Assembly: GCF_000204015.1 (NCBI RefSeq)
Contig: NZ_GL883080.1
Location: 285,166-349,165 of the forward strand
Reading direction: 5' to 3'
DNA: 64,000 bases
Origin: Asticcacaulis biprosthecium C19
GTDB lineage: Bacteria; Pseudomonadota; Alphaproteobacteria; Caulobacterales; Caulobacteraceae
Made by a program: the position numbers and the translations under genes. Under the pieces are notes generated by a model. It had not been told where the DNA came from. It searched no databases and saw only the letters and a program-made list of their open reading frames with translations. Shown piece after piece: positions 1-64,000 of the stretch; the first letter of the stretch is position 1; each line of letters starts with the position of its first letter.

Positions 1-230
1 AAACGACGGAAGTCACGGACAGAAACGGAAAGAAGCGGAATTTCGGTTATGGCACCTCCCACGCGAAGCGCCATTCTTGCCTCATCTTGATTAGTGTCGC
101 GCCGTCACGTCCGCATCCAAAATACAGCACAACCGCGTGCGCATTGACACGAGAAGGAAGGCGCTTCGCGCGGTTTCAGGTTATCCTGAATTCCGCTTCT
201 TTCCGTTTCTGTCCGTGCCTTCCGTCGTTT
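1..230. repeat. Inverted-repeat element A (may begin outside window)
   Basis: Bases 1-42 and 189-230 are reverse complements with one mismatch (position 13). Each arm is built from short related words such as CGGACAGAAACGGAAAGA. The same arm sequence forms the outer arms of the element at 24476-24747, so this is a dispersed repeat. The roughly 146-base interior has no convincing gene. It lies just downstream of the stop of the beta-helix gene at 247-2370. The left arm touches the window edge and could continue. Confidence 0.8.
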
Positions 231-246
231 GATTCCACTGTAAAAC

Positions 247-2370
247 TCAGGGCTTGCTTCCCGGCGTATGGAATTTCGGACACTTGCCGCCGGGATACTG
301 CTTCGGATTACCCGGCCCCACACAGGCCTCAGACGGCGCCTGCTGTTGCGATGTCGCCTGCGGTTTGTCACGCCCCGCCGGCAAATCCGCCCCCGCCTTC
401 TCCATCACCTTGCGCGCCTCAGCCGGCCAGTCTTTGTCGGTGACAAGGTTGTCCTGGGTCACGCTGTTACCCGACTCAGGGTTCCACCTCCCCCCGACCT
501 GATTGCTGTCGTGCCAGTTGCCCGTGGCGATATTGTCGGTGGTGATCCCGCGCGTATATTGCTTGCCCACCGTATTGGCATTCAGCCACCAGCCGCGCGT
601 CTCGACCACATTGCGTTCGATCCGCAGATGTTTTGAACCCTCATCGACATAGATCCCGATGGCGCCACCGATGTCTGAGATATGGTTCTCGCGGATGACA
701 CCGCCCGGATTGGCCGATAAATTATAGATGGCGCCGCCATCCTTGTACCAGGTCTTCACGCCATGCACCCGGTTGTTGGCGACGATCGTATTGCGCAAGG
801 TCGTCGGCGTGTCATAGACCTTGTTGACCTCATAACCGCGCTGGTTTTCGCGATAATTCGGATTACCCCCGGCGTCGTTGTAGCCCCAACCCCAGCCGAT
901 ATCGATGGCGTCATACGGCGCCTCCGAGATGTCATTATGCACGATCCTTGCGCCATCGACATAGGTCGTCAGCACCGCAGCGTTTTCCTTATAGTCCTGT
1001 GATACATTTGTTATAACATTGTTTTCAATAACAATATTTCGGTTCACCAAGCGCGGATCCTCCGGATGGTGCGCCGGCTCGCGCACCCCGCCGGCCATAA
1101 CCGCGCCGCCACCCAGCATCGAGAACCGCGAATTGCGCACCGTCACGCCGTCCACTGCCAGCCCCTGACCCGAGGCATGGGCATTAGCGTCATTGCCGAT
1201 CCCAAGCGCAATCTGGCCCAGGTGCGTAAAGCTCATGCCATCAAAAACCACATTCTTTGCCGCCGAGACCTGCACCGCCGCCGGCATCTGGCTCCACCTT
1301 TGGCGCAAGGTCTCGAACTCGACACAGCCCCAGCCGCAGCTCTTATAGGCATCGACCGGCCGCACCGCCGCGGTCTCCACCAGATAGGCGCCGCTTTGCT
1401 GGCTGGCATACCCGGTCGGCAGCGACGGCCCCATCCACGAGGTATGCGACAGATGCAACCCCTTGAAGCTCAGGTTCTTTACCGGCGCATCCAATGTCCC
1501 ACCAACACTGATCAGATGATCCAGACGCGGCAACACCACGCTCAGTGCCGCAACATCGGCATCGGGCGGAATGCGGATATAGAGCTTGCCGGCCTCGGGA
1601 TCGATGTACCACTGGTAGGAATTGGAATGCCACTGATTGGTGACACCGAACAACTCAGGGGCATTGACCAGGAACAGCCGCGAATCGTCGGGAAAGATCG
1701 GACTGCTGATCGTGTCATACCCGAACGCATTATTATCCCACGACGGCTGCTGCATGATCAGTGTATCGCCATAGATCGCCTTCACGGGCGCGTAACGGTC
1801 GGTGAAAAAGCCGGTATATTCCATCTCCAGCCGGTGAGGCTGCTTCAGCTTGGCGATATAGCCGTGCTCTGCATCCTTGAGGATCAGGCTGGTCGGGGTG
1901 AACTCGACATCTTCGCGCTTCAGCTCGATCTTGGGTCGCTCGGCGGTGACGCCGTTGATCCACAACTGGCGTGAATCCAGCCCCTTCGGCGTGTCGGCGA
2001 CATAGACGTTCTTTTCGGCATCAAACAACGTAAACCCACTGACCGTCATGCCGCCGGAAATCAGCGGACCGGCCTTATTGGCCGCCTGCCATGTCACCGT
2101 AAACCGGCCCTGGCCGCCATCGGCCGTGCGGAAATTTAGCGGCTTATCCAACACATAGACCCCGTCACCTAAGGTGACGATGACATCGTCCTTGGTGTTG
2201 ACCGCGCGCACAGCTTCCTGGGCGCGGGGGAAGGTGCGGAAGGGCCGCAACTTGCTGCCGTCGCCTGTATCAGAACCGGAGGGCGACACATGAATGCGGA
2301 TGTCGGCTAAGGCCGGAGAGGCGAGGGCCAGGACGGACGCACTCAGCAACAGGCAGGCAATACGCGGCAT
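247..2370 (-). CDS. Secreted right-handed beta-helix enzyme, GH141-like
   Basis: 707 aa with a clear signal peptide (residues 1-22, ending SPALA), so exported. Residues 27-75 carry the SPSGSDTGDGSKLRPFRTF-type start seen in beta-helix carbohydrate enzymes, followed by many short turns with N-rich ladders (VIENNVITNVS, GGAIYNLSANPGG), typical of a parallel beta-helix. The C-terminal 40 residues are Gln/Pro/Lys-rich and probably disordered. It is clearly a paralogue of the protein encoded at 62106-64000 (shared VADTPKGLD-RQLW, GWGWGYNDAGGNPNYR/GYGWGYVDAGGNPNYR). Length and layout resemble GH141-type alpha-L-fucosidase/xylanase proteins; that assignment is inference. The fucose-pathway genes just upstream make an L-fucosidase role attractive. 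It has its own promoter region (putative operator 2391-2406) behind a terminator. ATG start fits the signal peptide. Confidence 0.75.
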   Translation of the reverse strand: MPRIACLLLSASVLALASPALADIRIHVSPSGSDTGDGSKLRPFRTFPRAQEAVRAVNTKDDVIVTLGDGVYVLDKPLNFRTADGGQGRFTVTWQAANKAGPLISGGMTVSGFTLFDAEKNVYVADTPKGLDSRQLWINGVTAERPKIELKREDVEFTPTSLILKDAEHGYIAKLKQPHRLEMEYTGFFTDRYAPVKAIYGDTLIMQQPSWDNNAFGYDTISSPIFPDDSRLFLVNAPELFGVTNQWHSNSYQWYIDPEAGKLYIRIPPDADVAALSVVLPRLDHLISVGGTLDAPVKNLSFKGLHLSHTSWMGPSLPTGYASQQSGAYLVETAAVRPVDAYKSCGWGCVEFETLRQRWSQMPAAVQVSAAKNVVFDGMSFTHLGQIALGIGNDANAHASGQGLAVDGVTVRNSRFSMLGGGAVMAGGVREPAHHPEDPRLVNRNIVIENNVITNVSQDYKENAAVLTTYVDGARIVHNDISEAPYDAIDIGWGWGYNDAGGNPNYRENQRGYEVNKVYDTPTTLRNTIVANNRVHGVKTWYKDGGAIYNLSANPGGVIRENHISDIGGAIGIYVDEGSKHLRIERNVVETRGWWLNANTVGKQYTRGITTDNIATGNWHDSNQVGGRWNPESGNSVTQDNLVTDKDWPAEARKVMEKAGADLPAGRDKPQATSQQQAPSEACVGPGNPKQYPGGKCPKFHTPGSKP

Positions 2371-2390
2371 GGCTTACTTCCGACTATTAT

Positions 2391-2406
2391 CATATGATGT
2401 ATGATG
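2391..2406. promoter_or_regulatory. Putative operator of fucose regulon (site 1)
   Basis: CATATGATGTATGATG, 20 bp upstream of the beta-helix gene start. Its right half GTATGATG is identical to the right half of the palindrome upstream of the SDR gene (4413-4428), and 13 of 16 positions agree. A third related site is at 32483-32498. A binding site for the GntR-family protein at 32615-33355 is the simplest inference. Confidence 0.5.
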
Positions 2407-2435
2407 AATTTTGCACGGAATGGAACCCGGCGCAA

Positions 2436-2462
2436 TAAAAAAGGGCATCCGAAGATACCCTT
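2436..2462 (-). terminator. Rho-independent terminator after FAH-family gene
   Basis: Read on the minus strand: an AGGGTATC/GATGCCCT stem with one mismatch and a TTCG loop, followed by a run of six T. It separates the FAH-family hydrolase transcript from the beta-helix gene. Confidence 0.65.
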
Positions 2463-2489
2463 TTAGATAGGAAAGCTTCTAACCTTCTT

Positions 2490-2575
2490 AGCCCACCCCG
2501 TTTACGGGGTAAGCGCAGCGAAAGTATAGCTTTCGCCAGCGCATGGCGCGAACCGCAGGGCGGGGCTCTTTCTTA
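2490..2575. repeat. GC-rich palindromic intergenic repeat
   Basis: GCCCACCCCGTTTACGGGG at the start and GCGGGGCTCTTTCTTA at the end frame two small hairpins (CGAAAG/CTTTCG and CGCCA/TGGCG). A close relative is at 28153-28207 (GCCCACCCGATTTATGGGG ... GCGGGGCCCTTGCTTA). It lies between the FAH gene stop and its terminator. Probably a genome-wide repeat family. Confidence 0.6.
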
Positions 2576-2602
2576 AGGAGTCAAAATCAGCCGCCGCTAA
2601 TA

Positions 2603-3448
2603 TCAAGCCGCCCCGACCGTCTGTTTCTGACTGCCTAACCCCTGGATGCCCAACTCCATGACATCACCGACATTGAGGTAGATCGGCTCCGGCTTTTGCC
2701 CCAAACCAACCCCCGGCGGCGTACCGGTCGAGATAACATCACCCGGATGCAGCGACATGAACTGCGACACGTAGTGGACCAGGAAGGCCGGCTTGAAGAC
2801 CATGGTCGCCGTGTTGCCGTTCTGGAACCGCTTGCCGTTTACATCCAACCACATGGACAGGTTGTTGACATCGCCGGCTTCGTCCTTGGTGACGAGCCAC
2901 GGGCCGATCGGACCGAAGGTATCGCAGCCCTTGCCCTTGTCCCAGGTGCCGCCGCGTTCGATCTGGAAGTTGCGCTCCGACACGTCGTTGATGGTGCAAT
3001 AGCCGGCGACATAATCCAGCGCCTCGGCTTCAGAGACATAGGACGCCTTCTTACCGATGACCACGCCCAACTCGACTTCCCAGTCGAGCTTGGTCGAACC
3101 GCGTGGCTTCAACACTTCGTCATTGGGACCGACGATGGCCGAGGTCGCCTTCATGAAGATGACGGGTTCGTCCGGCACGGGCAGGTTGGATTCCGCGGCA
3201 TGGTCGGCATAGTTCAACCCGATGCAGATGAACTTGCCGACGCGACCGACGCAGGGACCGTAGCGCGAGCCTTCAGGCGCCGTTGGCAACGACGCAGGAT
3301 CGATGGCGGCAATCTTCGCCAGGCCTTCGGGCGACAACACGCCGCCGGCGATATCATCGACATGTCCGCTGAGATCGCGGATCTGGCCATCGGCGTCGAG
3401 CAGGCCGGGTTTTTCGGAGCCCGTAGGGCCAAAGCGGAGCAGTTTCAT
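2603..3448 (-). CDS. FAH-family hydrolase, likely 2,4-diketo-3-deoxy-L-fuconate hydrolase
   Basis: 281 aa from MKLLRFG; upstream in-frame residues run into the inverted repeat at 3488-3668 and are not family-like, so the ATG at 3448 is chosen. Fumarylacetoacetase C-terminal fold: GLNYADHAAE (78-86), DWEVELGVVIGK (122-133) and INDVSERNFQ (153-162), giving the metal ligands E124, E126 and D155. Enzymes of this group cleave 2,4-diketo-3-deoxy acids to pyruvate plus a hydroxy acid (lactate for 6-deoxy sugars). It lies downstream of the SDR gene on the same strand, separated by a 37-bp inverted repeat, and is followed by a terminator. Ureidoglycolate lyase-like annotations are common for this family; context favours the fucose (or rhamnose) pathway. 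Confidence 0.8.
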   Translation of the reverse strand: MKLLRFGPTGSEKPGLLDADGQIRDLSGHVDDIAGGVLSPEGLAKIAAIDPASLPTAPEGSRYGPCVGRVGKFICIGLNYADHAAESNLPVPDEPVIFMKATSAIVGPNDEVLKPRGSTKLDWEVELGVVIGKKASYVSEAEALDYVAGYCTINDVSERNFQIERGGTWDKGKGCDTFGPIGPWLVTKDEAGDVNNLSMWLDVNGKRFQNGNTATMVFKPAFLVHYVSQFMSLHPGDVISTGTPPGVGLGQKPEPIYLNVGDVMELGIQGLGSQKQTVGAA

Positions 3449-3487
3449 GGGGAGGTCCTGTGGACTGAGGAGTGTGGTTTCGGCTGT

Positions 3488-3668
3488 AAGAAGGGTTGTC
3501 CACAGATAAGCCAGATAAGCCAGATGGACAGCTTTTCTCGCGCCCAATCCTGCCAGTCACTTATCGACGCGCTTTGCGCGTCATTAAAAACCGTTAGAAT
3601 TCAGAGCGGTACGTGCCGACCGCGCGGATCGTCTGGCTTATCTGGCTTATCTGTGGACAACCCTTCTT
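3488..3668. repeat. Inverted-repeat element C between SDR and FAH genes
   Basis: A perfect 37-bp inverted repeat (3488-3524 and 3632-3668) with a 107-base loop. Each arm contains GTCCACAGATAAGCC followed by a second AGATAAGCC copy. The design parallels the inner arms at 24566-24658 (GTCCACAGATTACACAGATT). The loop has a hairpin GACGCGC/GCGCGTC. The right arm ends 4 bases from the SDR stop codon, so the SDR-FAH transcript could fold into a long stem. Confidence 0.85.
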
Positions 3669-3671
3669 TCT

Positions 3672-4397
3672 TTAGTTGAGCCAACCGCCGTCGATAATAT
3701 GGGCCTGACCCGTCGTAAAGGTGGATTCGTCCGACGCCAGGTAAACCGCGAACGCCGCCAGTTCTTCCGGCGTGCCCAACCGTCCCGAAGGCTGCCGCGC
3801 CAGGAACGCTGCCCGGCCTTTTTCGTAGTCCCCAGTATCGCGCATCCGCTGCTGCAGCGACGGCGTGTCGATGGTCCCCGGACAGATGGCGTTGCAGCGA
3901 ATACCCTGCTTGACGTGATCCGCGGCCACCGCCTTGGTCAACCCGATGACGGCCGCCTTGGACGCGCCATAGGCCAGCCGGTTCGCCACCCCCTTCAAAG
4001 CCGCCACCGACGCCATGTTGATGATCGATCCCGACCCGCGCGCCAGCATGCCCGGCAGCACCGCCCTGATCATGCGAAACTGCGCCGTCACGTTTAAAGC
4101 AAAGGCAAGCTCCCAATCCGCATCGGAACAGTCCAAAATCGTCCCGGCGTGGACCACCCCGGCGCAGTTATACAGCACGTCGATTTCGGGAAATTCCGCC
4201 GCGATGTCCATGACCGCCACCGGATCGGTAACGTCCAACTGACGCAATACGACACCAGCGAAACCGTCCAGCAGATCCAGCCGGACATCGGTGGCGATGA
4301 CGGTGGCGCCTTCGCGCAAAAAGGCTTCGGCGGCGGCTCGGCCCATGCCCTGGGCGGCCGCGGTGACGAGGGCGGTTTTGCCACTCAGACGACCCAT
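3672..4397 (-). CDS. SDR dehydrogenase, likely 2-keto-3-deoxy-L-fuconate 4-dehydrogenase
   Basis: 241 aa, classical short-chain dehydrogenase. NAD(P)-binding turn TAAAQGMG (12-19), D56-V-T, NCAG (77-80), catalytic S130, Y143 and K147 (AYGASKAA), and the C-terminal GGW. Asp37 after the second strand (ATDVR) suggests NAD rather than NADP. In the non-phosphorylating deoxysugar route such SDRs oxidise 2-keto-3-deoxy-fuconate to the 2,4-diketo acid, which the FAH-family enzyme encoded next cleaves. A near-perfect palindrome sits 15 bp upstream of the ATG. The equivalent L-rhamnose pathway SDR is the main alternative. Confidence 0.8.
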   Translation of the reverse strand: MGRLSGKTALVTAAAQGMGRAAAEAFLREGATVIATDVRLDLLDGFAGVVLRQLDVTDPVAVMDIAAEFPEIDVLYNCAGVVHAGTILDCSDADWELAFALNVTAQFRMIRAVLPGMLARGSGSIINMASVAALKGVANRLAYGASKAAVIGLTKAVAADHVKQGIRCNAICPGTIDTPSLQQRMRDTGDYEKGRAAFLARQPSGRLGTPEELAAFAVYLASDESTFTTGQAHIIDGGWLN

Positions 4398-4412
4398 AAC
4401 TCACATCCTATA

Positions 4413-4428
4413 CATAATACGTATGATG
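4413..4428. promoter_or_regulatory. Putative operator of fucose regulon (site 2, best palindrome)
   Basis: CATAATACGTATGATG: halves CATAATAC and CATCATAC (reverse complement of the right half), 7 of 8 matching. Located 16-31 bp upstream of the SDR start. Shared with 2391-2406 and 32483-32498. Confidence 0.6.
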
Positions 4429-4477
4429 ACGTGTTTTAAGAGTCACGGCCCAGGGAGTCAAGCCGGTTGAACGGAAA

Positions 4478-5098
4478 TTACGGTATCGCCTCCGCTGTCG
4501 CCTGACCCAACGGCGTATTCGGCGGTGGCGGCACCACGACCGAATAGACGGCGACGAAAAGATAGAGAATTACATGCAGGCCAAGCGCGACGATAAACAG
4601 CCAGCGTCGCTTCGTCCAGGCGGCTAATCCGACCAGAACGAGATAGATAGCCAGATTCATCGAGTAGCTGATCGCCAGGACCACGCCGTTCTCACGCGTA
4701 AGGTTCACGGCGTAGGTTCCGCACATCCCAAGCAGGTTGGCCACGATCAGCAGGCAAAGGGTCGTGCGCTTATTGGTCCAGAAATGCTGGTCCAGAGGCA
4801 CGGGTGTGTCGCTCTCGTCGGGGAAGACCAGGGCGGCAGCAATGAAATAGACGACGGCGACGACCAGCCCTCCGACAAGTAGCCCATAGCTGAACGGCAA
4901 GGTCCGATAATTGACCCAGGCGGCCTCCCAGAATGACGTGATGTCCAGCGCGACGAAGATCGCGAGCAGGGGCGTGAGCCATCCGACGGGCTGCCTCCGG
5001 CGATGCTTGAAAGCCCGCGCCGCGCCGGTAGCCAGGACTGCCACGGACAATCCCAGAAGCAGGCCGTAGAAGCTGAAAAAGAACTCGAACGGGCTCAT
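4478..5098 (-). CDS. Multi-pass membrane protein of unknown function
   Basis: 206 aa with about six hydrophobic segments (roughly 8-27, 40-58, 70-93, 112-130, 138-160, 166-188) and a charged loop HRRRQ after the first. A Pro-rich stretch (VVPPPPNTP) lies near the C-terminus. No family motif recognised. ATG start follows GGAGACCTCC-like sequence on the minus strand. It stands alone downstream of the Lrp-type gene on the same strand, with 58 bp between the start here and the Lrp stop, so it could be cotranscribed with it. A function cannot be assigned. Confidence 0.65.
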   Translation of the reverse strand: MSPFEFFFSFYGLLLGLSVAVLATGAARAFKHRRRQPVGWLTPLLAIFVALDITSFWEAAWVNYRTLPFSYGLLVGGLVVAVVYFIAAALVFPDESDTPVPLDQHFWTNKRTTLCLLIVANLLGMCGTYAVNLTRENGVVLAISYSMNLAIYLVLVGLAAWTKRRWLFIVALGLHVILYLFVAVYSVVVPPPPNTPLGQATAEAIP

Positions 5099-5156
5099 GG
5101 AGGTCTCCCTTACCGCACTTTGGCTTGAAGGAATCCGGCGCCATTGTCCACGGGTT

Positions 5157-5591
5157 TTACAGTGGCGGCAAACGGCGCTTTACGGTCTGGGATTTGACGA
5201 TCGATGTGCTGGTCTGAGCCTTGTCTATGATCCGGTCGAGTATCTCGTCCAACTGGGCAATCGACCGCAAAACCAGCCGGACAATAAAGCAGTCATCCCC
5301 GGTCACCTTGTCGCATTCGATGACTTCCGGGATTTCGCTTAGCAGGTTCTGGACGATATAAAGCTTGCCAGGCAGGGGCTTGACCCGGACAATGGCCTGC
5401 AGAGTGTAGCCCAGGGGCTCCAGCGCGACGTCCACGGAAAACCCCTGAATGACGCCGCGTTCCTCCAGCCGTCGCAATCGGTCGGAGACGCTGGGCGAGG
5501 ACAGCCCGACCCGGGCGGCCAGGTCTTTAACCGACAACCGGGCATCCTCGGCAAGGGCGGAAATCAAACGACGGTCGATATCGTCAATCAA
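5157..5591 (-). CDS. Lrp/AsnC-family transcriptional regulator
   Basis: About 144 aa from a TTG at 5591 preceded by ACGAGGA; a longer reading from ATG at 5672 adds 27 residues that do not look like the family, whose members are about 150 aa. Begins IDDIDRRLISALAEDARLSVKDLAARVGLSSPSVSDRLRRLEERGVI, the diagnostic AsnC winged HTH, followed by the RAM effector domain (VRVKPLPGK ... CDKVTGDDCFIVRLVLRS). Such regulators sense amino acids. It is divergent from an EamA-type exporter gene starting at 5770, a common pairing in which the Lrp protein controls the exporter. Confidence 0.9.
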   Translation of the reverse strand: MIDDIDRRLISALAEDARLSVKDLAARVGLSSPSVSDRLRRLEERGVIQGFSVDVALEPLGYTLQAIVRVKPLPGKLYIVQNLLSEIPEVIECDKVTGDDCFIVRLVLRSIAQLDEILDRIIDKAQTSTSIVKSQTVKRRLPPL

Positions 5592-5769
5592 AGGAAGTCC
5601 TCGTGCAATGCCTAAGATAATTAGGCCTTTTGCTGAAAAATCCTTGTGATGTCCATAGATGCCAGGTTCCAATCCGCGTATTTTTGCGCTTCACCTCCCG
5701 ATCTTCGATGGGCAGCTGATGAACAAGCGGGACCTCTTCGGGCCGCCCTTCAAGCCGCAGGAGCGCCTT

Positions 5770-6648
5770 ATGAACGACACAACCCGTGGCACTGCCGAAA
5801 TGACAGCCGCCATGTTCATATCCGGTACCATCGGCTGGTTCGTCGTGAAGTCCGGCCTCCCAATCCCGCAAGTCGTCTTCTATCGCAGCCTGTTCGGAGC
5901 GCTGACCCTGACGGTGATCTGCCTGGTGATGGGCCTGTTCAAACCTGGCGCTATCACCTGGCGCCAGGCCGGACTGGCGGCACTCGGCGGCCTTGCACTG
6001 GTCAGCAACTGGCTGCTGCTGTTCGAAGCCTATCCGCGCGCTTCTATCTCGATCGCCACGGCGGTGTACAATACCCAACCCTTTATGCTGGTCGGTCTTA
6101 GCGCGGTCTTTTTTCGTGAAAAGGTCGCGCCGGCCAAACTGACATGGCTGGTCGCGGCCTTTGCCGGAGTCCTGCTGATCGTGCAGGCCAAATCCGGGCC
6201 GTCCGGCGGCGACTACCTCACCGGAGTCCTCCTGTCCGCAAGCGCGGCATTCCTGTATGCGGTCGCCGCCCTGGTGGCGAAGCGCCTGAAGGGCGTGCCA
6301 CCGCACCTGATCGTGCTGATCCAGGTCATTATCGGGATCGTCGTCTTCCTGCCGTTTGCCCGTTTTGACGCGCTTATGACCGGGGAAAGCTGGGCTATGG
6401 TCCTGTCGCTTGGAGGGATACACACCGGCGTGATGTTTATCCTGCTTTACAGTGCCTTGCAGAAACTGCCGACGACCTTGGTCGGGTCCTTATCGTTTAT
6501 CTACCCCGTGGTGGCCATCGCGGTCGATCATATTGCGTTCGGGCACCGCCTGGATGTGGCCCAATGGCTGGGCGCCGGTATTATCCTGCTGTCGGCGGCA
6601 GGTATGACACTGGGCTGGACCTGGCCGCGCCGCGTTCCGGCCGAGTAG
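5770..6648 (+). CDS. DMT-superfamily (EamA) transporter
   Basis: 292 aa from an ATG with AGGAG seven bases upstream; an earlier in-frame ATG at 5659 overlaps the divergent regulator region and lacks a good RBS. About ten hydrophobic segments arranged as two EamA halves (for example FYRSLFGALTLTVICLVMG and IYPVVAIAVDHIAFGHRL near the end of the second half). Family members export amino acids and other metabolites. The divergent Lrp gene suggests an amino-acid substrate. Confidence 0.88.
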   Translation: MNDTTRGTAEMTAAMFISGTIGWFVVKSGLPIPQVVFYRSLFGALTLTVICLVMGLFKPGAITWRQAGLAALGGLALVSNWLLLFEAYPRASISIATAVYNTQPFMLVGLSAVFFREKVAPAKLTWLVAAFAGVLLIVQAKSGPSGGDYLTGVLLSASAAFLYAVAALVAKRLKGVPPHLIVLIQVIIGIVVFLPFARFDALMTGESWAMVLSLGGIHTGVMFILLYSALQKLPTTLVGSLSFIYPVVAIAVDHIAFGHRLDVAQWLGAGIILLSAAGMTLGWTWPRRVPAE

Positions 6649-6818
6649 TTTCGGGGCAACCGAGCTTGCCCCGTGATCTTGCTCCATGACCTTGCCCCGT
6701 GACGTGGTCGGCGCCGATCACGCCGGAGATCTCGGCCGACAGGTTCTGGACGATATGCACGTGGCGGGTAAGGGCTTGAAACCGACTCGGGACGCACCGG
6801 GTGCTTACGGAACAGGAC

Positions 6819-7277
6819 TCAGGTCAATGCGCCGGCATCTCTCCATTGCCGCACGGCCTTCTGCGCCGCCAGCCGCCGCACGGCATTGGTGACAAATTTT
6901 CGACCCTCGGGCTTCAGCCGCCGAAAATCCTCCAAAAGACGCGCTTCCTCAGCGGTCAGTGTCTCCGGAACCACTGGCACTTTCGGTGAAGCCGCAGCCG
7001 CCGTGCCCTTTGCACCGTCAAAGAAGTAGCCGATCGGCACGTCCAACGCGCCGGCAATCTCATACAGTTTTGACGCGCTGATCCGGTTGAAGCCGCGCTC
7101 GTATTTCTGCAACTGCTGAAAGCTGACCTTCAACTGGGTCGCCAGTGCCGGCTGGGTGATCCCAAGCTCTTTGCGTTTCAGCCGAACGCGCTCGCCGACA
7201 TGAAGATCGATCGGGTGGGCCTCCGTCTGGTCTTTCGACGGTGCCAGGCGCGGTGCGGTGTCTTGGTGCGTCATCAT
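6819..7277 (-). CDS. XRE-family (Cro/C1) HTH regulator
   Basis: 152 aa. HTH at about residues 28-83: VGERVRLKRKELGITQPALATQLKVSFQQLQKYERG followed by RISASKLYEIAGALDVPIGYFF, the layout of alphaproteobacterial short HTH regulators. The C-terminal half is helical with LTAEEARLLEDFRRLKPEGR. Its ATG overlaps the stop of the chemoreceptor gene (ATGA), so the two are translationally coupled. Cotranscription of a regulator with a chemoreceptor is unusual; no operator could be identified. Confidence 0.88.
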   Translation of the reverse strand: MMTHQDTAPRLAPSKDQTEAHPIDLHVGERVRLKRKELGITQPALATQLKVSFQQLQKYERGFNRISASKLYEIAGALDVPIGYFFDGAKGTAAAASPKVPVVPETLTAEEARLLEDFRRLKPEGRKFVTNAVRRLAAQKAVRQWRDAGALT

Positions 7278-9148
7278 GCGGCACGTATCCCGTTTAAAAA
7301 GCCATCGGCGGCGGTTTGCAAATCCTGCATCTGCGACGACAGGCGGTGGATCTCGTTCAGGGCCTCGCCAGCCTTGAGCCCGGTATGTCCAGCGATTTTC
7401 GACAAATCTCCGACGGTGGTGCTGATCTCCCGGGCCGAGGTTGCGACCTCTTGCGTCGACTGCGAAATCTCGCCGACGGCGGCAGATTGCTGGCCGGCGG
7501 AATCCAGGATCCCTTGCGAGATTTCCTTCAGCCGCAAAACGCCGTCGGAGACCAAAACCATGACGTCGGCTGCATGCGCCGTCGCCTCCTGCACGCCCCT
7601 GACCTGGAGATTGATTTCCTCCGTCGCCCGGGCGGTTTGCGCCGCCAAAGCCTTGACCTCGGCGGCGACGATGGAAAATCCCCTCCCGGCATCCCCGGCG
7701 CGGGCGGCTTCGATGGTCGCATTCAGCGCCAGGAGATTGGTCTGGGATGTGATCGTGGAAATCAGGCTGACAGCCGTGCCTATGCGCTGTGCTGCCGACT
7801 TCAATTCGTCGACCACGCGCATGGCCGCTTCGGCTTCTACGGCTGCCGTGACGGCGGCGTCGGCGGCTATGTGCGCCTGTGAGGCAATGGTCTGCGACGA
7901 GGCGGACATCTCTTCGGTCGCGCTGGCGACCGACTGCACATTCATGCTGGTCGCCTCCAGTTGCGTTGCTGCCTCGGCGCTGCGCTGCGATGTCGTATCG
8001 GCATCGCTGGTCAGTTCGCTGGCCGAACTGGCAAGGGTTTTCGCAGATTCGGCCAAGCGACCGACGACCGCAACCAACGTCCGCTCGAATTCATCGGCCA
8101 GGTCCAGCATGGCAAGTCGCCGATTGTTGATCGAGGCCTCTTCGGTTTCGTGCTGGATCAGCCGCATCCGTTCCGTCTGCGCCAGAGTTTCCTTGAACGC
8201 CGAGAGCGTTTCAACGATTACACCGGTTTCATGGCGATCGGACTGATAGGGAATGGCCGGCACGGCTTCGCCGCGCGTCAGTTTCTGCATCAGGCTGGAC
8301 AGCACGGAAAGCCGTTTCGCCAGGCCGATGCCGATCAACTGGCTCAGCCCCAGGGCAATTACCAGCGCCAGAAGCGAAAACGCCAGTTGCAGTGACATTG
8401 TCGTTTTCGTCCGGGCGATCCGGGCCTGCAAGAGCGCGGTCAGTTCCGAGTTTCCGCTGGCAAACAGCTCGCCGGTGACCGAAACCAGGCCGGTCCAGGC
8501 GTCTGAACCCTGATCGGTTTCAAAGGTTTTTGCGGCCGCGGCAAACGCAACCAGTTTCGCTTCGAAATCCGCGCCGGGCTTGCTGAAACCGCGCCCCTTG
8601 GCGGAGCGTTCCGCGTCCTCTATCACTTCATCGACAGCCGTCTGGAAGGCGCTCACGTCCACCGCCGCGCCCGACGTGGAATTGCGCAACTTGTAACCTT
8701 CCATGATGACGTCCGGTATATTGGCGGTCACCAGGTACATCATGTAGAAGCTGTCGAGGTCGGGATCCAGCGTCAGGTTCGACCTGTCACCGACCTGATG
8801 GATCAGATCGTGGCCGGACTGCATCAGCGCCTTGCCTCTGGTGTCGCCCAGACCGGCGAGTGCCGCGACGTCCATCATGTCAGGGTTCTTCGCTGCAAAC
8901 GCCTTGGACGCCTCGATATCCGCCGGCATTGCTGCCGCGTCAACCGCGCCCGCGGCAACCATGTTCCACAGCGGGGCTAGGGATGTGGTTCCGGTCACTT
9001 CGCGGTCGGTAAACGTCATGACCGACAGGTGGGCCTGAACCAGGAACCATGCCGTCACGCATACCGGAACCAGGATGATGACGCTGAGGAGGCGCATGCG
9101 CGCAAGGACGCTGAACCTCGCGTTCAGACTATCGAGAGATTGAAACAT
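7274..9148 (-). CDS. Methyl-accepting chemotaxis protein
   Basis: 624 aa. Membrane segments at about 19-38 and 252-273 enclose a roughly 210-residue helical periplasmic region that might be a four-helix sensor. A HAMP domain follows (about 274-327), then the signalling domain with the conserved hairpin tip (TSQTNLLALNATIEAARAG, DAGRGFSIVAAEVKALA). The C-terminus GFLNGIRAA lacks a CheR-binding pentapeptide. The stop overlaps the XRE gene start. The LuxR-type gene lies 250 bp upstream on the same strand. Ligand unknown. Confidence 0.92.
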   Translation of the reverse strand: MFQSLDSLNARFSVLARMRLLSVIILVPVCVTAWFLVQAHLSVMTFTDREVTGTTSLAPLWNMVAAGAVDAAAMPADIEASKAFAAKNPDMMDVAALAGLGDTRGKALMQSGHDLIHQVGDRSNLTLDPDLDSFYMMYLVTANIPDVIMEGYKLRNSTSGAAVDVSAFQTAVDEVIEDAERSAKGRGFSKPGADFEAKLVAFAAAAKTFETDQGSDAWTGLVSVTGELFASGNSELTALLQARIARTKTTMSLQLAFSLLALVIALGLSQLIGIGLAKRLSVLSSLMQKLTRGEAVPAIPYQSDRHETGVIVETLSAFKETLAQTERMRLIQHETEEASINNRRLAMLDLADEFERTLVAVVGRLAESAKTLASSASELTSDADTTSQRSAEAATQLEATSMNVQSVASATEEMSASSQTIASQAHIAADAAVTAAVEAEAAMRVVDELKSAAQRIGTAVSLISTITSQTNLLALNATIEAARAGDAGRGFSIVAAEVKALAAQTARATEEINLQVRGVQEATAHAADVMVLVSDGVLRLKEISQGILDSAGQQSAAVGEISQSTQEVATSAREISTTVGDLSKIAGHTGLKAGEALNEIHRLSSQMQDLQTAADGFLNGIRAA

Positions 9149-9398
9149 TTGCCCCGGTGCCTTTTTGTCGCGTCGGCTTTCATGCTAACGTCGATCTACA
9201 AAAATGGGGTCGAGGGGTTAATCGTTTGTAAAGCGATGATTACGCCGATGTCAGATTCATTTATAGGTATAGCTAACGCTGCATTGACCAGGTATTTTCT
9301 CAGGCTCAGATTGAACCTGCGATTATTCGCAGGAAATTTTATCGCGTGTTCGTGGAGTTGAAAATATCTGCAAATTTTGCGGCAGGGTCGCTTGGTGC

Positions 9399-10142
9399 CT
9401 ATCGAATCAGGTTCAGGCGTAGCGCGTCAGCAATGGCCTGGCTGCGGTTGCGCGCGCCCAGCTTGCGTGTAATCAGCTTCATATAGCTGTTCACGGTTTC
9501 GGTGGTGAGGTCCATCTGCGCCCCGATTTCCTCGCTGGTCATCCCTCTGGAGGCCAATTCCAGGCACGTCGTCTCGCCGGCGGTCAGCCCAATTTGCTGG
9601 TTGAAACCGTTCAGTACCGGCTCGCAGAGATCCTTGTGAATCCGCCGTGAAAACCAGCTCAGTATCGCCATTTCATCGGCGGAAAAAGGCTCGGTCCGCG
9701 CATAGCCGGCCGTTCCATACGGGTCTCCGGCCGAATTCCACTGAGAGAAAATGACGCGCGGCGGGATGTGATGCTGATCCAGCAGACTGACCAGCGCCCG
9801 CACCTCCGGCCTTGCCTTCACCTCCTCCGGCACGTCGAACCAGGACAGATCAGGCCTTTCCACCGTGACGAGCGTCAGCAACGGGTCCGCGCGAACCAAC
9901 CCGGAGGCGTGATATTCCGCAATGCCGGCCTCAGGCATGTCGCTCATCAGCACCATGTTCGCGCCGGTATGGCAATTGTCCAGATCGACGCCGCTGAAGA
10001 AGAAATAGTCGAAGGGAATGACCTTGCGCAGGCTCTCGATGATCGCCCGGTCATAGGCCGGATGACGGGCCCGAAGCTCGGCCAGTTCACCGGTGGCGAA
10101 CTCGCGGGCGGCCAGCAGTCGTGTACGCACATAGGACGGCAT
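9399..10142 (-). CDS. LuxR-family transcriptional regulator
   Basis: 247 aa. The C-terminal GerE-type HTH spans about 180-245: IGLTAGETTCLELASRGMTSEEIGAQMDLTTETVNSYMKLITRKLGARNRSQA. The N-terminal 170 residues (FDYFFFSGVDLDN, DPLLTL) could be an effector domain, but the conserved Trp/Tyr/Asp pattern of acyl-homoserine-lactone binding is not evident. No luxI-type synthase is present in the window. Between its stop and the downstream chemoreceptor start (9149-9398) there is a small perfect hairpin, CCTGCGA/TCGCAGG at 9316-9333. Confidence 0.85.
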   Translation of the reverse strand: MPSYVRTRLLAAREFATGELAELRARHPAYDRAIIESLRKVIPFDYFFFSGVDLDNCHTGANMVLMSDMPEAGIAEYHASGLVRADPLLTLVTVERPDLSWFDVPEEVKARPEVRALVSLLDQHHIPPRVIFSQWNSAGDPYGTAGYARTEPFSADEMAILSWFSRRIHKDLCEPVLNGFNQQIGLTAGETTCLELASRGMTSEEIGAQMDLTTETVNSYMKLITRKLGARNRSQAIADALRLNLIR

Positions 10143-10445
10143 GGCAAGGAGACCGTAGGAAACGAAGCAGGGAGGTCAGTTTTTACAGCTCGGCCGGAAA
10201 AAATGCAAAGGGACGGACCGCCGCCGCCGCCGCTCATACGGTGTGCTGCGGCCGGCCGGCGCGCAGATAGTGTCGTTGCCCGCCCTCAATACTTGCAGCG
10301 GTCGTCGCGATCTCAATCTATACGACTGCGTAAGGCTCCTTTAAGTTGTCGGCAATAAATGTCTCCCATGTTTAGGTAACCGGCTTCGCAGGGATGCCTT
10401 GGCGCCGTTTCGACTGTATTCGCGTTTAAAGCTTCGCTGAAGATT
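10143..10445. other. Intergenic region, no gene seen
   Basis: About 300 bases between divergent genes. It must hold the promoters of the LuxR-type gene and of the small gene at 10446. A GCC trinucleotide run lies near 10219-10233. No lux-box-like dyad was found. Confidence 0.4.
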
Positions 10446-10769
10446 GTGGCGCAAGACCTGGTTGAGTTGTTGATATCGGACCTGGATACTGAGCGTGCGC
10501 CCTTTGAGAGTGTCATCCGCGTCCTGGTCGGCATCAACCGTGCCACATGGCCGACCTTCTATTCCATCCGCCGCATCGAACGGCTTTCCAGCTATGTCGA
10601 GTACAGCGTGATGGGCTATTTCTTTGACTTGCTTGGACAACCCGAACTGGTGGCGCGTCTGTCCCGATTGCTGGAGATGGCGTCCCGGCGCGATACCCAT
10701 CCGCAATTCGTCCTCTCGGGCGACTGCGAAGCCGAACACTTCGGCCATCTGATACCCGCCGCCGCCTGA
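10446..10769 (+). CDS. Hypothetical protein, 107 aa
   Basis: GTG start (10446). Predicted mostly helical (LVELLISDLDTERAPFESVIRVLVGINR, ELVARLSRLLEM), acidic N-terminus, no signal peptide or membrane segment. No family recognised. The coding frame is well spaced between neighbours and has codon usage like them, but an upstream RBS is weak. Could be a small cytosolic partner of the divergent LuxR-type regulator; this is speculation from position only. Confidence 0.45.
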   Translation: MAQDLVELLISDLDTERAPFESVIRVLVGINRATWPTFYSIRRIERLSSYVEYSVMGYFFDLLGQPELVARLSRLLEMASRRDTHPQFVLSGDCEAEHFGHLIPAAA

Positions 10770-10837
10770 CGTTCAGCGGCCGGAGAGGGGGCGCGATTTG
10801 CGGATGCAGGCGGCTTGCCGCTGGAGGCTGGGCCGGC

Positions 10838-11332
10838 TCAGCCGAGGGTGTCCTGAGCGCCAAGCACCTCTTCCAGTTGGGTGAATTGCTCGTCGAACCC
10901 GCTTGTGGCACCGGACACCAGGGCCTCATCGAGCGCTTCCTTTGACGGATAGAGGTCGTGCCAGGTGACCAGGGTCATATCGCCAATGCTTTCAAACGTC
11001 ACCGTCGTGACGGCGCCTTCGTCATCGCCTTCCTCGTTGGTCCAAACGATGCGCGCGTTCGGCACCACATCCAGATACTTGCCGAAGAACGCCATCGGCT
11101 CTCCCATGGCGGGGTGGCTGATCACCAGGCGGTAGCCGCCGCCGGTGCGCACGTCCATCTCGCACGACAATATGGTCATGCCGAACGACTTCGGCGTCCA
11201 CCACCGTTTGAACAATTCGGGATCGCTCCAGGCCTTGAAGACGAGATGCGCAGGACCGTTGACAGTCCGTGTCACGACAAACTCGCGATCGGAGGTCCGT
11301 TCCGCGGTGGTGCGGCTATCTTTGTCGTTCAT
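10838..11332 (-). CDS. SRPBCC (AHSA1-like) domain protein
   Basis: 164 aa. Typical Activator-of-Hsp90-ATPase-like START fold: FVVTRTVNGPAHLVFKAWSDPELFKRWWTPKSFGMTILSCEMDVRTGGGYRLVI, then a C-terminal helix (SGFDEQFTQLEEVL). Proteins of this group bind hydrophobic small molecules and are often encoded directly after an ArsR repressor, exactly as here: the ArsR gene stop overlaps this start by 17 bp. The ligand is not predictable. Confidence 0.9.
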   Translation of the reverse strand: MNDKDSRTTAERTSDREFVVTRTVNGPAHLVFKAWSDPELFKRWWTPKSFGMTILSCEMDVRTGGGYRLVISHPAMGEPMAFFGKYLDVVPNARIVWTNEEGDDEGAVTTVTFESIGDMTLVTWHDLYPSKEALDEALVSGATSGFDEQFTQLEEVLGAQDTLG

Positions 11333-11672
11333 GGTGTCTCTCCTGATGTTTCAATTCTTCGACAATGTCGTCCAGCGCGTCGAACCGTTGCGCCCACATC
11401 TGGCGGTGATGCTCGATCCAGGCCGCTTCTTCCGCCATGGCGCGCCGCCCCAGCCGGCAGGTCCGCACGCGTCCGACCTTTTCCGTCGTGACGAGGCCTG
11501 CCTTTTCCAGAACGCTGACGTGCTTCTTCATGCCGGTCAGCGTCATGTGAAACCGGTCGGCCAAGTCGGTGATCGAGGCGTCCGACCGGCCGAGTTGCTC
11601 CAGCACGCCACGCCGGGTGTGGTCCGACAGCGCGGCGAAGGTGGCATCGATGAGGCGTGAATACTGAACCAT
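11316..11672 (-). CDS. ArsR-family winged-helix repressor
   Basis: 118 aa from an ATG at 11672; much longer in-frame readings upstream are only the antisense of the kinase gene. wHTH ALSDHTRRGVLEQLGRSDASITDLADRFHMTLTGMKKHVSVLEKAGLV, followed by a wing with KVGRVRTCRLG. No metal-binding Cys pair (no CxC in the recognition helix), so it belongs to the non-metal ArsR group paired with SRPBCC proteins. The start codon lies inside a 20-bp perfect dyad at 11663-11682, suggesting autorepression. Confidence 0.92.
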   Translation of the reverse strand: MVQYSRLIDATFAALSDHTRRGVLEQLGRSDASITDLADRFHMTLTGMKKHVSVLEKAGLVTTEKVGRVRTCRLGRRAMAEEAAWIEHHRQMWAQRFDALDDIVEELKHQERHHERQR

Positions 11673-11682
11673 TTGGTTCAGT
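11663..11682. promoter_or_regulatory. Dyad overlapping ArsR start codon, probable autoregulatory operator
   Basis: ACTGAACCATTTGGTTCAGT has perfect 9-bp arms around a 2-bp centre and contains the ArsR ATG on the minus strand. Position and symmetry fit a dimeric winged-helix repressor. Confidence 0.55.
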
Positions 11683-11855
11683 GTATAGCCGATGAGTGGA
11701 TGCAAGGCAAGGGGGCGCATTTCGGGACTGCAAAATGTTACCGGGCGCTGAATTTCGCAATCATTGATTGTGACCCTGGCGTCGCAATTGATTCGCGGGT
11801 TTTTAAGCATTTTACCCCCATCTTGGACGTCGTTGCTCAGCAAGCGAGATGATGT

Positions 11856-14315
11856 ATGCCGAAGTTGCCTAAGCCCGAGAATGAAGACCAAAGGCTTGCG
11901 GCACTGGCAGAGTTGATGATTTTCGATACGCCGCCAGAACCGGCGTTCGACCAACTCACGGAACTGGCAAAGGCCCTCTTCGACGTCCCGATTACCCTCA
12001 TCTCCCTCATCGATGAAGAGCGGCAATGGTTCAAGTCCTGCATCGGCCTGGACGTTGATAGCACGCCACGTGACCTTGCCTTCTGTGATCACGTCATCCG
12101 CAATGACGCCGTAATGATCGTCACCGACGCGAGCTTGGACCCCAGGTTTTTGCACAATCCCTTGGTTACGGGCGCGCCGCATATCCGGTTTTATGCCGGC
12201 GCACCGGTGCGCTACCAAGACGTGCTGATCGGCACGCTGTGCGTTATCGATCGCGTGGCTCGCGCGGATTTCGGGGCGAATGAGGCGCTCAAGCTCGAAA
12301 AGCTGGCGGCGGCGGTGTCGTCTGTCATGGCGATGCGCAAGGACGCCATGGCCAATATCGCCATCATGAGAGCGAGGGAAGAAGACCAAAAGACGCTGGA
12401 ACTTGTCGAAGATATCGCCGGCGTCGGGCAATGGTCCTTCGACGTCAAATCGGGACGCGTCGTCTGGTCCGATCAGGTTTTTCGCATCCATGGCTTGCCG
12501 ATCACCGAAAGTGCGCCGGATTATAGTGACGTGCTCGCACTCTACGATGAAAACGATGCCTCCACTTTGGCCAGACTGGTGGAACGGGCAGCAAAAACCG
12601 GCAAAGGTTATACATTGGAGGCGCGAATACGCCGGCCAAATGGTGCCTTTCGAAATGTCGTCGCGAAGGCCGAGACCCTGCGCGGCGCCGATGGCGACGT
12701 GGAGACCATCCATGGCGTGTTCCAGGACGTTACCGACTACCGGATGGCCACGGAAAAGGCGCGCAAGAGCGAGGCACGCTACAGGCTGCTGGCGTCCAAC
12801 ATGCCCGGCATGCTGGGTCACTGGGACAGCGATTTGAAATGCCGCTTCGCCAACAACGCATATTTGGAATGGTTCGGTAGGACGCCGGACGAACTGATTG
12901 GCGTCCACCTCAAGACCGTGCTTGGCGAAGAGCTTTTCGCGCTGAACGAGCCCTTCATTCGGCGCGCGCTTTCAGGTGAAAAACAAACTTTTGAGCGCGC
13001 AATCTCCAAAGCTAGTGGCGCCTTGGGGTATACCCTGACGCAATACTTGCCGGATTTGGACGAGGACGGGCGGGTTCGGGGCTTTTTTGTGCTCGTGACC
13101 GACATCACTGATCTCAAGCTCAAGGAACTGGCTCTGTCCGACAGCAATGCGCAGTTGATCGCGGCGCGCCATCAGGCCGAGGCAGCCCTCGAAATCAAGG
13201 CCCAGTTTCTGGCGACGATGAGCCACGAAATCCGCACGCCTCTCACGACAATTCTGGGCTATGCTGGCCTGCTGGGCGAACAGGACGACCTGTCGCAAGA
13301 GGCGGCAGCCTTCGTAAAGCGTATCGGCAAGGCGGGACGTACGCTCTTGGCATTGATCAATGACGTGCTTGATGTGTCTCGCCTGGAAGCCGGGCAGGTT
13401 ACCCTCACTCAGCAGGCCGTCAATGTGCACGAACTCGCGCGCGAGCTTGTCGAGCAATTCCAGATGCAGGCGAGCACGCGGAACCTGAAGCTGAACCTTG
13501 ACTATGACGAGGAACTGCCGGAGTGGCAGTTGATCGATGACACCCGTTTGACGCAGGTATTGAACAACCTGGTCGGCAATGCCTGCAAGTTTACGTCCGA
13601 CGGTGTCATTTCAATCTCCATGCGGGCGGTTGAAAACCTGGCGGGCACGCGCATGAGAGTCGAGGTAGGCGATCCGGGGCCGGGTTTGACCACGGAACAG
13701 ACCGGCAAGCTTTTCAAGCGGTTTCAGCAACTCGATGCCGGCATCAACCGCAAACACGGTGGCAGCGGCCTTGGCCTGGCCATCTGTGCCGAGATCATCA
13801 AGCTGATGCAGGGCGAGATTGGTGTCGTCTCATCGGTCACCGCCGGCAGCACCTTCTGGTTTGAAGTTCCCTTGACCATGGCGGCGCCAGTTTATGTCGA
13901 TTCGGAAGAGCCGCATTTTACGGACTATGACATAAGTGATCGTAAGGTCCTTCTGGTTGACGACCATGCGGTCAATCGTCAGATGATAAAGGCACTGATC
14001 CTGCCCTATGCGGCGGAGGTTGCCGAGGCCTGCAATGGAGCCGAGGCTATTGCGCAGTGCCAGACCTCGAGATTCGACCTGGTGTTTATGGATATCCAGA
14101 TGCCTGAGATTGACGGCGTGGCAGCCACAAAGGCCATACGCGCGACCTGTCCGTTCAACGCCGACACGCCGATCGTGGCCCTGACGGCCATGACGAAAAG
14201 CCGTTTGCCCGATGACTATTCCGAGAGCCTGTTCACCCAGGTGCTCGCCAAGCCTATAGATCCCCGGAAATTCCACTCGGTGCTGGCCGCGCTGCCGGCA
14301 CGCGCTTCCGCTTAG
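11856..14315 (+). CDS. Hybrid sensor histidine kinase (GAF-PAS-PAS-HisKA-HATPase-REC)
   Basis: 819 aa, no membrane segment, so cytosolic. GAF at about 10-160, PAS at about 180-297 (ending VFQDVTDYR), second PAS about 303-425, HisKA with phospho-acceptor H457 (FLATMSHEIRTPL), HATPase_c with N-box NLVGNACKF (571-579) and GSGLGL (636-641), and a C-terminal receiver (about 696-815) with acidic pair D702/D703, phospho-acceptor D746 (VFMDIQMPEIDG) and K799. The G1 box reads DPGPGL instead of DTGxGI/L. Followed after 21 bp by a single-receiver gene and then a double-receiver gene, forming a signalling operon with no DNA-binding output. A multistep phosphorelay is inferred. Confidence 0.92.
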   Translation: MPKLPKPENEDQRLAALAELMIFDTPPEPAFDQLTELAKALFDVPITLISLIDEERQWFKSCIGLDVDSTPRDLAFCDHVIRNDAVMIVTDASLDPRFLHNPLVTGAPHIRFYAGAPVRYQDVLIGTLCVIDRVARADFGANEALKLEKLAAAVSSVMAMRKDAMANIAIMRAREEDQKTLELVEDIAGVGQWSFDVKSGRVVWSDQVFRIHGLPITESAPDYSDVLALYDENDASTLARLVERAAKTGKGYTLEARIRRPNGAFRNVVAKAETLRGADGDVETIHGVFQDVTDYRMATEKARKSEARYRLLASNMPGMLGHWDSDLKCRFANNAYLEWFGRTPDELIGVHLKTVLGEELFALNEPFIRRALSGEKQTFERAISKASGALGYTLTQYLPDLDEDGRVRGFFVLVTDITDLKLKELALSDSNAQLIAARHQAEAALEIKAQFLATMSHEIRTPLTTILGYAGLLGEQDDLSQEAAAFVKRIGKAGRTLLALINDVLDVSRLEAGQVTLTQQAVNVHELARELVEQFQMQASTRNLKLNLDYDEELPEWQLIDDTRLTQVLNNLVGNACKFTSDGVISISMRAVENLAGTRMRVEVGDPGPGLTTEQTGKLFKRFQQLDAGINRKHGGSGLGLAICAEIIKLMQGEIGVVSSVTAGSTFWFEVPLTMAAPVYVDSEEPHFTDYDISDRKVLLVDDHAVNRQMIKALILPYAAEVAEACNGAEAIAQCQTSRFDLVFMDIQMPEIDGVAATKAIRATCPFNADTPIVALTAMTKSRLPDDYSESLFTQVLAKPIDPRKFHSVLAALPARASA

Positions 14316-14336
14316 AATCCAATCGAAGGTCATCCC

Positions 14337-14771
14337 ATGAAGCTGTCATCAGCCTCGCCCGCTAAGCGCAACATTCTCGTCGTGGAAGATGACGACGATA
14401 TCCAGTCCCTCCTGAAGCACATCCTCAAGCGCGATGGTTACGACGTGACCTGTGCCGACAGTGGCATGACAGCGCTCGGTGCCATGGCGCAATCGATCCC
14501 GGATTTGATCCTGCTCGACATGGCCATGCCTGACATGGACGGTCTGAGCTTTCTGAAGCGCCGCGCCCAATTCCCGGAATTCCGTGTTATTCCCGTTATC
14601 TGTGTCACAGCGCGCGATCGCAACACAGACGTTATGGCCGCGATAGAGATGGGCGCGGACCACTATGTCACAAAGCCCTTCGACAATGCGAAACTGCTGG
14701 CAAGCATTGCCCGCCTCATGCCCAAAACCTCAAGTCTAAGCGCCGAGGTCCGTGCCGTTGTCTGGAAATAG
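14337..14771 (+). CDS. Single-domain response regulator
   Basis: 144 aa, one receiver domain. Acidic residues E17/D18/D19, phospho-acceptor D61 (LILLDMAMPDMDG), T at CVTA, and the KPF lysine near residue 113. No output domain. Probably receives phosphate from the hybrid kinase encoded 21 bp upstream and may pass it on or act by protein contact. Its 3' end overlaps the following gene if that gene uses its GTG start. Confidence 0.9.
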   Translation: MKLSSASPAKRNILVVEDDDDIQSLLKHILKRDGYDVTCADSGMTALGAMAQSIPDLILLDMAMPDMDGLSFLKRRAQFPEFRVIPVICVTARDRNTDVMAAIEMGADHYVTKPFDNAKLLASIARLMPKTSSLSAEVRAVVWK

Positions 14772-15582
14772 TTTGCTCGCGACGCATTCAATGCCGCAAA
14801 TGACCGCGCTCGTGCTCGAGGATAGCCAAACCCAGGCCAATATCATCACCCGCATGCTGGGCGCTGTCGGCTGGTCAGCCCTGCATTGCCACTCTGCGGC
14901 CGAAGCGTTTGAAATCCTTAAAACCGTCAGCGTCGAAGCCTTGTTCATCGACGTCTTCTGTGGGGTTCAAAATACACTCGGCCTACTGCCACAGTTTCGG
15001 CGGATGGCACCGAAAGCAGTCGTGGCGGTGATGACCGCGGGCTCGTCTTTGGAAAGCATCGACGTAACCCTTGACAATGCACGTAAGGCCAGAGCGGACT
15101 ACGTCCTGCGCAAGCCCTTCGGCGAGGCAAAGGTCAGGGAAATCCTTCAGCAGGCCAAGGGGGACGACACCCTCTCAGGTCGGCGAAAGCACATACTGAT
15201 TGTCGATGACAGCATGACCGTGCGCAGCTTGACGAAAGCCATTTTCGAAGGCGCTGGCTATCGCACGTCCCTGGCAAGCAGCATGGAGGAAGCCTTCAAA
15301 AACCCCGACATCGCTCATATTGACCTGGCCCTGTGCGATGTTTTCATGCCCGGCATGGGGGGCTTAAAAGGTATGCGCTACATCAAAAAGGTATGGCCGC
15401 ACGTCAAGATCATAGGGATGTCAGCCGGCGCCGGTGCCTATGTCAGCGACGCGGAGGCTCTAAACGCTGCGCGCGAACTCGGATCTGATGGCCAGATATA
15501 CAAACCGTTCGCGGCGGAAGCGCTCCTGGAACTTACGGGGCTCGTCCTTAACCCCGAAGTGATTGCCGAATATTTGGACTAG
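14752..15582 (+). CDS. Tandem double-receiver response regulator
   Basis: 276 aa with two CheY-like receivers and no other domain. Domain 1 (about 17-135) has D67 (LFIDVF) and K121 (LRKPFG); domain 2 (about 146-265) has VDDS at 151-154, D196 (LCDVFMPGMGG) and YKPF. In domain 1 the acidic pair is ED (23-24). The GTG start overlaps the previous gene by 20 bp and has GAGG upstream; an ATG at 14791 is an alternative. Third gene of the kinase operon. Tandem receivers without output are seen in phosphorelay hubs or phosphate sinks; which applies is unknown. Confidence 0.85.
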   Translation: MPLSGNSLLATHSMPQMTALVLEDSQTQANIITRMLGAVGWSALHCHSAAEAFEILKTVSVEALFIDVFCGVQNTLGLLPQFRRMAPKAVVAVMTAGSSLESIDVTLDNARKARADYVLRKPFGEAKVREILQQAKGDDTLSGRRKHILIVDDSMTVRSLTKAIFEGAGYRTSLASSMEEAFKNPDIAHIDLALCDVFMPGMGGLKGMRYIKKVWPHVKIIGMSAGAGAYVSDAEALNAARELGSDGQIYKPFAAEALLELTGLVLNPEVIAEYLD

Positions 15583-16113
15583 GCTGGCCCAACGTCAAAA
15601 GCGATTGTACCAGGTCACACGCCGCGCGTGCCGTCCAAGCAGATCGCGCCCAGGCGCACCCCCTCGGAAAACCCGGAATATGCCAGCTAGCGCGCTATGG
15701 GATTTAGCAGAATTGGGATTCCCAAATCAGCGGCATTTTGATTCAATGTCCTCCAACGTTGGCAGCGATGGGTCGACCCTTATCCATGGATTTGCGTGAG
15801 CGGGCGATAGCTCGTGTTGAGGGGGGCGAAACGACGCGGTGCGTGGGCAAAGCGCTAAATATAGCGCCGTCTAGATCGTTATGACTTTAGGTGGAACTAA
15901 GATCATCCCTTCTTCTCCTCCCTACGAAGTTGGGAGGGGGACCGTGAAGCGGTGGAGGGGTACCTTATACGCTACGACGGCTTGTTTCCGCTATCCTATC
16001 CACAATTTCGCATAACAGCGTTTGTAATTGGCGCAGAAGCCGCGTGCCGTGCCAGTCTGGACCGTAGCAAGCCTGCCGCCATGCGGCCCGCCCGCGCCCG
16101 GAAAGGGACGAAA
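15583..16113. other. Gene-free region with a palindromic repeat
   Basis: About 530 bases. No reading frame is convincing. Positions 15905-15966 hold a repeat-like stretch (CTCCTCCCTACGAAGTTGGG, then AAGCGGTGGAGGGGTA) resembling the element ending at 28308. The last part holds the promoter and an AAAGGGACG ribosome-binding site of the gene at 16114. Confidence 0.5.
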
Positions 16114-16734
16114 ATGAAGAAAAGAACCGCCATAGCGCTGGCCCTATGCCTACTTACACAGCTCGGCGGGGCACAGACCGCATTTGCGTCGGACCCCAAT
16201 GTCGACGCCAGCCAAGCGGTTGCCTTGTACAACGAAGCGCTGGAAGCTGCCAGGGAAGGGCGGAATGAAGACGCCTGCCGCGGAAGCCGCAGCGCGGCGA
16301 AAATCGCGGAAGGTACCATTGGCGACCTGGTGTTCGATTCAGACTTCGGCGAGTCAACCAAGTATGAATTCATCAAACACCTTCAGGACGTGATGAAACA
16401 GGCCACCGCGCTGGCCGAGATGACGTGCGGCCAGGCCGACTTTACACCGCCGGCCTCATCGTCTTCCGGGACAGACTACAGCGACAACGCCGACAATCTG
16501 GCCGACCGGGTGGCGGAGGCCGCACGCCGCAGCGACCAGGCCCTGGCGGCCTACGAATCCGGCGACAAGCCGACATCCTGCGTCCTCGGCAGGCAGGCCA
16601 TCACGCTGTGGCAAAATGCCTATGCCCTTATCCAACGGACGTCTGCAGACGATTCCCGCGGCATCGAGTCGGTTAGGCAAAACGCCGAAACGGCCCAGGA
16701 GCTTGCGGATAAGTATTACTGCAGGCAAACCTAG
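16114..16734 (+). CDS. Secreted protein with two Cys-pair helical repeats, unknown function
   Basis: 206 aa from the ATG at 16114, preceded by AGGGACG. A signal peptide (KKRTAIALALCLLTQLGGAQTAFA) directs export. The mature part seems to be two similar halves: YNEALEAAREGRNEDACRGS with C55 and C105, and QALAAYESGDKPTSCVLGRQ with C156 and C203. Spacings of 50 and 47 suggest one disulfide per half. A Ser-rich linker (PPASSSSGTDYSDN) joins them. TPR-like helices are likely. Earlier in-frame ATGs lack a signal peptide. No family recognised. Confidence 0.75.
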   Translation: MKKRTAIALALCLLTQLGGAQTAFASDPNVDASQAVALYNEALEAAREGRNEDACRGSRSAAKIAEGTIGDLVFDSDFGESTKYEFIKHLQDVMKQATALAEMTCGQADFTPPASSSSGTDYSDNADNLADRVAEAARRSDQALAAYESGDKPTSCVLGRQAITLWQNAYALIQRTSADDSRGIESVRQNAETAQELADKYYCRQT

Positions 16735-16804
16735 CCCCTCAGGCGGGAAGAAGCGAATTTTTGGGGTCGGCGATTTAAGCGGTCAGAATCGATTACAGAC
16801 CATG

Positions 16805-17008
16805 TTACCTTGCTTCCACCCGCACCACATCAAGCCTGAGCATTTAGCCCGCCAATGGCGTATCCGTTACGCCTTCGATAACCTGTTGCCGGTCGGGGCG
16901 GCCTTGGGCGCCATTGTCGATCTGCCGGTCATTGCCGTCGATCACCTGGATGGTGACGGCCGCGCACACGCAACCTGACACCATAGGTGGTCCCGCCCGT
17001 CGCACACC
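16805..17008 (-). pseudogene. Decayed partial copy of the lipoprotein gene at 23730-24338
   Basis: The stretch CACCCGCACCACATCAAGCC and most of the following 160 bases match 23740-23900 closely, then jump to match 24101-24140 (CCATAGGTGGTCCCG), so about 200 bp are deleted internally. A CAG codon of the intact gene is TAA here, giving an internal stop. It is therefore a non-functional fragment of a duplicated locus. Confidence 0.8.
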
Positions 17009-17020
17009 CGCACAAATGAG

Positions 17021-17051
17021 AACCCGCAGTTCCGGGTGAGGGAGCTACGGG
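17021..17051 (-). other. Degenerate copy of the TonB-receptor terminator
   Basis: AACCCGCAGTTCCGGGTGAG is identical to 24795-24814, but the other arm reads GGAGCTACGGG instead of GGAACTGCGGG, so the stem is weakened and the T-run is missing. It marks the far end of the same decayed duplication as the pseudogene at 16805-17008. Confidence 0.6.
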
Positions 17052-17132
17052 TCAGCGCCAGAGCCTCCGCAGGGCCAAACGCAGGGTAGGGTTAGATAAC
17101 AACGAGGAGGGAGGGCGCCATCGCCGGCATAA

Positions 17133-18029
17133 TCAGCCCCATTTCATCTCGCCCATTGCCACCTTGGCCCCGATCTCGAGCGCGACGCCCATACCCGCTT
17201 CGGGATAAAGTTTCTTCATGGCTTCGATCAGTGCAGCGCTGTTCGTGGCCTTTGCCAGTTCCGCCTCGAATGCCAGGAGATAGCCGTGCGTATAGGCGAT
17301 GGCAGACGCGTCCAGGGGCGAACCGGGCATCATATGGCCGGGCACAACCACCTTCGGATGACGGGCCGCCATCGTCTCCAGCGCCCCACGCCAGGCCGCC
17401 CGGGCCGCAGGCGTTGCCGTGTCGGCCGTCCAGACATGGACACCACTGAAAACCAGCACCCCGCCGAAAATAGCTTCCAGCGATGGCACCCAGAGATAGC
17501 GACGGTTAGCCAGGCCCTCGACCGCCACGATCTCGATAGCCTTGCCCTCTATCGTCAGATGAGAGGCATCCGAGATCTGGGGCATCACGATATCAGCCAG
17601 GGTTTGCGGCCCGTTGTCTTTCAATTGCGGCCCCCAGGTCTCCAGCTTCTTACCGACACTGGCCTGGATGGCCGCAACCGTGTCGCCGGCGGCAATAACC
17701 CGTGCGTCGGGGAAGGCCGCGTGTATCGGCCCCAGGCTGAAATAATAGTCCGGGTCGCTTTGGCTGACATAGATGGTCGTCAGCTTTTTCCCGGACGCCG
17801 AAATCTCCCCGGCCAGCGCCCGGCCGTCGGGCAAGGTAAAGCCTCCATCGACAAGGATGGCCTCATCGCCGCCTGAAATCAGAACCGGTGCGCGGAAGAA
17901 TCCATTTTCACCCGCCGGAAAGGCTTTCCAGCTCAGGGAGGTACTTGCGAAAGACGGATCGGCGGAGGCCAAAACCGCAACAGGGCCGGCAGCAAGTAAG
18001 TTTTTCATCGTCTGTCTCCTGGTCAGCAT
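17133..18029 (-). CDS. Exported MBL-fold hydrolase-like protein with altered metal motif
   Basis: 298 aa with an N-terminal signal region (RRQTMKNLLAAGPVAVLASADPSFA), possibly Tat-like although only one twin-Arg is seen. MBL-fold strands are recognisable: AILVDGGFTL, TTIYVSQSDPDYYFSLGPI and VVVPGHMMPGS. The canonical HxHxDH motif is replaced by SQSDPDYYF; related Vmh-type proteins usually have H-G-D-P-D-Y-Y, so the first His has become Ser and one metal site may be impaired. GH near residue 234 keeps the later His. ATG preceded by AGGAG. Divergent from a LysR gene, which probably regulates it. Confidence 0.78.
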   Translation of the reverse strand: MLTRRQTMKNLLAAGPVAVLASADPSFASTSLSWKAFPAGENGFFRAPVLISGGDEAILVDGGFTLPDGRALAGEISASGKKLTTIYVSQSDPDYYFSLGPIHAAFPDARVIAAGDTVAAIQASVGKKLETWGPQLKDNGPQTLADIVMPQISDASHLTIEGKAIEIVAVEGLANRRYLWVPSLEAIFGGVLVFSGVHVWTADTATPAARAAWRGALETMAARHPKVVVPGHMMPGSPLDASAIAYTHGYLLAFEAELAKATNSAALIEAMKKLYPEAGMGVALEIGAKVAMGEMKWG

Positions 18030-18143
18030 GTGAGGAACTCCTATGAGGCGGCGACAGACTACCAGAACGACAACGTTGCATAAGTTAGATCAATCTTTAC
18101 ATACTGTATGTATTTTCTATACAATGGGCGGCGGGAGGCCGAG

Positions 18144-19052
18144 GTGGCCAAGCATATAAATCTCAATCGGCTGGCCTATTTCACCGCCGTCGTCGAAACC
18201 AGGTCCTTCACCGCCGCGGCCCAAAGGCTGAGCACAACCAAGGCCGTTGTGAGCCAGCAGGTGGCGCGTCTGGAAGAAGAGATCGGCACGACCCTGCTCA
18301 TCCGGACCACGCGCAACGTCCATGCAACGGAGGCCGGGCTGGCATTCTATGCCCGCTGCATCACCATCCTTCGCGAAGCCGAAGACGCCTTTGACGCCCT
18401 GGCGGAACGCGCCGTGAAACCGTCGGGCCTCCTGCGGATAACGGCGACGTTCGACTATGGTATTTCCGTTATCGTGCCGAAGATTGCAGCGTTCACAGCC
18501 CTATATCCTGCCTGCGAAGTCGACCTGTCCTTAAGTGACGAAAGGATCGACCTGGTCTCCAGCAATATCGATATGGCCATTCGTGTCGGCTGGTTATCCG
18601 ATTCCACTCTCCAAGCCCGCCGTATCGACTCGTTCCGCCAGATCCTCGTGGCGAGTCCTCAGATGGCGCCCGCTGTCTCTCATCTTGACTCGCCGCGAGC
18701 GCTGGAGACCCTGCCATTTGTCGCCAACAGCGCTTTACGTCATCCTCTGCACTGGAACTTTTCGCACGGCGAAGACGACCCTATAGCCGTCAGACTTCGG
18801 GCGGCTGTGTCGATCGATGCGACATTGGGTGTTCTGGCGGCTGTCCAGGCAGGCGCCGGCCTGTCCGTCCTTCCCGACTATATTGCAGCCCCTCTGATCG
18901 GGTCCGGGGAACTCATTCATGTCCTGCCCGACTGGAGCCTGCCGATCGGCGGGATATTTGTCGTCTTTCCGGCGGCAAGATACCGGCCCGCCCACGCGCG
19001 AGCCTTTGTCGACCTTCTGTCCACCCCTGCCAAACGATGCTATTGCCGGTAA
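18144..19052 (+). CDS. LysR-family transcriptional regulator
   Basis: 302 aa from a GTG at 18144 with GGGAGG upstream; ATG at 18108 would add 12 residues. N-terminal wHTH: NLNRLAYFTAVVETRSFTAAAQRLSTTKAVVSQQVARLEEEIGTTLLIRTTR, then a LysR substrate-binding domain of CrgA/DmlR type (LRITATFDYGISVIVPKIAAFTALYP, IDMAIRVG). Divergent from the MBL-fold gene, the usual arrangement for a LysR regulator and its target. The intergenic interval is about 115 bp; TATGTATTTTCTATACA near 18107 is AT-rich and may hold the promoters. Confidence 0.92.
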   Translation: MAKHINLNRLAYFTAVVETRSFTAAAQRLSTTKAVVSQQVARLEEEIGTTLLIRTTRNVHATEAGLAFYARCITILREAEDAFDALAERAVKPSGLLRITATFDYGISVIVPKIAAFTALYPACEVDLSLSDERIDLVSSNIDMAIRVGWLSDSTLQARRIDSFRQILVASPQMAPAVSHLDSPRALETLPFVANSALRHPLHWNFSHGEDDPIAVRLRAAVSIDATLGVLAAVQAGAGLSVLPDYIAAPLIGSGELIHVLPDWSLPIGGIFVVFPAARYRPAHARAFVDLLSTPAKRCYCR

Positions 19053-19098
19053 GGTGCGGCATGTTTTGAGTTCGGAACATTTTCGCAAGGGGGGTGTC

Positions 19099-20151
19099 AT
19101 GTTGGAAATAAGCAATTTCATCTACTTTCCCGACACGTCGGATGCGCTCAGGCAGGTCGAACGGGCCTTTGGCGAAGCATTGCCCGACGCGCCAGGCCGC
19201 CTGAGCCTTATTGGGCGTCTTGTCGTCTCCATTCGTCTCAACAATCCGTTGGCAGGCATAATGCGCCCGGGACGTGGCAGCTATCACAAACCGACGGACA
19301 CCTACTATGTCGAAGCCTTTGCCGACTACGAACGTTGGATCGTTCCGGACTGGCTCGCGCGGATCCAGAGCTATGCGGCAGCGCTGAAAGACGCCATTGG
19401 CCGGGTGCCAAAGACGCGCTTGTCCGATGCCGAGCGGATAGCCCTTCTGGGGTTGATCGACCGTTTGGAAGAGACGGTCCTTGGATCGCCCCCCGACGTT
19501 CTGAAGCCCCTGAAACCGATGAAGCTGATTTACGCAGCGGATAGCCCCAGGCCGGCCATTGCCTTCGACGTCGATTCGCCCATCTGTTTCGGGCTTTCCA
19601 CCGACGCGGTCCTGGTGCCGCCGGAAAACGCCGCTGCCGTCGCGGCGAGCTTGCCCAAGCGGGAGCCCGAAGGCCCGCGCCCCTTCAAGCTGTATCGTCG
19701 AGACGGCGACGCGTTGCATTATCATGAGGCCTGGGCCAATGACAGTGAGATCACCGAACATTGGGGCGTGTGCGGCCATGAAGGAGATAGCTTGCGCCAC
19801 CTCTACGATGGCTTGGCGGCCGGGGAGAAAGTCATGGCGGCCATAAAGCGTCGTGCGCGCCAGGTTGGATTTTCCTCCCTGCCGCGCTCGCGCCACCGAC
19901 AACTGGTTATCGAGCTGCCGATCGACGGCTTTGGCACCAAAGGCGATATCGATACCCGCCACAAACTTGAAGACCACTTCGACAATCGCCTTGGCTGGCT
20001 GGGTCTCGGTCATGTAGATGGAGGATCAACCGGTTCCGGAAGCATGGAAATCTTTTGCATCGTCCCCGATGTCGCTATCGCCAGGACAGCCGTCCTGGCC
20101 GAATTGACGAAGCTGAAAGTCGACAATGTCCGACTCTATGAGATGAAGTGA
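19099..20151 (+). CDS. Hypothetical protein with WGR-like segment
   Basis: 350 aa from the ATG at 19099 after AAGGGGGG; a longer frame overlaps the LysR gene and is rejected. No signal peptide. The central part (about 205-265) reads FKLYRRDGDALHYHEAWANDSEITEHWGVCGHEGDSLRHL, then GEKVMAAIKRRARQVGFS. This resembles a WGR domain (WG-x-x-G-x-x-G-x-S plus a helical tail), which in other proteins senses nucleic acid or acts with PARP-like domains; the match is by eye and divergent. The C-terminal 85 residues (RQLVIELPIDGFGTKGDIDTRHKLEDHFDNRLGWLGLGHVDGGSTGSGSMEI in part) look like a separate ferredoxin-like domain. Function unknown. Confidence 0.7.
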   Translation: MLEISNFIYFPDTSDALRQVERAFGEALPDAPGRLSLIGRLVVSIRLNNPLAGIMRPGRGSYHKPTDTYYVEAFADYERWIVPDWLARIQSYAAALKDAIGRVPKTRLSDAERIALLGLIDRLEETVLGSPPDVLKPLKPMKLIYAADSPRPAIAFDVDSPICFGLSTDAVLVPPENAAAVAASLPKREPEGPRPFKLYRRDGDALHYHEAWANDSEITEHWGVCGHEGDSLRHLYDGLAAGEKVMAAIKRRARQVGFSSLPRSRHRQLVIELPIDGFGTKGDIDTRHKLEDHFDNRLGWLGLGHVDGGSTGSGSMEIFCIVPDVAIARTAVLAELTKLKVDNVRLYEMK

Positions 20152-20480
20152 TGTCTACGGAACGAATGCGAATACGGGCACAGGAGGAATATTCGCCAAC
20201 CGTTTTTGACGCGGCATTACAGAAGCACGGGCTGACCCACGCCTGCGCCTCTCGGCTTTCGTCTCGGCGCGCGGCGAGCGTCGGCGCACCGAGTACGCGT
20301 TCCAGACTTGTAGGGAATAGTGCTCCTGTCCCTGAATTCCATCCATGTATTCCATCCACACAACGTGGCCAACTTAATGATGGCGCCAGCCAGGCACAAC
20401 CAGCACCTGGACGCATTGAAGCGTATCACCGCGTCCTACGCACTCTAGGACCTGCTTATCGGTTAGCGGCGGGTTCATGA
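20151..20480 (+). CDS. Possible small or truncated gene, low confidence
   Basis: 109 codons. The ATG overlaps the stop of the previous gene (TGATG), which favours coupling. The first 40 residues (RIRAQEEYSPTVFDAALQKHGLTHA) look protein-like, but the rest is Ser/Arg/Pro-rich and low in structure, as in a frameshifted remnant. It may be the surviving 5' end of a gene cut when the adjacent accessory region arrived. Confidence 0.3.
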   Translation: MSTERMRIRAQEEYSPTVFDAALQKHGLTHACASRLSSRRAASVGAPSTRSRLVGNSAPVPEFHPCIPSTQRGQLNDGASQAQPAPGRIEAYHRVLRTLGPAYRLAAGS

Positions 20481-20856
20481 AGAAGTCGGAAAGGGTCATG
20501 ATACGATATGAAGAGCCGGGAAGCATCGGGAATACAGATGCGCCAAAGCCTGCGGGAAACGAACGCATTGGATCGTCCTTGTGATTGGGTTGGGGGGATT
20601 GAGCCGACAGCGCGCCCCGCGAACTGTGACGCCACACTCTGTGGACAATTGCCAGATTTGTCAAGAAAACGGCCTTTTCCTCGTTTAGGCGCGACGTTTA
20701 ACGAGGCTCGGGTCAAGGAGTTTGCCTCCTTGCTGCCGGCGGCCTTACGCCCGGCCAGAACATACTCGACTGAAACGGCAGGGAGCGAGTAGTGTCCATC
20801 GGCGGCTGAGGCCTAGCGGAAACCCTGACCTCTTTTCTAACATGCATATTTGTCGA
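20481..20856. other. Gene-free junction before retron locus
   Basis: About 375 bases with overlapping short frames on both strands, none supported by an RBS plus family-like sequence. Base composition changes from GC-rich to AT-rich around 20820-20860, where the retron reverse transcriptase gene ends. No integrase, tRNA or clear direct repeat was seen here. Confidence 0.4.
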
Positions 20857-22008
20857 TTAGGTCGTGAATAAATCGATGTCGGAGAAAAGTTCGTCTGGGT
20901 AATTGATAGGTACTATTCTCCTTGGTTGTGGCAGGGATACGTCCGTATCAACGGTCTTTCTGTATTCCGCAAGCGCCGCGCATAGCTGTCGCGCTGTCTT
21001 GGATTCGGGCTCAGCCTGGAGCCAGAAAGCGAGCTTTCCTGCCACCCTTTCTAAAATCAGTGGATCATTGTCTCCAGTCGCCAGTAGATGGCCGGCAACG
21101 CCTCGCTTCACTAACTGGAACGCTTGGTTTTTTACGTTACGTCTGAAAGCCCTCGGTACTCGTAGCGTCTGCCCACCTACGGCCAAGCCAGTAACGAATT
21201 TTGGTGAGGAACCGCGCATTAGTTGGGTTTTGCGAGGGTTCACGACAAAACGGCATTGCTCTACTATGCTCTTGACGGCAATTGCAAAGCGCGGTCCGAT
21301 TGAACGCCCAGAGAAAGTCAAATCATCTACATATCGGGTATACGAAAGGCCATATTTTTTAGCCAACGCTGATAACCGTTTGTCCAATGAATTGGCCGCT
21401 AAATTTGCCAGCGTAGAGCTAGTAGCAGCACCTTGAGGTAGGCAGCCATTTTCGAAACAAAGTAGCGCGAGGGACCGGCTAACATTTGGCGAATAGCCTG
21501 CAGCCCGGAAAATGCTTATTCCGAGCGCTAACGGAACTGTATCAAAAAATCCTTTCAGATCGATTCGCAACACACATCTAGCGCCGAGGTGTGCCTTGGC
21601 GTTGCTAAAAATTGAGCGTCCCGGTACACCGCCATGTGCAAATTCGCTGACGGGAAGTTTGTACAATATTTTACTCAGAATCCACTGCTGAATATGAAGC
21701 AGCAATGGTGTGGGTGTATTTATTAACCTGACTCCTCCTTTACGTTTTGGAATGTGAAACGATCTATATCTGCCTTGTGCTCCAGACAGATAGAATGCTA
21801 AATCTCTAATGTTGATGCCAAGAAGCTGGGAAAGATGATTATCTTCAAATATTGGGGGGATATCTTTTTGTTTGCAGTGTTTCAAAAAGTGAAGGTATCC
21901 GCTAATTAGCTGCTGATTGCCTTTCGCTTTATCTAAAAAGAATGCTGCCCACTGTTCAAGATCAATGCTCATTGGGGGTGGCGATACCTTCTCATCAACA
22001 TCGTTCAC
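20857..22008 (-). CDS. Retron reverse transcriptase
   Basis: 383 aa. Reverse transcriptase fold with D150 (RIDLKGFF), LPQG (190-193), and the catalytic YVDD (226-229). Retron hallmarks are present: NAxxH as NAKAH (136-140) in region X, and VTGL (272-275) in region Y. HGGVPGRSI (125-133) is also typical. It would copy the adjacent ncRNA into msDNA primed from an internal guanosine. Start uncertain: ATG at 22008 places the a2 repeat of the ncRNA inside codons 8-11, whereas ATG at 21972 (MSIDLEQW) begins 4 bases after a2. Last gene of the retron operon; its DNA is AT-richer than the flanks. Confidence 0.95.
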   Translation of the reverse strand: MNDVDEKVSPPPMSIDLEQWAAFFLDKAKGNQQLISGYLHFLKHCKQKDIPPIFEDNHLSQLLGINIRDLAFYLSGAQGRYRSFHIPKRKGGVRLINTPTPLLLHIQQWILSKILYKLPVSEFAHGGVPGRSIFSNAKAHLGARCVLRIDLKGFFDTVPLALGISIFRAAGYSPNVSRSLALLCFENGCLPQGAATSSTLANLAANSLDKRLSALAKKYGLSYTRYVDDLTFSGRSIGPRFAIAVKSIVEQCRFVVNPRKTQLMRGSSPKFVTGLAVGGQTLRVPRAFRRNVKNQAFQLVKRGVAGHLLATGDNDPLILERVAGKLAFWLQAEPESKTARQLCAALAEYRKTVDTDVSLPQPRRIVPINYPDELFSDIDLFTT

Positions 22009-22127
22009 AACATGCCTTTATGGCATACTACGCCCCACCGGGGCGTAGGTCAGGACGTGTCCTGACCTGTGCATAAACTTGGCCTTAGCCAACGAGGCGA
22101 GATCGCCTCAAAGTGCTATCGCCACCC
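21976..22127 (-). ncRNA. Predicted retron msr-msd RNA
   Basis: Minus-strand RNA between the winged-helix gene and the reverse transcriptase. GGGTGGCGATA (a1, plus coordinates 22117-22127) is perfectly complementary to TATCGCCACCC (a2, 21976-21986). Directly after a1 comes TAGC, the usual context of the branching G (22116). Inside are stable hairpins: GAGGCGA/TCGCCTC (22094-22109), AGGTCAGGAC/GTCCTGACCT (22047-22068), ACGCCCC/GGGGCGT (22030-22046) and ATGCC/GGCAT (22012-22026). The first is probably msr and the 10-bp stem the main msd stem; the exact msr/msd boundary cannot be read. Confidence 0.82.
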
Positions 22128-22147
22128 TTCATCGATTGTTTAACGCT

Positions 22148-22525
22148 CTATTCGGGGTTGTCCAGAGGTAGCTTTTGAAAAAATGTACGATCGACCAATC
22201 GGAGTTTGGGAAGGTACGGGGCGGATGGATCTAAAGCTTTATGAGTGAGTTCTTCCAAGCTTGGCTTCCATCCACTCTTTTCAGTTCCAAAAAATATACC
22301 TTTCCGTGCGGCAAGTACCCACTCCCTGCCGGTAAGTGTAAGGCGGGCCCGGATTTCTTTCACTTCGGCAAAGTTCATGGCAACCATGCGTTCCAAAAGG
22401 TCTAAGACCTGCGCGGGGCTCAATAGAAAGGCTACGTGAAGATCGTAAAGGTCAGACCATCCGTCTTTCTCAAAGAGAAAGCGAATAATTTCTCGATCAC
22501 TTGATGTGTACTTATTCATATGCAT
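22148..22525 (-). CDS. Retron-associated winged-helix protein
   Basis: About 125 aa. ATG at 22525 or 22519; the latter overlaps the stop of the upstream gene as ATGA. A longer reading to 22573 is less likely. Helical wHTH-like start: TSSDREIIRFLFEKDGWSDLYDLHVAFLLSPAQVLDLLERMVAMNFAEVKEIRARLTLTGREW in two blocks, that is helix-turn-helix plus a wing ending in LTxxGREW. The tail is Leu/Pro-rich. Winged-helix proteins accompany some retrons and are thought to act with the effector. Middle gene of the retron operon; the ncRNA begins about 20 bp after its stop. Confidence 0.82.
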   Translation of the reverse strand: MHMNKYTSSDREIIRFLFEKDGWSDLYDLHVAFLLSPAQVLDLLERMVAMNFAEVKEIRARLTLTGREWVLAARKGIFFGTEKSGWKPSLEELTHKALDPSAPYLPKLRLVDRTFFQKLPLDNPE

Positions 22526-23451
22526 CTGAGTATCGTTTTTCGCATAGCGCTGTCCCTTCTGGTCTCCCACCAAAATATTGGAAATACGTTATTTGGTGTA
22601 TTTCCATTGGAGCGTGAGTATAGAGCTTCAGATTTCTTGTATCCAAGGGTGTGCTTTTTCAGTTTCCCTCGACGACCCATTTCTCCAAGCGTTTTTTCTA
22701 TCGTCTTCATGGTGCCGATGTTCGCAATCGCTTCATCGACTGGATAGAAATCAGTTATTCCTTTGCGCAAAATGTGCGCCGAGAATATTCCGTCAACCGA
22801 GGGGCTTAGTCGCGCAATTCCCACTTCCATAGCTGCGACCGAAGCAAAATAGATTTTTGAACTTGCTCCGACGGCGGCGAGTTGCTTCTTAATCCAGTGG
22901 ATTTGCTTTTCAGCAGTTTCCCCAGTTCCGACGAATTCGTCCACCAAAACTATATTCTCTCTGAAAGGTAATGCGGGCAAGTTCTTTAACCCCGAAACGA
23001 ACGCGGTGGTGTTCCAATCGTGTGCGTTCCATTTTGCTGCTTTTAAACTATAAGCTACCAGTTGAGAACTATCGGAATATTTTGTGTCGTCTGCGGCAGC
23101 TATGTAACAGTTTTCACCGTTAAGATTAAGATCATTCTGTATAAAATCAGATATGCTCTGTATGGATGCGCTGAAATCATTTGCATCAAGAAATGTAAAT
23201 CTATATAATAATTCACAAATCAAAATCTGCTGCTCATGATCTGCGCATTCATCAATCAATTCGGCCAAAGCTTGCTGGTTTTCTTTCAACCAAGGTTGCT
23301 TATCAGTTAAATTGAACAACGTCTTGAAAGTTTCCCTCTCAAGCTTGATTGAGCTTCGCGGCAACGGCGTCTGCGTAGAGACGATCTCTTCATCTGGCAC
23401 AAATTGAGCTTCGACTGACAAAGGGTTTTGATCGGTTGTTTCCCCGGACAC
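22516..23451 (-). CDS. Retron-associated PRTase-like effector candidate
   Basis: 311 aa from a GTG start. The key motif is IVLVDEFVGTGETAEK (167-182), the phosphoribosyltransferase PRPP-binding loop pattern (vvlvDD-x-x-x-TG-x-T), with E in place of the second D. Earlier, IAAADDTKYSDSSQLVAYSLK (117-137) may form the other half of the active site. The N-terminal 110 residues are helical and unassigned. PRTase-like proteins with a winged-helix partner define one of the published retron classes (type III as I recall it), where the protein is presumed the toxic effector held in check by msDNA. Substrate unknown. First gene of the operon, AT-rich. Confidence 0.8.
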   Translation of the reverse strand: MSGETTDQNPLSVEAQFVPDEEIVSTQTPLPRSSIKLERETFKTLFNLTDKQPWLKENQQALAELIDECADHEQQILICELLYRFTFLDANDFSASIQSISDFIQNDLNLNGENCYIAAADDTKYSDSSQLVAYSLKAAKWNAHDWNTTAFVSGLKNLPALPFRENIVLVDEFVGTGETAEKQIHWIKKQLAAVGASSKIYFASVAAMEVGIARLSPSVDGIFSAHILRKGITDFYPVDEAIANIGTMKTIEKTLGEMGRRGKLKKHTLGYKKSEALYSRSNGNTPNNVFPIFWWETRRDSAMRKTILRCI

Positions 23452-23729
23452 TGTACTATTCCCACGTCATATATGTGAATTATTTGCACTTGAGAGGGGG
23501 AATTGATATAGACAATTTTGCCCCACTTGCAGCTAATAGACTAGTTAGCGGTTCCACACTTTTTTTTAAAGGCAGATTCCGAAGTCTTAGCACCGGCATC
23601 CAAATCGGGGGCAGAGTCGTTGGAGTCGTTTTGGAGTCGTTGGCCGAAAGGGGGCAGAGTCATTTACAGAAAGTTTTTGCACACTGTCTGCACCGCCTCT
23701 CCGGCTTTCGCCGGGGCGCGCGCACTAAA
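23452..23729. other. Retron upstream region with short repeats
   Basis: It must contain the retron promoter near 23452-23520. GGGGCAGAGTC occurs twice (23607-23617, 23651-23661) and GGAGTCGTT twice (23622-23630, 23633-23641). Such clustered words often mark repeat or insertion remnants. GC content rises again here, so this is probably one edge of the acquired segment. Confidence 0.45.
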
Positions 23730-24338
23730 CTACCTCGGCTCCACCCGCACCACATCAAGCCTGAGCATCTGGCCGGCGAGCGGCATTTCCGTCACGCCTT
23801 CGATCATCTGTTGCCGGTCGGGACGGCCTTGGGCGCCATTGTCGATCTGCCGGTCATTGCCGTCGATGACCTGGATCGTGACGGTCGCGCCCGCCGCAAC
23901 CTGGATACGCGCCTCGAAATCTTCCTGGTAAATGGTGTGCGATACCGACGGATAGTTGTTCAGCGTGTAGGTCTGCTGAGGCGATGACACATCGATACGC
24001 CACTGCGAATAATCCGGCGTGCGAGTCTGCCCGCCCTTATAGAAATAGGGATGCGCTGGATCGGGCGCCGCGCCGCCTTCCATCGTGGTAGGTTCAAACA
24101 GGCCGCGCACGCGCAACCTCACATCATAGGTGGTCCCGGCCTTGCCGCCGAACACGAACGACGTTTCGTGGTGGCGCGCATGAAGACAGGTATCGGGCTG
24201 GGCGGCGTTCTCGCCTATGCAGGCGTCATGCAAGAAGACGCCCTGAAATCCCTTGGCTGCAGCCAACGGATCGCTCGCTGGGGCCGTCGCGCAACCGCTC
24301 ATTAAAAATATAATTGCCAACAATCCTGTTGTCCGCAT
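23730..24338 (-). CDS. Lipoprotein of unknown function
   Basis: 202 aa from MRTTGLLAIIFLMSGCATAP, with lipobox LMSGC, so lipid-anchored in the envelope. The mature part is beta-rich: CLHARHHETSFVFGGKAGTTYDVRLRVRGL, then ATVTIQVIDGNDRQIDNGAQG. Four Cys besides the lipobox position or fewer may form disulfides (DACIGENAAQPDTCLH). It looks like a carbohydrate-binding-type sandwich, but no family is assigned. A decayed copy lies at 16805-17008. It is upstream (in map order) of the TonB-receptor terminator on the same strand, separated by an inverted-repeat element, so it is not obviously in the receptor operon. Confidence 0.75.
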   Translation of the reverse strand: MRTTGLLAIIFLMSGCATAPASDPLAAAKGFQGVFLHDACIGENAAQPDTCLHARHHETSFVFGGKAGTTYDVRLRVRGLFEPTTMEGGAAPDPAHPYFYKGGQTRTPDYSQWRIDVSSPQQTYTLNNYPSVSHTIYQEDFEARIQVAAGATVTIQVIDGNDRQIDNGAQGRPDRQQMIEGVTEMPLAGQMLRLDVVRVEPR

Positions 24339-24475
24339 CCCATTTCCCCTTGCTGTTGGCAGGTCTGCCATTCCTCAGACTATAGGACGCACCGTGATCC
24401 GCGTCACGCAGTTGTTTGGCGCCGGTTCATGCGGCATGGGGAGGGCGCCGAGTCGACAATGTCGGGTGCCTACGG

Positions 24476-24747
24476 TGGAATCGAACGGCGGAACACACGG
24501 ACAGAAGGGGAAAGAAACGGAATTCAGGATGATCTGAAACCCGCTGCGCGGCGGCATCAATTGTAAAGTGGGTCCACAGATTACACAGATTACACAGATT
24601 AAGTAAGAATGAGCTCGATATCTAATCTGTGTAATCTGTGTAATCTGTGGACCCACTTAGGAATAAGGCCGCTGCGCGGCGGGAGACAGGTTTTCCGGAA
24701 TTCCGTTTCTTTCCGTTTCTGTCCGTGTGTTCCGTCGTTTGATTCCA
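24476..24747. repeat. Composite nested inverted-repeat element B
   Basis: Outer arms 24476-24524 and 24699-24747 (49 bp, about four mismatches) use the same words as element A at 1-230. Nested inside is a perfect 36-bp inverted repeat (24566-24601 and 24623-24658) made of GTCCACAGATTACACAGATT-type tandem units, with a 21-base loop. The flanks between outer and inner arms both read GCTGCGCGGCGG. This nested structure suggests one repeat inserted into another or a modular mobile element without a transposase. Confidence 0.85.
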
Positions 24748-24784
24748 TTGTAGGCGCCGGGTCTCGTCACTCAGCGCCGTACGG

Positions 24785-24824
24785 ACAAAAAAGAACCCGC
24801 AGTTCCGGGTGAGGGAACTGCGGG
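24785..24824 (-). terminator. Rho-independent terminator of TonB-receptor gene
   Basis: On the minus strand: CCCGCAGTTCC, loop, GGAACTGCGGG, then TTCTTTTTTG. Ten-bp-plus GC-rich stem and T-run, about 80 bp after the receptor stop. Confidence 0.85.
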
Positions 24825-24900
24825 CCAAGGGGCCTCTGTCGCCCGAGCCTCCAAACGGGTAAATGCAGGCTCGGTAGGTTAGAATACAGCAGGCAGGGTC

Positions 24901-27606
24901 TTAGAACCGGTAGCGCACGCCGGCCGAGATACGCTTGCCGGTGGTGCGGTATTCCTTGGTACGGTCCGGGGTGACCGAGTAGATGAACTCGTTCGTATCC
25001 GTCAGGTTCAACCCGTCCAGATAGACCGTGAAGTTCTCGCTCACGTCATACGAAACACCGGCGTCCAACTGGCCATAGGCGTCGAAATATTCCGGCTCGC
25101 CGTTGCGGCCCGAAGCCACCGCCAGGAACTTGTCGCGCCAAGTATAGGCGAGGCGGGCCTGGACCGGACCCTTTTCATAGAAGCCGATCACGCTGTAGCT
25201 GTACTTCGACAGGCCCTCCAGGCCGTACGACACATTGGCCACCGCATTGGTGTAGTTGGCGTTCGACTCGGCATAGGTGAACGAGGTTTGCACGCCAAGG
25301 CCGTCGAACGGCGCCGGCAGATTGCCGAAGACCTGACGATAACCCAGTTCGAAGCCCTTTACCGTTGCGCCCTTGCCGTTGGTCGGCACGGTCACCTGGA
25401 AGGTTACCTGGTCGACCTTTTGCGGCGTCGTCGTCAAGGTGACGAAGCTGTCGATATTCTTGTAAAAGGCGGCGAACGACAGCAGCGACAGGCGGTCGAA
25501 GTACCACTCCACTCCGCCTTCGATCTGCGCGGCGCGGAAGGGCTGCAGGTCCGGATTGCCGCGGCGGATGGTCTCATTGCCGGGGTTGGTCTGGATGGTC
25601 TGGCGCGGCGACAGGTCGGACAGGGTCGGACGGGTGATGACCCTTGACGCGGCAAAGCGCAGGATCAGGTCATCCGTCACGCCCAGCTTGGCGTTCAGCG
25701 ACGGCAGGATGTCGGTGTACTTGCCTTCGAAGCTGACCGGGATGATCGGCGACAGGGTGATGATGTTCTGGCCCGCGCCGTTCGGCACCGCCGACAGTAC
25801 GGTGCGCGAGGCGCCGGACGAGGTATATTTGGTGTCCTCGACCCGGATACCAGCATTGACCGACAGCGGCATGCCGCCCAGGTCGGCGCGGATATCGCTC
25901 ATGATATAGCCCAGCATCACCTTTTCATCGACGACCGACGAACCGGCCGCATCGAACCGGCCCGGATCGAAAGCCTTGCCATCCTGAGTGGCAAAGGTGT
26001 CGACCTGCTTGATCACCGCCAGCGGATCATAGCCGACCCAGTCGCGGATGATGTTGCCGTCGTGGCTGGCGAAGAAGTTCATGTCGGTGTTGAAGAACAG
26101 CGACTGCGGCAACACACGGTCGGAACCGCAATAGGCGCATTGTTCGCCACCGGGGGTCGAGAAGGCGGTGATGGTCTTGACGCGCTTTTGCGACGCTATA
26201 CCGGCAAACAAAGTGACGTCGCCTTCGGGCGCCCACTTGGCGTCGAACTTGGCTTCGTCGATCTTGTCGTCGATGTCCGAACCGCCGCCCCAGATATAGT
26301 AGTGGGCGGTAATCCCGGCCGGGTTGGTCGACGCGTTCGAATAGTTCGGCGAGGTAAAGCCGTAATCATAGATCGGCGAACCGTTGCGGCGGTCGAACCA
26401 CAGATCCATGTTCTTGCGGCGGATGGTGGTGAAGTGGTTGTTTTCCTTGCCGCGACGCTCGGCCTTGGAGCTCGACAGGTCGAACGACAGGGTCAGGGTG
26501 TCGGTGGCGCGGAAATTGGCATTGACGCCCAAAAGCGTGGTGGTGACGTTGCGGGTGTCGTGCTGCAGAATCTGGTCGACGAAACCGCCCTGGTAGCGCT
26601 GATAGACCGCTTCCTTACCTTGCACGACCTGTTCGACCAGGGTGCCGCCGGAGAAGTCATAGGCCAGGCCGGTCTGGTCTTCGGTGATCTCGGCCTTGGC
26701 ATACAGGGCGTCGACACCGATCGTCAGGCGTTCGGTCGGCTTCCATTGCAGCGCACCGTTCAGGCCCGCCATCGACTTTTGCCGCACGAAGAAGAAGGGC
26801 GAAAGGTTGGACGGCATCGAAACGCCGGTGAAAGGGGCGACGTTCGGACCCAGGCGGGCGCCGGCAACGCCGCCGGCATTGTAGTAGCTGTCGGTCGACG
26901 AGCGCTTGACGTGGCCGGCGCCAATGGTGAATTCGTCGTCGCGGACCTCCTGGTCAGAGAAGGTGGCGGCGACCGCGATACCGAAGTTGCGGTCGGCATT
27001 GCGCCAGCTCACCACGCCGGCGGCTTCCGGGTTCCAGCTATCGGCCAGTTCCGCATAGGTGCTGCCGATCGAGGCGGCGGCGGAAAAGGCCTTGGGCTGA
27101 TCCAGCGGGCGCAGAGTGCGCACGTCGATGGTGGCGCCGATCGAAGCGCCGTTCACATTGGCCTGGGGCGACTTGTAGACGTCGGCGCCGGAAATGACTT
27201 CCGACGGGATGACGTCGAAGGAGAACTCACGGCCGTTATTGTCGGTGGCCAGGGTGCGGCCGTTGACGGTGACGGCGTTGAACTTGGGGCCGAAGCCGCG
27301 GACCGAGACGTAACGGCCTTCGCCGCGGTTACGTTCGATGGTGACGCCGGGGATGCGTTGCAGCGACTCGGCGACATTCTGGTCGGGCAACTTGCCCAGA
27401 TCTTCGGAGGCGATCGAATCGACGACACCGATCGACTGGCGCTTGATATCCAGCGATTGCTTGATGCCGCGGCGGATACCGCGAACCTCGACGACGGTGT
27501 CTTCAGCCGGGGCGCTGGCGGTGGTGTCCTGCGCGGCGGCCATCTGGGGCGCAAGCGTGGCGACGGTCATGGCTGTGGCGGCCAGTAGAAGCAGTTTCCG
27601 GGGCAT
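24901..27606 (-). CDS. TonB-dependent outer-membrane receptor
   Basis: 901 aa with signal peptide (residues 1-26, ending MAAAQ). TonB-box/plug region: VVEVRGIRRGIKQSLDIKRQS, SEDLGKLPDQNVAESLQRIPGVTIERNRGEGRYVSVRGFGP, typical of Caulobacter/Xanthomonas carbohydrate receptors. A 22-strand barrel follows and the protein ends in aromatic F (GVRYRF), the outer-membrane signature. It is separate from the dehydratase operon because a terminator lies at 28081-28113, and has direct repeats in its promoter region. Substrate inferred to be a fucose-containing oligosaccharide from context. Next to the terminator at 24785. Confidence 0.93.
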   Translation of the reverse strand: MPRKLLLLAATAMTVATLAPQMAAAQDTTASAPAEDTVVEVRGIRRGIKQSLDIKRQSIGVVDSIASEDLGKLPDQNVAESLQRIPGVTIERNRGEGRYVSVRGFGPKFNAVTVNGRTLATDNNGREFSFDVIPSEVISGADVYKSPQANVNGASIGATIDVRTLRPLDQPKAFSAAASIGSTYAELADSWNPEAAGVVSWRNADRNFGIAVAATFSDQEVRDDEFTIGAGHVKRSSTDSYYNAGGVAGARLGPNVAPFTGVSMPSNLSPFFFVRQKSMAGLNGALQWKPTERLTIGVDALYAKAEITEDQTGLAYDFSGGTLVEQVVQGKEAVYQRYQGGFVDQILQHDTRNVTTTLLGVNANFRATDTLTLSFDLSSSKAERRGKENNHFTTIRRKNMDLWFDRRNGSPIYDYGFTSPNYSNASTNPAGITAHYYIWGGGSDIDDKIDEAKFDAKWAPEGDVTLFAGIASQKRVKTITAFSTPGGEQCAYCGSDRVLPQSLFFNTDMNFFASHDGNIIRDWVGYDPLAVIKQVDTFATQDGKAFDPGRFDAAGSSVVDEKVMLGYIMSDIRADLGGMPLSVNAGIRVEDTKYTSSGASRTVLSAVPNGAGQNIITLSPIIPVSFEGKYTDILPSLNAKLGVTDDLILRFAASRVITRPTLSDLSPRQTIQTNPGNETIRRGNPDLQPFRAAQIEGGVEWYFDRLSLLSFAAFYKNIDSFVTLTTTPQKVDQVTFQVTVPTNGKGATVKGFELGYRQVFGNLPAPFDGLGVQTSFTYAESNANYTNAVANVSYGLEGLSKYSYSVIGFYEKGPVQARLAYTWRDKFLAVASGRNGEPEYFDAYGQLDAGVSYDVSENFTVYLDGLNLTDTNEFIYSVTPDRTKEYRTTGKRISAGVRYRF

Positions 27607-27669
27607 GAGTTTCCTTACTTATGTCGTACGCCCTATTTTGAGCGCTGATGACCCGTTTTTACGGCATGG

Positions 27670-27706
27670 TCATATGTGTGTCAAATTATCATCATATGTC
27701 TGACAA
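27670..27706 (-). promoter_or_regulatory. Direct repeats over a candidate promoter of TonB-receptor gene
   Basis: TCATATGTGTGTCAA (27670-27684) and TCATATGTCTGACAA (27692-27706) are 13/15 identical and 22 bp apart, two helical turns. On the minus strand the nearer copy contains TTGACA, with TAAAAA 17 bp downstream as a possible -10. About 65-100 bp from the ATG. Operator plus promoter is inferred. Confidence 0.45.
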
Positions 27707-28012
27707 TATACTGCTTCTTATCGCATCCTGTATGCCGGATCGCAGAGTCTGACCATGAAAGACGGTTCGATGAGCAGTGTAAGTCTGTAAGTCCCTGTAA
27801 CCGTTCTTATTCTTGTTCGGCCAGTTGTCCGGCTCTTGCCTTACCGGCGATTAAGCCTCTTGGATCACCTCATGTCAACGGACCTAAAAAGATTGACGGT
27901 GAGGGGTGGATGAACGCGTTCCGGTATCAGCAAGAGGTTTAGGTTATAAGGATATCAGGTGCCATCCGCTGTGATCGATTCAACACAATCGTGATCTGAA
28001 TATGCAAAAACA

Positions 28013-28027
28013 CATCATTCTATGATG
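28013..28027. promoter_or_regulatory. Perfect dyad upstream of TonB-receptor gene
   Basis: CATCATTCTATGATG, perfect 6-bp arms around 3 bases. The CATNAT/ATNATG halves match those of the candidate GntR operators (4413-4428), but the spacing is one base shorter. It lies about 400 bp upstream of the receptor start in a roughly 700-bp gene-free interval (27607-28305) whose other contents are the listed repeats and terminator. Confidence 0.35.
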
Positions 28028-28080
28028 AAAAATGATGTTATTCAATATAAATTGTCTGAGTTAATATAGCGCCGCGCACG

Positions 28081-28113
28081 AAAAAGCCGCAGAGTCATCT
28101 AAACTCTGCGGCT
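28081..28113 (-). terminator. Rho-independent terminator of dehydratase-MFS operon
   Basis: Minus strand: AGCCGCAGAGT stem pairing with ACTCTGCGGCT around a short loop, followed by TTTTT. Perfect 11-bp stem. Confidence 0.85.
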
Positions 28114-28152
28114 GAAATATTATACCAACAGCCCCAAACCTTGAGCTTGCTT

Positions 28153-28308
28153 TGCCCACCCGATTTATGGGGAGGGTGGCGCGAAGCGCCGGGCGGGGCC
28201 CTTGCTTAGAGTCATGATTCAAGGCTGATGGTATTAGTCCTCCTCTCCATTTATGGGGTTTGGCGGAGCCGATGGCCGGCGAAGCCGGCGGAGGGGTACT
28301 CTTTCTTA
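28153..28308. repeat. Two adjacent palindromic GC-rich repeats
   Basis: 28153-28207 (GCCCACCCGATTTATGGGG ... GCGGGGCCCTTGCTTA) is a relative of 2490-2575. 28238-28308 (TCCTCTCCATTTATGGGG ... GGCCGGCGAAGCCGGC ... GAGGGGTAC) resembles 15905-15966. Its last bases include the MFS stop codon, so the repeat abuts the coding end. Confidence 0.55.
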
Positions 28309-29547
28309 CTTCACCGACTTGATCGGCAACACAAAGAACGACCCGGCAAACACAAAGACAATGGCTGCGATGAACAACACGCGATAGTCGGTGTCATAGA
28401 TGTTCAACAACACGGCGGCCATGATCGGGCTGATGATTTGCGGAATATTGATGGCGGTGGTCAAGACCCCGAGGTCCTTGCCGGCATCACCCTGAACCGT
28501 CTTGGGCAAGACCTGGGTCATCAGGGCCATGTCGATGCTCATAAAGGCGCCATACCCGATGCCGATCAGCGCGGCATAGACATACATCCCCTCAATCGTC
28601 GGCAGGAACAACGGCACGGCCATGGCGGCGGCCATCACCAGGCTGGCAAAAAACACGAACGGCTTGCGCCGTCCCAGCCAGTCGCTGGCCAACCCGCCCA
28701 CCAGGGACGCTATGACAACAAACACGAAGTTGATCACGGCGATATTGCCGATAATCTTGTTGGCGTCGCCGGTCGACAGCTTGATGTAATCCTGCAGGAT
28801 ATAGAGCAGATAGGTCGCGATCCCCTGATAGCCGAGATAGATGGTGAACCGCCCGGCAAACGCCCAGGTGAAGTCGAGCGACTTGAACGGCCGCGCGAAC
28901 CCAGCGAGGAAACTGCCCAAATCGAATTTTTCAACGACCATACCTGTCGACGGCGCCTCACGGTTCACCACCACAAACACGACACAGCAGGCGGCAGTGG
29001 CGGCGGCAAACAGCCCGTACGCCATAACCATCTCACCGGCCAACTGCCCCGCCACCCAGGTGCCGGCGGCGATACCGGCCGTCATGCCGGCGCCGACAAA
29101 GCCGGAAGCCACCCCACGCGCCTGCTCAGGAAAGCGGTCCGCGACGACGGTGGTCAGGGCCGGCTGCATCGAATTGAGCGCGATGGCGGCCATTACCCAG
29201 ACAACTGTGATCGACACCAGCGAGGTCATGAACGATACACCGAACAACGCGGCCGCACCGACCAGGGCGCCGATGGCGATCCACGGTGACCGCCGGCCCC
29301 AGCGCGACCGCGTCCGGTCAGAAAGCGCGCCGGCGATCGGCGTGGCCAGGGTCGAGAAGATTGAGGTCACGGCGAAGACCAGGGCCAGATTGCTGGTCTT
29401 GTTATCCGGATCTATGGCGGCGATCTGGTTGGGCAAAAGTACGCCCAGGACCCCGCAATACAGCGCCAGCAGGACGAAATTATTGACCAGCAGCGAGATC
29501 AGCAAGGTCCAGCGCTGGCTACCTTTCACATGAGCGATGTCGGTCAT
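28306..29547 (-). CDS. MFS permease, likely fucose or deoxysugar transporter
   Basis: 413 aa, twelve predicted membrane segments. Conserved loop 2-3 motif is GALSDRTRSRWGRRSPWI (88-105) and the equivalent in the second half GGLASDWLGRRKPF, as in sugar-type MFS proteins of the GPH/YicJ-like or general MFS_1 group. Start is 12 bp after the lactonase stop, so it is the last gene of the dehydratase-AKR-lactonase operon. Transport of L-fucose or a related monosaccharide across the inner membrane is inferred from the operon, not from sequence. Confidence 0.85.
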   Translation of the reverse strand: MTDIAHVKGSQRWTLLISLLVNNFVLLALYCGVLGVLLPNQIAAIDPDNKTSNLALVFAVTSIFSTLATPIAGALSDRTRSRWGRRSPWIAIGALVGAAALFGVSFMTSLVSITVVWVMAAIALNSMQPALTTVVADRFPEQARGVASGFVGAGMTAGIAAGTWVAGQLAGEMVMAYGLFAAATAACCVVFVVVNREAPSTGMVVEKFDLGSFLAGFARPFKSLDFTWAFAGRFTIYLGYQGIATYLLYILQDYIKLSTGDANKIIGNIAVINFVFVVIASLVGGLASDWLGRRKPFVFFASLVMAAAMAVPLFLPTIEGMYVYAALIGIGYGAFMSIDMALMTQVLPKTVQGDAGKDLGVLTTAINIPQIISPIMAAVLLNIYDTDYRVLFIAAIVFVFAGSFFVLPIKSVK

Positions 29548-29559
29548 GGCATTCCTCTT

Positions 29560-30369
29560 TTATAATTTGTAGACGGCGCGGGCCGTGCCCGACCAGATCC
29601 GCTCTTGTTGCGCTTCGGTGAGTCCGGTCACAGCGGTTTCGACCGTTTGCCGCCACGGCTCGTAACCGCCGGCGAGGTCGACCACGGGCCAGTCGCCGCC
29701 GAACAGGCAGCGCTCCGGGCTGAAAACCTCGATAGCGTGCGCCAGATACGGCATCAATTGCTCCGGTCGCCACGATTTCCAATCCGCTTGGGTCGGCAAT
29801 CCCGAAAGCTTGCAAAACAGACCTGGAAATTCCGCGATCCGGCTCAGATCCGATGCCCAGCCGTCGTACTCGCCGCCGGCGATGTCGGGCTTGCCCAGGT
29901 GATCGAGAATCACCGTCGCCGCCGGCATCGCGTTGAACAGGACGTCGAGCGCGCGGAGAAGTTCTGGAATCTGCTGCGCCCGGATGCACATGTCGATTGT
30001 CAATCCGGTCCGCGCCGTGGCGATCATTCCGGCGGCATAGCCATCCAGCATGAAACCGTCGGGCTCGTTCTGGGTATTGCGGCGGATGCCTTTGACGAGG
30101 GGGCGCTGAACCAACTGCGCCAGATGCGGCGTAACCGCCACGCTCAGTTCCAACGGCGCGTAGGCAACAATTCCAGCTATCTCGAACTGTCCAGCCCAGT
30201 CAACTTCTTGCAGCGCCTGGTCTGGCGCACAATCCGACTGAACAAAAACAACACTTCCGGCATGTATGAAGTGTTCCGGCAAGTGGGCATGGGCGATATC
30301 CGGCACGTATTTCAGCCAGTCATAGCTCAGCCGCGCCGGGTCCCAAAAGTGCGCGTGGGCGTCGATCAT
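29560..30369 (-). CDS. Amidohydrolase-2 family lactonase, likely L-fuconolactonase
   Basis: 269 aa. N-terminal metal motif MIDAHAHFWDP (H5, H7), then WLKYVPDIAHAHLPEHF, a VILDHLGKPDIAGGEYDGW block (near residue 160) and CLFGGDWPV near the end, matching the amidohydrolase-2 (COG3618) fold of L-fucono-1,5-lactonases and L-rhamnono-lactonases. It would hydrolyse the lactone made by the sugar dehydrogenase to the aldonate. ATG overlaps the AKR stop (ATGA). An alternative substrate is L-rhamnono- or L-arabinono-lactone. Confidence 0.85.
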   Translation of the reverse strand: MIDAHAHFWDPARLSYDWLKYVPDIAHAHLPEHFIHAGSVVFVQSDCAPDQALQEVDWAGQFEIAGIVAYAPLELSVAVTPHLAQLVQRPLVKGIRRNTQNEPDGFMLDGYAAGMIATARTGLTIDMCIRAQQIPELLRALDVLFNAMPAATVILDHLGKPDIAGGEYDGWASDLSRIAEFPGLFCKLSGLPTQADWKSWRPEQLMPYLAHAIEVFSPERCLFGGDWPVVDLAGGYEPWRQTVETAVTGLTEAQQERIWSGTARAVYKL

Positions 30370-31316
30370 TGTCCCGCCTTGCCGCCGTTTCCGGGCAGGA
30401 CATCCCAGCCCTTATCCCTTACCGGCGCCAGTACGGTTTCGACATGCGCCAGCAATGCCGCATCGACGGACGCGCTCATGGCGGCGACGTTGTCACGCAT
30501 ATTGGCGGCGCTGGAAGACCCGATCACGGTCGACGCGATCCCGTGCTCCGCCGCCTGTCGCAACGCCCACTGCACTGCCAACCGCGAAATATCCGATCCG
30601 GCCTCGGTGCAGATCCGCGCAGCCTCCGCCGCCGCCCTATGCACCGTCTCATGACCTGGGTGCCAGTCCGGCGGACCCTTGCGCGTCAGCAAGCCCATCC
30701 CCAGGGGCGAAGCGTTGAACACGGCGATATCATGCGTCTTCAACCGTCGTGCCACTGGGCCAAGCCTCTGATCCTGCAGGGTAAAGGTGCAATAGGCCAT
30801 GACGGTGTCGATCTGCTGTTCGACGGCGATCTTTTCGAGCACCGCCAGGTCGTAGCCGGTAATCCCGACATAGCGGATCACGCCCTGCGCCTTCAGATCG
30901 CGTAAGGCGGGGAGTGCCTCTTCGACCAACTGTTTGAGGTCGCCATGCTCGATGTCATGGCATTGCAGGATATCGACATGGCCGGTTTTCAGCCGCCGTA
31001 GCGACTCGTCCAGGCTGCGCAGGGTGGCGTCACGCGAAAAGTCCCACGCCTTGTCGCCATAGCGGCCGACCTTGGTGGCCAAGGTATAGCGCGAGCGCTC
31101 GACACCCTGCAGGGCGTGGCCCAGGGCGGTTTCAGCCCTTGTCAGGCCGTAATAGGGCGCGACGTCGATCAGCGATACGCCGAGGTCCAGCGCTGTCTGC
31201 ACCGTGGCGTCGGCATGGGCCTGAGAGACGTGGGAATAGACGCTGCCCAAAGAGGCAGCGCCCAGGGCCAGCACGGATATCTCTGGTCCATCGTGCGGAA
31301 GGCGGGTGGTCAGCAT
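30366..31316 (-). CDS. Aldo/keto reductase, likely L-fucose (D-threo-aldose) 1-dehydrogenase
   Basis: 316 aa from ATG at 31316, two bases after the dehydratase stop; a longer frame to 31364 overlaps that gene and is not needed. AKR fold: catalytic tetrad D51, Y56 (DVAPYYG), K82 (ATKVGRYG), H120 (QCHDIEH). The sequence resembles D-threo-aldose 1-dehydrogenases, which oxidise L-fucose to the lactone. Start of L-fucose breakdown in the cytoplasm. Overlaps the lactonase start by four bases. Confidence 0.85.
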   Translation of the reverse strand: MLTTRLPHDGPEISVLALGAASLGSVYSHVSQAHADATVQTALDLGVSLIDVAPYYGLTRAETALGHALQGVERSRYTLATKVGRYGDKAWDFSRDATLRSLDESLRRLKTGHVDILQCHDIEHGDLKQLVEEALPALRDLKAQGVIRYVGITGYDLAVLEKIAVEQQIDTVMAYCTFTLQDQRLGPVARRLKTHDIAVFNASPLGMGLLTRKGPPDWHPGHETVHRAAAEAARICTEAGSDISRLAVQWALRQAAEHGIASTVIGSSSAANMRDNVAAMSASVDAALLAHVETVLAPVRDKGWDVLPGNGGKAGQ

Positions 31317-31317
31317 A

Positions 31318-32475
31318 TCAGGCTTCAGGAACCAGGCGCAGGCCTGCGCGGGTGGGGCGGACATGCGGGCCGCCAGGCACGGACCATTGACCGGACTGGC
31401 GTTCGCTCAGGATAAGGGCCTCGTCGACGTCGATCCCCAGGCCCGGCGCGTCACCCAGGACGATCCCGCCGTCAGCCAGGTGTTGGTCCAGGCTAAGACC
31501 GAAGGGCGGCTTGAAATCCTGGACCTCGACCGTCAGCAGGTTCGGCACGGATGCGGCAGCATGGGCGACCGGATTGCAGTTATAACCGACCGGTGACACC
31601 GGTAAATTATGGGCGTGGGCAGCATTGGCGACCCTCAGGAAGTGGGTAATCCCCCACACCATGCCGGCCTGGACGATATCGACGGCCTTGGTTTCGAACA
31701 GCGGCAGGTATTGGTCAAGTCCGGTCAGGTTCTCACCGGTCGCCACGGCGCATTTGGCGGCGCGCGAAATCAAGGCGTGGCCTTCGGCGTCCCAGCGCCG
31801 TACCGGCTCCTCGATCCAGGTCAGGTCGATATGGCGCTCGATCTCGGCGAGGTGGCGAATGGCCTGTTTGCGCGACCACGATTCGTTGACGTCGAACATC
31901 ATGGCTGGGCGAGGGGTGTTGCGTTCCAGGATATCGCGCACCGCCATCAACCGGCGAATATCGCGGTCCAGGTCCCGGCCGCCCTTGAGCTTGGCACCGG
32001 TAAAGCCGAGGTCCGCCCATTGGGTGTAGAGTGTCACCAGATCATCGTCGTTGAGGCCCTGGCACAGGCCGGAGGCATAGCCCGGCACAAAACGGTCGCA
32101 GGCACCAAGCGTCCGCCAAAGCGGTTCCTCGGCCATCTTGGCCTTGAGGTCCCACAAGGCCATATCGACCGCGCCGATGGTGCCGAAGGTAGCGCCGGCA
32201 TGACCGCTTTTGAAGACATGGGCCAGCATTCGGTCATACAGGGCCGTGACGGCGCGCGGATCTTCACCTTCGACGGCCGGAAAGATGCGATCAATGTCAC
32301 CATGCGCGCCCAGACCGACCCCGGTCAGACCCGAATCGGTGGTCAGCAGCAGAATCGGCACGTCCGTGATGCCGGACTTGACGATGCCATTGACGTCGCC
32401 GATGGGCCGGCCCCAGTTGTGAACCGTGGTAAGGCTGCGATAGCCAGTGATCTTCATACGCGGGCGCTTTGTCAC
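31318..32475 (-). CDS. Enolase-superfamily dehydratase, likely L-fuconate dehydratase
   Basis: 385 aa, mandelate racemase/muconate lactonizing fold. N-terminal cap domain, then KxK motif K162/K164 (GAKLKGGRD), metal ligands D195 (MFDVNES), E222 (WIEEP), E248 (TGENL). At the positions where sugar-acid dehydratases usually have Asp and His (VQPD and PHG blocks) it reads VQAG (268-271) and SPVGYN (294-299), so the usual His-Asp dyad appears to be missing. It would dehydrate the aldonate to 2-keto-3-deoxy acid. First gene of the operon with AKR, lactonase and MFS. ATG at 32457 (M7) is an alternative start. Confidence 0.8.
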   Translation of the reverse strand: MTKRPRMKITGYRSLTTVHNWGRPIGDVNGIVKSGITDVPILLLTTDSGLTGVGLGAHGDIDRIFPAVEGEDPRAVTALYDRMLAHVFKSGHAGATFGTIGAVDMALWDLKAKMAEEPLWRTLGACDRFVPGYASGLCQGLNDDDLVTLYTQWADLGFTGAKLKGGRDLDRDIRRLMAVRDILERNTPRPAMMFDVNESWSRKQAIRHLAEIERHIDLTWIEEPVRRWDAEGHALISRAAKCAVATGENLTGLDQYLPLFETKAVDIVQAGMVWGITHFLRVANAAHAHNLPVSPVGYNCNPVAHAAASVPNLLTVEVQDFKPPFGLSLDQHLADGGIVLGDAPGLGIDVDEALILSERQSGQWSVPGGPHVRPTRAGLRLVPEA

Positions 32476-32482
32476 TTAAATT

Positions 32483-32498
32483 GATAATATGTATTATG
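32483..32498. promoter_or_regulatory. Putative operator of fucose regulon (site 3)
   Basis: GATAATATGTATTATG; reverse complement CATAATACATATTATC shares CATAATAC with the best palindrome at 4413-4428 (13 of 16 positions). It lies between the divergent dehydratase and GntR genes, so it could control both. Confidence 0.55.
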
Positions 32499-32614
32499 AT
32501 GCTATCATGTGGGTCGGGACGTGACAAGCGGTACTTGCGCCCGTTTTGCGTTCGTCCCATACTGGTTGTGCGAAGCCTGTGATCACATGGGATTCGCGGA
32601 CTCAAAAGGATTTA

Positions 32615-33355
32615 TTGCGCTTGACCGGATCTGCTGCCCTTTCCGCCCGCAACGCCCGCCGCCGTCCCCGCCTGGCAGCCGCCGTTGTTGAAGACCTGGT
32701 GACCGCCATTGTGACCGAGGTCTATGCGGCCGGCTCGGCCCTGCCGCCGGAAAACGTGCTTTGCGACATGTTTGAGGTCAGCCGCACCGTGATCCGTGAG
32801 GCGACGACCGCGCTGACGGAAAAGGGGCTGGTGGTATCGCAGCAGGGGCGGGGGACCATCGTCCAGGATTCGGTGCGCTGGAGCCTGCTGGATCCGATGG
32901 TTTTGGCAGCACTGTTCCAGCGTGACGACGGACTGGTATATCTCGACAACCTGATCGAGATACGCACGGCCCTGGAAGCCTCGATGGCGGCCAAGGCGGC
33001 GGAACGGCTGACGGCCGACGATGCGGCGGAGTTGACGGGGCAATTGGAAAAGCTGGATGCATTGCTGGGGACGCCGGCGGCCTATGTCCATGAAGACGTC
33101 AGGTTCCATGACATCATCATGCGGATTTCCGGTGATCGTCTGTCCGAAGCGATCATCAACTCGATCCAGGGTAAGGCTCTGAAAAACATAAGCTATTCGG
33201 GAAAGTTGAACGTCGAGCATATCCGCGATACCCACGCGGCGCACAAACAGGTCTATGACGCGATCATGAAGCGCGACGGCGAGGGGGCAGCGCGTGCGAT
33301 GCGCGAGCATATCCAGGGCAGCTGGAAAAAGCGCCGTCCGACGAGTCTAAAATGA
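32615..33355 (+). CDS. GntR-family (FadR/FCD) regulator of the fucose regulon
   Basis: About 246 aa from a TTG (32615) preceded by AAGGA; TTG at 32621 or 32546 are alternatives. N-terminal wHTH: ALPPENVLCDMFEVSRTVIREATTALTEKGLVVSQQGRGTIV, in the GntR pattern, then an FCD ligand-binding domain with the metal-site residues in EIRTALE, DVRFHDIIM, HAAHKQVYDAI and MREHIQ. FCD proteins are usually repressors released by sugar-acid intermediates. Divergent from the dehydratase operon over a shared operator-like dyad. It is followed by a bidirectional terminator. Confidence 0.88.
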   Translation: MRLTGSAALSARNARRRPRLAAAVVEDLVTAIVTEVYAAGSALPPENVLCDMFEVSRTVIREATTALTEKGLVVSQQGRGTIVQDSVRWSLLDPMVLAALFQRDDGLVYLDNLIEIRTALEASMAAKAAERLTADDAAELTGQLEKLDALLGTPAAYVHEDVRFHDIIMRISGDRLSEAIINSIQGKALKNISYSGKLNVEHIRDTHAAHKQVYDAIMKRDGEGAARAMREHIQGSWKKRRPTSLK

Positions 33356-33390
33356 TACCTTCCCACACGCGGGGAGGCGTCAGACGACAA

Positions 33391-33419
33391 AAAACCCCGC
33401 GTCGATGACGCGGGGTTTT
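33391..33419. terminator. Bidirectional rho-independent terminator
   Basis: ACCCCGCGTC/GACGCGGGGT with a GAT loop (33394-33416), flanked by A-run and T-run. Serves the converging GntR and rplY genes. Confidence 0.9.
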
Positions 33420-33442
33420 CGGTATCAGGATAACCGGGAAGC

Positions 33443-34039
33443 TTAAGCTTCGGCGCCTTCGGCGTCGCTGCTCTTGCTGGCGCCCGAAGCAGTGACCGAG
33501 GCCACAACCGTCAGGCCCTTGGCGACCGGCGAGACGTCCGACGGCAGCTTCAGGTCGGAGATGTGAACCGACTGGCCGATTTCCAGGCCCGTCAGATCAA
33601 TGATGATGTCTTCCGGAATGTGGTCGGCCGGAACCTGGATTTCCAGTTCGTGGAACGCCACGTTCAGTGCGCCACCCTTCTTCAGGCCGGGCGACAGCTC
33701 GTGATTCTTGAAGTGCACCGGAACCGAGATGCGGATCTTGGCGTGCTCATCGACACGGAACAGGTCGAAGTGCACCGGCACATCCGTGACCGGATGGAAG
33801 TCGATCGACTTGGCGATGACCTTCTGGGTCTCTTCGCCGTACTTCAGCGTGACGAGGTGACCGTTCAGCTTGCCGGTCGACAGCGACTTGCGGAAAGCGT
33901 TCAGGTTAACGGCGATCGGCACGGGGCCCTTGTCACCACCATACAGAACACCCGGCAGCTTGCCGTCATTGCGAGTGGCACGCGCGCCGCCCGTACCGGT
34001 GCGTTCACGCACTTCGACATCCAGAACAATCTCGGCCAT
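33443..34039 (-). CDS. rplY: Ribosomal protein L25 (Ctc-type, long form)
   Basis: 198 aa, the long bacterial L25 with the C-terminal TL5-type extension. RERTGTGGARATRNDGKLPGVLYGGDKGPVPIAVN near the N-terminus and HFDLFRV, LNVAFHELEIQVP, EDIIIDLTGLEIGQSVHISDLKLP are family sequence. It binds 5S rRNA in the large subunit. Ends with acidic/Ala tail (SDAEGAEA). Located downstream of prs and a lipoprotein gene on the same strand. pth, often adjacent to rplY in other proteobacteria, is far away here (59920). Confidence 0.95.
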   Translation of the reverse strand: MAEIVLDVEVRERTGTGGARATRNDGKLPGVLYGGDKGPVPIAVNLNAFRKSLSTGKLNGHLVTLKYGEETQKVIAKSIDFHPVTDVPVHFDLFRVDEHAKIRISVPVHFKNHELSPGLKKGGALNVAFHELEIQVPADHIPEDIIIDLTGLEIGQSVHISDLKLPSDVSPVAKGLTVVASVTASGASKSSDAEGAEA

Positions 34040-34120
34040 CAGCCTCTTCCTCGAACATAAAAAGGCCGCGCATCCATCCTGGGCACGGCGGGGAAACTTT
34101 TAAGAGCGCGGGTGATACAC

Positions 34121-34178
34121 GAAGCTGCGGCGGTATGCAACCCGGCAAAACCGGGAAAATGCATGCCACCGCAGCTTC
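34121..34178. other. Strong stem-loop upstream of rplY
   Basis: GAAGCTGCGG... (34121-34139) pairs with 34160-34178 over 19 positions, two of them G-T, and encloses a smaller CCCGG/CCGGG hairpin. No T-run follows on the minus strand, so it is a poor terminator. It sits in the transcript leader of rplY, 82 bp or more upstream of its ATG; a leader or attenuation role is possible. Confidence 0.5.
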
Positions 34179-34189
34179 CTGTGATCAGT

Positions 34190-35494
34190 TTATCTCCGCT
34201 TCTTGCGCTTGCCGGTCGCCTTCTTCTTGGACGTCGTCTTGACCGGCGCAGGCTTGATATAGGGCTCGGCATTGGCATAGGAGGCCGCCACCTTGACCGG
34301 CTCAAAGCTGAGCGCGTTGCTGGACATCTTGCCCAGGCACTGTCCGGTATCCATCAGCACGTGCTGACCCAGGCAGAAGACGTCCTCGAAATGCGGCGTC
34401 GACACGGCCAGGCACTGATACAGGTTCAACTTGCTCATATCGAAGCAGCGCTCGCCTTCGACCTCTTCCAGCAGGGAGTGCAGGTAATCGGCGCGGCCTT
34501 CGCCGGCTTCACCCATAATCGCCAGGGCGGCGATGGTCAGGGCACGGTTGACGGCGCTCGTGTAGGGCTGATTGAACAGGTCCGGACGGTCGAAGACATT
34601 GGTCGTCGATGCAAAGGTGGACGCCGGCACAGCGGCATCGCTGGCGGCGGGGGCACTGGCCAGCTTGGTGACCGCGGGCGCCGTGACCGCGCTTTGATCA
34701 TCGGTGGTGGTCGCGGCGGTTTCGGTTTCCGGCGTAAAGGTGACGCCGTCGCCCTGGATGACGTAACCACCGGTCGATTGGCCGGTCGTTGCCTGGGTCG
34801 TCAGACCCGTGCCGCTCAGCGCTGCGGCCAGAAGACGAGCGCTCTCGTCACTCTGGACGCTGCGAAGGGTGACCGAACTCTGTTTGGCCTGGGCCAGGCG
34901 GCCGTCGCGGTCGGCGACCTTTTCCTTGGACCACTTCTGACGCTGAACGTCATAGGCGGCGCGCTTGACGCCGGCCCCGGAATTGTAGACCGACTGGCCG
35001 TCCGAGCTGAGCGCCAGAATGACGCGGCGGGCGGCGATATCGGCCGAGGGCAGGCTGGCGGCGTAGTTGTAGTCAGAGGTCAGCCGACGCACCAGTTCCG
35101 CGCGGGCGGTCTCATCGGAGGCGTAGGCGCGCATAGAGGCACGGAAGCTGGGCTCCTGCATGGCGACGATGGCGGCATAGGCCACGACGCCGCGTGCCAG
35201 TTGATCCGGTTGATAGGCTGCGCCATCCTGAAGCTTCGCCTGGACCACCCGGGCATCTGCGAAGTTGGCCTTCATGCCGCGCGCCGTGGTAATGTAGTCG
35301 ACATAGACGGCTGCGGCGTCGGAGACGTTGGACGCCAAGGCGACGGGAGGACCGGCGGGCGCCGGCGGCGGGGGAGGTGGCGGTGGTGGCGGCGCGTCCG
35401 TCGCGCAGCCGGCCAGGACCAGGGCAAAACTCAGAGCAACCAGGCTGAGGCCAGAACCCTTCGCACCAGAACCCTTCGCAACTGCCATTTTCAT
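34190..35494 (-). CDS. Large lipoprotein with polyproline stretch, unknown function
   Basis: 434 aa. Lipobox LVLAGC after a hydrophobic segment, then a run of ten Pro followed by APAG, probably a wall-spanning linker. The middle (about 55-215) is helical (ADARVVQAKLQDGAAYQPDQ, SFRASMRAYASDETARAELV). After a Thr/Ala-rich linker (about 225-290), the C-terminal 110 residues hold four Cys in CFDMSKLNLYQCLA and CLGQHVLMDTGQCLG, which fits two disulfides. It ends with a Lys/Arg-rich tail KKKATGKRKKRR, which may bind anionic envelope polymers or peptidoglycan. No named family recognised. Confidence 0.75.
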   Translation of the reverse strand: MKMAVAKGSGAKGSGLSLVALSFALVLAGCATDAPPPPPPPPPPAPAGPPVALASNVSDAAAVYVDYITTARGMKANFADARVVQAKLQDGAAYQPDQLARGVVAYAAIVAMQEPSFRASMRAYASDETARAELVRRLTSDYNYAASLPSADIAARRVILALSSDGQSVYNSGAGVKRAAYDVQRQKWSKEKVADRDGRLAQAKQSSVTLRSVQSDESARLLAAALSGTGLTTQATTGQSTGGYVIQGDGVTFTPETETAATTTDDQSAVTAPAVTKLASAPAASDAAVPASTFASTTNVFDRPDLFNQPYTSAVNRALTIAALAIMGEAGEGRADYLHSLLEEVEGERCFDMSKLNLYQCLAVSTPHFEDVFCLGQHVLMDTGQCLGKMSSNALSFEPVKVAASYANAEPYIKPAPVKTTSKKKATGKRKKRR

Positions 35495-35813
35495 ACGCTA
35501 CTCCCTTTTTTACCCGAGGTGCCGACGGCGCGATTTAAGGTCACCGCGTCGTCGGAGAATATGCTGATTTTGTTGTGAAACATGACGCCGCCGACCGTCA
35601 CACGTCTTTACATCACAAGGCAGACGCCTTGACCATAAGTGATCGGTAAAAATTTTGCCCAAATTGTGGCCGGACAACCGCTGAACCACGTCGTTTAGGT
35701 GGCAAGGTTCGGTGTAAATGCATTAAAAGACAACAACTTACCGCGGTTGCGATATTTATGGCTTCTTTATTGGCCGGTGATCAAAAAGTTTTGATGGCGA
35801 TTCGATCACTTTT
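35495..35813. other. Intergenic region between lipoprotein gene and prs
   Basis: About 320 bases, AT-rich in the middle (AAAAATTTTGCCCAAATTG near 35649), with the lipoprotein promoter expected in it. Near the prs stop GTGATC and GATCAC (35777-35809) could form a weak stem. No gene seen. Confidence 0.4.
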
Positions 35814-36749
<936 letters not shown>

Positions 36750-36843
36750 GGCGATGTCCCGTTAATAACTTGCGCGGCTTTTAGCAGGGGTTCGACAGCG
36801 TTCAAGAGCAAACGTCGCAAATCCGTAATTTTTCGAGCGTTCT

Positions 36844-37626
36844 CTAAGCGCGCAGCATGATGGCCGAGATCAAACGGCCATAGTCCGGAAGTTGCTGTTT
36901 GAAATTGCGCCGGTTCGAGAAGAACAGGGCCTCATCAGCGCACGTGTCGTGACCGGTGGTGGCGCACTGCGTCACGCCTGCGCGTTCCAGCCGCATCAGG
37001 CAGTATCCTGGCAGGTCGAACATGCGCTTGTCAGGCGTGGCGCCGGCGACGAAATAGGGTGGACTGTCCGGGTCGTGGCTGGCGAAGATGCCGGCATAGT
37101 CGGCGCCGACCTCATAAGAGGTCTGGGTGATGCAAGGGCCGATAACGCAGCGGATCTTGCCCAGGTCTGCGCCTCTGGCCTGCATCAGGTCGAGGGTGGC
37201 TTCGATCATGCCGTAAAGTGCGCCCTTCCAGCCGGCATGGCAAGATCCGACGACGCGGTTGTCGGGATCGGCGAACAGCAGTGGCGCGCAGTCGGCTGAA
37301 AGGGCCGACAGAATCAGGCCCGGTGTCGTGGTGACCAGGCCGTCGGCTTCAGGCCGGTCGGTGGTCCACGGACTGGAGACGTCCAGAGCTGTCGCGGAAT
37401 GGATCTGGTAGAGGCTGAGCAGATGATCGGCCGGCCTGTCGAACGCGGCGGCGACGCGGCGGCGGTTCTCCTGAACCAGCGCCGGATCGTCCTTCGATCC
37501 CAGACCGATGTTCAGCGAATCGTAGACGCCCGTCGATACGCCGCCCTGACGGGTGAAAAAACCATGCTGGATGCCGGGCAGGTCGAGCAGCGGATGGAGG
37601 ATGCGAGGGGGAAGCGGAGCGGCCAT
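36844..37626 (-). CDS. pgeF: Peptidoglycan editing factor PgeF (multicopper polyphenol oxidase/YfiH family)
   Basis: 260 aa. GFFTRQGGVSTGVYDSLNIG, LSLYQIHSATAL, SADCAPLLFAD (conserved Cys of the active site) and VGSCHAGWKGAL (His), then CIGPCI-like VIGPCITQTSYEVG, all family blocks of the DUF152/YfiH group. Members remove aberrant Ser-containing peptidoglycan precursors or act as purine-nucleoside phosphorylase/deaminase; earlier called laccase-like. Third gene of an lgt, MidA-like, pgeF cluster, 24 bp after the methyltransferase stop. Confidence 0.92.
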   Translation of the reverse strand: MAAPLPPRILHPLLDLPGIQHGFFTRQGGVSTGVYDSLNIGLGSKDDPALVQENRRRVAAAFDRPADHLLSLYQIHSATALDVSSPWTTDRPEADGLVTTTPGLILSALSADCAPLLFADPDNRVVGSCHAGWKGALYGMIEATLDLMQARGADLGKIRCVIGPCITQTSYEVGADYAGIFASHDPDSPPYFVAGATPDKRMFDLPGYCLMRLERAGVTQCATTGHDTCADEALFFSNRRNFKQQLPDYGRLISAIMLRA

Positions 37627-37650
37627 GGCGGCGATGTAAACCCCGGCCGT

Positions 37651-38697
37651 CTAGTCTTCAAGGGCGAAAAGCGGCAGGGAAGCCGGCCAGGCCATACCGA
37701 CCACCTTGAACAGGTCGCCCATCTGGTCAGGGGCAGTCAAACGGTCGTACTGCCGCTGAAGCTTTTCAGCCTCAGTCGGGTGCGCCTCACAAAGGGCGTT
37801 GAACCTGGCGGCCATGCCAAGCGCCTGCAAAAACGCAGATTGTGTTTTGATTGTGCTGAATTTTACTGATGTATTACATATTTGGGCGATCGCCGGAAAG
37901 TCTGCCCACACCGTGAGGTCATGGTCGCCCGGCGCCGCCAGAGGGTCGGTTTTACGGTGATTGTGCAGCGCCTGGAGGGTGTCGCCCGCTTCCGGCTGGT
38001 CGCGGCCATAGTCAACCAGCAGCGCGGCGCCGGTGCTGGCTTTCAGAAGGCTGGTCAACTGGGCGGCAAAATGCTGTTGCGCCGCGGAGATTTCGATAGT
38101 CTGGCCTGGTTCGGCGTCGAGCTGCGGCGTGTATTCCGTCGGGACCAGGCCGAACGCGAGGTGTCCGTCAATGACGCCAACGCATTTTTCAGCCCACCCG
38201 TTGTCGGTGCGGACAAACTGTCGCGCAGGCAGGCAGTCGAGGACTTCGTTGGCGATCACAATCACCGGCAGGTCGGTGGCCAGGGCGTTCACATCCGGGA
38301 CGAAGACGGCCTGGGAGATGGTCTGTTCCTGGGAGGCGCGCAGTCGCGGTGACGGCTCAACCATCGTGACCTGAGCCGCGTCGGAAAGGCCGGGAACGCG
38401 TTTCGCCACACGCAGGATATCGGACATCAGGGTGCCGTCGCCACCGCCGATTTCGACCAGGCGAAAAGCGGGCGGGCTGCCCAGCGCGAGCCACATCTGG
38501 GCGACCCAGACGCCGATCATTTCGCCGAACATCTGCGACACCATGGGGGCGGTGAGGAAGTCGCCATCGGCGCCGATGCGCACATGGCAGGTATAGTAGC
38601 CATCCTGAGGATCGAACAGGCATCGCGCCATATAGTCGGCCACATTCATCGGGCCTTCCAGGGTGATCTGTTCGATAAGTCGGTCTCTAAGCGACAT
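37651..38697 (-). CDS. SAM-dependent methyltransferase, MidA/NDUFAF7 family
   Basis: 348 aa. N-terminal MNVADYMARCLFDPQDGYYTCHVRIGADGDFLTAPMVSQMFGEMIGVWVAQMW, then the SAM motif RLVEIGGGDGTLMSDILR (71-89), NEVLDCLPARQFV (around 150) and LLVDYG. This is the DUF185 family whose mitochondrial homologue NDUFAF7 methylates an Arg of complex I subunit NDUFS2. A role in complex I assembly is therefore inferred. Overlaps the lgt stop by 11 bp. Confidence 0.93.
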   Translation of the reverse strand: MSLRDRLIEQITLEGPMNVADYMARCLFDPQDGYYTCHVRIGADGDFLTAPMVSQMFGEMIGVWVAQMWLALGSPPAFRLVEIGGGDGTLMSDILRVAKRVPGLSDAAQVTMVEPSPRLRASQEQTISQAVFVPDVNALATDLPVIVIANEVLDCLPARQFVRTDNGWAEKCVGVIDGHLAFGLVPTEYTPQLDAEPGQTIEISAAQQHFAAQLTSLLKASTGAALLVDYGRDQPEAGDTLQALHNHRKTDPLAAPGDHDLTVWADFPAIAQICNTSVKFSTIKTQSAFLQALGMAARFNALCEAHPTEAEKLQRQYDRLTAPDQMGDLFKVVGMAWPASLPLFALED

Positions 38698-39544
38698 GTT
38701 TGCCGGTACTTGGGCTGTCCTTGCGCAGGGCGTGCCAGATGAAGGCGGCGCCGGCGATGACCATCAAAAGGGACAGGGTCTGGCCCATGGTGATGACGTT
38801 CTTGAAGAAGTCCCACATCTGCTCGTCGGGCTCGCGGACCATCTCGATCAGAATGCGGAAAATCCCGTAGCCGGCAATGAACACGCCGGTGATGAGGCCC
38901 GGACGTTTGAACTCCTTGCGGACATGGGCCAGGTACCAGGCCACGGCGAACAGGATCAGCCCCTCGGTAGCCGCTTCGTAAAGCTGGCTGGGATGGCGGA
39001 CAATGCCCTGGCCGCCGGAGCAGGTGTGGGAATTGCAGAAAATGATCCCCCACGGCGCGGTGGTTTCACGGCCCCAAAGCTCGCCATTGATAAAGTTGGC
39101 GATGCGGCCGAAGAACAGGCCGATTGGCGCGGCGCAGGCCAGCAGGTCGCCGAGATTCAGAAGTTGCGGCAGGTCGAACTTCTTGACGCGGGCATAGATA
39201 ACGGTGGCGGCAACGACACCGACGAAGCCGCCATGGAAGGACATGCCACCGTTCTGAATCATAAAGACCTGGAAGAAGTCCCGCCAGATCAGGGACATGT
39301 CGTAGAAGAGGATAAAGCCGATGCGGCCGCCGATGATGATGCCTAGGGTCATCCAGACAACCAGGTCATCGAGTTGGTCGGTATTGACCGGAGGTTGCCG
39401 CGGCGTCCACAGGCTCTCATTGCGGATCAGACGGCCCAGATACAGCCAGCCAAGGACGATGCCGGCAATATAGGCAAGGGCATACCAACGGATGGCGACA
39501 GGCCCGAGTTGGAAAATGACGGGATCGATATCCGGCAGGGTCAT
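38687..39544 (-). CDS. lgt: Prolipoprotein diacylglyceryl transferase
   Basis: 285 aa from ATG 39544 (MTLPDIDPVIFQLGPVAIRWYALAYIAG). Seven or so membrane segments. Diagnostic blocks: GGRIGFILFYD, GGMSFHGGFVG and GRIANFINGELWGRET (Lgt signature with conserved Arg and Glu), ending PSQLYEAATEG. It transfers diacylglycerol to the lipobox Cys of prolipoproteins, such as the several lipoproteins encoded in this window. First gene of the lgt/MidA/pgeF cluster. Confidence 0.97.
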   Translation of the reverse strand: MTLPDIDPVIFQLGPVAIRWYALAYIAGIVLGWLYLGRLIRNESLWTPRQPPVNTDQLDDLVVWMTLGIIIGGRIGFILFYDMSLIWRDFFQVFMIQNGGMSFHGGFVGVVAATVIYARVKKFDLPQLLNLGDLLACAAPIGLFFGRIANFINGELWGRETTAPWGIIFCNSHTCSGGQGIVRHPSQLYEAATEGLILFAVAWYLAHVRKEFKRPGLITGVFIAGYGIFRILIEMVREPDEQMWDFFKNVITMGQTLSLLMVIAGAAFIWHALRKDSPSTGKHVA

Positions 39545-39704
39545 AAGGCTGCGTCTCCCCAAAATGGTCGCGGCTGTTTAGCACTAACCTGTGACACGTC
39601 GCCACAAAAGAGAGACAAAGGACTTAGAATCATGGAAAAACTTTGTCGACCGAGGGAGAAGCCTCTATATTGAATGCCTATGCATTTTCTGGAGGCCCCT
39701 CGCC

Positions 39705-40037
39705 ATGCAAAGCCAAAATCCGTTCCTTGACGAACTGGCCAAAATGACCACCTCGGCCATGTCCCTGGCCCAGGCTGCCGGTGAGGAGGCCAAGACGGCC
39801 TTTCGTTCTCAGGCGGATCGTTTTGTCGCCGACATGGATCTGGTCCGCCGCGACGAACTCGAGGCGTTAAAAGCGGAAATCGCTGATTTAAAAGCCCAGG
39901 TCACCGCCGCGCTCAAGGAGCGAAGCGTTAGCGCAACTCAGGATGCGCTCAAGGAGCGAAGCGTTAGCACCGCTGACACTTCCGCTAAGCCGAAGGGCAA
40001 GGGCGTCAAGCCGGACGTCGACCTTCCGGTCGACTAG
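39705..40037 (+). CDS. UbiK-family accessory protein
   Basis: 110 aa from ATG 39705 after CTGGAGG. MQSQNPFLDELAKMTTSAMSLAQAAGEEAKTAFRSQADRFVADMDLVRRDELEALKAEIADLKAQV in two helices, the BMFP/UbiK coiled-coil fold used as an assembly factor for ubiquinone-biosynthesis enzymes. The tail contains a duplicated 12-residue unit (ALKERSVSATQD, ALKERSVSTADT) and a basic linker. The duplication is in DNA too (39909-39968) and looks recent. Confidence 0.85.
   Translation: MQSQNPFLDELAKMTTSAMSLAQAAGEEAKTAFRSQADRFVADMDLVRRDELEALKAEIADLKAQVTAALKERSVSATQDALKERSVSTADTSAKPKGKGVKPDVDLPVD
39909..39968 (+). repeat. In-frame tandem duplication in UbiK-like gene
   Basis: GCGCTCAAGGAGCGAAGCGT plus TAGC (24 bases) occurs exactly at 39909-39932 and 39945-39968, a 36-bp period that preserves frame. 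The unit contains GCGAAGCG, as in small palindromic elements of alphaproteobacteria. Confidence 0.9.
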
Positions 40038-40060
40038 AACAAAAGGATTTCACAGGTACC

Positions 40061-40609
40061 ATGACCACGCCGCAGACCTACGACAGCGACGCGACCTTCG
40101 ATCCGCTCGATGTGGTGGAATCCATCCTCACCGAGGAAGGGCTGGAATTTGAACGCACACCCGAGGGCGACCTGGGGTTTGCGTTGAGCGGCGACTGGCG
40201 GACCTATGAGATGTGGTTCTCGTGGCGGCCGGAAGGCGAATGCCTGCAGTTGTGCTGTTCGCTGGACGTTGAATCGGGCGCGGGCCAGGCCCTGACCGAA
40301 GACCGCCTGCCGGGCCTCTATGAGTTGCTGTGCCTGGTCAACCAGCATGTCTGGTTCGGGCATTTCGAAGCCTTCCGCGATCCGGAAGGCGGCGTGCCGG
40401 GCCTGGGGCTCTATGACGTGGTGTTTCGCCATACCCAGGCGATCAATCCGCTCGAGCGCGCCTCGGTGGTGGCCAGTGCCCACATGATCAACAGCGCCGC
40501 CGAGGCGGTCGATCGTTTTTATCCGGCCTTCGACTTCTGGTTCAAGGGGGCTGCGTCGGCCCGCGATGCGTTCGCGGCTTGTCTGTTCGAGACCGTGGGA
40601 GAAGCTTAA
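40061..40609 (+). CDS. YbjN-domain protein
   Basis: 182 aa. DPLDVVESILTEEGLEFERTPEGDLGFALSGDWRTYEMWFSWRPEGECLQLCCSLDVE and LVNQHVWFGHFEAFRDPEGGVPGLGLYDVVFRHT are the YbjN/DUF1790 fold, with about 160-residue family length. Precise function unknown; homologues are linked to stress and motility. Its stop is immediately followed by the proC ATG, so the two are coupled. Confidence 0.88.
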   Translation: MTTPQTYDSDATFDPLDVVESILTEEGLEFERTPEGDLGFALSGDWRTYEMWFSWRPEGECLQLCCSLDVESGAGQALTEDRLPGLYELLCLVNQHVWFGHFEAFRDPEGGVPGLGLYDVVFRHTQAINPLERASVVASAHMINSAAEAVDRFYPAFDFWFKGAASARDAFAACLFETVGEA

Positions 40610-41419
40610 ATGGGTGATGTTCTGCCGAAGCCGGTGCTGCTCATTGGCGCCGGGGCGCTGGGCTCGTCCATTCTGAAGGGGATGCGCATTGCCGGCCATG
40701 CGGCACCGGCAGACCTGATGATTGTCGACCTCAAACCCGGCGATGAGGCCAAGGCCTATGCCGAGGCGGGGGCGCAACTCAACTCGTCGCCCGATACCTG
40801 GCGCGCGGCGAAGACGGTCATCCTGGCGGTGAAGCCCCAGGGCTGGCATGCGGTGGCAGCAATCCTGAACGGCAATCTCGGCGCGGGTGCGGTGTTGATC
40901 TCGGTCATGGCCGGGGTACAGACGGGCAGCCTGGAGCAGGCCTTTGCCGGTCATGCGGTGGCACGCGTCATGCCGACGACCGGAGTCGCGACGGGCAAGG
41001 GCGTGGCCTCGATTTTTTCGGCCACGGCGGACGGCCTGGCGGCGGCGAGCGCAGTGTTCGCGCCGATGGCGACGACCGTGGTGTTGAGCGACGAAAGCCT
41101 GATGGATTCGGCGACCGCGGTATCGGGGTCGGGCCCGGCCTATGTCTATGCCTTTGTGCGTGCGCTGGAAAAGGCCGGCCGTGAAACCGGCCTGTCGCGC
41201 ATGCATGCCCGCGACCTGGCGCGCGGGACACTCATCTCGGCGGCGCGGTTGCTGGACCAGACGGGCGAGGAGCCGGATGACCTGATCAAGAAGGTGGCGT
41301 CACCCGGTGGGACGACCGAGGCCGCTTTGAAAGTGCTGTGCGCTGAAGGTTCCGGCCTGGACGAATTGGTGCTGGCGGCAGTCCAGGCGGCGCATAAGCG
41401 GTCGAAGGAACTCGGCTGA
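40610..41419 (+). CDS. proC: Pyrroline-5-carboxylate reductase
   Basis: 269 aa. LIGAGALGSSILKGM Rossmann start, ILAVKPQ, VISVMAGV-type block, RVMPTTGV and the C-terminal signature SGSGPAYVYAFVRALEKAG ... GAR-like LARGTLISAA, then ASPGGTTEAALKVL, all ProC family. Catalyses the last step of proline synthesis with NAD(P)H. Slightly atypical MPTTGVATG in place of MPNTPAxVG, but otherwise complete. Start abuts the YbjN-domain gene. Confidence 0.95.
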   Translation: MGDVLPKPVLLIGAGALGSSILKGMRIAGHAAPADLMIVDLKPGDEAKAYAEAGAQLNSSPDTWRAAKTVILAVKPQGWHAVAAILNGNLGAGAVLISVMAGVQTGSLEQAFAGHAVARVMPTTGVATGKGVASIFSATADGLAAASAVFAPMATTVVLSDESLMDSATAVSGSGPAYVYAFVRALEKAGRETGLSRMHARDLARGTLISAARLLDQTGEEPDDLIKKVASPGGTTEAALKVLCAEGSGLDELVLAAVQAAHKRSKELG

Positions 41420-41428
41420 GTATCGGGT

Positions 41429-41447
41429 GCAGGGTCCAGGACCCTGC
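41429..41447. terminator. Stem-loop between convergent proC and phytase genes
   Basis: GCAGGGTCC A GGACCCTGC, a perfect 9-bp stem with minimal loop. No long T-run follows, so terminator activity is only likely from position. Confidence 0.5.
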
Positions 41448-41462
41448 CCGCCGGAGGCTCTT

Positions 41463-42587
41463 TTACTTAATAATCAAAGCCTTTTTGATCTCCGACCAAG
41501 GCACGATTTTAAAGTTTTGACGGGAGCGGGCGCCGGTCGGGGCTTCGCCTTCCATGTCCGAATCGTCCTGCATCACTACAACGCCCTCGGCATAGGGTCC
41601 AACCTGACCGCCCAGGGCCGCGACGCCGTCGGTTCCCGTCACAGCATCGAAACCATTGCCTGGAAACACCGAGAACCGGCCCTTGTAGTTCGCCGTTTCG
41701 CCCGCCACCTGCCAGACGGCAAAGGCGCTGTCGCCCTGAGACGAGGCGACCAGGTAGCTGAGACCGGACTCTTCATCGACCAGCAGAGCCAGGCCCTCGA
41801 CATCCGCGACCAAGATGTCCGATGGGGCGCCCTGGAGTTGCACACGCGCCGGTCCTGTGGCCGGCTCGACACCGTAACGCCAGATACCCTTGGCTTCCTC
41901 GGCAATATACAGCGCACCGGTGCGGTCATCGACCACACAACCTTCGGCCTGGCTGCCGACGTCGAAGCGACGGACGATCTCGCCCTTGGGGCCGGTGTCG
42001 GTTTCAGAATAGACCGCCTGAACGACGTCGCCGTTCTTGCCAATGATGATGATAGTGATGCCGTCGGCGGTCGTGCCCATGCACAGGCCGTAGGCTTCGG
42101 ACGTGGTCATGGCTAAGAAGCCGGCGGGCTTGAGCTTCAGGTCATCGCTCAGGGTGAACAGGGCGGCACCGTTCTTGGCCCGATCGGAGGCGGCGATCAG
42201 GGTGAAGGAACCCGTCTCGCCATAGACGGTGCGCAGGTCGACATTGTTGAGCGGGCCGTGCGGCACGAAATCGCGGACGCTGCCGTCGAGATTATAGGCA
42301 TAGAGCCCCGCCTTCTTGTCGGTGCCAAGGATAAGGGCACGCGACCGGTCCATCGGATCGACCCAGATTTCCGGATCGTCGGCGGCGTCCAATCCTGCGG
42401 TGCCGACGGCGACAGTTTCGGCAGATGCCAGCACCGGCGTGCCAGTGCCATGGGCGACCAACAGGGAGTCTGACGTCAGTTCTGGGTGTAACGCCGTGCA
42501 AGCCGAGAGAAGTGTTGCAGTAATGGCGATGACTGAGACTGTCGTAAATCTGTCACAATTGCGTTTTAAGCCCATAATTTGCCTCAT
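41463..42587 (-). CDS. Phytase-like beta-propeller lipoprotein
   Basis: 374 aa. Lipobox LLSAC at about 25-30 after a hydrophobic segment, so lipid-anchored or secreted. DAADDPEIWVDPMDRSRALILGTDKKAGLYAYNLDGS and VEGLALL, YLVASSQGDSAFAVW, GRFSV match beta-propeller (BPP) 3-phytases, which hydrolyse phytate with Ca2+. Key DDPEIW acidic residues and SSQG block are present. Phosphate scavenging from plant phytate fits the plant-polysaccharide theme. Convergent with proC. Confidence 0.88.
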   Translation of the reverse strand: MRQIMGLKRNCDRFTTVSVIAITATLLSACTALHPELTSDSLLVAHGTGTPVLASAETVAVGTAGLDAADDPEIWVDPMDRSRALILGTDKKAGLYAYNLDGSVRDFVPHGPLNNVDLRTVYGETGSFTLIAASDRAKNGAALFTLSDDLKLKPAGFLAMTTSEAYGLCMGTTADGITIIIIGKNGDVVQAVYSETDTGPKGEIVRRFDVGSQAEGCVVDDRTGALYIAEEAKGIWRYGVEPATGPARVQLQGAPSDILVADVEGLALLVDEESGLSYLVASSQGDSAFAVWQVAGETANYKGRFSVFPGNGFDAVTGTDGVAALGGQVGPYAEGVVVMQDDSDMEGEAPTGARSRQNFKIVPWSEIKKALIIK

Positions 42588-42644
42588 GTCTTGCGTTGCT
42601 CAGGCTCATAGCAAGATTTTCGCAGATTGCACGGCAAATTTTTC

Positions 42645-44000
42645 TCACTCTAGCGGTAGGGCCACAACGGCTCGCAATCCGCCCATGGGGCTGGTGTCGA
42701 GTGTCAAATCGCCCCCGTGGCCGCGCACGATATCCCGCGCGATGGCCAGCCCCAGGCCGACACCCTGAATATTTTGGTTGCGCGAGTCGTCCAGACGGTT
42801 GAACGGCTTGAAGGCGTCTTCGCGCCGTTCGGGGGCTATGCCAGGCCCATCGTCGTCGACGATCAGGTGCAACATTTTCTTGCCGTCATCGCCCACGATT
42901 TCGGCGGAAAAGGCGACCTGCTTGCCGTAGTGAAATCCGTTCAGGATCAGGTTGCTGACGGCGCGCTGGATTGCCATTTCACGAATGACGATACGCAGGT
43001 CCTTGTCGAGATAGTCGGTTTTCAGCGCATGTCCGGCGCGTTTGATATTGCCGGTGAGGGTTTCCATCAGGGCAGAAACCGAGACCATGTCGCGATCTTC
43101 CGCCATCTCGCCGCGGGCAAAGGCCAGATACTCATCGATCATATAGGCCATTTCCGACACGTCCTGCTTCATGCGCCTATTGGCCTCGTCCTGCTCAGCC
43201 ATGGCTAGTTCCAGCTTGAGTCGGGTGAGGGGCGTTCGCAGGTCGTGGCTGACCGAGGCCAGCAGGGTGGTGCGCTGCTCGATCTGGCGCTGGATGCGCG
43301 CCTTCATCTTCTGGAAGGCTTCGGCGGCGGCGCGGACTTCCTTGGCGCCGTAAGGTTTGAAGTTGGGATCGTCTTCGCCGCGGCCGAATTTCTCGGCGGC
43401 TTCGGACAGGCGTTCGATGGCACGGACCTGGTTGCGAATGAACAGCATGGCGACCGTGGTCAAGAGCCAGGTCGCGCCAAGGACCCAGAAGATGAAAATA
43501 TAGCCGGTGGTGGCGAAGGCGCGTTCCTTGGGGGCGATGAAGCGCAGGACACCGCCCTCGACCTGGACGCGGATGTCGATAAAGCCGGGGTAGCGTCGGG
43601 CATCAAACCAGTAGGGATCACGAAGCCGTTCGCGCAAGGCGCGGTCGATCGTCCGGTCCAGCGCCACGAACAGGGTGGGGCGCAGGGTGTCGGGCAGGCC
43701 GTCGTCTTTTTTCAAGGTGACCGATACCTGCATTTCGTCGGCATAGGCCTTGATCTTTTCGAGGTTGGCTTCGGTCGGCTCGTCTTCGTAGGCGCGCACC
43801 GCCCAGGCGATGTCTCCGGCCAGGCCCTCTGACAGGCGCTCGGTAACCGTTTCCCAGTGCAGGTCGAAAAAGACCCAGGTGATCAGGACCTGCATGATGG
43901 CGATGGGCAAAACGATGATCAGCAGCACCCGCGCCATCAGGGTACGCGGGAAGTTGCGCTTTAAGACCTTGGGCAGGAGGCGGAGTTTCGGCAGGCGCAT
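42645..44000 (-). CDS. Sensor histidine kinase, EnvZ-type
   Basis: 451 aa. Two membrane segments (about 20-43 and 170-190) enclose a periplasmic loop. HAMP follows (FIRNQVRAIERLSEAAEKFGRGED), then the H-box LASVSHDLRTPLTRLKLEL, N-box NLILNGFHYG, G1 DDDGPGIAP and G2 GVGLGLAIARD. Starts 2 bp after the OmpR-type regulator gene on the same strand. The pair resembles the PetR/EnvZ-like pair known in other alphaproteobacteria; stimulus unknown. Confidence 0.95.
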   Translation of the reverse strand: MRLPKLRLLPKVLKRNFPRTLMARVLLIIVLPIAIMQVLITWVFFDLHWETVTERLSEGLAGDIAWAVRAYEDEPTEANLEKIKAYADEMQVSVTLKKDDGLPDTLRPTLFVALDRTIDRALRERLRDPYWFDARRYPGFIDIRVQVEGGVLRFIAPKERAFATTGYIFIFWVLGATWLLTTVAMLFIRNQVRAIERLSEAAEKFGRGEDDPNFKPYGAKEVRAAAEAFQKMKARIQRQIEQRTTLLASVSHDLRTPLTRLKLELAMAEQDEANRRMKQDVSEMAYMIDEYLAFARGEMAEDRDMVSVSALMETLTGNIKRAGHALKTDYLDKDLRIVIREMAIQRAVSNLILNGFHYGKQVAFSAEIVGDDGKKMLHLIVDDDGPGIAPERREDAFKPFNRLDDSRNQNIQGVGLGLAIARDIVRGHGGDLTLDTSPMGGLRAVVALPLE

Positions 44001-44002
44001 CT

Positions 44003-44704
44003 TTAATCCGGCGCGAGCATATAGCCCTTGCCCCGGACGGTTTGCAGGTACCGCGGATTCTTCGGATCCTGCTCGATCTTGCGGCGCAGGCGCGTGACCT
44101 GGACATCAACAGCGCGGCCCGTGGTGTCGACGCTGTCCTTGGCCAGGTCCATGCGGTCGACCGGCACATTGGCGCGTTCGGCCAGGTAGCGCAGAAGTTG
44201 CGACTCGGCTTCGGTCAGGCGCACCAGCGATCCGCTCTTGGTCAGTTCGGACCGCTCCAGGTCAAAATTGAAGGCACCCATGGTGATCGCCTTGGGCAAG
44301 GCCGGCTTGACGCCTGTGCGGCGCAGGATCGCTTCGATGCGCAGCAGCAGCTCCTGCGGTTCGAACGGCTTGGACAGATAATCGTCAGCGCCGAGCGAAA
44401 GACCCATGATACGGTCGTCGGGCAGGCCGCGCGCCGTCAGGATCAGGATCGGTACATTGGAATTGGCGCGGACCCATTTCGACAGCGAGAAGCCGTCTTC
44501 GCCCGGCATCATCACGTCCAGAATCAGCAGGTCGAAGTCGAGCAACTGCAACATGCGCTTGGCGGCGTCGGCGTGGGCGGCGGCCGTGACGCGGAAGCCC
44601 TGGCGGCTCAGGAATTCCTTGAGCAGGGTGCGGATGCGGTCGTCGTCGTCGACGACCAGCAGGTGGCGGACAGTAGCGTCGTTGTGACCTGTGGCCAGGC
44701 TCAT
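44003..44704 (-). CDS. OmpR/PhoB-type response regulator
   Basis: 233 aa from ATG 44704. Receiver with D26/D27 pair (LVVDDDDRIR), phospho-acceptor in LLILDVMMPGEDG, LTARG and KPFEP. The C-terminal winged helix includes LTEAESQLLRYLAERANVPVDRMDLAKDS, VDVQVTRLRRKIEQDPKNPRYLQTVRGKGYML. Acts with the kinase encoded downstream. Sequence recalls PetR-type regulators. A longer ATG at 44734 is possible but adds only ten residues. Confidence 0.95.
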   Translation of the reverse strand: MSLATGHNDATVRHLLVVDDDDRIRTLLKEFLSRQGFRVTAAAHADAAKRMLQLLDFDLLILDVMMPGEDGFSLSKWVRANSNVPILILTARGLPDDRIMGLSLGADDYLSKPFEPQELLLRIEAILRRTGVKPALPKAITMGAFNFDLERSELTKSGSLVRLTEAESQLLRYLAERANVPVDRMDLAKDSVDTTGRAVDVQVTRLRRKIEQDPKNPRYLQTVRGKGYMLAPD

Positions 44705-44810
44705 GGGTTTCGATTCTTCCGGCAGGAGGCGCAAACCGGGCCATCCTCACCAATCGGACACAAATGTAAAGCCGTTTTGCGTTGCCGATTGTTTCTGGGG
44801 CACATGTTTC

Positions 44811-45623
44811 TCAGCGCGGACAGCCGGTATAGTGGGCGCGCAGCAGGCTGTTCCACTCGGCTTCGCCGCCATCGCTGACGCGGTTCAGCTTCAGTTTGAA
44901 ATCGGCATATTCGGCGTGGTTGGGGATGCCGAACTCGGCGTCGACGATGTGGCCATTTTTCGCATCGAGCCACAGGGGACCGCCCTTATTGCCAAAGGCC
45001 AGGCCGCCGACGTCGTAGCGGCGCGTGGCCTGGCCTTTGCGTGTTTCCTCGCCGACATAGCGCACGTCGGTGCGGCCCATATAGGTCAGGAAGTCGCTCA
45101 TGTCGTCGGTCACCACCAGCGCCATACCGATGCTGAAATCCGCCTTGGGATCGGTCAGGTGGGGCAGGGTGACGGTCAGGGTCGCCAGGTCGTAGTCGTA
45201 CAGATGCCACGGCGCGTCGGGAGCTGTGGCGGTGTCACTGAGTTGAGCGTCGGGCAGGTCGATCTTCGCGGTAATGACACGTGTGGCCGGGTCGAGGTCC
45301 ATACGGCCGAACACCCGCTGGGTGCCGTCGCGGTTCAGTTTGCCGGCGTAGAGGGTAGTGGCTTCCAGGGTTTGCGGATCCAGGACCGAGGTGACATAGG
45401 CCGCCGTGGTACAGGGATCGATCGCCTTGAACACGGCAACTTCGGTGACGCTCTTGCGGTAGACCACGATGTGCTCCGGCAAGCTGCCGTCACGGTTGCT
45501 GCGGGTATAGTCGTAGATTCGCCCGACGGGATCGGCGCCACTGAGCGGGGTATAGCCGGGCGTGGTGGCAAGGGCGGGGAGGGCGGTGGCGGCGAGAAAA
45601 GCGCTAGCAAACAAGGATTTCAT
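44811..45623 (-). CDS. Secreted protein of unknown function
   Basis: 270 aa with signal peptide (MKSLFASAFLAATALPALA). The rest is beta-rich, with YTPLSGADPVGRIYDYTRSNRDGSLPEHIVVY, a single internal Cys (DPCTTAAYV) and a C-terminal Cys (YTGCP), which may bond. No membrane segment after the signal. LALxxDDMSDFL near residue 165 and an EFGIPNHAEYADFKLKL block suggest a lipocalin- or calycin-like beta-barrel, but that is by impression. No neighbours on the same strand close by, so probably monocistronic. Confidence 0.7.
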   Translation of the reverse strand: MKSLFASAFLAATALPALATTPGYTPLSGADPVGRIYDYTRSNRDGSLPEHIVVYRKSVTEVAVFKAIDPCTTAAYVTSVLDPQTLEATTLYAGKLNRDGTQRVFGRMDLDPATRVITAKIDLPDAQLSDTATAPDAPWHLYDYDLATLTVTLPHLTDPKADFSIGMALVVTDDMSDFLTYMGRTDVRYVGEETRKGQATRRYDVGGLAFGNKGGPLWLDAKNGHIVDAEFGIPNHAEYADFKLKLNRVSDGGEAEWNSLLRAHYTGCPR

Positions 45624-45748
45624 ATTTATCTTTCGGTGGCGGCGGGGGCGTCAACGGGTTGTGGCCAAGTCAAAGCTATAATCCGAGTAGCAACAGGTGA
45701 CAATCGGCGCCGGGTTTCGTAAGGTGCAAGGAATATTGGGGAGATATC

Positions 45749-47308
45749 ATGTCCGCAAAAACCAAACTGGCAGCCTTGATCGCTGTGGCTGTTCTGGCGT
45801 CGGCGGGAGCGGCCAACGCGATCACCACACCGGCGGCGCCGCTATCCCAGACAGCCCAGGATTCGTTGTTCAAACGGCTGGAAAAGGCCGTCACCGAGGG
45901 CCATGCCGAAAGTCCGGAAGGGGCGGCGGCGCTGACGGTGGAACTGCGGTCGATCATTGCCGACCCGGGCTTTTCGCTTCTGCCGCCACGTTATCGGGCC
46001 GGAGCCTACGCCATACTGGCTGTGGCCCTGTCGACCCAGGCACAGCATGAAGACGCTTACCGCATGTTGCTCAAGGCAGGTGAGCTTTCGGATGAATTTG
46101 CTCAAAGTGTCTACTACGACGTCATGCTTTCGAGCATAGCCCTGCTGGCCGGGGAAGATGTTGCCGCGATCAACGCCCTGGCCTCGGCGTATGAAAAGGA
46201 CCCCGGAAACAGCACCGGTATAAGGTCGGAACTGGTGGAGAGGATCGATCATCGCGCCAGCCTTCTGACTGACACTGCGCCACGCCGCCGCCTTCTCGAA
46301 GCGCTCTGGGCCGCGGATTACGCCCATGACAATCCGCTGTGGACGGCGCAGGACCTGTGGTGGTGCCTGTTCGAACTGCGCGTCGCCGCCGGTGACGACG
46401 AAGCCGCGCGTGAGGTTCTGCCGAAACTGGTCGAGGCCAAGTACGTCGTCGCCGTGCGGGCCGATAACCGCTATACCCGCTTTACCGCCGACCTGCCTTC
46501 GGGCGGTGATTACCGCGCCGCCTATCTGCAAAACCGGGCAGAAACGGAGGCCCGCATTGCCGCCAATCCGGACCTTATCGAAGGCCAGAAGATGCTGTCC
46601 GACTATCTGGCCAGCGACGGAAAGTTCGAAGAGGCCTTGGCCCTTCTGGACGCAGCCCTGAAAAAGGGACGGGCGCCGGGAGAACCCGCCTACAGCGACT
46701 TTACCGATCAGGAGCGCTGGGTTCTGGAAGGTCGTGCCGACCTTTTGGGAGAGATGGGGCGTCAGGAAGAGCAGACTCTCGAGCACGTCAAGGCGCGGGA
46801 CGCTGCCATTGCCGCCGGTGGCGATAAGGTCAGCCAGGCCCTGAACCTTGGAGGCTACTACAATTCCATCGAGCGGCCCGATCTCGCGCTGAAGGAGGTC
46901 GAGGGCGCCGACATTAAATCGGCCAGCCCGTATGGACGGATGGTGGCCGCGGAAGTCCGTGTCTGCGCTTACCAGCAGCTTGAAGACCAGGCGCACGTCG
47001 AAGTCTGGATGGATTATCTGACGGAGAACCGGCTTGAAGGGCCGACCATGTACCGCACAGCCCTGGCCTGTGTCGGGAATATGGATGGCCTCGCGGCGAT
47101 GGTGATTTCAGAGCTGGAAGACCCCAAGACCCGCAATGTGATGTTGCGTGGCCTGCAAACCTATGACGATCCTGTCGGCAACGTAACCCCCTATGAAAGG
47201 AGCATGTCGGCGATCAATTACGCCATCAAGGTGCGCCCCGACGTGCGGGCGGCGATCGCCAAATACGGAACGCAGGCGACCTATTCCCGCTCCGGCGCCA
47301 AGTCGTAA
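45749..47308 (+). CDS. Secreted helical-repeat protein, unknown function
   Basis: 519 aa from ATG with GGGAGA upstream. Signal peptide ends GAANA (about residue 24). The body is all helical with TPR- or SEL1-like pairs (DAYRMLLKAGELSDEFAQSVYYDVMLSSIALLAGEDVAAINALASAYEKDP, ALALLDAALKKGRAPGEPAYSD), so it is likely a periplasmic scaffold. WWCLFELRVAAGDDEAAREVL lies mid-protein. Family unknown. The following region contains a small possible gene remnant and a 49-codon gene on the other strand. Confidence 0.75.
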   Translation: MSAKTKLAALIAVAVLASAGAANAITTPAAPLSQTAQDSLFKRLEKAVTEGHAESPEGAAALTVELRSIIADPGFSLLPPRYRAGAYAILAVALSTQAQHEDAYRMLLKAGELSDEFAQSVYYDVMLSSIALLAGEDVAAINALASAYEKDPGNSTGIRSELVERIDHRASLLTDTAPRRRLLEALWAADYAHDNPLWTAQDLWWCLFELRVAAGDDEAAREVLPKLVEAKYVVAVRADNRYTRFTADLPSGGDYRAAYLQNRAETEARIAANPDLIEGQKMLSDYLASDGKFEEALALLDAALKKGRAPGEPAYSDFTDQERWVLEGRADLLGEMGRQEEQTLEHVKARDAAIAAGGDKVSQALNLGGYYNSIERPDLALKEVEGADIKSASPYGRMVAAEVRVCAYQQLEDQAHVEVWMDYLTENRLEGPTMYRTALACVGNMDGLAAMVISELEDPKTRNVMLRGLQTYDDPVGNVTPYERSMSAINYAIKVRPDVRAAIAKYGTQATYSRSGAKS

Positions 47309-47430
47309 TCAGCGCGCTTCGCCGACTACCTCCATCGCGGCCCAGTTGGCCGGGGTGGCATCACCCTTGGCCAACATATCCGGTGAGGCGTCGATGCGGA
47401 GCATCTGGGCCTCACCGCCCTTGTGGGTAA
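47309..47430 (-). pseudogene. Possible 3' remnant of a coding sequence
   Basis: From the stop at 47309-47311 the frame is open for about 40 codons (LTLTHKGGEAQMLRIDASPD, then NWAAMEVVGEAR at the C-terminus), with protein-like composition, but has no start and is closed by TAA upstream. It may be the tail of a deleted gene; short length makes chance possible. Confidence 0.25.
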
Positions 47431-47433
47431 GTG

Positions 47434-47583
47434 TCAGTTAAATTCGCTCTCAGCCCGGTTGTAGCTGCCAGAACTGCTCGACACCGAGGCGAAGCTCGCG
47501 CGAAACAGGTCGGCAAACCAGGTCCCGAAGCTCAAGGTGAGCGTGACGGCAAGAAACACCGATGCCACTTTGGTCTTTTTCAT
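47434..47583 (-). CDS. Small exported peptide, 49 aa
   Basis: ATG at 47583 with strong AGAGGGGAC six bases upstream. Sequence KKTKVASVFLAVTLTLSFG looks like a signal or membrane-anchor helix, followed by a Ser-rich tail (ASVSSSSGSYNRAESEFN). Too short for family assignment. The good RBS and the signal-like start support it as real. Confidence 0.55.
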   Translation of the reverse strand: MKKTKVASVFLAVTLTLSFGTWFADLFRASFASVSSSSGSYNRAESEFN

Positions 47584-47726
47584 GATAGTCCCCTCTGATT
47601 GCGGTAAATCTACCGCAGGTAATAGTCACCATAAGCGCAATTGTCTGTCAACGCGAATTAGCCCTTGCAAAGGTTACGTTTGCTCCCGAATATGGTTCCC
47701 TTTCGGTAAATTCGGGGATCGCGTAT

Positions 47727-49010
47727 ATGTTCCACTATGGCGTTGAAAATCTGCAGAGCCTGCTCGGCATCGCCGTCATTCTCGCCATATGCTGGGGCCT
47801 GTCCGAAAACAAGAAGCGCTTTCCCATATTCCTGACCCTAGGCGCCATCGCCATCCAGGTCGCGTTGATTCTGCTCCTGTTCGCCATCCCGCAATCCCAT
47901 GGCGTTCTGGACGGTATTTCCAACGGCATGCAGGCCCTGTCCGACGCGACCGCGGAAGGCATGCAGTTCGTCTTCGGCTATCTCGGCGGCGGCGCCCAAC
48001 CTTACCAGGTGGCCAATGAAGGCGCGCTGTTCGTTTTTGCCCTGCGCGTCCTGCCGCTGATCCTGGTCATTGGCGCCCTGGCCGCCTTCCTTTGGCATAT
48101 CGGCGTCTTGAAGGTCATCATTCGCTTCTTCGGCGTCATCTTCGAAAAGGGCGTCGGCCTGGGCGGCGCTTCGGCCCTGGGCGTTTCGGCCGGCATCTTC
48201 GTCGGCAATGTCGAAGCCCTGATCATTATCCGTGCCTATCTCGACAAGCTGACCCGGTCGGAACTGTTTGTCATGCTGGTCATCGGCATGGCCAATGTCT
48301 CGGGCTCGACCATGGTCGCCTATGTGCTTATCCTGAACAACGTCCTGCCCAATGCCGCCGGTCATATCCTGGCGGCCTCGATCGTCTCGGCGCCGGCGGG
48401 GGTGCTGCTGGCGCGGATCATGGTGCCGGAACTGGTCGACCACAAACACGAGAAGGTCGATTACAGTTCGTCGCTGAAATACGACAGTGCCATCGACGCG
48501 ATTGCCAAGGGCACGACCGACGGCATGAATGTCGCCATCCACATCGCCGCCATTCTGATCGTCATGGTCGCCCTGGTCGCGCTGGGCAATGCGGCGCTGA
48601 GCGGCTTTTATCATGTCGGCGGCGAGCCGATCACCATTGAACGCATCCTGGGCTGGCTGTTCATGCCCCTGGCCTGGCTGATGGGCGTGCCCGCGGACGA
48701 GGTCTCCGTCGCCGGGCGGTTCCTCGGCATCAAGATGGTGCTGACCGAGTTCGTCGCCTATCTCAAACTGGCCGCCGTGCCAGTCAGCGACATGTCGGAA
48801 CGTACCCGCATCCTGTTGACCTACGCGCTTTGCGGCTTTGCCAATGTCGGCTCGGTCGGGATCACGGTGGCAGGCTACGGCGCTTTGATGCCCGAGCGCC
48901 GTCCCGAAATCCTCAACATGATCTGGAAGGCCCTGGCGGCCGGATTCCTGGCCACCGTCCTGTCGGCCGCCATTGTCGGGGCCTTGCCCAACGCCATCTA
49001 CGGACTGTAA
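47727..49010 (+). CDS. Concentrative nucleoside transporter (NupC/CNT family)
   Basis: 427 aa, eight to ten membrane segments. Family blocks: GTLGGGASA-like GVGLGGASALGVSAGIFVGNVEALIIIRAYLDKLTRSELFVMLVIGMANVSGSTMVAYVLIL, GTTDGMNVAIHIAAILIVMVALVALGN, PLAWLMGVP and ERTRILLTYALCGFANVGSVGITV, typical of Na+ or H+ coupled CNT proteins in full length. It imports nucleosides across the inner membrane. The ATG is 25 bp upstream of typical start region and after TATATG; no RBS is strong. Confidence 0.95.
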   Translation: MFHYGVENLQSLLGIAVILAICWGLSENKKRFPIFLTLGAIAIQVALILLLFAIPQSHGVLDGISNGMQALSDATAEGMQFVFGYLGGGAQPYQVANEGALFVFALRVLPLILVIGALAAFLWHIGVLKVIIRFFGVIFEKGVGLGGASALGVSAGIFVGNVEALIIIRAYLDKLTRSELFVMLVIGMANVSGSTMVAYVLILNNVLPNAAGHILAASIVSAPAGVLLARIMVPELVDHKHEKVDYSSSLKYDSAIDAIAKGTTDGMNVAIHIAAILIVMVALVALGNAALSGFYHVGGEPITIERILGWLFMPLAWLMGVPADEVSVAGRFLGIKMVLTEFVAYLKLAAVPVSDMSERTRILLTYALCGFANVGSVGITVAGYGALMPERRPEILNMIWKALAAGFLATVLSAAIVGALPNAIYGL

Positions 49011-49034
49011 GGTTTCCCACACGGGAGACGCGCC

Positions 49035-49649
49035 ATGAAACTCTACACGACGGACTATGCCCCCAATCCGCGGCGCGTGCGCTGGGTGATGGCCGAAAAG
49101 GGCATCGGTGATATCGAGCTGATACTGATCGATATCATGAGCCTGGAACACCGCACCCATCCGGTCATCGCCAAGGCCGGTTCACCGCACCTGCCGGTCC
49201 TGGAACTGGAGGACGGGTCGGTGATCGCCGAGTCGGTGGCCATCGGGCGTTTTCTCGAAAGCCTGTATCCGGAACCGAACCTGTTCGGTCGTGACGCTCG
49301 GGAGATCGCCGACATCGAGATGTGGACGCGCCGTCTGGAACAGCGCCTGGCGACGCCGCTGATGCTAGGCACGCGCATGAAGGCGGCACCGCTTGTCATC
49401 CTGGAAGATCCCAATGCGGCGGTCGGTGACTACATGTTCGAGAATGCGGCGGCCTACTGCGCAGGTCTGGACGCCCATCTGGCCAGTCGCGCGTTTATCA
49501 CGGCCGGGCGGCTGACCATTGCCGATATCGCGTGCGTGTGCGCCTTCGACTTTGCCCGCATCGCTCGCTTCCGGCCGGACAAGTCGCTGGAAAATGTGGC
49601 CCGGTGGCTGGGCGCGCTGCGCGAACGGGCGAAGGTGTTAGAAGTCTGA
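49035..49649 (+). CDS. Glutathione S-transferase family protein
   Basis: 204 aa after GGGAGACGCGCC. N-terminal thioredoxin-like domain: KLYTTDYAPNPRRVRWVMAEKGI, SPHLPVLELEDGSVIAESVAIGRFLESLYPEPNLFG with ES for glutathione contact. C-terminal helical domain contains RAFITAGRLTIADIACVCAFDFA (the AD motif). A Ser/Tyr catalytic residue is likely Thr or Tyr of YTTDYAPN. Substrate unknown. The next gene overlaps it by one base (TGATG). Confidence 0.92.
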   Translation: MKLYTTDYAPNPRRVRWVMAEKGIGDIELILIDIMSLEHRTHPVIAKAGSPHLPVLELEDGSVIAESVAIGRFLESLYPEPNLFGRDAREIADIEMWTRRLEQRLATPLMLGTRMKAAPLVILEDPNAAVGDYMFENAAAYCAGLDAHLASRAFITAGRLTIADIACVCAFDFARIARFRPDKSLENVARWLGALRERAKVLEV

Positions 49650-50035
49650 TGCGATACGCAGGTTCGCTTGTGGCGGTAGGGATCGCGGTCGCGCCTTTTC
49701 ATGCAGCAGCCTGCTCCTTGATCGACGTTGTTGGCTCGACCCGATCATCGGTAGAAACCGCCTACATCTACCTCGCCATTTCGGCCGTCGGGGCGGCTGG
49801 CATTGCAATTGCCGACATACGAAAAAAACGTCCGTCTTGGCAACTGATGGCAGTGACCGGTTTGTTGGCGCTTCATCCGGCGTGGACAGTCAAACCCTTC
49901 TACGGACCGGACTGCCAGTTCGAGAATGTCCAGGCAGCGCAACTATTCCTGATCGTGGTAACAGTTCTGGCTCTATGGCGCCTTTTTCTGGCCTGGAAGC
50001 GTCGTGACAGCGCTACGCATCCCCCTGCGGTTTGA
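49649..50035 (+). CDS. Small membrane protein, unknown function
   Basis: 128 aa from the ATG overlapping the GST stop. Signal-like start (RYAGSLVAVGIAVAPFHAAAC) followed by three further hydrophobic stretches (YIYLAISAVGAAGIAIADI, LMAVTGLLALHPAWTV, LFLIVVTVLALWRLFLAW). Two Cys (AAC and GPDC) flank. Overlaps the convergent thioesterase 3' end by 23 bp. No family recognised. Confidence 0.65.
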   Translation: MRYAGSLVAVGIAVAPFHAAACSLIDVVGSTRSSVETAYIYLAISAVGAAGIAIADIRKKRPSWQLMAVTGLLALHPAWTVKPFYGPDCQFENVQAAQLFLIVVTVLALWRLFLAWKRRDSATHPPAV

Positions 50036-50462
50036 TCTTCTTGCGCGCCAGAATCCCCGTAAAGCTCAGCAGCAGCTTGTCGCCACAGCGCAATTCACCG
50101 CGGCCGAAGATGACCGTCTGACCGGCGCGGGTGATCTCGCCCGTCGCAATAATGATATCGCCCTCGCGCCCCGGCGCCTGAAACTGGGCATCCAGTTGCA
50201 GGGTCACCGCAGCGCCATCGCCGAGATGGGGTATGGCAAAAACGAACAGCGACGTGTCGGCCAAGGTCAGCAGACAGCCGCCATGGACGCTGCCGCCACC
50301 ATTGAGATGGCGCTTTTCCGCCTGGAAGCCGACTTTAACTCTGGTCGGATCGGACGTGTCGTAATAATAGGCGCCAATCAGCCCGTTAAAGGTGTCGCCG
50401 GGTTCAGCCCGCTTCCACCCGGCAAACGGGCCTTCGGTGACGGTCGATAGGTCGGCACTCAT
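50013..50462 (-). CDS. PaaI-type hotdog thioesterase
   Basis: 149 aa from ATG 50462 (MSADLSTVTEG). Hotdog fold with RHLNGGGSVHGGCLLTLADTSLFVFA, the PaaI/acyl-CoA thioesterase active-site helix with the HGG motif, and VTLQLDAQFQAPGREGDIIIATGEI. It probably hydrolyses an acyl- or aryl-CoA; substrate unpredictable. Its 3' end overlaps that of the small membrane-protein gene. Divergent from the DUF3253 gene (26 bp apart). Confidence 0.88.
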   Translation of the reverse strand: MSADLSTVTEGPFAGWKRAEPGDTFNGLIGAYYYDTSDPTRVKVGFQAEKRHLNGGGSVHGGCLLTLADTSLFVFAIPHLGDGAAVTLQLDAQFQAPGREGDIIIATGEITRAGQTVIFGRGELRCGDKLLLSFTGILARKKIKPQGDA

Positions 50463-50488
50463 TTTCACGCACTCCGGAGTTCGCATCC

Positions 50489-50737
50489 ATGTCCCAACTG
50501 GCCGAAGAGACACTTTTGGCGCTCTTATCGCAGGTGCGAACCGGAGAGTCCATCAGCCCCAACGACGTCGCCAAGGCGATGAGCGCCGAAAACTGGCAGC
50601 GCGAACTGCCCAAGGTGCGCGCGGTCATCCTCAGCCTGGTGCGTCAGGGCCGCATCGAGGTGGTGCGTAAGGGTAAGCCTGTCGAACTGGAAGGGCTGAA
50701 AGGCATTTATCGCATCCGGTTTGTTCCCGCATCTTAG
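50489..50737 (+). CDS. DUF3253 small winged-helix-like protein
   Basis: 82 aa. EETLLALLSQVRTGESISPNDVAKAMSAENWQRELPKVRAVILSLVRQGRIEVVRKGKPVE is the DUF3253 pattern, a small wHTH-like fold. Cytosolic. Function unknown; could be a regulator. ATG close to the thioesterase start on the other strand; they share a 26-bp promoter gap. Confidence 0.82.
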   Translation: MSQLAEETLLALLSQVRTGESISPNDVAKAMSAENWQRELPKVRAVILSLVRQGRIEVVRKGKPVELEGLKGIYRIRFVPAS

Positions 50738-50933
50738 GAACTTGAAGGAATCGCCCTATACACAATCGCTGGTGTGCGCTTGGCTACACTCTTGCCTTTT
50801 TATGCGTTTACCTCATCTAAGAGGTTCGGCCCTAAAAGGCGTGCGAAAGAGTCCTGATTCCTGATGCCGAAGGCAAAAACCAAAATCCCCCAAGGCGGAC
50901 TTCGCGGTAGATGCCGGTGAGGGCGGAACGGCT

Positions 50934-52025
50934 GTGCTGCGGCCCAAGGGCAATTGGATCGTCACCCGCATCGAAGGCCTGAGCGAACGTTTGCGCCAGG
51001 CACTGAAGTCGTACCAGCAGATTACCGTTGATGGTAGCCAGATCGAGGCGCTCGACACAGCCGGCGCCTACCTGTTGCGCACCGCGGTCGGTGACCGGCT
51101 TCAGGGCGAGGTTTTTGCCGGCCAGGACAACTTTGCCCGCCTGTATGGCATCGTCGGCAATCACGCAGCGCCGATTTCCAACTATGCCCAGGAAAATCCC
51201 GAGCCACCCAAGATGTGGCTCCACCCGTTCTATTTCGGTCTGGTCAAGCTGGGCAAACTGGCCGAACGCTTCAAGACGGGATTTATCGCCCAGGCCGTCT
51301 TCATGGGGCATATCATTGCCCAATTGATGATATCGATCGCCAAGCCGGGCAGCATGCGATGGGCTGCGCTGGTCAATGTCATGCAGCGCGCCGGCATTGA
51401 AGCCATTCCCATCGTGCTGATGACCAGCTTCTTCATCGGCGCCGTCCTCGGCTTTATCGGGGTCCTGCAACTGAACCAGTTCGGCAGCGGCATCTTTGCC
51501 GTAGACATGGTGGCGATGTTTGCCCTGCGCGAATTTGCCCCCCTGGTGACAGCGGTCCTGCTGGCTGGGCGCTCGGCCTCGGCGTTTGCTGCCGAAGTCG
51601 GAGCGATGAAGATGAACCAGGAAATCGATGCCATGCGCGTCATGGGGATCGATCCCTACGAAGCCCTGATCCTTCCGCGCCTGATCGGGCTGGTGCTCAT
51701 GTCGACCTTTATCACCTTCCTGTCGACGCTGGGCATGATGTTTGGTGGCATGCTGGCCATCTGGAGCGCACTGGGGGCAGGGCCGTCGGTCTTCCTGCAA
51801 CGCGTCCAGGATTACGTTCCCTTCTACAACTTCTTCGTCGGCATCGTTCGTCCGCCCTTCTTCGCCGCCACCATCGCCATTGTCGGCTGCTGGCAGGGGA
51901 TGCAGGTCAAGGACGACGTCCTGTCACTTGGCCGTCAGGTGACGACCGCCGTGGTGCAGTCGATCTTCCTGGTCTTCATGCTGGACGCCCTGTTCGCCAT
52001 TCTGTTCAACGGGTTCACCTTCTGA
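50934..52025 (+). CDS. mlaE: MlaE-type lipid ABC transporter permease, possibly frameshifted at N-terminus
   Basis: 363 aa from GTG 50934. N-terminal STAS-like part (about 1-95: GNWIVTRIEGLSERLRQAL, VDGSQIEALDTAGAYLLRTA) then the MlaE permease with AGRSASAFAAEVGAMKMNQEIDAMRVMGIDPYEALILPRLIG, the hallmark segment, and several membrane helices to VFMLDALFAILFNGFTF. In-frame sequence continues upstream (ADFAVDAGEGGTAVLRPKG) but has no start. An ATG at 50864 (MPKAKTKIP) is one base out of frame; losing one C of CCCCC (50887-50891) would join them. Membrane component with MlaF/MlaD in glycerophospholipid transport. Confidence 0.9.
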   Translation: MLRPKGNWIVTRIEGLSERLRQALKSYQQITVDGSQIEALDTAGAYLLRTAVGDRLQGEVFAGQDNFARLYGIVGNHAAPISNYAQENPEPPKMWLHPFYFGLVKLGKLAERFKTGFIAQAVFMGHIIAQLMISIAKPGSMRWAALVNVMQRAGIEAIPIVLMTSFFIGAVLGFIGVLQLNQFGSGIFAVDMVAMFALREFAPLVTAVLLAGRSASAFAAEVGAMKMNQEIDAMRVMGIDPYEALILPRLIGLVLMSTFITFLSTLGMMFGGMLAIWSALGAGPSVFLQRVQDYVPFYNFFVGIVRPPFFAATIAIVGCWQGMQVKDDVLSLGRQVTTAVVQSIFLVFMLDALFAILFNGFTF

Positions 52026-52879
52026 TGACCGAGGAGCCCGATATCAGCGCCGAGACCAGCGACGACAGCGGCAAAAAGCGCGAGAAGCTGAGCCTGAACC
52101 ATGTCGCCAAGCCGAAGAACGGCCAGGGTGACGACCCTGTTGTGATCGAAAAGCTGAACAATCGCTTTGGCGATCACGTCATCCATGAAGATCTCGACCT
52201 GGTGGTCAAGCGTGGTGAGGTGCTGGGCGTGGTTGGTGGCTCGGGGTCGGGCAAGACGGTCCTGCTCAACTCGATCCTGGGGCTGCATCGTCCGCAAAGC
52301 GGCGACATCCATCTGTTCGGCCAGAAACTGCTGGACGCCAAGCCCGAAGAAGGCAAGGCGTTGCGGGCCAAGACGGGGGTTCTGTTCCAGGGCGGCGCTC
52401 TGTTCTCGACCCTCAGTGTCGCCGAAAACATCATGACGCCGATCCTGGAATTCACCCGGCTGAGCCCGCGCGAAGCCCGCCAGATCGCGCTGCTGAAAAT
52501 GTCCATGGTCGGCCTGCCGTTGCGCGCCGCCGACCTGACGCCGTCAGAACTGTCGGGTGGGATGATCAAGCGTACCGCCCTGGCCCGCGCCTTGGCGGTC
52601 GATGCCGAACTGATCTTTCTGGACGAGCCGACGGCGGGTCTTGACCCCATAGGGGCGGCCGCTTTCGACGACCTGATCCGCGGCCTGGCCGACAGCCTGG
52701 GTCTGACGGTCTTTATGATTACGCATGACCTTGATAGTCTCTATGCCATCTGTGACGAGATCGCCGTTCTGGCGGACCGTCACGTCGTGCTGAAGGACCG
52801 CATCGAGGTATTGGAAAAATCCGATCACCCCTGGATTCATGAATATTTTCATGGTCCGCGGGGGCGGGCGAAAGGGTAG
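52025..52879 (+). CDS. mlaF: MlaF-type ABC transporter ATPase
   Basis: 284 aa. Walker A GGSGSGKT, Q-loop TGVLFQGGALF, signature LSGGMIKRTALARAL, Walker B ELIFLDEPTAGLDPI and switch His MITHDLDS. The signature LSGGM rather than LSGGQ is usual for MlaF. The first 45 residues (EEPDISAETSDDSGKKREKL) are an extra low-complexity acidic/basic stretch. Overlaps mlaE by one base. Energises lipid transfer between membranes. Confidence 0.96.
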   Translation: MTEEPDISAETSDDSGKKREKLSLNHVAKPKNGQGDDPVVIEKLNNRFGDHVIHEDLDLVVKRGEVLGVVGGSGSGKTVLLNSILGLHRPQSGDIHLFGQKLLDAKPEEGKALRAKTGVLFQGGALFSTLSVAENIMTPILEFTRLSPREARQIALLKMSMVGLPLRAADLTPSELSGGMIKRTALARALAVDAELIFLDEPTAGLDPIGAAAFDDLIRGLADSLGLTVFMITHDLDSLYAICDEIAVLADRHVVLKDRIEVLEKSDHPWIHEYFHGPRGRAKG

Positions 52880-52891
52880 GGAGACACGCCC

Positions 52892-53827
52892 ATGGAACGT
52901 CAGGCGCATTATGCCTTTGTCGGTCTCGTCACCTTTGTGATGGCGCTGATTCTGCTCGCCTTTACCTTTTGGTTCATCAAGTTCGACTTCAACCAGGAAT
53001 TCGGCGTCTACGATGTCGAGTTCAACCAACCGGTCGATTTCCTGAACAAGGGAGCGGAGGTCCATTTTAATGGTATAAAGGTGGGTGAGGTGACCTCATT
53101 GCGTCTCGGTAAGGCCAATACCGCGCAGGTTTTCGCCCGCATCAAGCTGGACAGCGAAACGCCCATCCGCGTCGATTCCGTCGCCACCTTGCAGCCTCAG
53201 GGGATCACCGGACTGCTGTACATGCAGATATCGCCGGGCTCGGCCAGTTCCCCCTTGCTGAAACGCAAGCCTGGCGGGCCGCCGCCTGTGATCCGCTCGG
53301 AGGAAAGCGCGCTTGCCAAGCTGTTGCAAGGGTCGGGCTCGGTGGTTGAAAAGACCTATGAGAGCCTCGATCGGGTCAACCGATTGCTGTCGGACCGCAA
53401 TATTAAGACCTTCTCGGACACCCTCGACAACCTGCAGAGCATCACGGCGGACATTGAAAACCGCCAGCAGATGCTGGACGACGCGCACGAAGCCGTCATC
53501 AGCGCTGGCCAGGCCGCAGATGCGATTACCAAGCTCGCCAATTCCACGGACGGCGTGATGGCTCAGCAATTGCCGGAGACGCTGGAAAAAATCAACGCAG
53601 CCACCGACAAGCTGGCCACGGCAGCCGAGCGCGTGTCGGTCGTGGCCGATTCGGTCAAGGGGCCGGCTGATCAGATCAACACCCAGACCCTGCCCCAGAT
53701 GCAGGAAAGTCTGGAGAACCTGAACGAGGCTTCGGAGTCGCTGAAGGATCTGGTCGAACAGGTTCAGCAAAATCCGCAGGGTCTGGTCACAAAGCCTGTC
53801 GCCAAGCAAAGAAAGGTCAGCGAATGA
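52892..53827 (+). CDS. mlaD: MlaD-type MCE-domain protein
   Basis: 311 aa. N-terminal membrane anchor (FVGLVTFVMALILLAFTFWFI), MCE domain with QPVDFLNKGAEVHFNGIKVGEVTSLRLG and PIRVDSVATLQPQGITGLLYMQISPG, then a long helical part (about 160-300; SDTLDNLQSITADIENRQQML, VVADSVKGPADQINTQTLP). It forms the periplasmic hexameric ring for lipid passage. Start 12 bp after mlaF. The last bases overlap the lipoprotein gene start. Confidence 0.95.
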   Translation: MERQAHYAFVGLVTFVMALILLAFTFWFIKFDFNQEFGVYDVEFNQPVDFLNKGAEVHFNGIKVGEVTSLRLGKANTAQVFARIKLDSETPIRVDSVATLQPQGITGLLYMQISPGSASSPLLKRKPGGPPPVIRSEESALAKLLQGSGSVVEKTYESLDRVNRLLSDRNIKTFSDTLDNLQSITADIENRQQMLDDAHEAVISAGQAADAITKLANSTDGVMAQQLPETLEKINAATDKLATAAERVSVVADSVKGPADQINTQTLPQMQESLENLNEASESLKDLVEQVQQNPQGLVTKPVAKQRKVSE

Positions 53828-54501
53828 AGCGCTTCCTCCTCCCCGTTCTGGCGGTTACGGCTTTCGGGCTGACCAGCTGTATCAGTTTGCTGCCCAAGAC
53901 TGATCCGGTTCAGATGTACCGCTTCGGCTTTGACGCTGGCTTGGTGGAAAGCGCCCTGGCGCAACAGCAGGGCGTTCCGGTCTCTCTGTCGCTCGGGCCG
54001 GTGGTTTTCCCGCCGGGCAGCGCCGGTGACGGCATCATGACGGTCGAAAACAATGAAGTCGCCTATGTTGAAAAGGCGCGCTGGGCCGCCGGTGCCCGCG
54101 AGTTGTTCACCGAAGCGGTCCAGGCGGGGTACGCCCGCAGCGGCGGCAATGTCCGTCTCGACCCACGCGGCCGTTCGGCGGCGGCCTATCGCCTGGATAT
54201 TGCCGTACGCGGTTTTGAGACCCGTTATGTCCGGGGCAAGCCCGTGGTGTCAGTAGCGCTGGACGCGCGCATCACGCGACAGTCCGACCGCACGGTGGTG
54301 GCTTCGAAATACATTACCCGTGAGGCACCGGTCCGCCGCAACGACATGTCGCTGACTGTGGAAAGTTATAACCAGGCGGTGACGGAAGCTGTGGGAGATC
54401 TGATTGGTTTCAGCCAGGCGACCCTGTCGCCGATGGCGCCCCCGCCAACGCCCCTGACCGAGATGCCCAAGGACGGCAAGCAAAAGGTCGAGGGCCTCTG
54501 A
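53824..54501 (+). CDS. ABC-type transport auxiliary lipoprotein of the Mla operon
   Basis: 225 aa. Lipobox LTSC after MKRFLLPVLAVTAFG, so lipid-anchored. Body has FGFDAGLVESALAQQQGVPVSLSLGPVVFPP and YNQAVTEAVGDLIG near the end, the PqiC-like auxiliary lipoprotein family (DUF330-type) that partners MCE systems. ATGA overlap with mlaD. Probably connects the MCE ring to the outer membrane. Confidence 0.88.
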   Translation: MKRFLLPVLAVTAFGLTSCISLLPKTDPVQMYRFGFDAGLVESALAQQQGVPVSLSLGPVVFPPGSAGDGIMTVENNEVAYVEKARWAAGARELFTEAVQAGYARSGGNVRLDPRGRSAAAYRLDIAVRGFETRYVRGKPVVSVALDARITRQSDRTVVASKYITREAPVRRNDMSLTVESYNQAVTEAVGDLIGFSQATLSPMAPPPTPLTEMPKDGKQKVEGL

Positions 54502-54969
54502 TCACGGGCGCACCGGAAATCCTGACGTCTGCCGCAGGGCTTCGCCCAGGCCCATGGCGGCTGCGGTAATGACGTTGATGGATCGCGCCTGCGCCGAAAT
54601 TGGGATGAACAGCCGGTGATCGGCAGCATCGTGGACATCGTCCGGCACGCCGGCACTTTCGCGGCCCATCAGCAGCACGTCGTCCGGACGGAAGGTAAAA
54701 TCGCCGTAGGGCGACGCCGATTTCGTCGTGAACAGGATCAGCCTTGCCGCCGGATTGGCCCGGGTCGAGGCCAGGAAAACCGCCCATCCGGTGTGGTGCG
54801 ACACTATGGCGCAGCCGCCGTAATCCATCGCCGCGCGCCGGATTGCCTTGTCATTCAAGGGAAATCCGCACGGCTCGATGATGTCCAGTGCCACCTCCAG
54901 CGCCCCCGTCAACCGGATGGCAGCGCCGAGATTCTGAGGGATATCCGGCTGATACAGGGCCAGGCGCAT
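54502..54969 (-). CDS. trmL: tRNA (cytidine/uridine-34-2'-O)-methyltransferase TrmL-like
   Basis: 155 aa from ATG 54969 (MRLALYQPDIPQNLGAAIRLTGALEVALDIIEPCGFPL). SPOUT fold with LLMGRESAGVPDDVHDAAD and IPISAQARSINVITAAAMGLGEALRQTSG, the trefoil-knot SAM site (GRESAGVP, NVxTA). Methylates the ribose of nucleotide 34 in tRNA-Leu. Ends one base before the Mla operon stop on the other strand. A longer frame lacks family sequence. Confidence 0.93.
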   Translation of the reverse strand: MRLALYQPDIPQNLGAAIRLTGALEVALDIIEPCGFPLNDKAIRRAAMDYGGCAIVSHHTGWAVFLASTRANPAARLILFTTKSASPYGDFTFRPDDVLLMGRESAGVPDDVHDAADHRLFIPISAQARSINVITAAAMGLGEALRQTSGFPVRP

Positions 54970-55231
54970 GCGGGGAGACTCGACGGGGGGACTTAAGACC
55001 GTGTCGACATCGGGCACGGCGGCATTATTGTCAAGAAAATGGCCCCCAAAGCGTTTTGGTGGTTTGAATCCGCAGCGCAATTGTGGTTATAGACGCAATC
55101 GGCGTTCACGGGCGGTCTTACGGGACCTGAGTCTGGTTACTTTGTTAAGGGAATCAGTCATGAGTGCCGTTAAGTTTTGCGCGGGCGGGGCGGTCGCTGC
55201 CAGTCCGTTGCGGTATTGAAGAGGTGGCAAG

Positions 55232-55774
55232 GTGAGCGAACCTGTAAACGGGACGGTTGAGGGTCATGACGACCCGTCACGCCGTGACTTTATCTATATA
55301 GCGGCCGGGGCCGCTGCGGTCGGCGCGGTGGCGGCGGTTGCCGTGCCGTTGATCGGTCAGATGAACCCGGCGGCCGATACGCTCGCCCTGGCCTCGATCG
55401 AGTACGATGTCGGCAAGGTGGCCGAAGGTCAGCAGGTCGTGGTCAAGTGGCGTGGCAAGCCTCTGTTCGTGCGTCACCGCACGGCAGCGGAAATCCAGGA
55501 AGCCCAGGGCGCTGATCTGGGGGGCATGAAGGATCCGCAACCCGACTCTGACCGCGTCAAGGCCGGCAAGGAGCAGTATCTGGTTCTGGTGGGTGTCTGT
55601 ACCCACCTGGGCTGCGTCCCGAACATGGGCGGCAGCGAGTTCGGTGGCTGGTTCTGTCCGTGCCACGGCTCGGACTACGATACCTCGGGCCGCATCCGTA
55701 AGGGACCTGCGCCTAAGAACCTCGAGGTTCCGGAATACGCGTTCCTGTCCGACACCAAAATTAAGGTGGGCTAA
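55232..55774 (+). CDS. petA: Rieske iron-sulfur subunit of cytochrome bc1
   Basis: 180 aa, GTG start after AGAGGTGGCAAG. Twin-Arg anchor [27 protein letters not shown] (Tat, uncleaved). [2Fe-2S] boxes: C123-T-H125-L-G-C128 and C142-P-C144-H145-G-S, both complete. The Rieske head sits in the periplasm and passes electrons from quinol to cytochrome c1. Two bp before petB. Confidence 0.98.
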
Positions 55775-55776
55775 TC

Positions 55777-57060
55777 ATGAGCGATCATCCCTCGACCTAC
55801 ACGCCGAAATCCGGGATCGAAAAGTGGCTCGACGCCCGTCTGCCGATCCTGCGCCTGGCCTATGACAGCTTCGTCGACTATCCGACCCCGAAGAACCTGA
55901 ACTACTGGTGGACCTTCGGCGGTATCCTGTCGCTTTGCCTCGGTATCCAGATCATCAGCGGCATTGTCCTGGCGATGCACTATGTGCCGCACATTGACCA
56001 CGCATTCGACAGCCTCGAGCGTATTCGTCGCGACGTCAATGGCGGCTGGCTGATCCAGTTCGTCCACTCCAATGGCGCGTCGATGTTCTTCTTCGCCGTC
56101 TATATCCATATGTTCCGCGGTCTCTATTACGGCTCCTACAAGGCGCCGCGCGAAGTCCTGTGGCTGCTGGGCTGCGTTATCTACTTCCTGATGATCGCCA
56201 CCGCCTTCATGGGTTACGTCCTGCCGTGGGGCCAGATGTCCTACTACGGCGCGGTCGTCATCACCAACCTGATCGGCGCCATCCCCCTCGTCGGGCCGTC
56301 TATCCTGACCTGGCTGCAGGGCGGGTTCTCTGTCGACCAGGCCACGTTGAATCGCTTCTTCTCGCTGCACTATCTGCTGCCGTTTGTGATTGCCGGCGTC
56401 GTCGTCTTGCACGTCTGGGCGCTGCACGTGGTCGGTCAGAACAATCCGACAGGCGTCGAAATCAAGTCGAAGGAAGACACAGTTCCGTTCACGCCTTACG
56501 CGACCGTCAAGGACGCGGCCGCTATGATCCTGTTCCTGATGCTGTTCTCGGTCTTCGTCTTCTTCATGCCGGACGCCCTGGGCCATGCCGACAACTATGT
56601 GAAGGCCAACCCGCTGCAAACCCCCGCGCACATCGTGCCCGAATGGTACATGCTGCCCTTCTACGCCATCCTGCGTGCCATCCCGGACAAGCTGATCGGC
56701 GTCATCGCAATGTTCGCCGCCATCGCCGTCATCTTTGCCCTGCCGTGGCTGGATACGTCGAAGGTCAAGTCGATGCGCTACCGTCCGGTCATGCGCTGGT
56801 TCTTCGTCCTGTTCGTCATCACCTGCTGCCTTCTGGGCTGGTGCGGCGGGCAACTGCCGGAAGACCTGGTCTTCTCGTTGGGCACGGACGACCACGGCAA
56901 TGCCATCGGTCTGAAGGTTGTTCTGCTGTCGCAGATCCTGACCGCCTACTACTTCGCCTTCTTCCTGATCATCATGCCTTGGATCGGACTGAAGGAAGAA
57001 CCCCTGCCGGTGCCGGCTTCGATTTCCGAAGCCGTGCTTGCCAACCACGCCAAGCATTAA
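55777..57060 (+). CDS. petB: Cytochrome b of bc1 complex
   Basis: 427 aa, eight membrane segments. Family blocks: [34 protein letters not shown]-like [88 protein letters not shown] and [18 protein letters not shown] (PEWY quinol site), given in part. Haem ligands are the His pairs. Core of proton-pumping respiration. Out-of-frame long readings over this gene are artefacts. Confidence 0.99.
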
Positions 57061-57077
57061 GTGAGGGCTTTGGTCAC

Positions 57078-57944
57078 ATGTCTTCCATTATGACGAAATC
57101 CCTCAAGGTCCTGGCCGGTTTGGCGGTCGTCGCCGGTCTCGTGGCGGGGGCGCCTGCCCTGGCTGCGGGCGGCCATGCCAAGCCACTGCAAAAGGGCAAT
57201 TTCAGCTTCGAAGGTCCGTTTGGCACCTTCGATCAGGCGGAACTGCAACGCGGCTACAAGGTCTATCGCGAAGTCTGCTCCAGCTGCCACAGCATGAAGC
57301 TGATCTCGTTCCGCAATCTCGGCCAGAAGGGCGGACCCTTCTACGACGAGGAATACAAGAACCCGAACGATAACCCGGTCGTGAAACAGATCGCTTCCGA
57401 GTTCGAAGTTCCGGAAATCGATCCGGAAACGGGCGATGAGGTTACGCGCAAGGCGACGACGTCCGATCGTTTCCCCAGCCCCTTCAGGAACGACGACGCG
57501 GCCAAGGCCAGCAATGGTGGCGCCCTGCCGCCCGACCTGTCGGTCATGGCCAAGGCACGCAAACACGGTCCGGACTACATCTATTCGCTGCTTCAGGGCT
57601 ATGATCCCGAGCCTGTCGGTCTGACAGTCGCCCCGGGTCAGCATTACAACGTCTACTTCCCCGGCGACCTGAGCGCGTCGTGGAAAGGTGATCACCATAA
57701 GGTGCCCCCTGGCGGTGTCCTGGCCATGGCTGCCCCGTTGACGGAAGGCCGTGTCACCTTCGACGACGGCACGCCGTCGACCCTGAAGAATCAGGCCAAG
57801 GCTGTGGCGGCGTTCATCACCTGGACCTCCGAGCCGCATGCCATCGAGCGCAAGCAAACTGGCATTGCCGTGATGCTGTACCTCCTGATTTTCTTCGGCA
57901 TTACCTACATGGCTTACCGCCAGGTCTGGAAAGGCAAGCACTAA
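57078..57944 (+). CDS. petC: Cytochrome c1 of bc1 complex
   Basis: 288 aa from ATG 57078. Signal peptide (LAGLAVVAGLVAGAPALAA), haem motif C67-S-S-C70-H71, Met ligand probably in GGVLAMAAPL (about residue 218), and a C-terminal anchor (GIAVMLYLLIFFGITYMAYRQVW). Periplasmic electron carrier, third gene of petABC, 17 bp after petB. Followed by about 285 bases without a gene, then a terminator at 58086-58116. Confidence 0.97.
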   Translation: MSSIMTKSLKVLAGLAVVAGLVAGAPALAAGGHAKPLQKGNFSFEGPFGTFDQAELQRGYKVYREVCSSCHSMKLISFRNLGQKGGPFYDEEYKNPNDNPVVKQIASEFEVPEIDPETGDEVTRKATTSDRFPSPFRNDDAAKASNGGALPPDLSVMAKARKHGPDYIYSLLQGYDPEPVGLTVAPGQHYNVYFPGDLSASWKGDHHKVPPGGVLAMAAPLTEGRVTFDDGTPSTLKNQAKAVAAFITWTSEPHAIERKQTGIAVMLYLLIFFGITYMAYRQVWKGKH

Positions 57945-58085
57945 GGGGCGGGAACGCCCTGACGGGCTGCAAATGCCAGTCTTGCTGCGATACGATGCTC
58001 ACGTACTGAAGTACGCTCCGCTTCGTTTCTCGCAAGCCAGACATTTTCGCCACATCATGCCGCTCCCGCGAGCGGCGGAAGCAAG

Positions 58086-58116
58086 AAAAGCCCGCCGGTT
58101 ACTCCGGCGGGCTTTT
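58086..58116. terminator. Rho-independent terminator after petABC
   Basis: AAAAGCCCGCCGG/CCGGCGGGCTTTT with TTACT loop. Bidirectional flanks. The bases before it (57990-58025) contain the word CTCACGTACTGAAGTACGCT, found widely between bacterial genes. Confidence 0.92.
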
Positions 58117-58230
58117 CTGTGCATGGAAGCGGCGGATTACAAATGCTGACAGAATCGGCAGGGCGCTTTGCGGAAAACGGATAGTTTGGCAAAGTCTTGT
58201 GAAAGTCGTCCGCTTCCCGGAGCCCAAACC

Positions 58231-58731
58231 ATGCGCATTTTTGGCGTCACCCTGACAATGCTACCCTTGATCCTCTTCGCTGCCGGCGCTCACGCTCAAA
58301 CCGTCGATGACCTGCTTGCCTATGTTTCCGGCAAGAAATGGCAATGCGAGGCTGATGTCGCGAACGACCTTTTCGATAGTGGCTATGTTCATATACGCGG
58401 TATGATTATGGTCAATGCCGCCCAAGGCCAACCCGTCACAGGGATGGCTGGCTCTGGCTTCACGGCCGATGGCACGACCTACAGCCGCGTCTTTGAAGTC
58501 TCTGGCTATGTGTTCGTCAACGACAGCGAGGGTGTGGGATTCGTCATCGATAACTACAAGGTCGAACGTGAAAGCGCCTTACCCCATGGCCTGACCTGGG
58601 AGACGCCAAAATTCGAAGTCTACGCAATCCGCGCGACCGGCTGGTCGACGGAGCCTTACGAACTCCACCTCAAATCGGTCAGCGCGAACTCAAAGGTCGA
58701 GACCACGGTCTGCCACCTTTTCAAAGGGTGA
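58231..58731 (+). CDS. Secreted protein, unknown function
   Basis: 166 aa from ATG 58231; the longer frame from 58168 would bury the signal peptide. Signal peptide MRIFGVTLTMLPLILFAAGAHA. The mature part is beta-rich with two Cys (KWQCEADV, TTVCHLF) near the ends that may bond. Blocks SGYVHIRGMIMVNAAQGQPVTG and SRVFEVSGYVFVNDSEGVGFVID resemble a small lipocalin-like barrel. Convergent with ychF. Function unknown. Confidence 0.68.
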   Translation: MRIFGVTLTMLPLILFAAGAHAQTVDDLLAYVSGKKWQCEADVANDLFDSGYVHIRGMIMVNAAQGQPVTGMAGSGFTADGTTYSRVFEVSGYVFVNDSEGVGFVIDNYKVERESALPHGLTWETPKFEVYAIRATGWSTEPYELHLKSVSANSKVETTVCHLFKG

Positions 58732-58737
58732 ACCCGA

Positions 58738-59850
58738 TTAAACGTTGAACCGGAAGTTCAGTATATCGCCGTCCTTTACGATATACTCCTTGCCTTCCTG
58801 GCGGAACTTGCCATGTTCGCGGGCGCCGGCTTCACCGTTGAACTTGACATAGTCGTCATAGGCCATGGTTTCGGCGCGGATGAAGCCCTTCTCGAAGTCG
58901 GTATGGATCACCCCGGCGGCCTGGGGCGCCGTGCAGCCGACGGGAATCGTCCAGGCGTGGGCTTCCTTCGGTCCGACCGTGAAGTAGGATTGCAGGCCCA
59001 GCAGCTTGTAGGCCTCGCGGATCAGGCGGTTAAGCCCCGGCTCTTCCAGGCCCAGCGTCTCGAGGAACTCCTTGCGCTCTTCCGACGCCAGCATGGCGAT
59101 TTCCGACTCGATCTGGGCCGAGATAACGACGCTGTTGGCGTGATCGGCCTTGGCGCGGGTGGCAACGGCGTTGGACAGGTCATTGCCCTCGGCGGCGGAA
59201 CCTTCTTCGACATTGCAGACATAAAGGGCCGGCTTGCTGGTCAGCAATTGCAGCATGCTCCACGCCTTGCTGTCTTCCTTGCTGACCTTGCCCTTTTCAT
59301 AGGCGATGCGGGCCGGCCGGCCGGCCCGCAGCTCGTCCAGGGCGGCGTTGATCAGCGACACGGTAGTGCCGGCGTCCTTGTCACCGCCGGACTTAGCGCG
59401 CTTCTCCAGCGCCGGCAGGCGCTTTTCCAGAGATTCGAGGTCCGCCAGCATCAGTTCGGTTTCGATGATCTCCAGGTCGGAGATCGGATCGATGCGGCCT
59501 TCGACGTGGGTGATGTCGGTGTCGACGAAGCAGCGCGACACGAAGGCGATGGCGTCGCAGTCGCGGATATTGGCCAGGAACTGGTTGCCCAGGCCTTCGC
59601 CCTTGGAAGCGCCGCGGACCAGGCCGGCGACATCGACGAAATTGATGCGGGCGGGGATGATTTCCTTGGATCCGGCGATCTTGGCGAGGACCTCCAGACG
59701 CGGCTCCGGCACGGCCACGTCGCCGACATTGGGCTCGATGGTGCAGAACGGGTAGTTGGCGGCCTGGGCGGCAGCGGTCTGCGTCAAGGCGTTGAACAGG
59801 GTGGACTTGCCGACATTGGGCAGGCCAACGATAGCGACTTTCAGGGCCAT
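58738..59850 (-). CDS. ychF: Redox-regulated ATPase YchF
   Basis: 370 aa. G1 [51 protein letters not shown] (NxxE in place of NKxD, the ATP-specific Obg-like signature) and the C-terminal TGS domain [28 protein letters not shown]. Binds ribosome and ATP; linked to oxidative stress response. Upstream on the same strand is pth, the common pth-ychF neighbourhood. Confidence 0.97.
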
Positions 59851-59919
59851 GGAAGGTCTCGATAAAAAAGGTGCGCTTCCCTAACACCGCAAGGGGCGGG
59901 AGGAAACCTTTTTATCGGT

Positions 59920-60540
59920 TCAGGCCGTACCGTCGGGCCTCATCGGTTTGGGCGCGGGCGCCAGGCGCATGACTTCGGTGGTGTAGCGTTCGGCGGCATC
60001 GGGCAAACCCGTGAACAGCATGGGCAGGGCGCGGGCGCAGGCATCGGTCAGCGCATTGACCCAGACCTGTTCGCCCTTGCCGAAATCGCTCAGCACCCAG
60101 TCATGCACCATTTCCCGCACGCCCGGATGGCCGATACCGAGGCGGCCGCGCAGGAAGTTCGGTCCGATATGCCCCATGATCGAGCGCAAGCCGTTGTGGC
60201 CGGCATGGCCACCGCCCAGCTTCATCCGCATCCGGCCCTGGGCCAGGTCCAGTTCGTCGTGGAAGACGATGACGTGTTCGGGCTTGATCTTGTAGAACTG
60301 CATGGCCTTGCTGACGCTGTTGCCGGACAGATTCATAAAGGTCTGGGGTTTGATCACCAGCACCTTGTCGAGACCTTTGGCCGTGTCGATCTTACCCTCT
60401 GAGGTAATGGCGTCGAACTGCTTCTTCTCCGGCCCGAAGTCCGGCGCGCGGATGATTTCGTCGGCAACCATGAAGCCGATATTGTGCCGGTTTTTGGCGT
60501 ATTGCGAACCGGGGTTGCCGAGGCCGACGATCAGGTACAC
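59920..60540 (-). CDS. pth: Peptidyl-tRNA hydrolase
   Basis: 206 aa. IVGLGNPGSQYAKNRHNIGFMVADE with N10 and catalytic H20, then VIKPQTFMNLSGNSV and VIVFHDELDLAQGRMRMKLGGGHAGHNGLRSI (D93-type residue). Recycles peptidyl-tRNA. C-terminus has a basic Pro tail. Same strand as ychF with a 69-bp gap; rplY is not beside it here. Confidence 0.97.
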   Translation of the reverse strand: MYLIVGLGNPGSQYAKNRHNIGFMVADEIIRAPDFGPEKKQFDAITSEGKIDTAKGLDKVLVIKPQTFMNLSGNSVSKAMQFYKIKPEHVIVFHDELDLAQGRMRMKLGGGHAGHNGLRSIMGHIGPNFLRGRLGIGHPGVREMVHDWVLSDFGKGEQVWVNALTDACARALPMLFTGLPDAAERYTTEVMRLAPAPKPMRPDGTA

Positions 60541-60573
60541 GGGGGAACTCCTCTTTCGGAGTGCCGTTAGCAG

Positions 60574-62109
60574 TTATACCGACTTCCCGTCCAGTGTGAT
60601 CCCGGAACTCTTGACAGCGCGCACCGTTGCCGCCGGCGCTCCGGTGACGCGGGCCGTCTGAACACTGTCGAACACCATGGCTGGTCGGGCATCCGGTGCC
60701 GTCGTCTCGAACGTCACATCGCGCATGGACAGGTTCCTGGCATGCCGCGCGTAAAAGCCGAAGGCGGGCAGGGTGCCCATGAACGACACTTCCAGGCTGG
60801 TCTCACGGCGATACGGCACGTCGCGACGGGCGTCGTCGGCCGTGCCGCCCCCGCCACTCACTACATGGATATCGCGAAAGGTGATGTCCTCGACCGGTGC
60901 ATCGGCAATGCCGGCGACACCGCAGGGATATCGGCCATCGGCGCCCGTAACATGGATGTTGGAAAAGGCCACCCGGCGGCAGGCACCCGGCACAATGCCT
61001 TTCGGACCGCGCAACCGGGCGGCCTGGCGCACGAACAGCGGATGGTTGACCGGATTGCGCAGGGTGATGTTGCTGACCAGCACGTCTTCGAGCACCCCGC
61101 CATCGACCACCCCCATAAGGATGCCGCGGGTCGAGTCGCACTGGCAGTCGCTGATCAGGATGTTGCGAAAGCCGCCATTGGACTCGGTCCCCAGCTTGAT
61201 CCGCCCCAGCACACCGATTCCATCGGTGGAGCGATAGTCCGACGGCCGATAGGTGCCGTCCAGCACCGATCCCATGGCGAAGCCCGAGGTCTTGCAGCCG
61301 GTCACAGAGACATTCTCGGTGACGATCTTCTCATTGAGGGCGTAGGACGATTTCAGCACGATGGCGTCGTCCTTGGGCGCATTGACGATACAGTCGCGCA
61401 ACCGCACATCGCGGCAACAGTCGATATCGATGCCGTCGCGATCGGTATCGACGGTCACATTCTCAATCGTCGTATTCGTGCACCCCAGCAGGTGAACGCT
61501 GAAATGCCCACCTTGCAGTATGGTGACATCGCGCACGAGTACATTTCTGGAATTCTTGAAGCCTATGGCGCGGATGCCCTGGCCCTGGACAGCCTGTTCC
61601 TTTGGGTCGTTGAGGCGCGGACCAGGTTGCCAGTCCTTGACGCCATGCCAGCGCGCGCCAGGGTCTTCGCGCCGCAAACCCTTGCCGTAGATCAGTCCGC
61701 GGCCGATGACCGAAACATCGCGGGCGTCATCGGCATAGATGAGCGAACAGTGAAATTGTGTAATTCCGAAATCCTGGAACTGTTCCGGCCAGTCGGTCTC
61801 GGCCAGATCATAGGCGCCGGGATGGATGTCGGGATCGGCCGCTTCCAGCACACAGCCTTCGCCCAGCCACAGCGTGACCTTGTCGAACAATCGGACCGAG
61901 AAGCTCAGATAATGCCCCGCCGGCAGCAGGACCGTACCTCCGCCTGCGGCATGGGCAGCCTTCACCGCCGAGCGAATAGCGTCGGTGTCCAAGGTCACGC
62001 CGTCGCCGCGCGCGCCGAAGTCGCGGACATTAAAGATACCGTTGCTCTGGGCCAGGCTCGGCGAGGCCAGCAGGGCAAGTCCGCCCGAGAGAAGGCTGCG
62101 ACGGATCAT
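60574..62109 (-). CDS. GH28-like beta-helix glycosidase, secreted
   Basis: 511 aa. Signal peptide (RRSLLSGGLALLASPSLAQ). FNVRDFGARGDGVTLDTDAIRSAVKAAHAAGGGTVLLPAGHYLS is the Pectate_lyase_3/GH28 N-terminal motif. DTDRDGIDIDCCRDVRLRDCIVNAPKDDAIVLKS (residues about 221-254) is the GH28 active-site strand, with DGID and DDAIVLK for the NTD and DD(C)IAIK blocks. The GHG motif is not obvious (FAMGSVLDG instead). Related enzymes hydrolyse galacturonate or rhamnogalacturonan links. ATG overlaps the stop of the beta-helix gene at 62106 (ATGA). Confidence 0.82.
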   Translation of the reverse strand: MIRRSLLSGGLALLASPSLAQSNGIFNVRDFGARGDGVTLDTDAIRSAVKAAHAAGGGTVLLPAGHYLSFSVRLFDKVTLWLGEGCVLEAADPDIHPGAYDLAETDWPEQFQDFGITQFHCSLIYADDARDVSVIGRGLIYGKGLRREDPGARWHGVKDWQPGPRLNDPKEQAVQGQGIRAIGFKNSRNVLVRDVTILQGGHFSVHLLGCTNTTIENVTVDTDRDGIDIDCCRDVRLRDCIVNAPKDDAIVLKSSYALNEKIVTENVSVTGCKTSGFAMGSVLDGTYRPSDYRSTDGIGVLGRIKLGTESNGGFRNILISDCQCDSTRGILMGVVDGGVLEDVLVSNITLRNPVNHPLFVRQAARLRGPKGIVPGACRRVAFSNIHVTGADGRYPCGVAGIADAPVEDITFRDIHVVSGGGGTADDARRDVPYRRETSLEVSFMGTLPAFGFYARHARNLSMRDVTFETTAPDARPAMVFDSVQTARVTGAPAATVRAVKSSGITLDGKSV

Positions 62110-64000
62110 TTGCGTGTCTTCTCTGCCGTCGGGGAGCCGTTTGACGGCGGCAGGCCGGCGGCTTTCGGGCGCGGCTTGACACCCTTGTAGTCCGGCAACA
62201 CGATGTCGTCCTGAACACCGGCATTGGCCATGACCTGTTTGGCTTCGGCCGGCCAGCTTTTGTCGGGGACGTCGTGATCGTCGACGATCAGGTCCTCCTG
62301 ATAGGCCGACCAGATCCCGCCCACCTCAGTGGTGTTGTGCCAGTTGCCGCGCGCCGTATTGTTGGTCGAGGTCCGCAAGGGAAGGGCCGACCGCGCCGTA
62401 TTGACATTCAGCCATTTCGACGCGTCTTCGACGACATTGTTGCGGATCAGCAGGCCGCGCGAGCCCTCATCAAAATAGAGCGCCACCCGCGGGCCGATAT
62501 CGAAGACGTGGTTTTCCGCGAAGACGCAGTCGGGACAGGCGCCCAGATTGTAAATGGCGCCGCCGTCCAGGAACAACTGCTTGATCTTGTAGACCCGGTT
62601 GAAGCCGACAAAGACGTCTTTGTGCGTGGTCGGCGTATCATAGACCGGATTACCGCCACCGCCCGGCCATTGATCGTAGCCACGCATACGCGTGCGGTAG
62701 TTCGGGTTGCCGCCGGCGTCGACATAGCCCCAGCCATAGCCGACATCGATAGCGTCATAGGGCGCGCCGGAAATGTCGTTATGCAGGATGACATTGTTCC
62801 AGATGTAGGTGGCGATGATGGCGCTGTTGTCCTTGTAGTCCTGACTGACGTTTTGGATCAGGTTGTTCTCAAAGACATGCTGGCGGTTGGTCAGACGCGG
62901 ATCGGACGGGTGATGGGCGTCTGGCCGCACACCGCCGGCTGAGATGGCGCCACCGGCGAGGTCGGTGAAAACATTGCCCTTGACCACGATATCGACGGCG
63001 GCCAGGCCCTGGCCCGTCAGGTGGGCGTTGTCGTCATTGCCGATCCCCAAGGCGTACTGACCCAGATGGGCGAAGACATTGCCTTCGAACACGATATGCT
63101 GGGCGGCCGAGACCTGGACGGCGGCCGGTGTCTGGTTCCACTGGTTGCGCACTGTCTCGAACTCGGCGCAGCCGGTCTTGCAGCGGTCGAGAACATCCTC
63201 AGGATAGAAGGCGGCCTTGCCGGTGATGAAGGTGCCACTCTGCTGGCTGGCCAGGCCCTGGTTGGACGACGGCCCGCGCCACGAGGTGTGCGAGAAGCGC
63301 AGGCCCCTGAAGTTGAGATCATGGACCGGCTTGTCCTTGGTACCCGCGACGGCCAGCAACACTTCCAGGCGCGGCAGGACGACTTGAGCCGTCGTCATAT
63401 CCTCGCCGGCGCGCGGTTTGTAATAGAGCTTGCCGGCGCCGGGATCGAGAAACCATTGGCCGGGCTGGGTCAGAAAGGCCAGGCTGTTACGCAGATACAG
63501 GTGGGCGTCTTCCGGATGAAAGGGATTGGGGATGGTGTCCCAGCCCCAGATATTGTTGGCCCAGGCCGGCTGCTGCATGGTCAGTGTGTTCCCGGCGATC
63601 GACTTGACAGGCGAAAAGCGGGCGGTGAAATAGCCCTGGCTTTCAATTTCAATGCGGTCTTGAGCCGGCAGGGCGGCCAGGTTCACGGGCGGGTTGGCGA
63701 TCGTAAGGCCTGTCTCGCTGAAGGTGACAGACTTGCGGTCAATCTCGACCTGAGCAACCTCGGCCAGCCGGTCATTGACCCACAATTGGCGTGTATCGAG
63801 CCCCTTGGGCGTGTCTGCGACATAGATACCGTCACGGTACGGTTTCCAGCCGGTGATGGCCAGTCCGCCGGACAGGGCGGGCTTCGCGCCATCGGCGGCC
63901 TGCCAGGTAACGCTAAAGCCGTTCTGGCCGCCATCGGCTTCGGTGAGGATCAGCGGAGCCTCCAGCAGATAGGTCCCGTCCGCCAGGCTGACGGCGACGT
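62106..64000 (-). CDS. GH141-like secreted beta-helix enzyme, 5' end outside window
   Basis: At least 631 aa; the frame is open to the window edge, so the start and signal peptide are missing. It aligns with the protein encoded at 247-2370 along the whole length: LADGTYLLEAPL, TWQAADGAKPALSGGLAITGW, VADTPKGLDTRQLWVNDR, SGTFITGKAAFYPEDVLDRCKTGCAEFETVRNQW, NPNYRTRMRGYDQWPGG and GGAIYNLGACPDCVF. Paired Cys (DRCKTGC, CPDC) are features of this copy. Forms an operon with the GH28-like gene. A role in releasing fucose or other sugars from pectin is inferred from context. Confidence 0.8.
   Translation of the reverse strand, partial: VAVSLADGTYLLEAPLILTEADGGQNGFSVTWQAADGAKPALSGGLAITGWKPYRDGIYVADTPKGLDTRQLWVNDRLAEVAQVEIDRKSVTFSETGLTIANPPVNLAALPAQDRIEIESQGYFTARFSPVKSIAGNTLTMQQPAWANNIWGWDTIPNPFHPEDAHLYLRNSLAFLTQPGQWFLDPGAGKLYYKPRAGEDMTTAQVVLPRLEVLLAVAGTKDKPVHDLNFRGLRFSHTSWRGPSSNQGLASQQSGTFITGKAAFYPEDVLDRCKTGCAEFETVRNQWNQTPAAVQVSAAQHIVFEGNVFAHLGQYALGIGNDDNAHLTGQGLAAVDIVVKGNVFTDLAGGAISAGGVRPDAHHPSDPRLTNRQHVFENNLIQNVSQDYKDNSAIIATYIWNNVILHNDISGAPYDAIDVGYGWGYVDAGGNPNYRTRMRGYDQWPGGGGNPVYDTPTTHKDVFVGFNRVYKIKQLFLDGGAIYNLGACPDCVFAENHVFDIGPRVALYFDEGSRGLLIRNNVVEDASKWLNVNTARSALPLRTSTNNTARGNWHNTTEVGGIWSAYQEDLIVDDHDVPDKSWPAEAKQVMANAGVQDDIVLPDYKGVKPRPKAAGLPPSNGSPTAEKTRK

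Follow-up and report, generated by a model that had tools for sequence, protein, structure and literature searches.

A type III-A retron operon in Asticcacaulis biprosthecium C19 and the predicted msr-msd RNA upstream of its reverse transcriptase gene

The operon and its surroundings

Three intact open reading frames on the minus strand of a 64,000-nt stretch of the Asticcacaulis biprosthecium C19 genome (hereafter, the window) form an operon in the order PRTase-WH-[ncRNA]-RT, where the bracketed element is a non-coding RNA that sits between the second and the third gene. All operon features described below lie on that strand. The PRTase-like effector gene (22516..23451, exact start uncertain) matches the PADLOC model PRTase_III-A (E 1.1e-77) and the Pfam family PRTase-CE (3.2e-22). 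The winged-helix (WH) gene occupies 22148..22525; its open reading frame as listed starts from 22573, and an ATG occurs at 22525 or at 22519, overlapping the PRTase stop. The match of its product to WH_III-A is weak (E 3.7e-5), and its place and order are kept in the homologous operons. The reverse transcriptase (RT) gene (20857..21972) specifies 371 amino acids from the ATG at 21972 and is recognised by RT_III-A (E 4e-105) and by Pfam RVT_1 (4.7e-21). All three genes are called by PADLOC as parts of a type III-A retron.

Aligned with other RTs, the window RT features the motifs NAxxH in region X (here, NAKAH), Y[VA]DD (here, YVDD) and VTG in region Y. Its best matches are retron RT models, with 349 bits for RT_III-A versus 255 for the highest-scoring model of any other type, and the nearest solved RT structure is that of Ec86. 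In a scan of III-A RTs with the best III-A model, it has the lowest score (349 bits versus 383-446 for the others), and it differs from its relatives in two places, with TSS following the QGA motif where they have TSP, and AHGG where they have AHGF. With an RT of the III-A clade, a PRTase effector and a WH partner at the conserved position, and with retron-lineage RT motifs adjoining an ncRNA that has paired a1 and a2 arms and a predicted priming G in TAGC context, the sequence supports the assignment of this locus to type III-A, as an otherwise ordinary member of a described type. A type II-A retron was considered and set aside: such a retron has an NDT-like effector, and the effector in the window matches PRTase_III-A.

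The PRPP loop of the effector reads LVDEFVGTGET and its C-terminus PNNVFPIFWW; the corresponding patterns, D-x-F-x-G-[TS]-G and PN[NS]xFPxFWW, are kept in nearly all relatives, one of which (L099) has PDN in the latter. There is only one weak sequence match amongst solved structures. The structure model is of low confidence (mean pLDDT 58.6), and its better-predicted middle resembles APRT and UPRT, which are type I PRTases, so that the fold matches support the PRTase core only. A study from 2022 notes that it is not known how retron PRTases act (PMC9122126), and the toxicity and the chemistry of the effector in the window are presumptive.

The GC content is 41-52% along the operon versus ~60% outside, and none of the four congeners listed in a search of 398 genomes yielded the RT, which suggests, without proving, that the operon arrived recently. 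An empty-site comparison within the genus gave no clean insertion boundary: only one congener carries the neighbour gene, and its flanks are rearranged.

Repeats occur elsewhere in the window. A palindromic element of ~335 nt (24444-24778), with partial copies at 1-242, is built around the 9-nt units CACAGATTA/TAATCTGTG; a genome search with its core, CACAGATTACACAGATTA, gave 46 matches, versus none for the reversed control. In addition, the 3' end (23731-23903) of a gene for a 213-amino acid protein (23730-24371) recurs in part, at 88% identity, some 7 kb away (16806-16977), with a stop inside the matching frame, and the two regions have two further short repeats in common.

The paired arms and their covariation

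The intergenic RNA is delimited by two arms, a1 (GGGTGGCGATA; 22117..22127) and a2 (TATCGCCACCC; 21976..21986), which read on the minus strand as 22127-22117 and 21986-21976 and are exact complements over 11 bp with 130 nt between them. Their perfect complementarity and their position before the RT gene had been proposed in an earlier note made from the sequence alone; both are borne out. Arms of 11 bp at a distance of 80-230 nt did not occur in any of 300 dinucleotide-preserving shuffles of the surrounding 231-nt stretch, in which the best arm length was 6.4 on average and 10 at most. The minus-strand RNA from 22127 to 21976 (152 nt), the folding of which had been suggested as a check, attains -77.8 kcal/mol versus -49.0 +/- 4.1 for shuffles (z -7.0), and the fold is unchanged when 30 nt of flanking sequence is added on either side. 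Rfam gave no family at gathering score for this RNA, nor any up to E 1 for 21850-22250.

We compared the operon with seven relatives from genomes and plasmids (L099, L100, L088, L089 from Rhizobium leguminosarum pRlvC, L090 from Acinetobacter cumulans, L101 and L105), which make up a set of eight with the window operon; a set of 11 further includes three operons from viral contigs (L112, L113 and L116). The gene order PRTase, WH, RT is identical in the seven non-viral relatives as well as in the viral contigs. The window RT is 33-42% identical to those of its relatives, and paired a1 and a2 arms occur just before the RT gene in each of the seven.

Covariation was scored on an alignment that joins the 11 bases at the end of a1, the first hairpin (H1; see below) and the 11 bases at the start of a2. 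Nine of the 11 pairs of the a1/a2 stem have changed on both sides with pairing kept, and 97.7% of the a1/a2 cells are paired in the eight sequences. For this set, the covariation score is 0.79 (shuffles, 0.27 +/- 0.04; slid partners, 0.12-0.17); for the 11 sequences, it is 0.756, versus 0.26 and 0.11-0.17, respectively, with none of 500 shuffles scoring as high. Two pairs of the H1 stem have changed on both sides in the set of eight and three of its six pairs in the set of 11. Covariation among homologues, on the presence of which the earlier note had staked its prediction, is thus found in both a1/a2 and H1. Further III-A operons were found in viral contigs by PRTase and RT alignment scans after the consensus rule had been fixed, and the three distinct sequences from there obey it: TA at the end of a1, then G, six bases and the TCGC hairpin, and GG before the TA of a2. 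As L112 and L116 are closely related, there are fewer substitution events than changed cells.

Some other candidates were left out of the comparison. L092/L103 and L104 are III-A-like by their RT, although the RTs of L103 and L104 reach similar scores with III-A models and with those of II-A or XIII; the genes upstream were interpreted as NDT-like together with a WH gene, and these loci did not enter the covariation set. In L055/L102, a retron RT accompanies an RNA that is laid out differently, and the upstream gene is truncated. In the viral contig L119, the hairpin and the junction are similar; it was not counted, as its a1/a2 stem is bulged internally and its PRTase-like gene is built differently. 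A nucleotide-pattern scan of genome contigs based on the RT returned only distant RTs, 24-34% identical over part of the protein, which were not used. Searches at the family and order levels around G398, G563 and G437, covering few genomes, brought up no further member.

Several of these loci show features of their own. The three type III-A retrons from the viral collection (L112, L113, L116) have longer msd hairpins and share AAAGTAT(A/T)GAAGG before the TA of a2. In L089 (195-12425), the retron is flanked on one side by a pair of genes for an AAA ATPase and a UvrD-helicase and on the other by an AAA/phospholipase-D-like pair, in what looks like a defence island. In L119 (1184-3584), a III-A-like RT adjoins a PRTase-like gene for 386 amino acids, a C-terminal extension of which takes the place of a separate WH gene, and the RNA has the same junction of TA and G.

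In the window, a2 ends 3 nt before the ATG of the RT gene (21972-21976), without a clear Shine-Dalgarno sequence, and it adjoins the RT start closely in the relatives as well; pairing of a1 with a2 might, therefore, also influence RT translation.

The predicted priming base and the extent of the msd

The G at 22116, directly 3' of a1, is the predicted priming (branching) base. TA at the end of a1 followed by G is invariant in all 11 RNAs, as is the start of a2 with TA after a G; in the following, a dot marks these boundaries (TA·G and G·TA). TAGC is the commonest priming-G context reported for validated retrons (PMC6868368). The TAGC that had earlier been placed after a1 is real as a priming-G context (22118-22115), except that it straddles the arm end, with TA inside a1; the choice of 22116 itself stands. 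The Retron-Eco1 ncRNA used for comparison occurs at 100% identity in E. coli strain C, next to genes annotated as a retron effector and a retron RT; its junctions are CCCTTA·GC and GACG·TAAGGG. The invariant TA·G and G·TA, the covariation of a1/a2 and the same junction in Retron-Eco1 together make it well supported that G22116 primes DNA synthesis. Synthesis in Retron-Eco1 begins at a cytosine (cited source), which is taken to be the base 5' of the G preceding TA; by analogy, copying in the window retron would start at 21988, unless it includes the junction G, in which case 21987 would come first.

Five hairpins are predicted in the interior, where the earlier note had counted four. H1 (GAGGCG-ATCT-CGCCTC; 22094..22109) is the first msr hairpin, with TCGC invariant in all 11 RNAs. 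The minimum free energy (MFE) fold places after it H2 (TTGGC-TAAG-GCCAA; 22079..22092), a short and weak msr hairpin, of which a TAAGG/TTAGG-like element recurs in most homologues, then H3 (the AGGTCAGGACACGTCCTGACCT stem; 22047..22068), H4 (TACGCCCC-GGT-GGGGCGTA; 22029..22047) and H5 (ATGCC-ATAAA-GGCAT; 22012..22026); DNA copies of the latter three fold, too. H3 corresponds to the stem described before as one of 10 bp and likely to be the msd stem: if loops of 2 nt are disallowed, it shrinks to 9 bp, closed by a CACG tetraloop, and in the MFE fold it has 8 bp.

The probable msd template spans 21987..22069, an upper bound as drawn, judging from its position 5' of a2 and from the G·TA junction invariant in all 11 RNAs. 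Synthesis from a2 must copy H5 and H4 before H3, so that the msDNA probably carries all three hairpins, amounting to ~80 nt, and a single 10-bp stem as the msd is probably an incomplete picture. Such a product falls within the RT-DNA lengths reported, 40-180 nt (PMC12548924). The msd part of most homologues has about three hairpins, often longer than here; the sequence of H3-H5 is not conserved among them, and the covariation support is that of a1/a2 and H1.

With the same boundaries, the msd could be confined to H5 and H4 (about 40-62 nt), with H3 belonging to the msr. We regard this shorter product as rather unlikely, if a serious contender: H5, the hairpin nearest to a2, is often the longest one in homologues, and there are defined internal sites at which retron RTs stop (PMC6868368), but H3 and H4 abut without a linker, leaving no obvious stop site between them. 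A genuine type III-A locus that has lost its activity by decay of the RT or the msd, and makes no msDNA any more, is improbable. The a1-a2 span is the shortest of the first eight operons (142-206 nt in the others), H5 is short, and the two unusual residues stand beside conserved RT motifs; against such decay, the open reading frames are all intact, as are the catalytic YVDD and the PRPP loop, a1 and a2 pair perfectly and H1 is perfect. That the inverted repeat is a control structure in the mRNA of the RT gene (an attenuator or start-codon masking) and not a template for reverse transcription can be practically dismissed: it would fit the closeness of a2 to the RT start codon, here and in homologues, yet it leaves unexplained why an unpaired G is invariant, why there is a hairpin with TCGC, why Retron-Eco1 has the same G·TA junction and why the operon has the composition of type III-A.

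We consider it very likely that the RNA at 22127-21976 serves a type III-A retron as its msr-msd, with G22116 as the predicted priming base. The a1 and a2 arms would pair, and the RT (20857-21972) would prime from the 2'-OH of G22116 and copy the template that adjoins a2 on its 5' side, taking in H5 and H4 and probably H3. The product would be a branched msDNA of roughly 80 nt, with H1 and H2 left over as the msr RNA. If the locus works like the retrons studied so far, the complex of RT and msDNA would keep the PRTase/WH effector inactive; a phage that disturbs the msDNA or the complex would release the PRTase to harm the cell, and the infection would be aborted.

The III-A ncRNAs compared here have a conserved core, a1..TA·G-N6-H1(TCGC)..G·TA..a2. 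Tentatively, and as a possibility we would not yet favour, the window may hold a compact III-A retron in which an msDNA of three short hairpins, not one long stem, guards the PRTase, and the core may be a consensus for the whole family. If so, the core could be used for finding and mapping III-A ncRNAs, Rfam having given no match at the window locus; it is chiefly from the genes that type III-A retrons are identified, and the core could help to locate the RNA in other III-A operons. An ncRNA supported by covariation and with a single predicted priming base offers a direct test in another bacterial group.

Likeness to described retrons

The window retron resembles Retron-Eco1 (Ec86, type II-A) in the end of a1 (TTA·GC), in the start of a2 (TAAGGG after G) and in the location of the ncRNA directly before the RT gene, and the RTs are 31% identical. 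Retron-Eco1 differs in having one long msd stem, versus several short hairpins and a PRTase effector in the window retron. The effector of Retron-Eco1 is NDT-like, not a PRTase. With PRTase-CE (Pfam PF24390) and the housekeeping type I PRTases (APRT, UPRT), the window effector has the PRTase fold and the PRPP loop in common; it differs from them by extra N- and C-terminal parts, including PN[NS]xFPxFWW.

Retron-Sda1 (PMC12548924) is alike in its type III-A1-like RT and ncRNA, but it comes with HipA/DUF3037 and without the PRTase and WH genes, both of which are present in the window. Of the type III-A retrons described, Retron-Bpu1 produces RT-DNA in E. coli but did not protect against the phages with which it was challenged, and Retron-Ppe1 could not be transformed (PMC12548924). 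The window locus differs from known type III-A retrons in its low sequence identity (for the RT, 33-42% to the relatives found here) and in a short interior with three short hairpins. With Retron-Bpu1 and Retron-Ppe1 it shares the same three genes, including the PRTase with its conserved PRPP loop and the WH gene, and an ncRNA upstream of the RT gene (PMC12548924).
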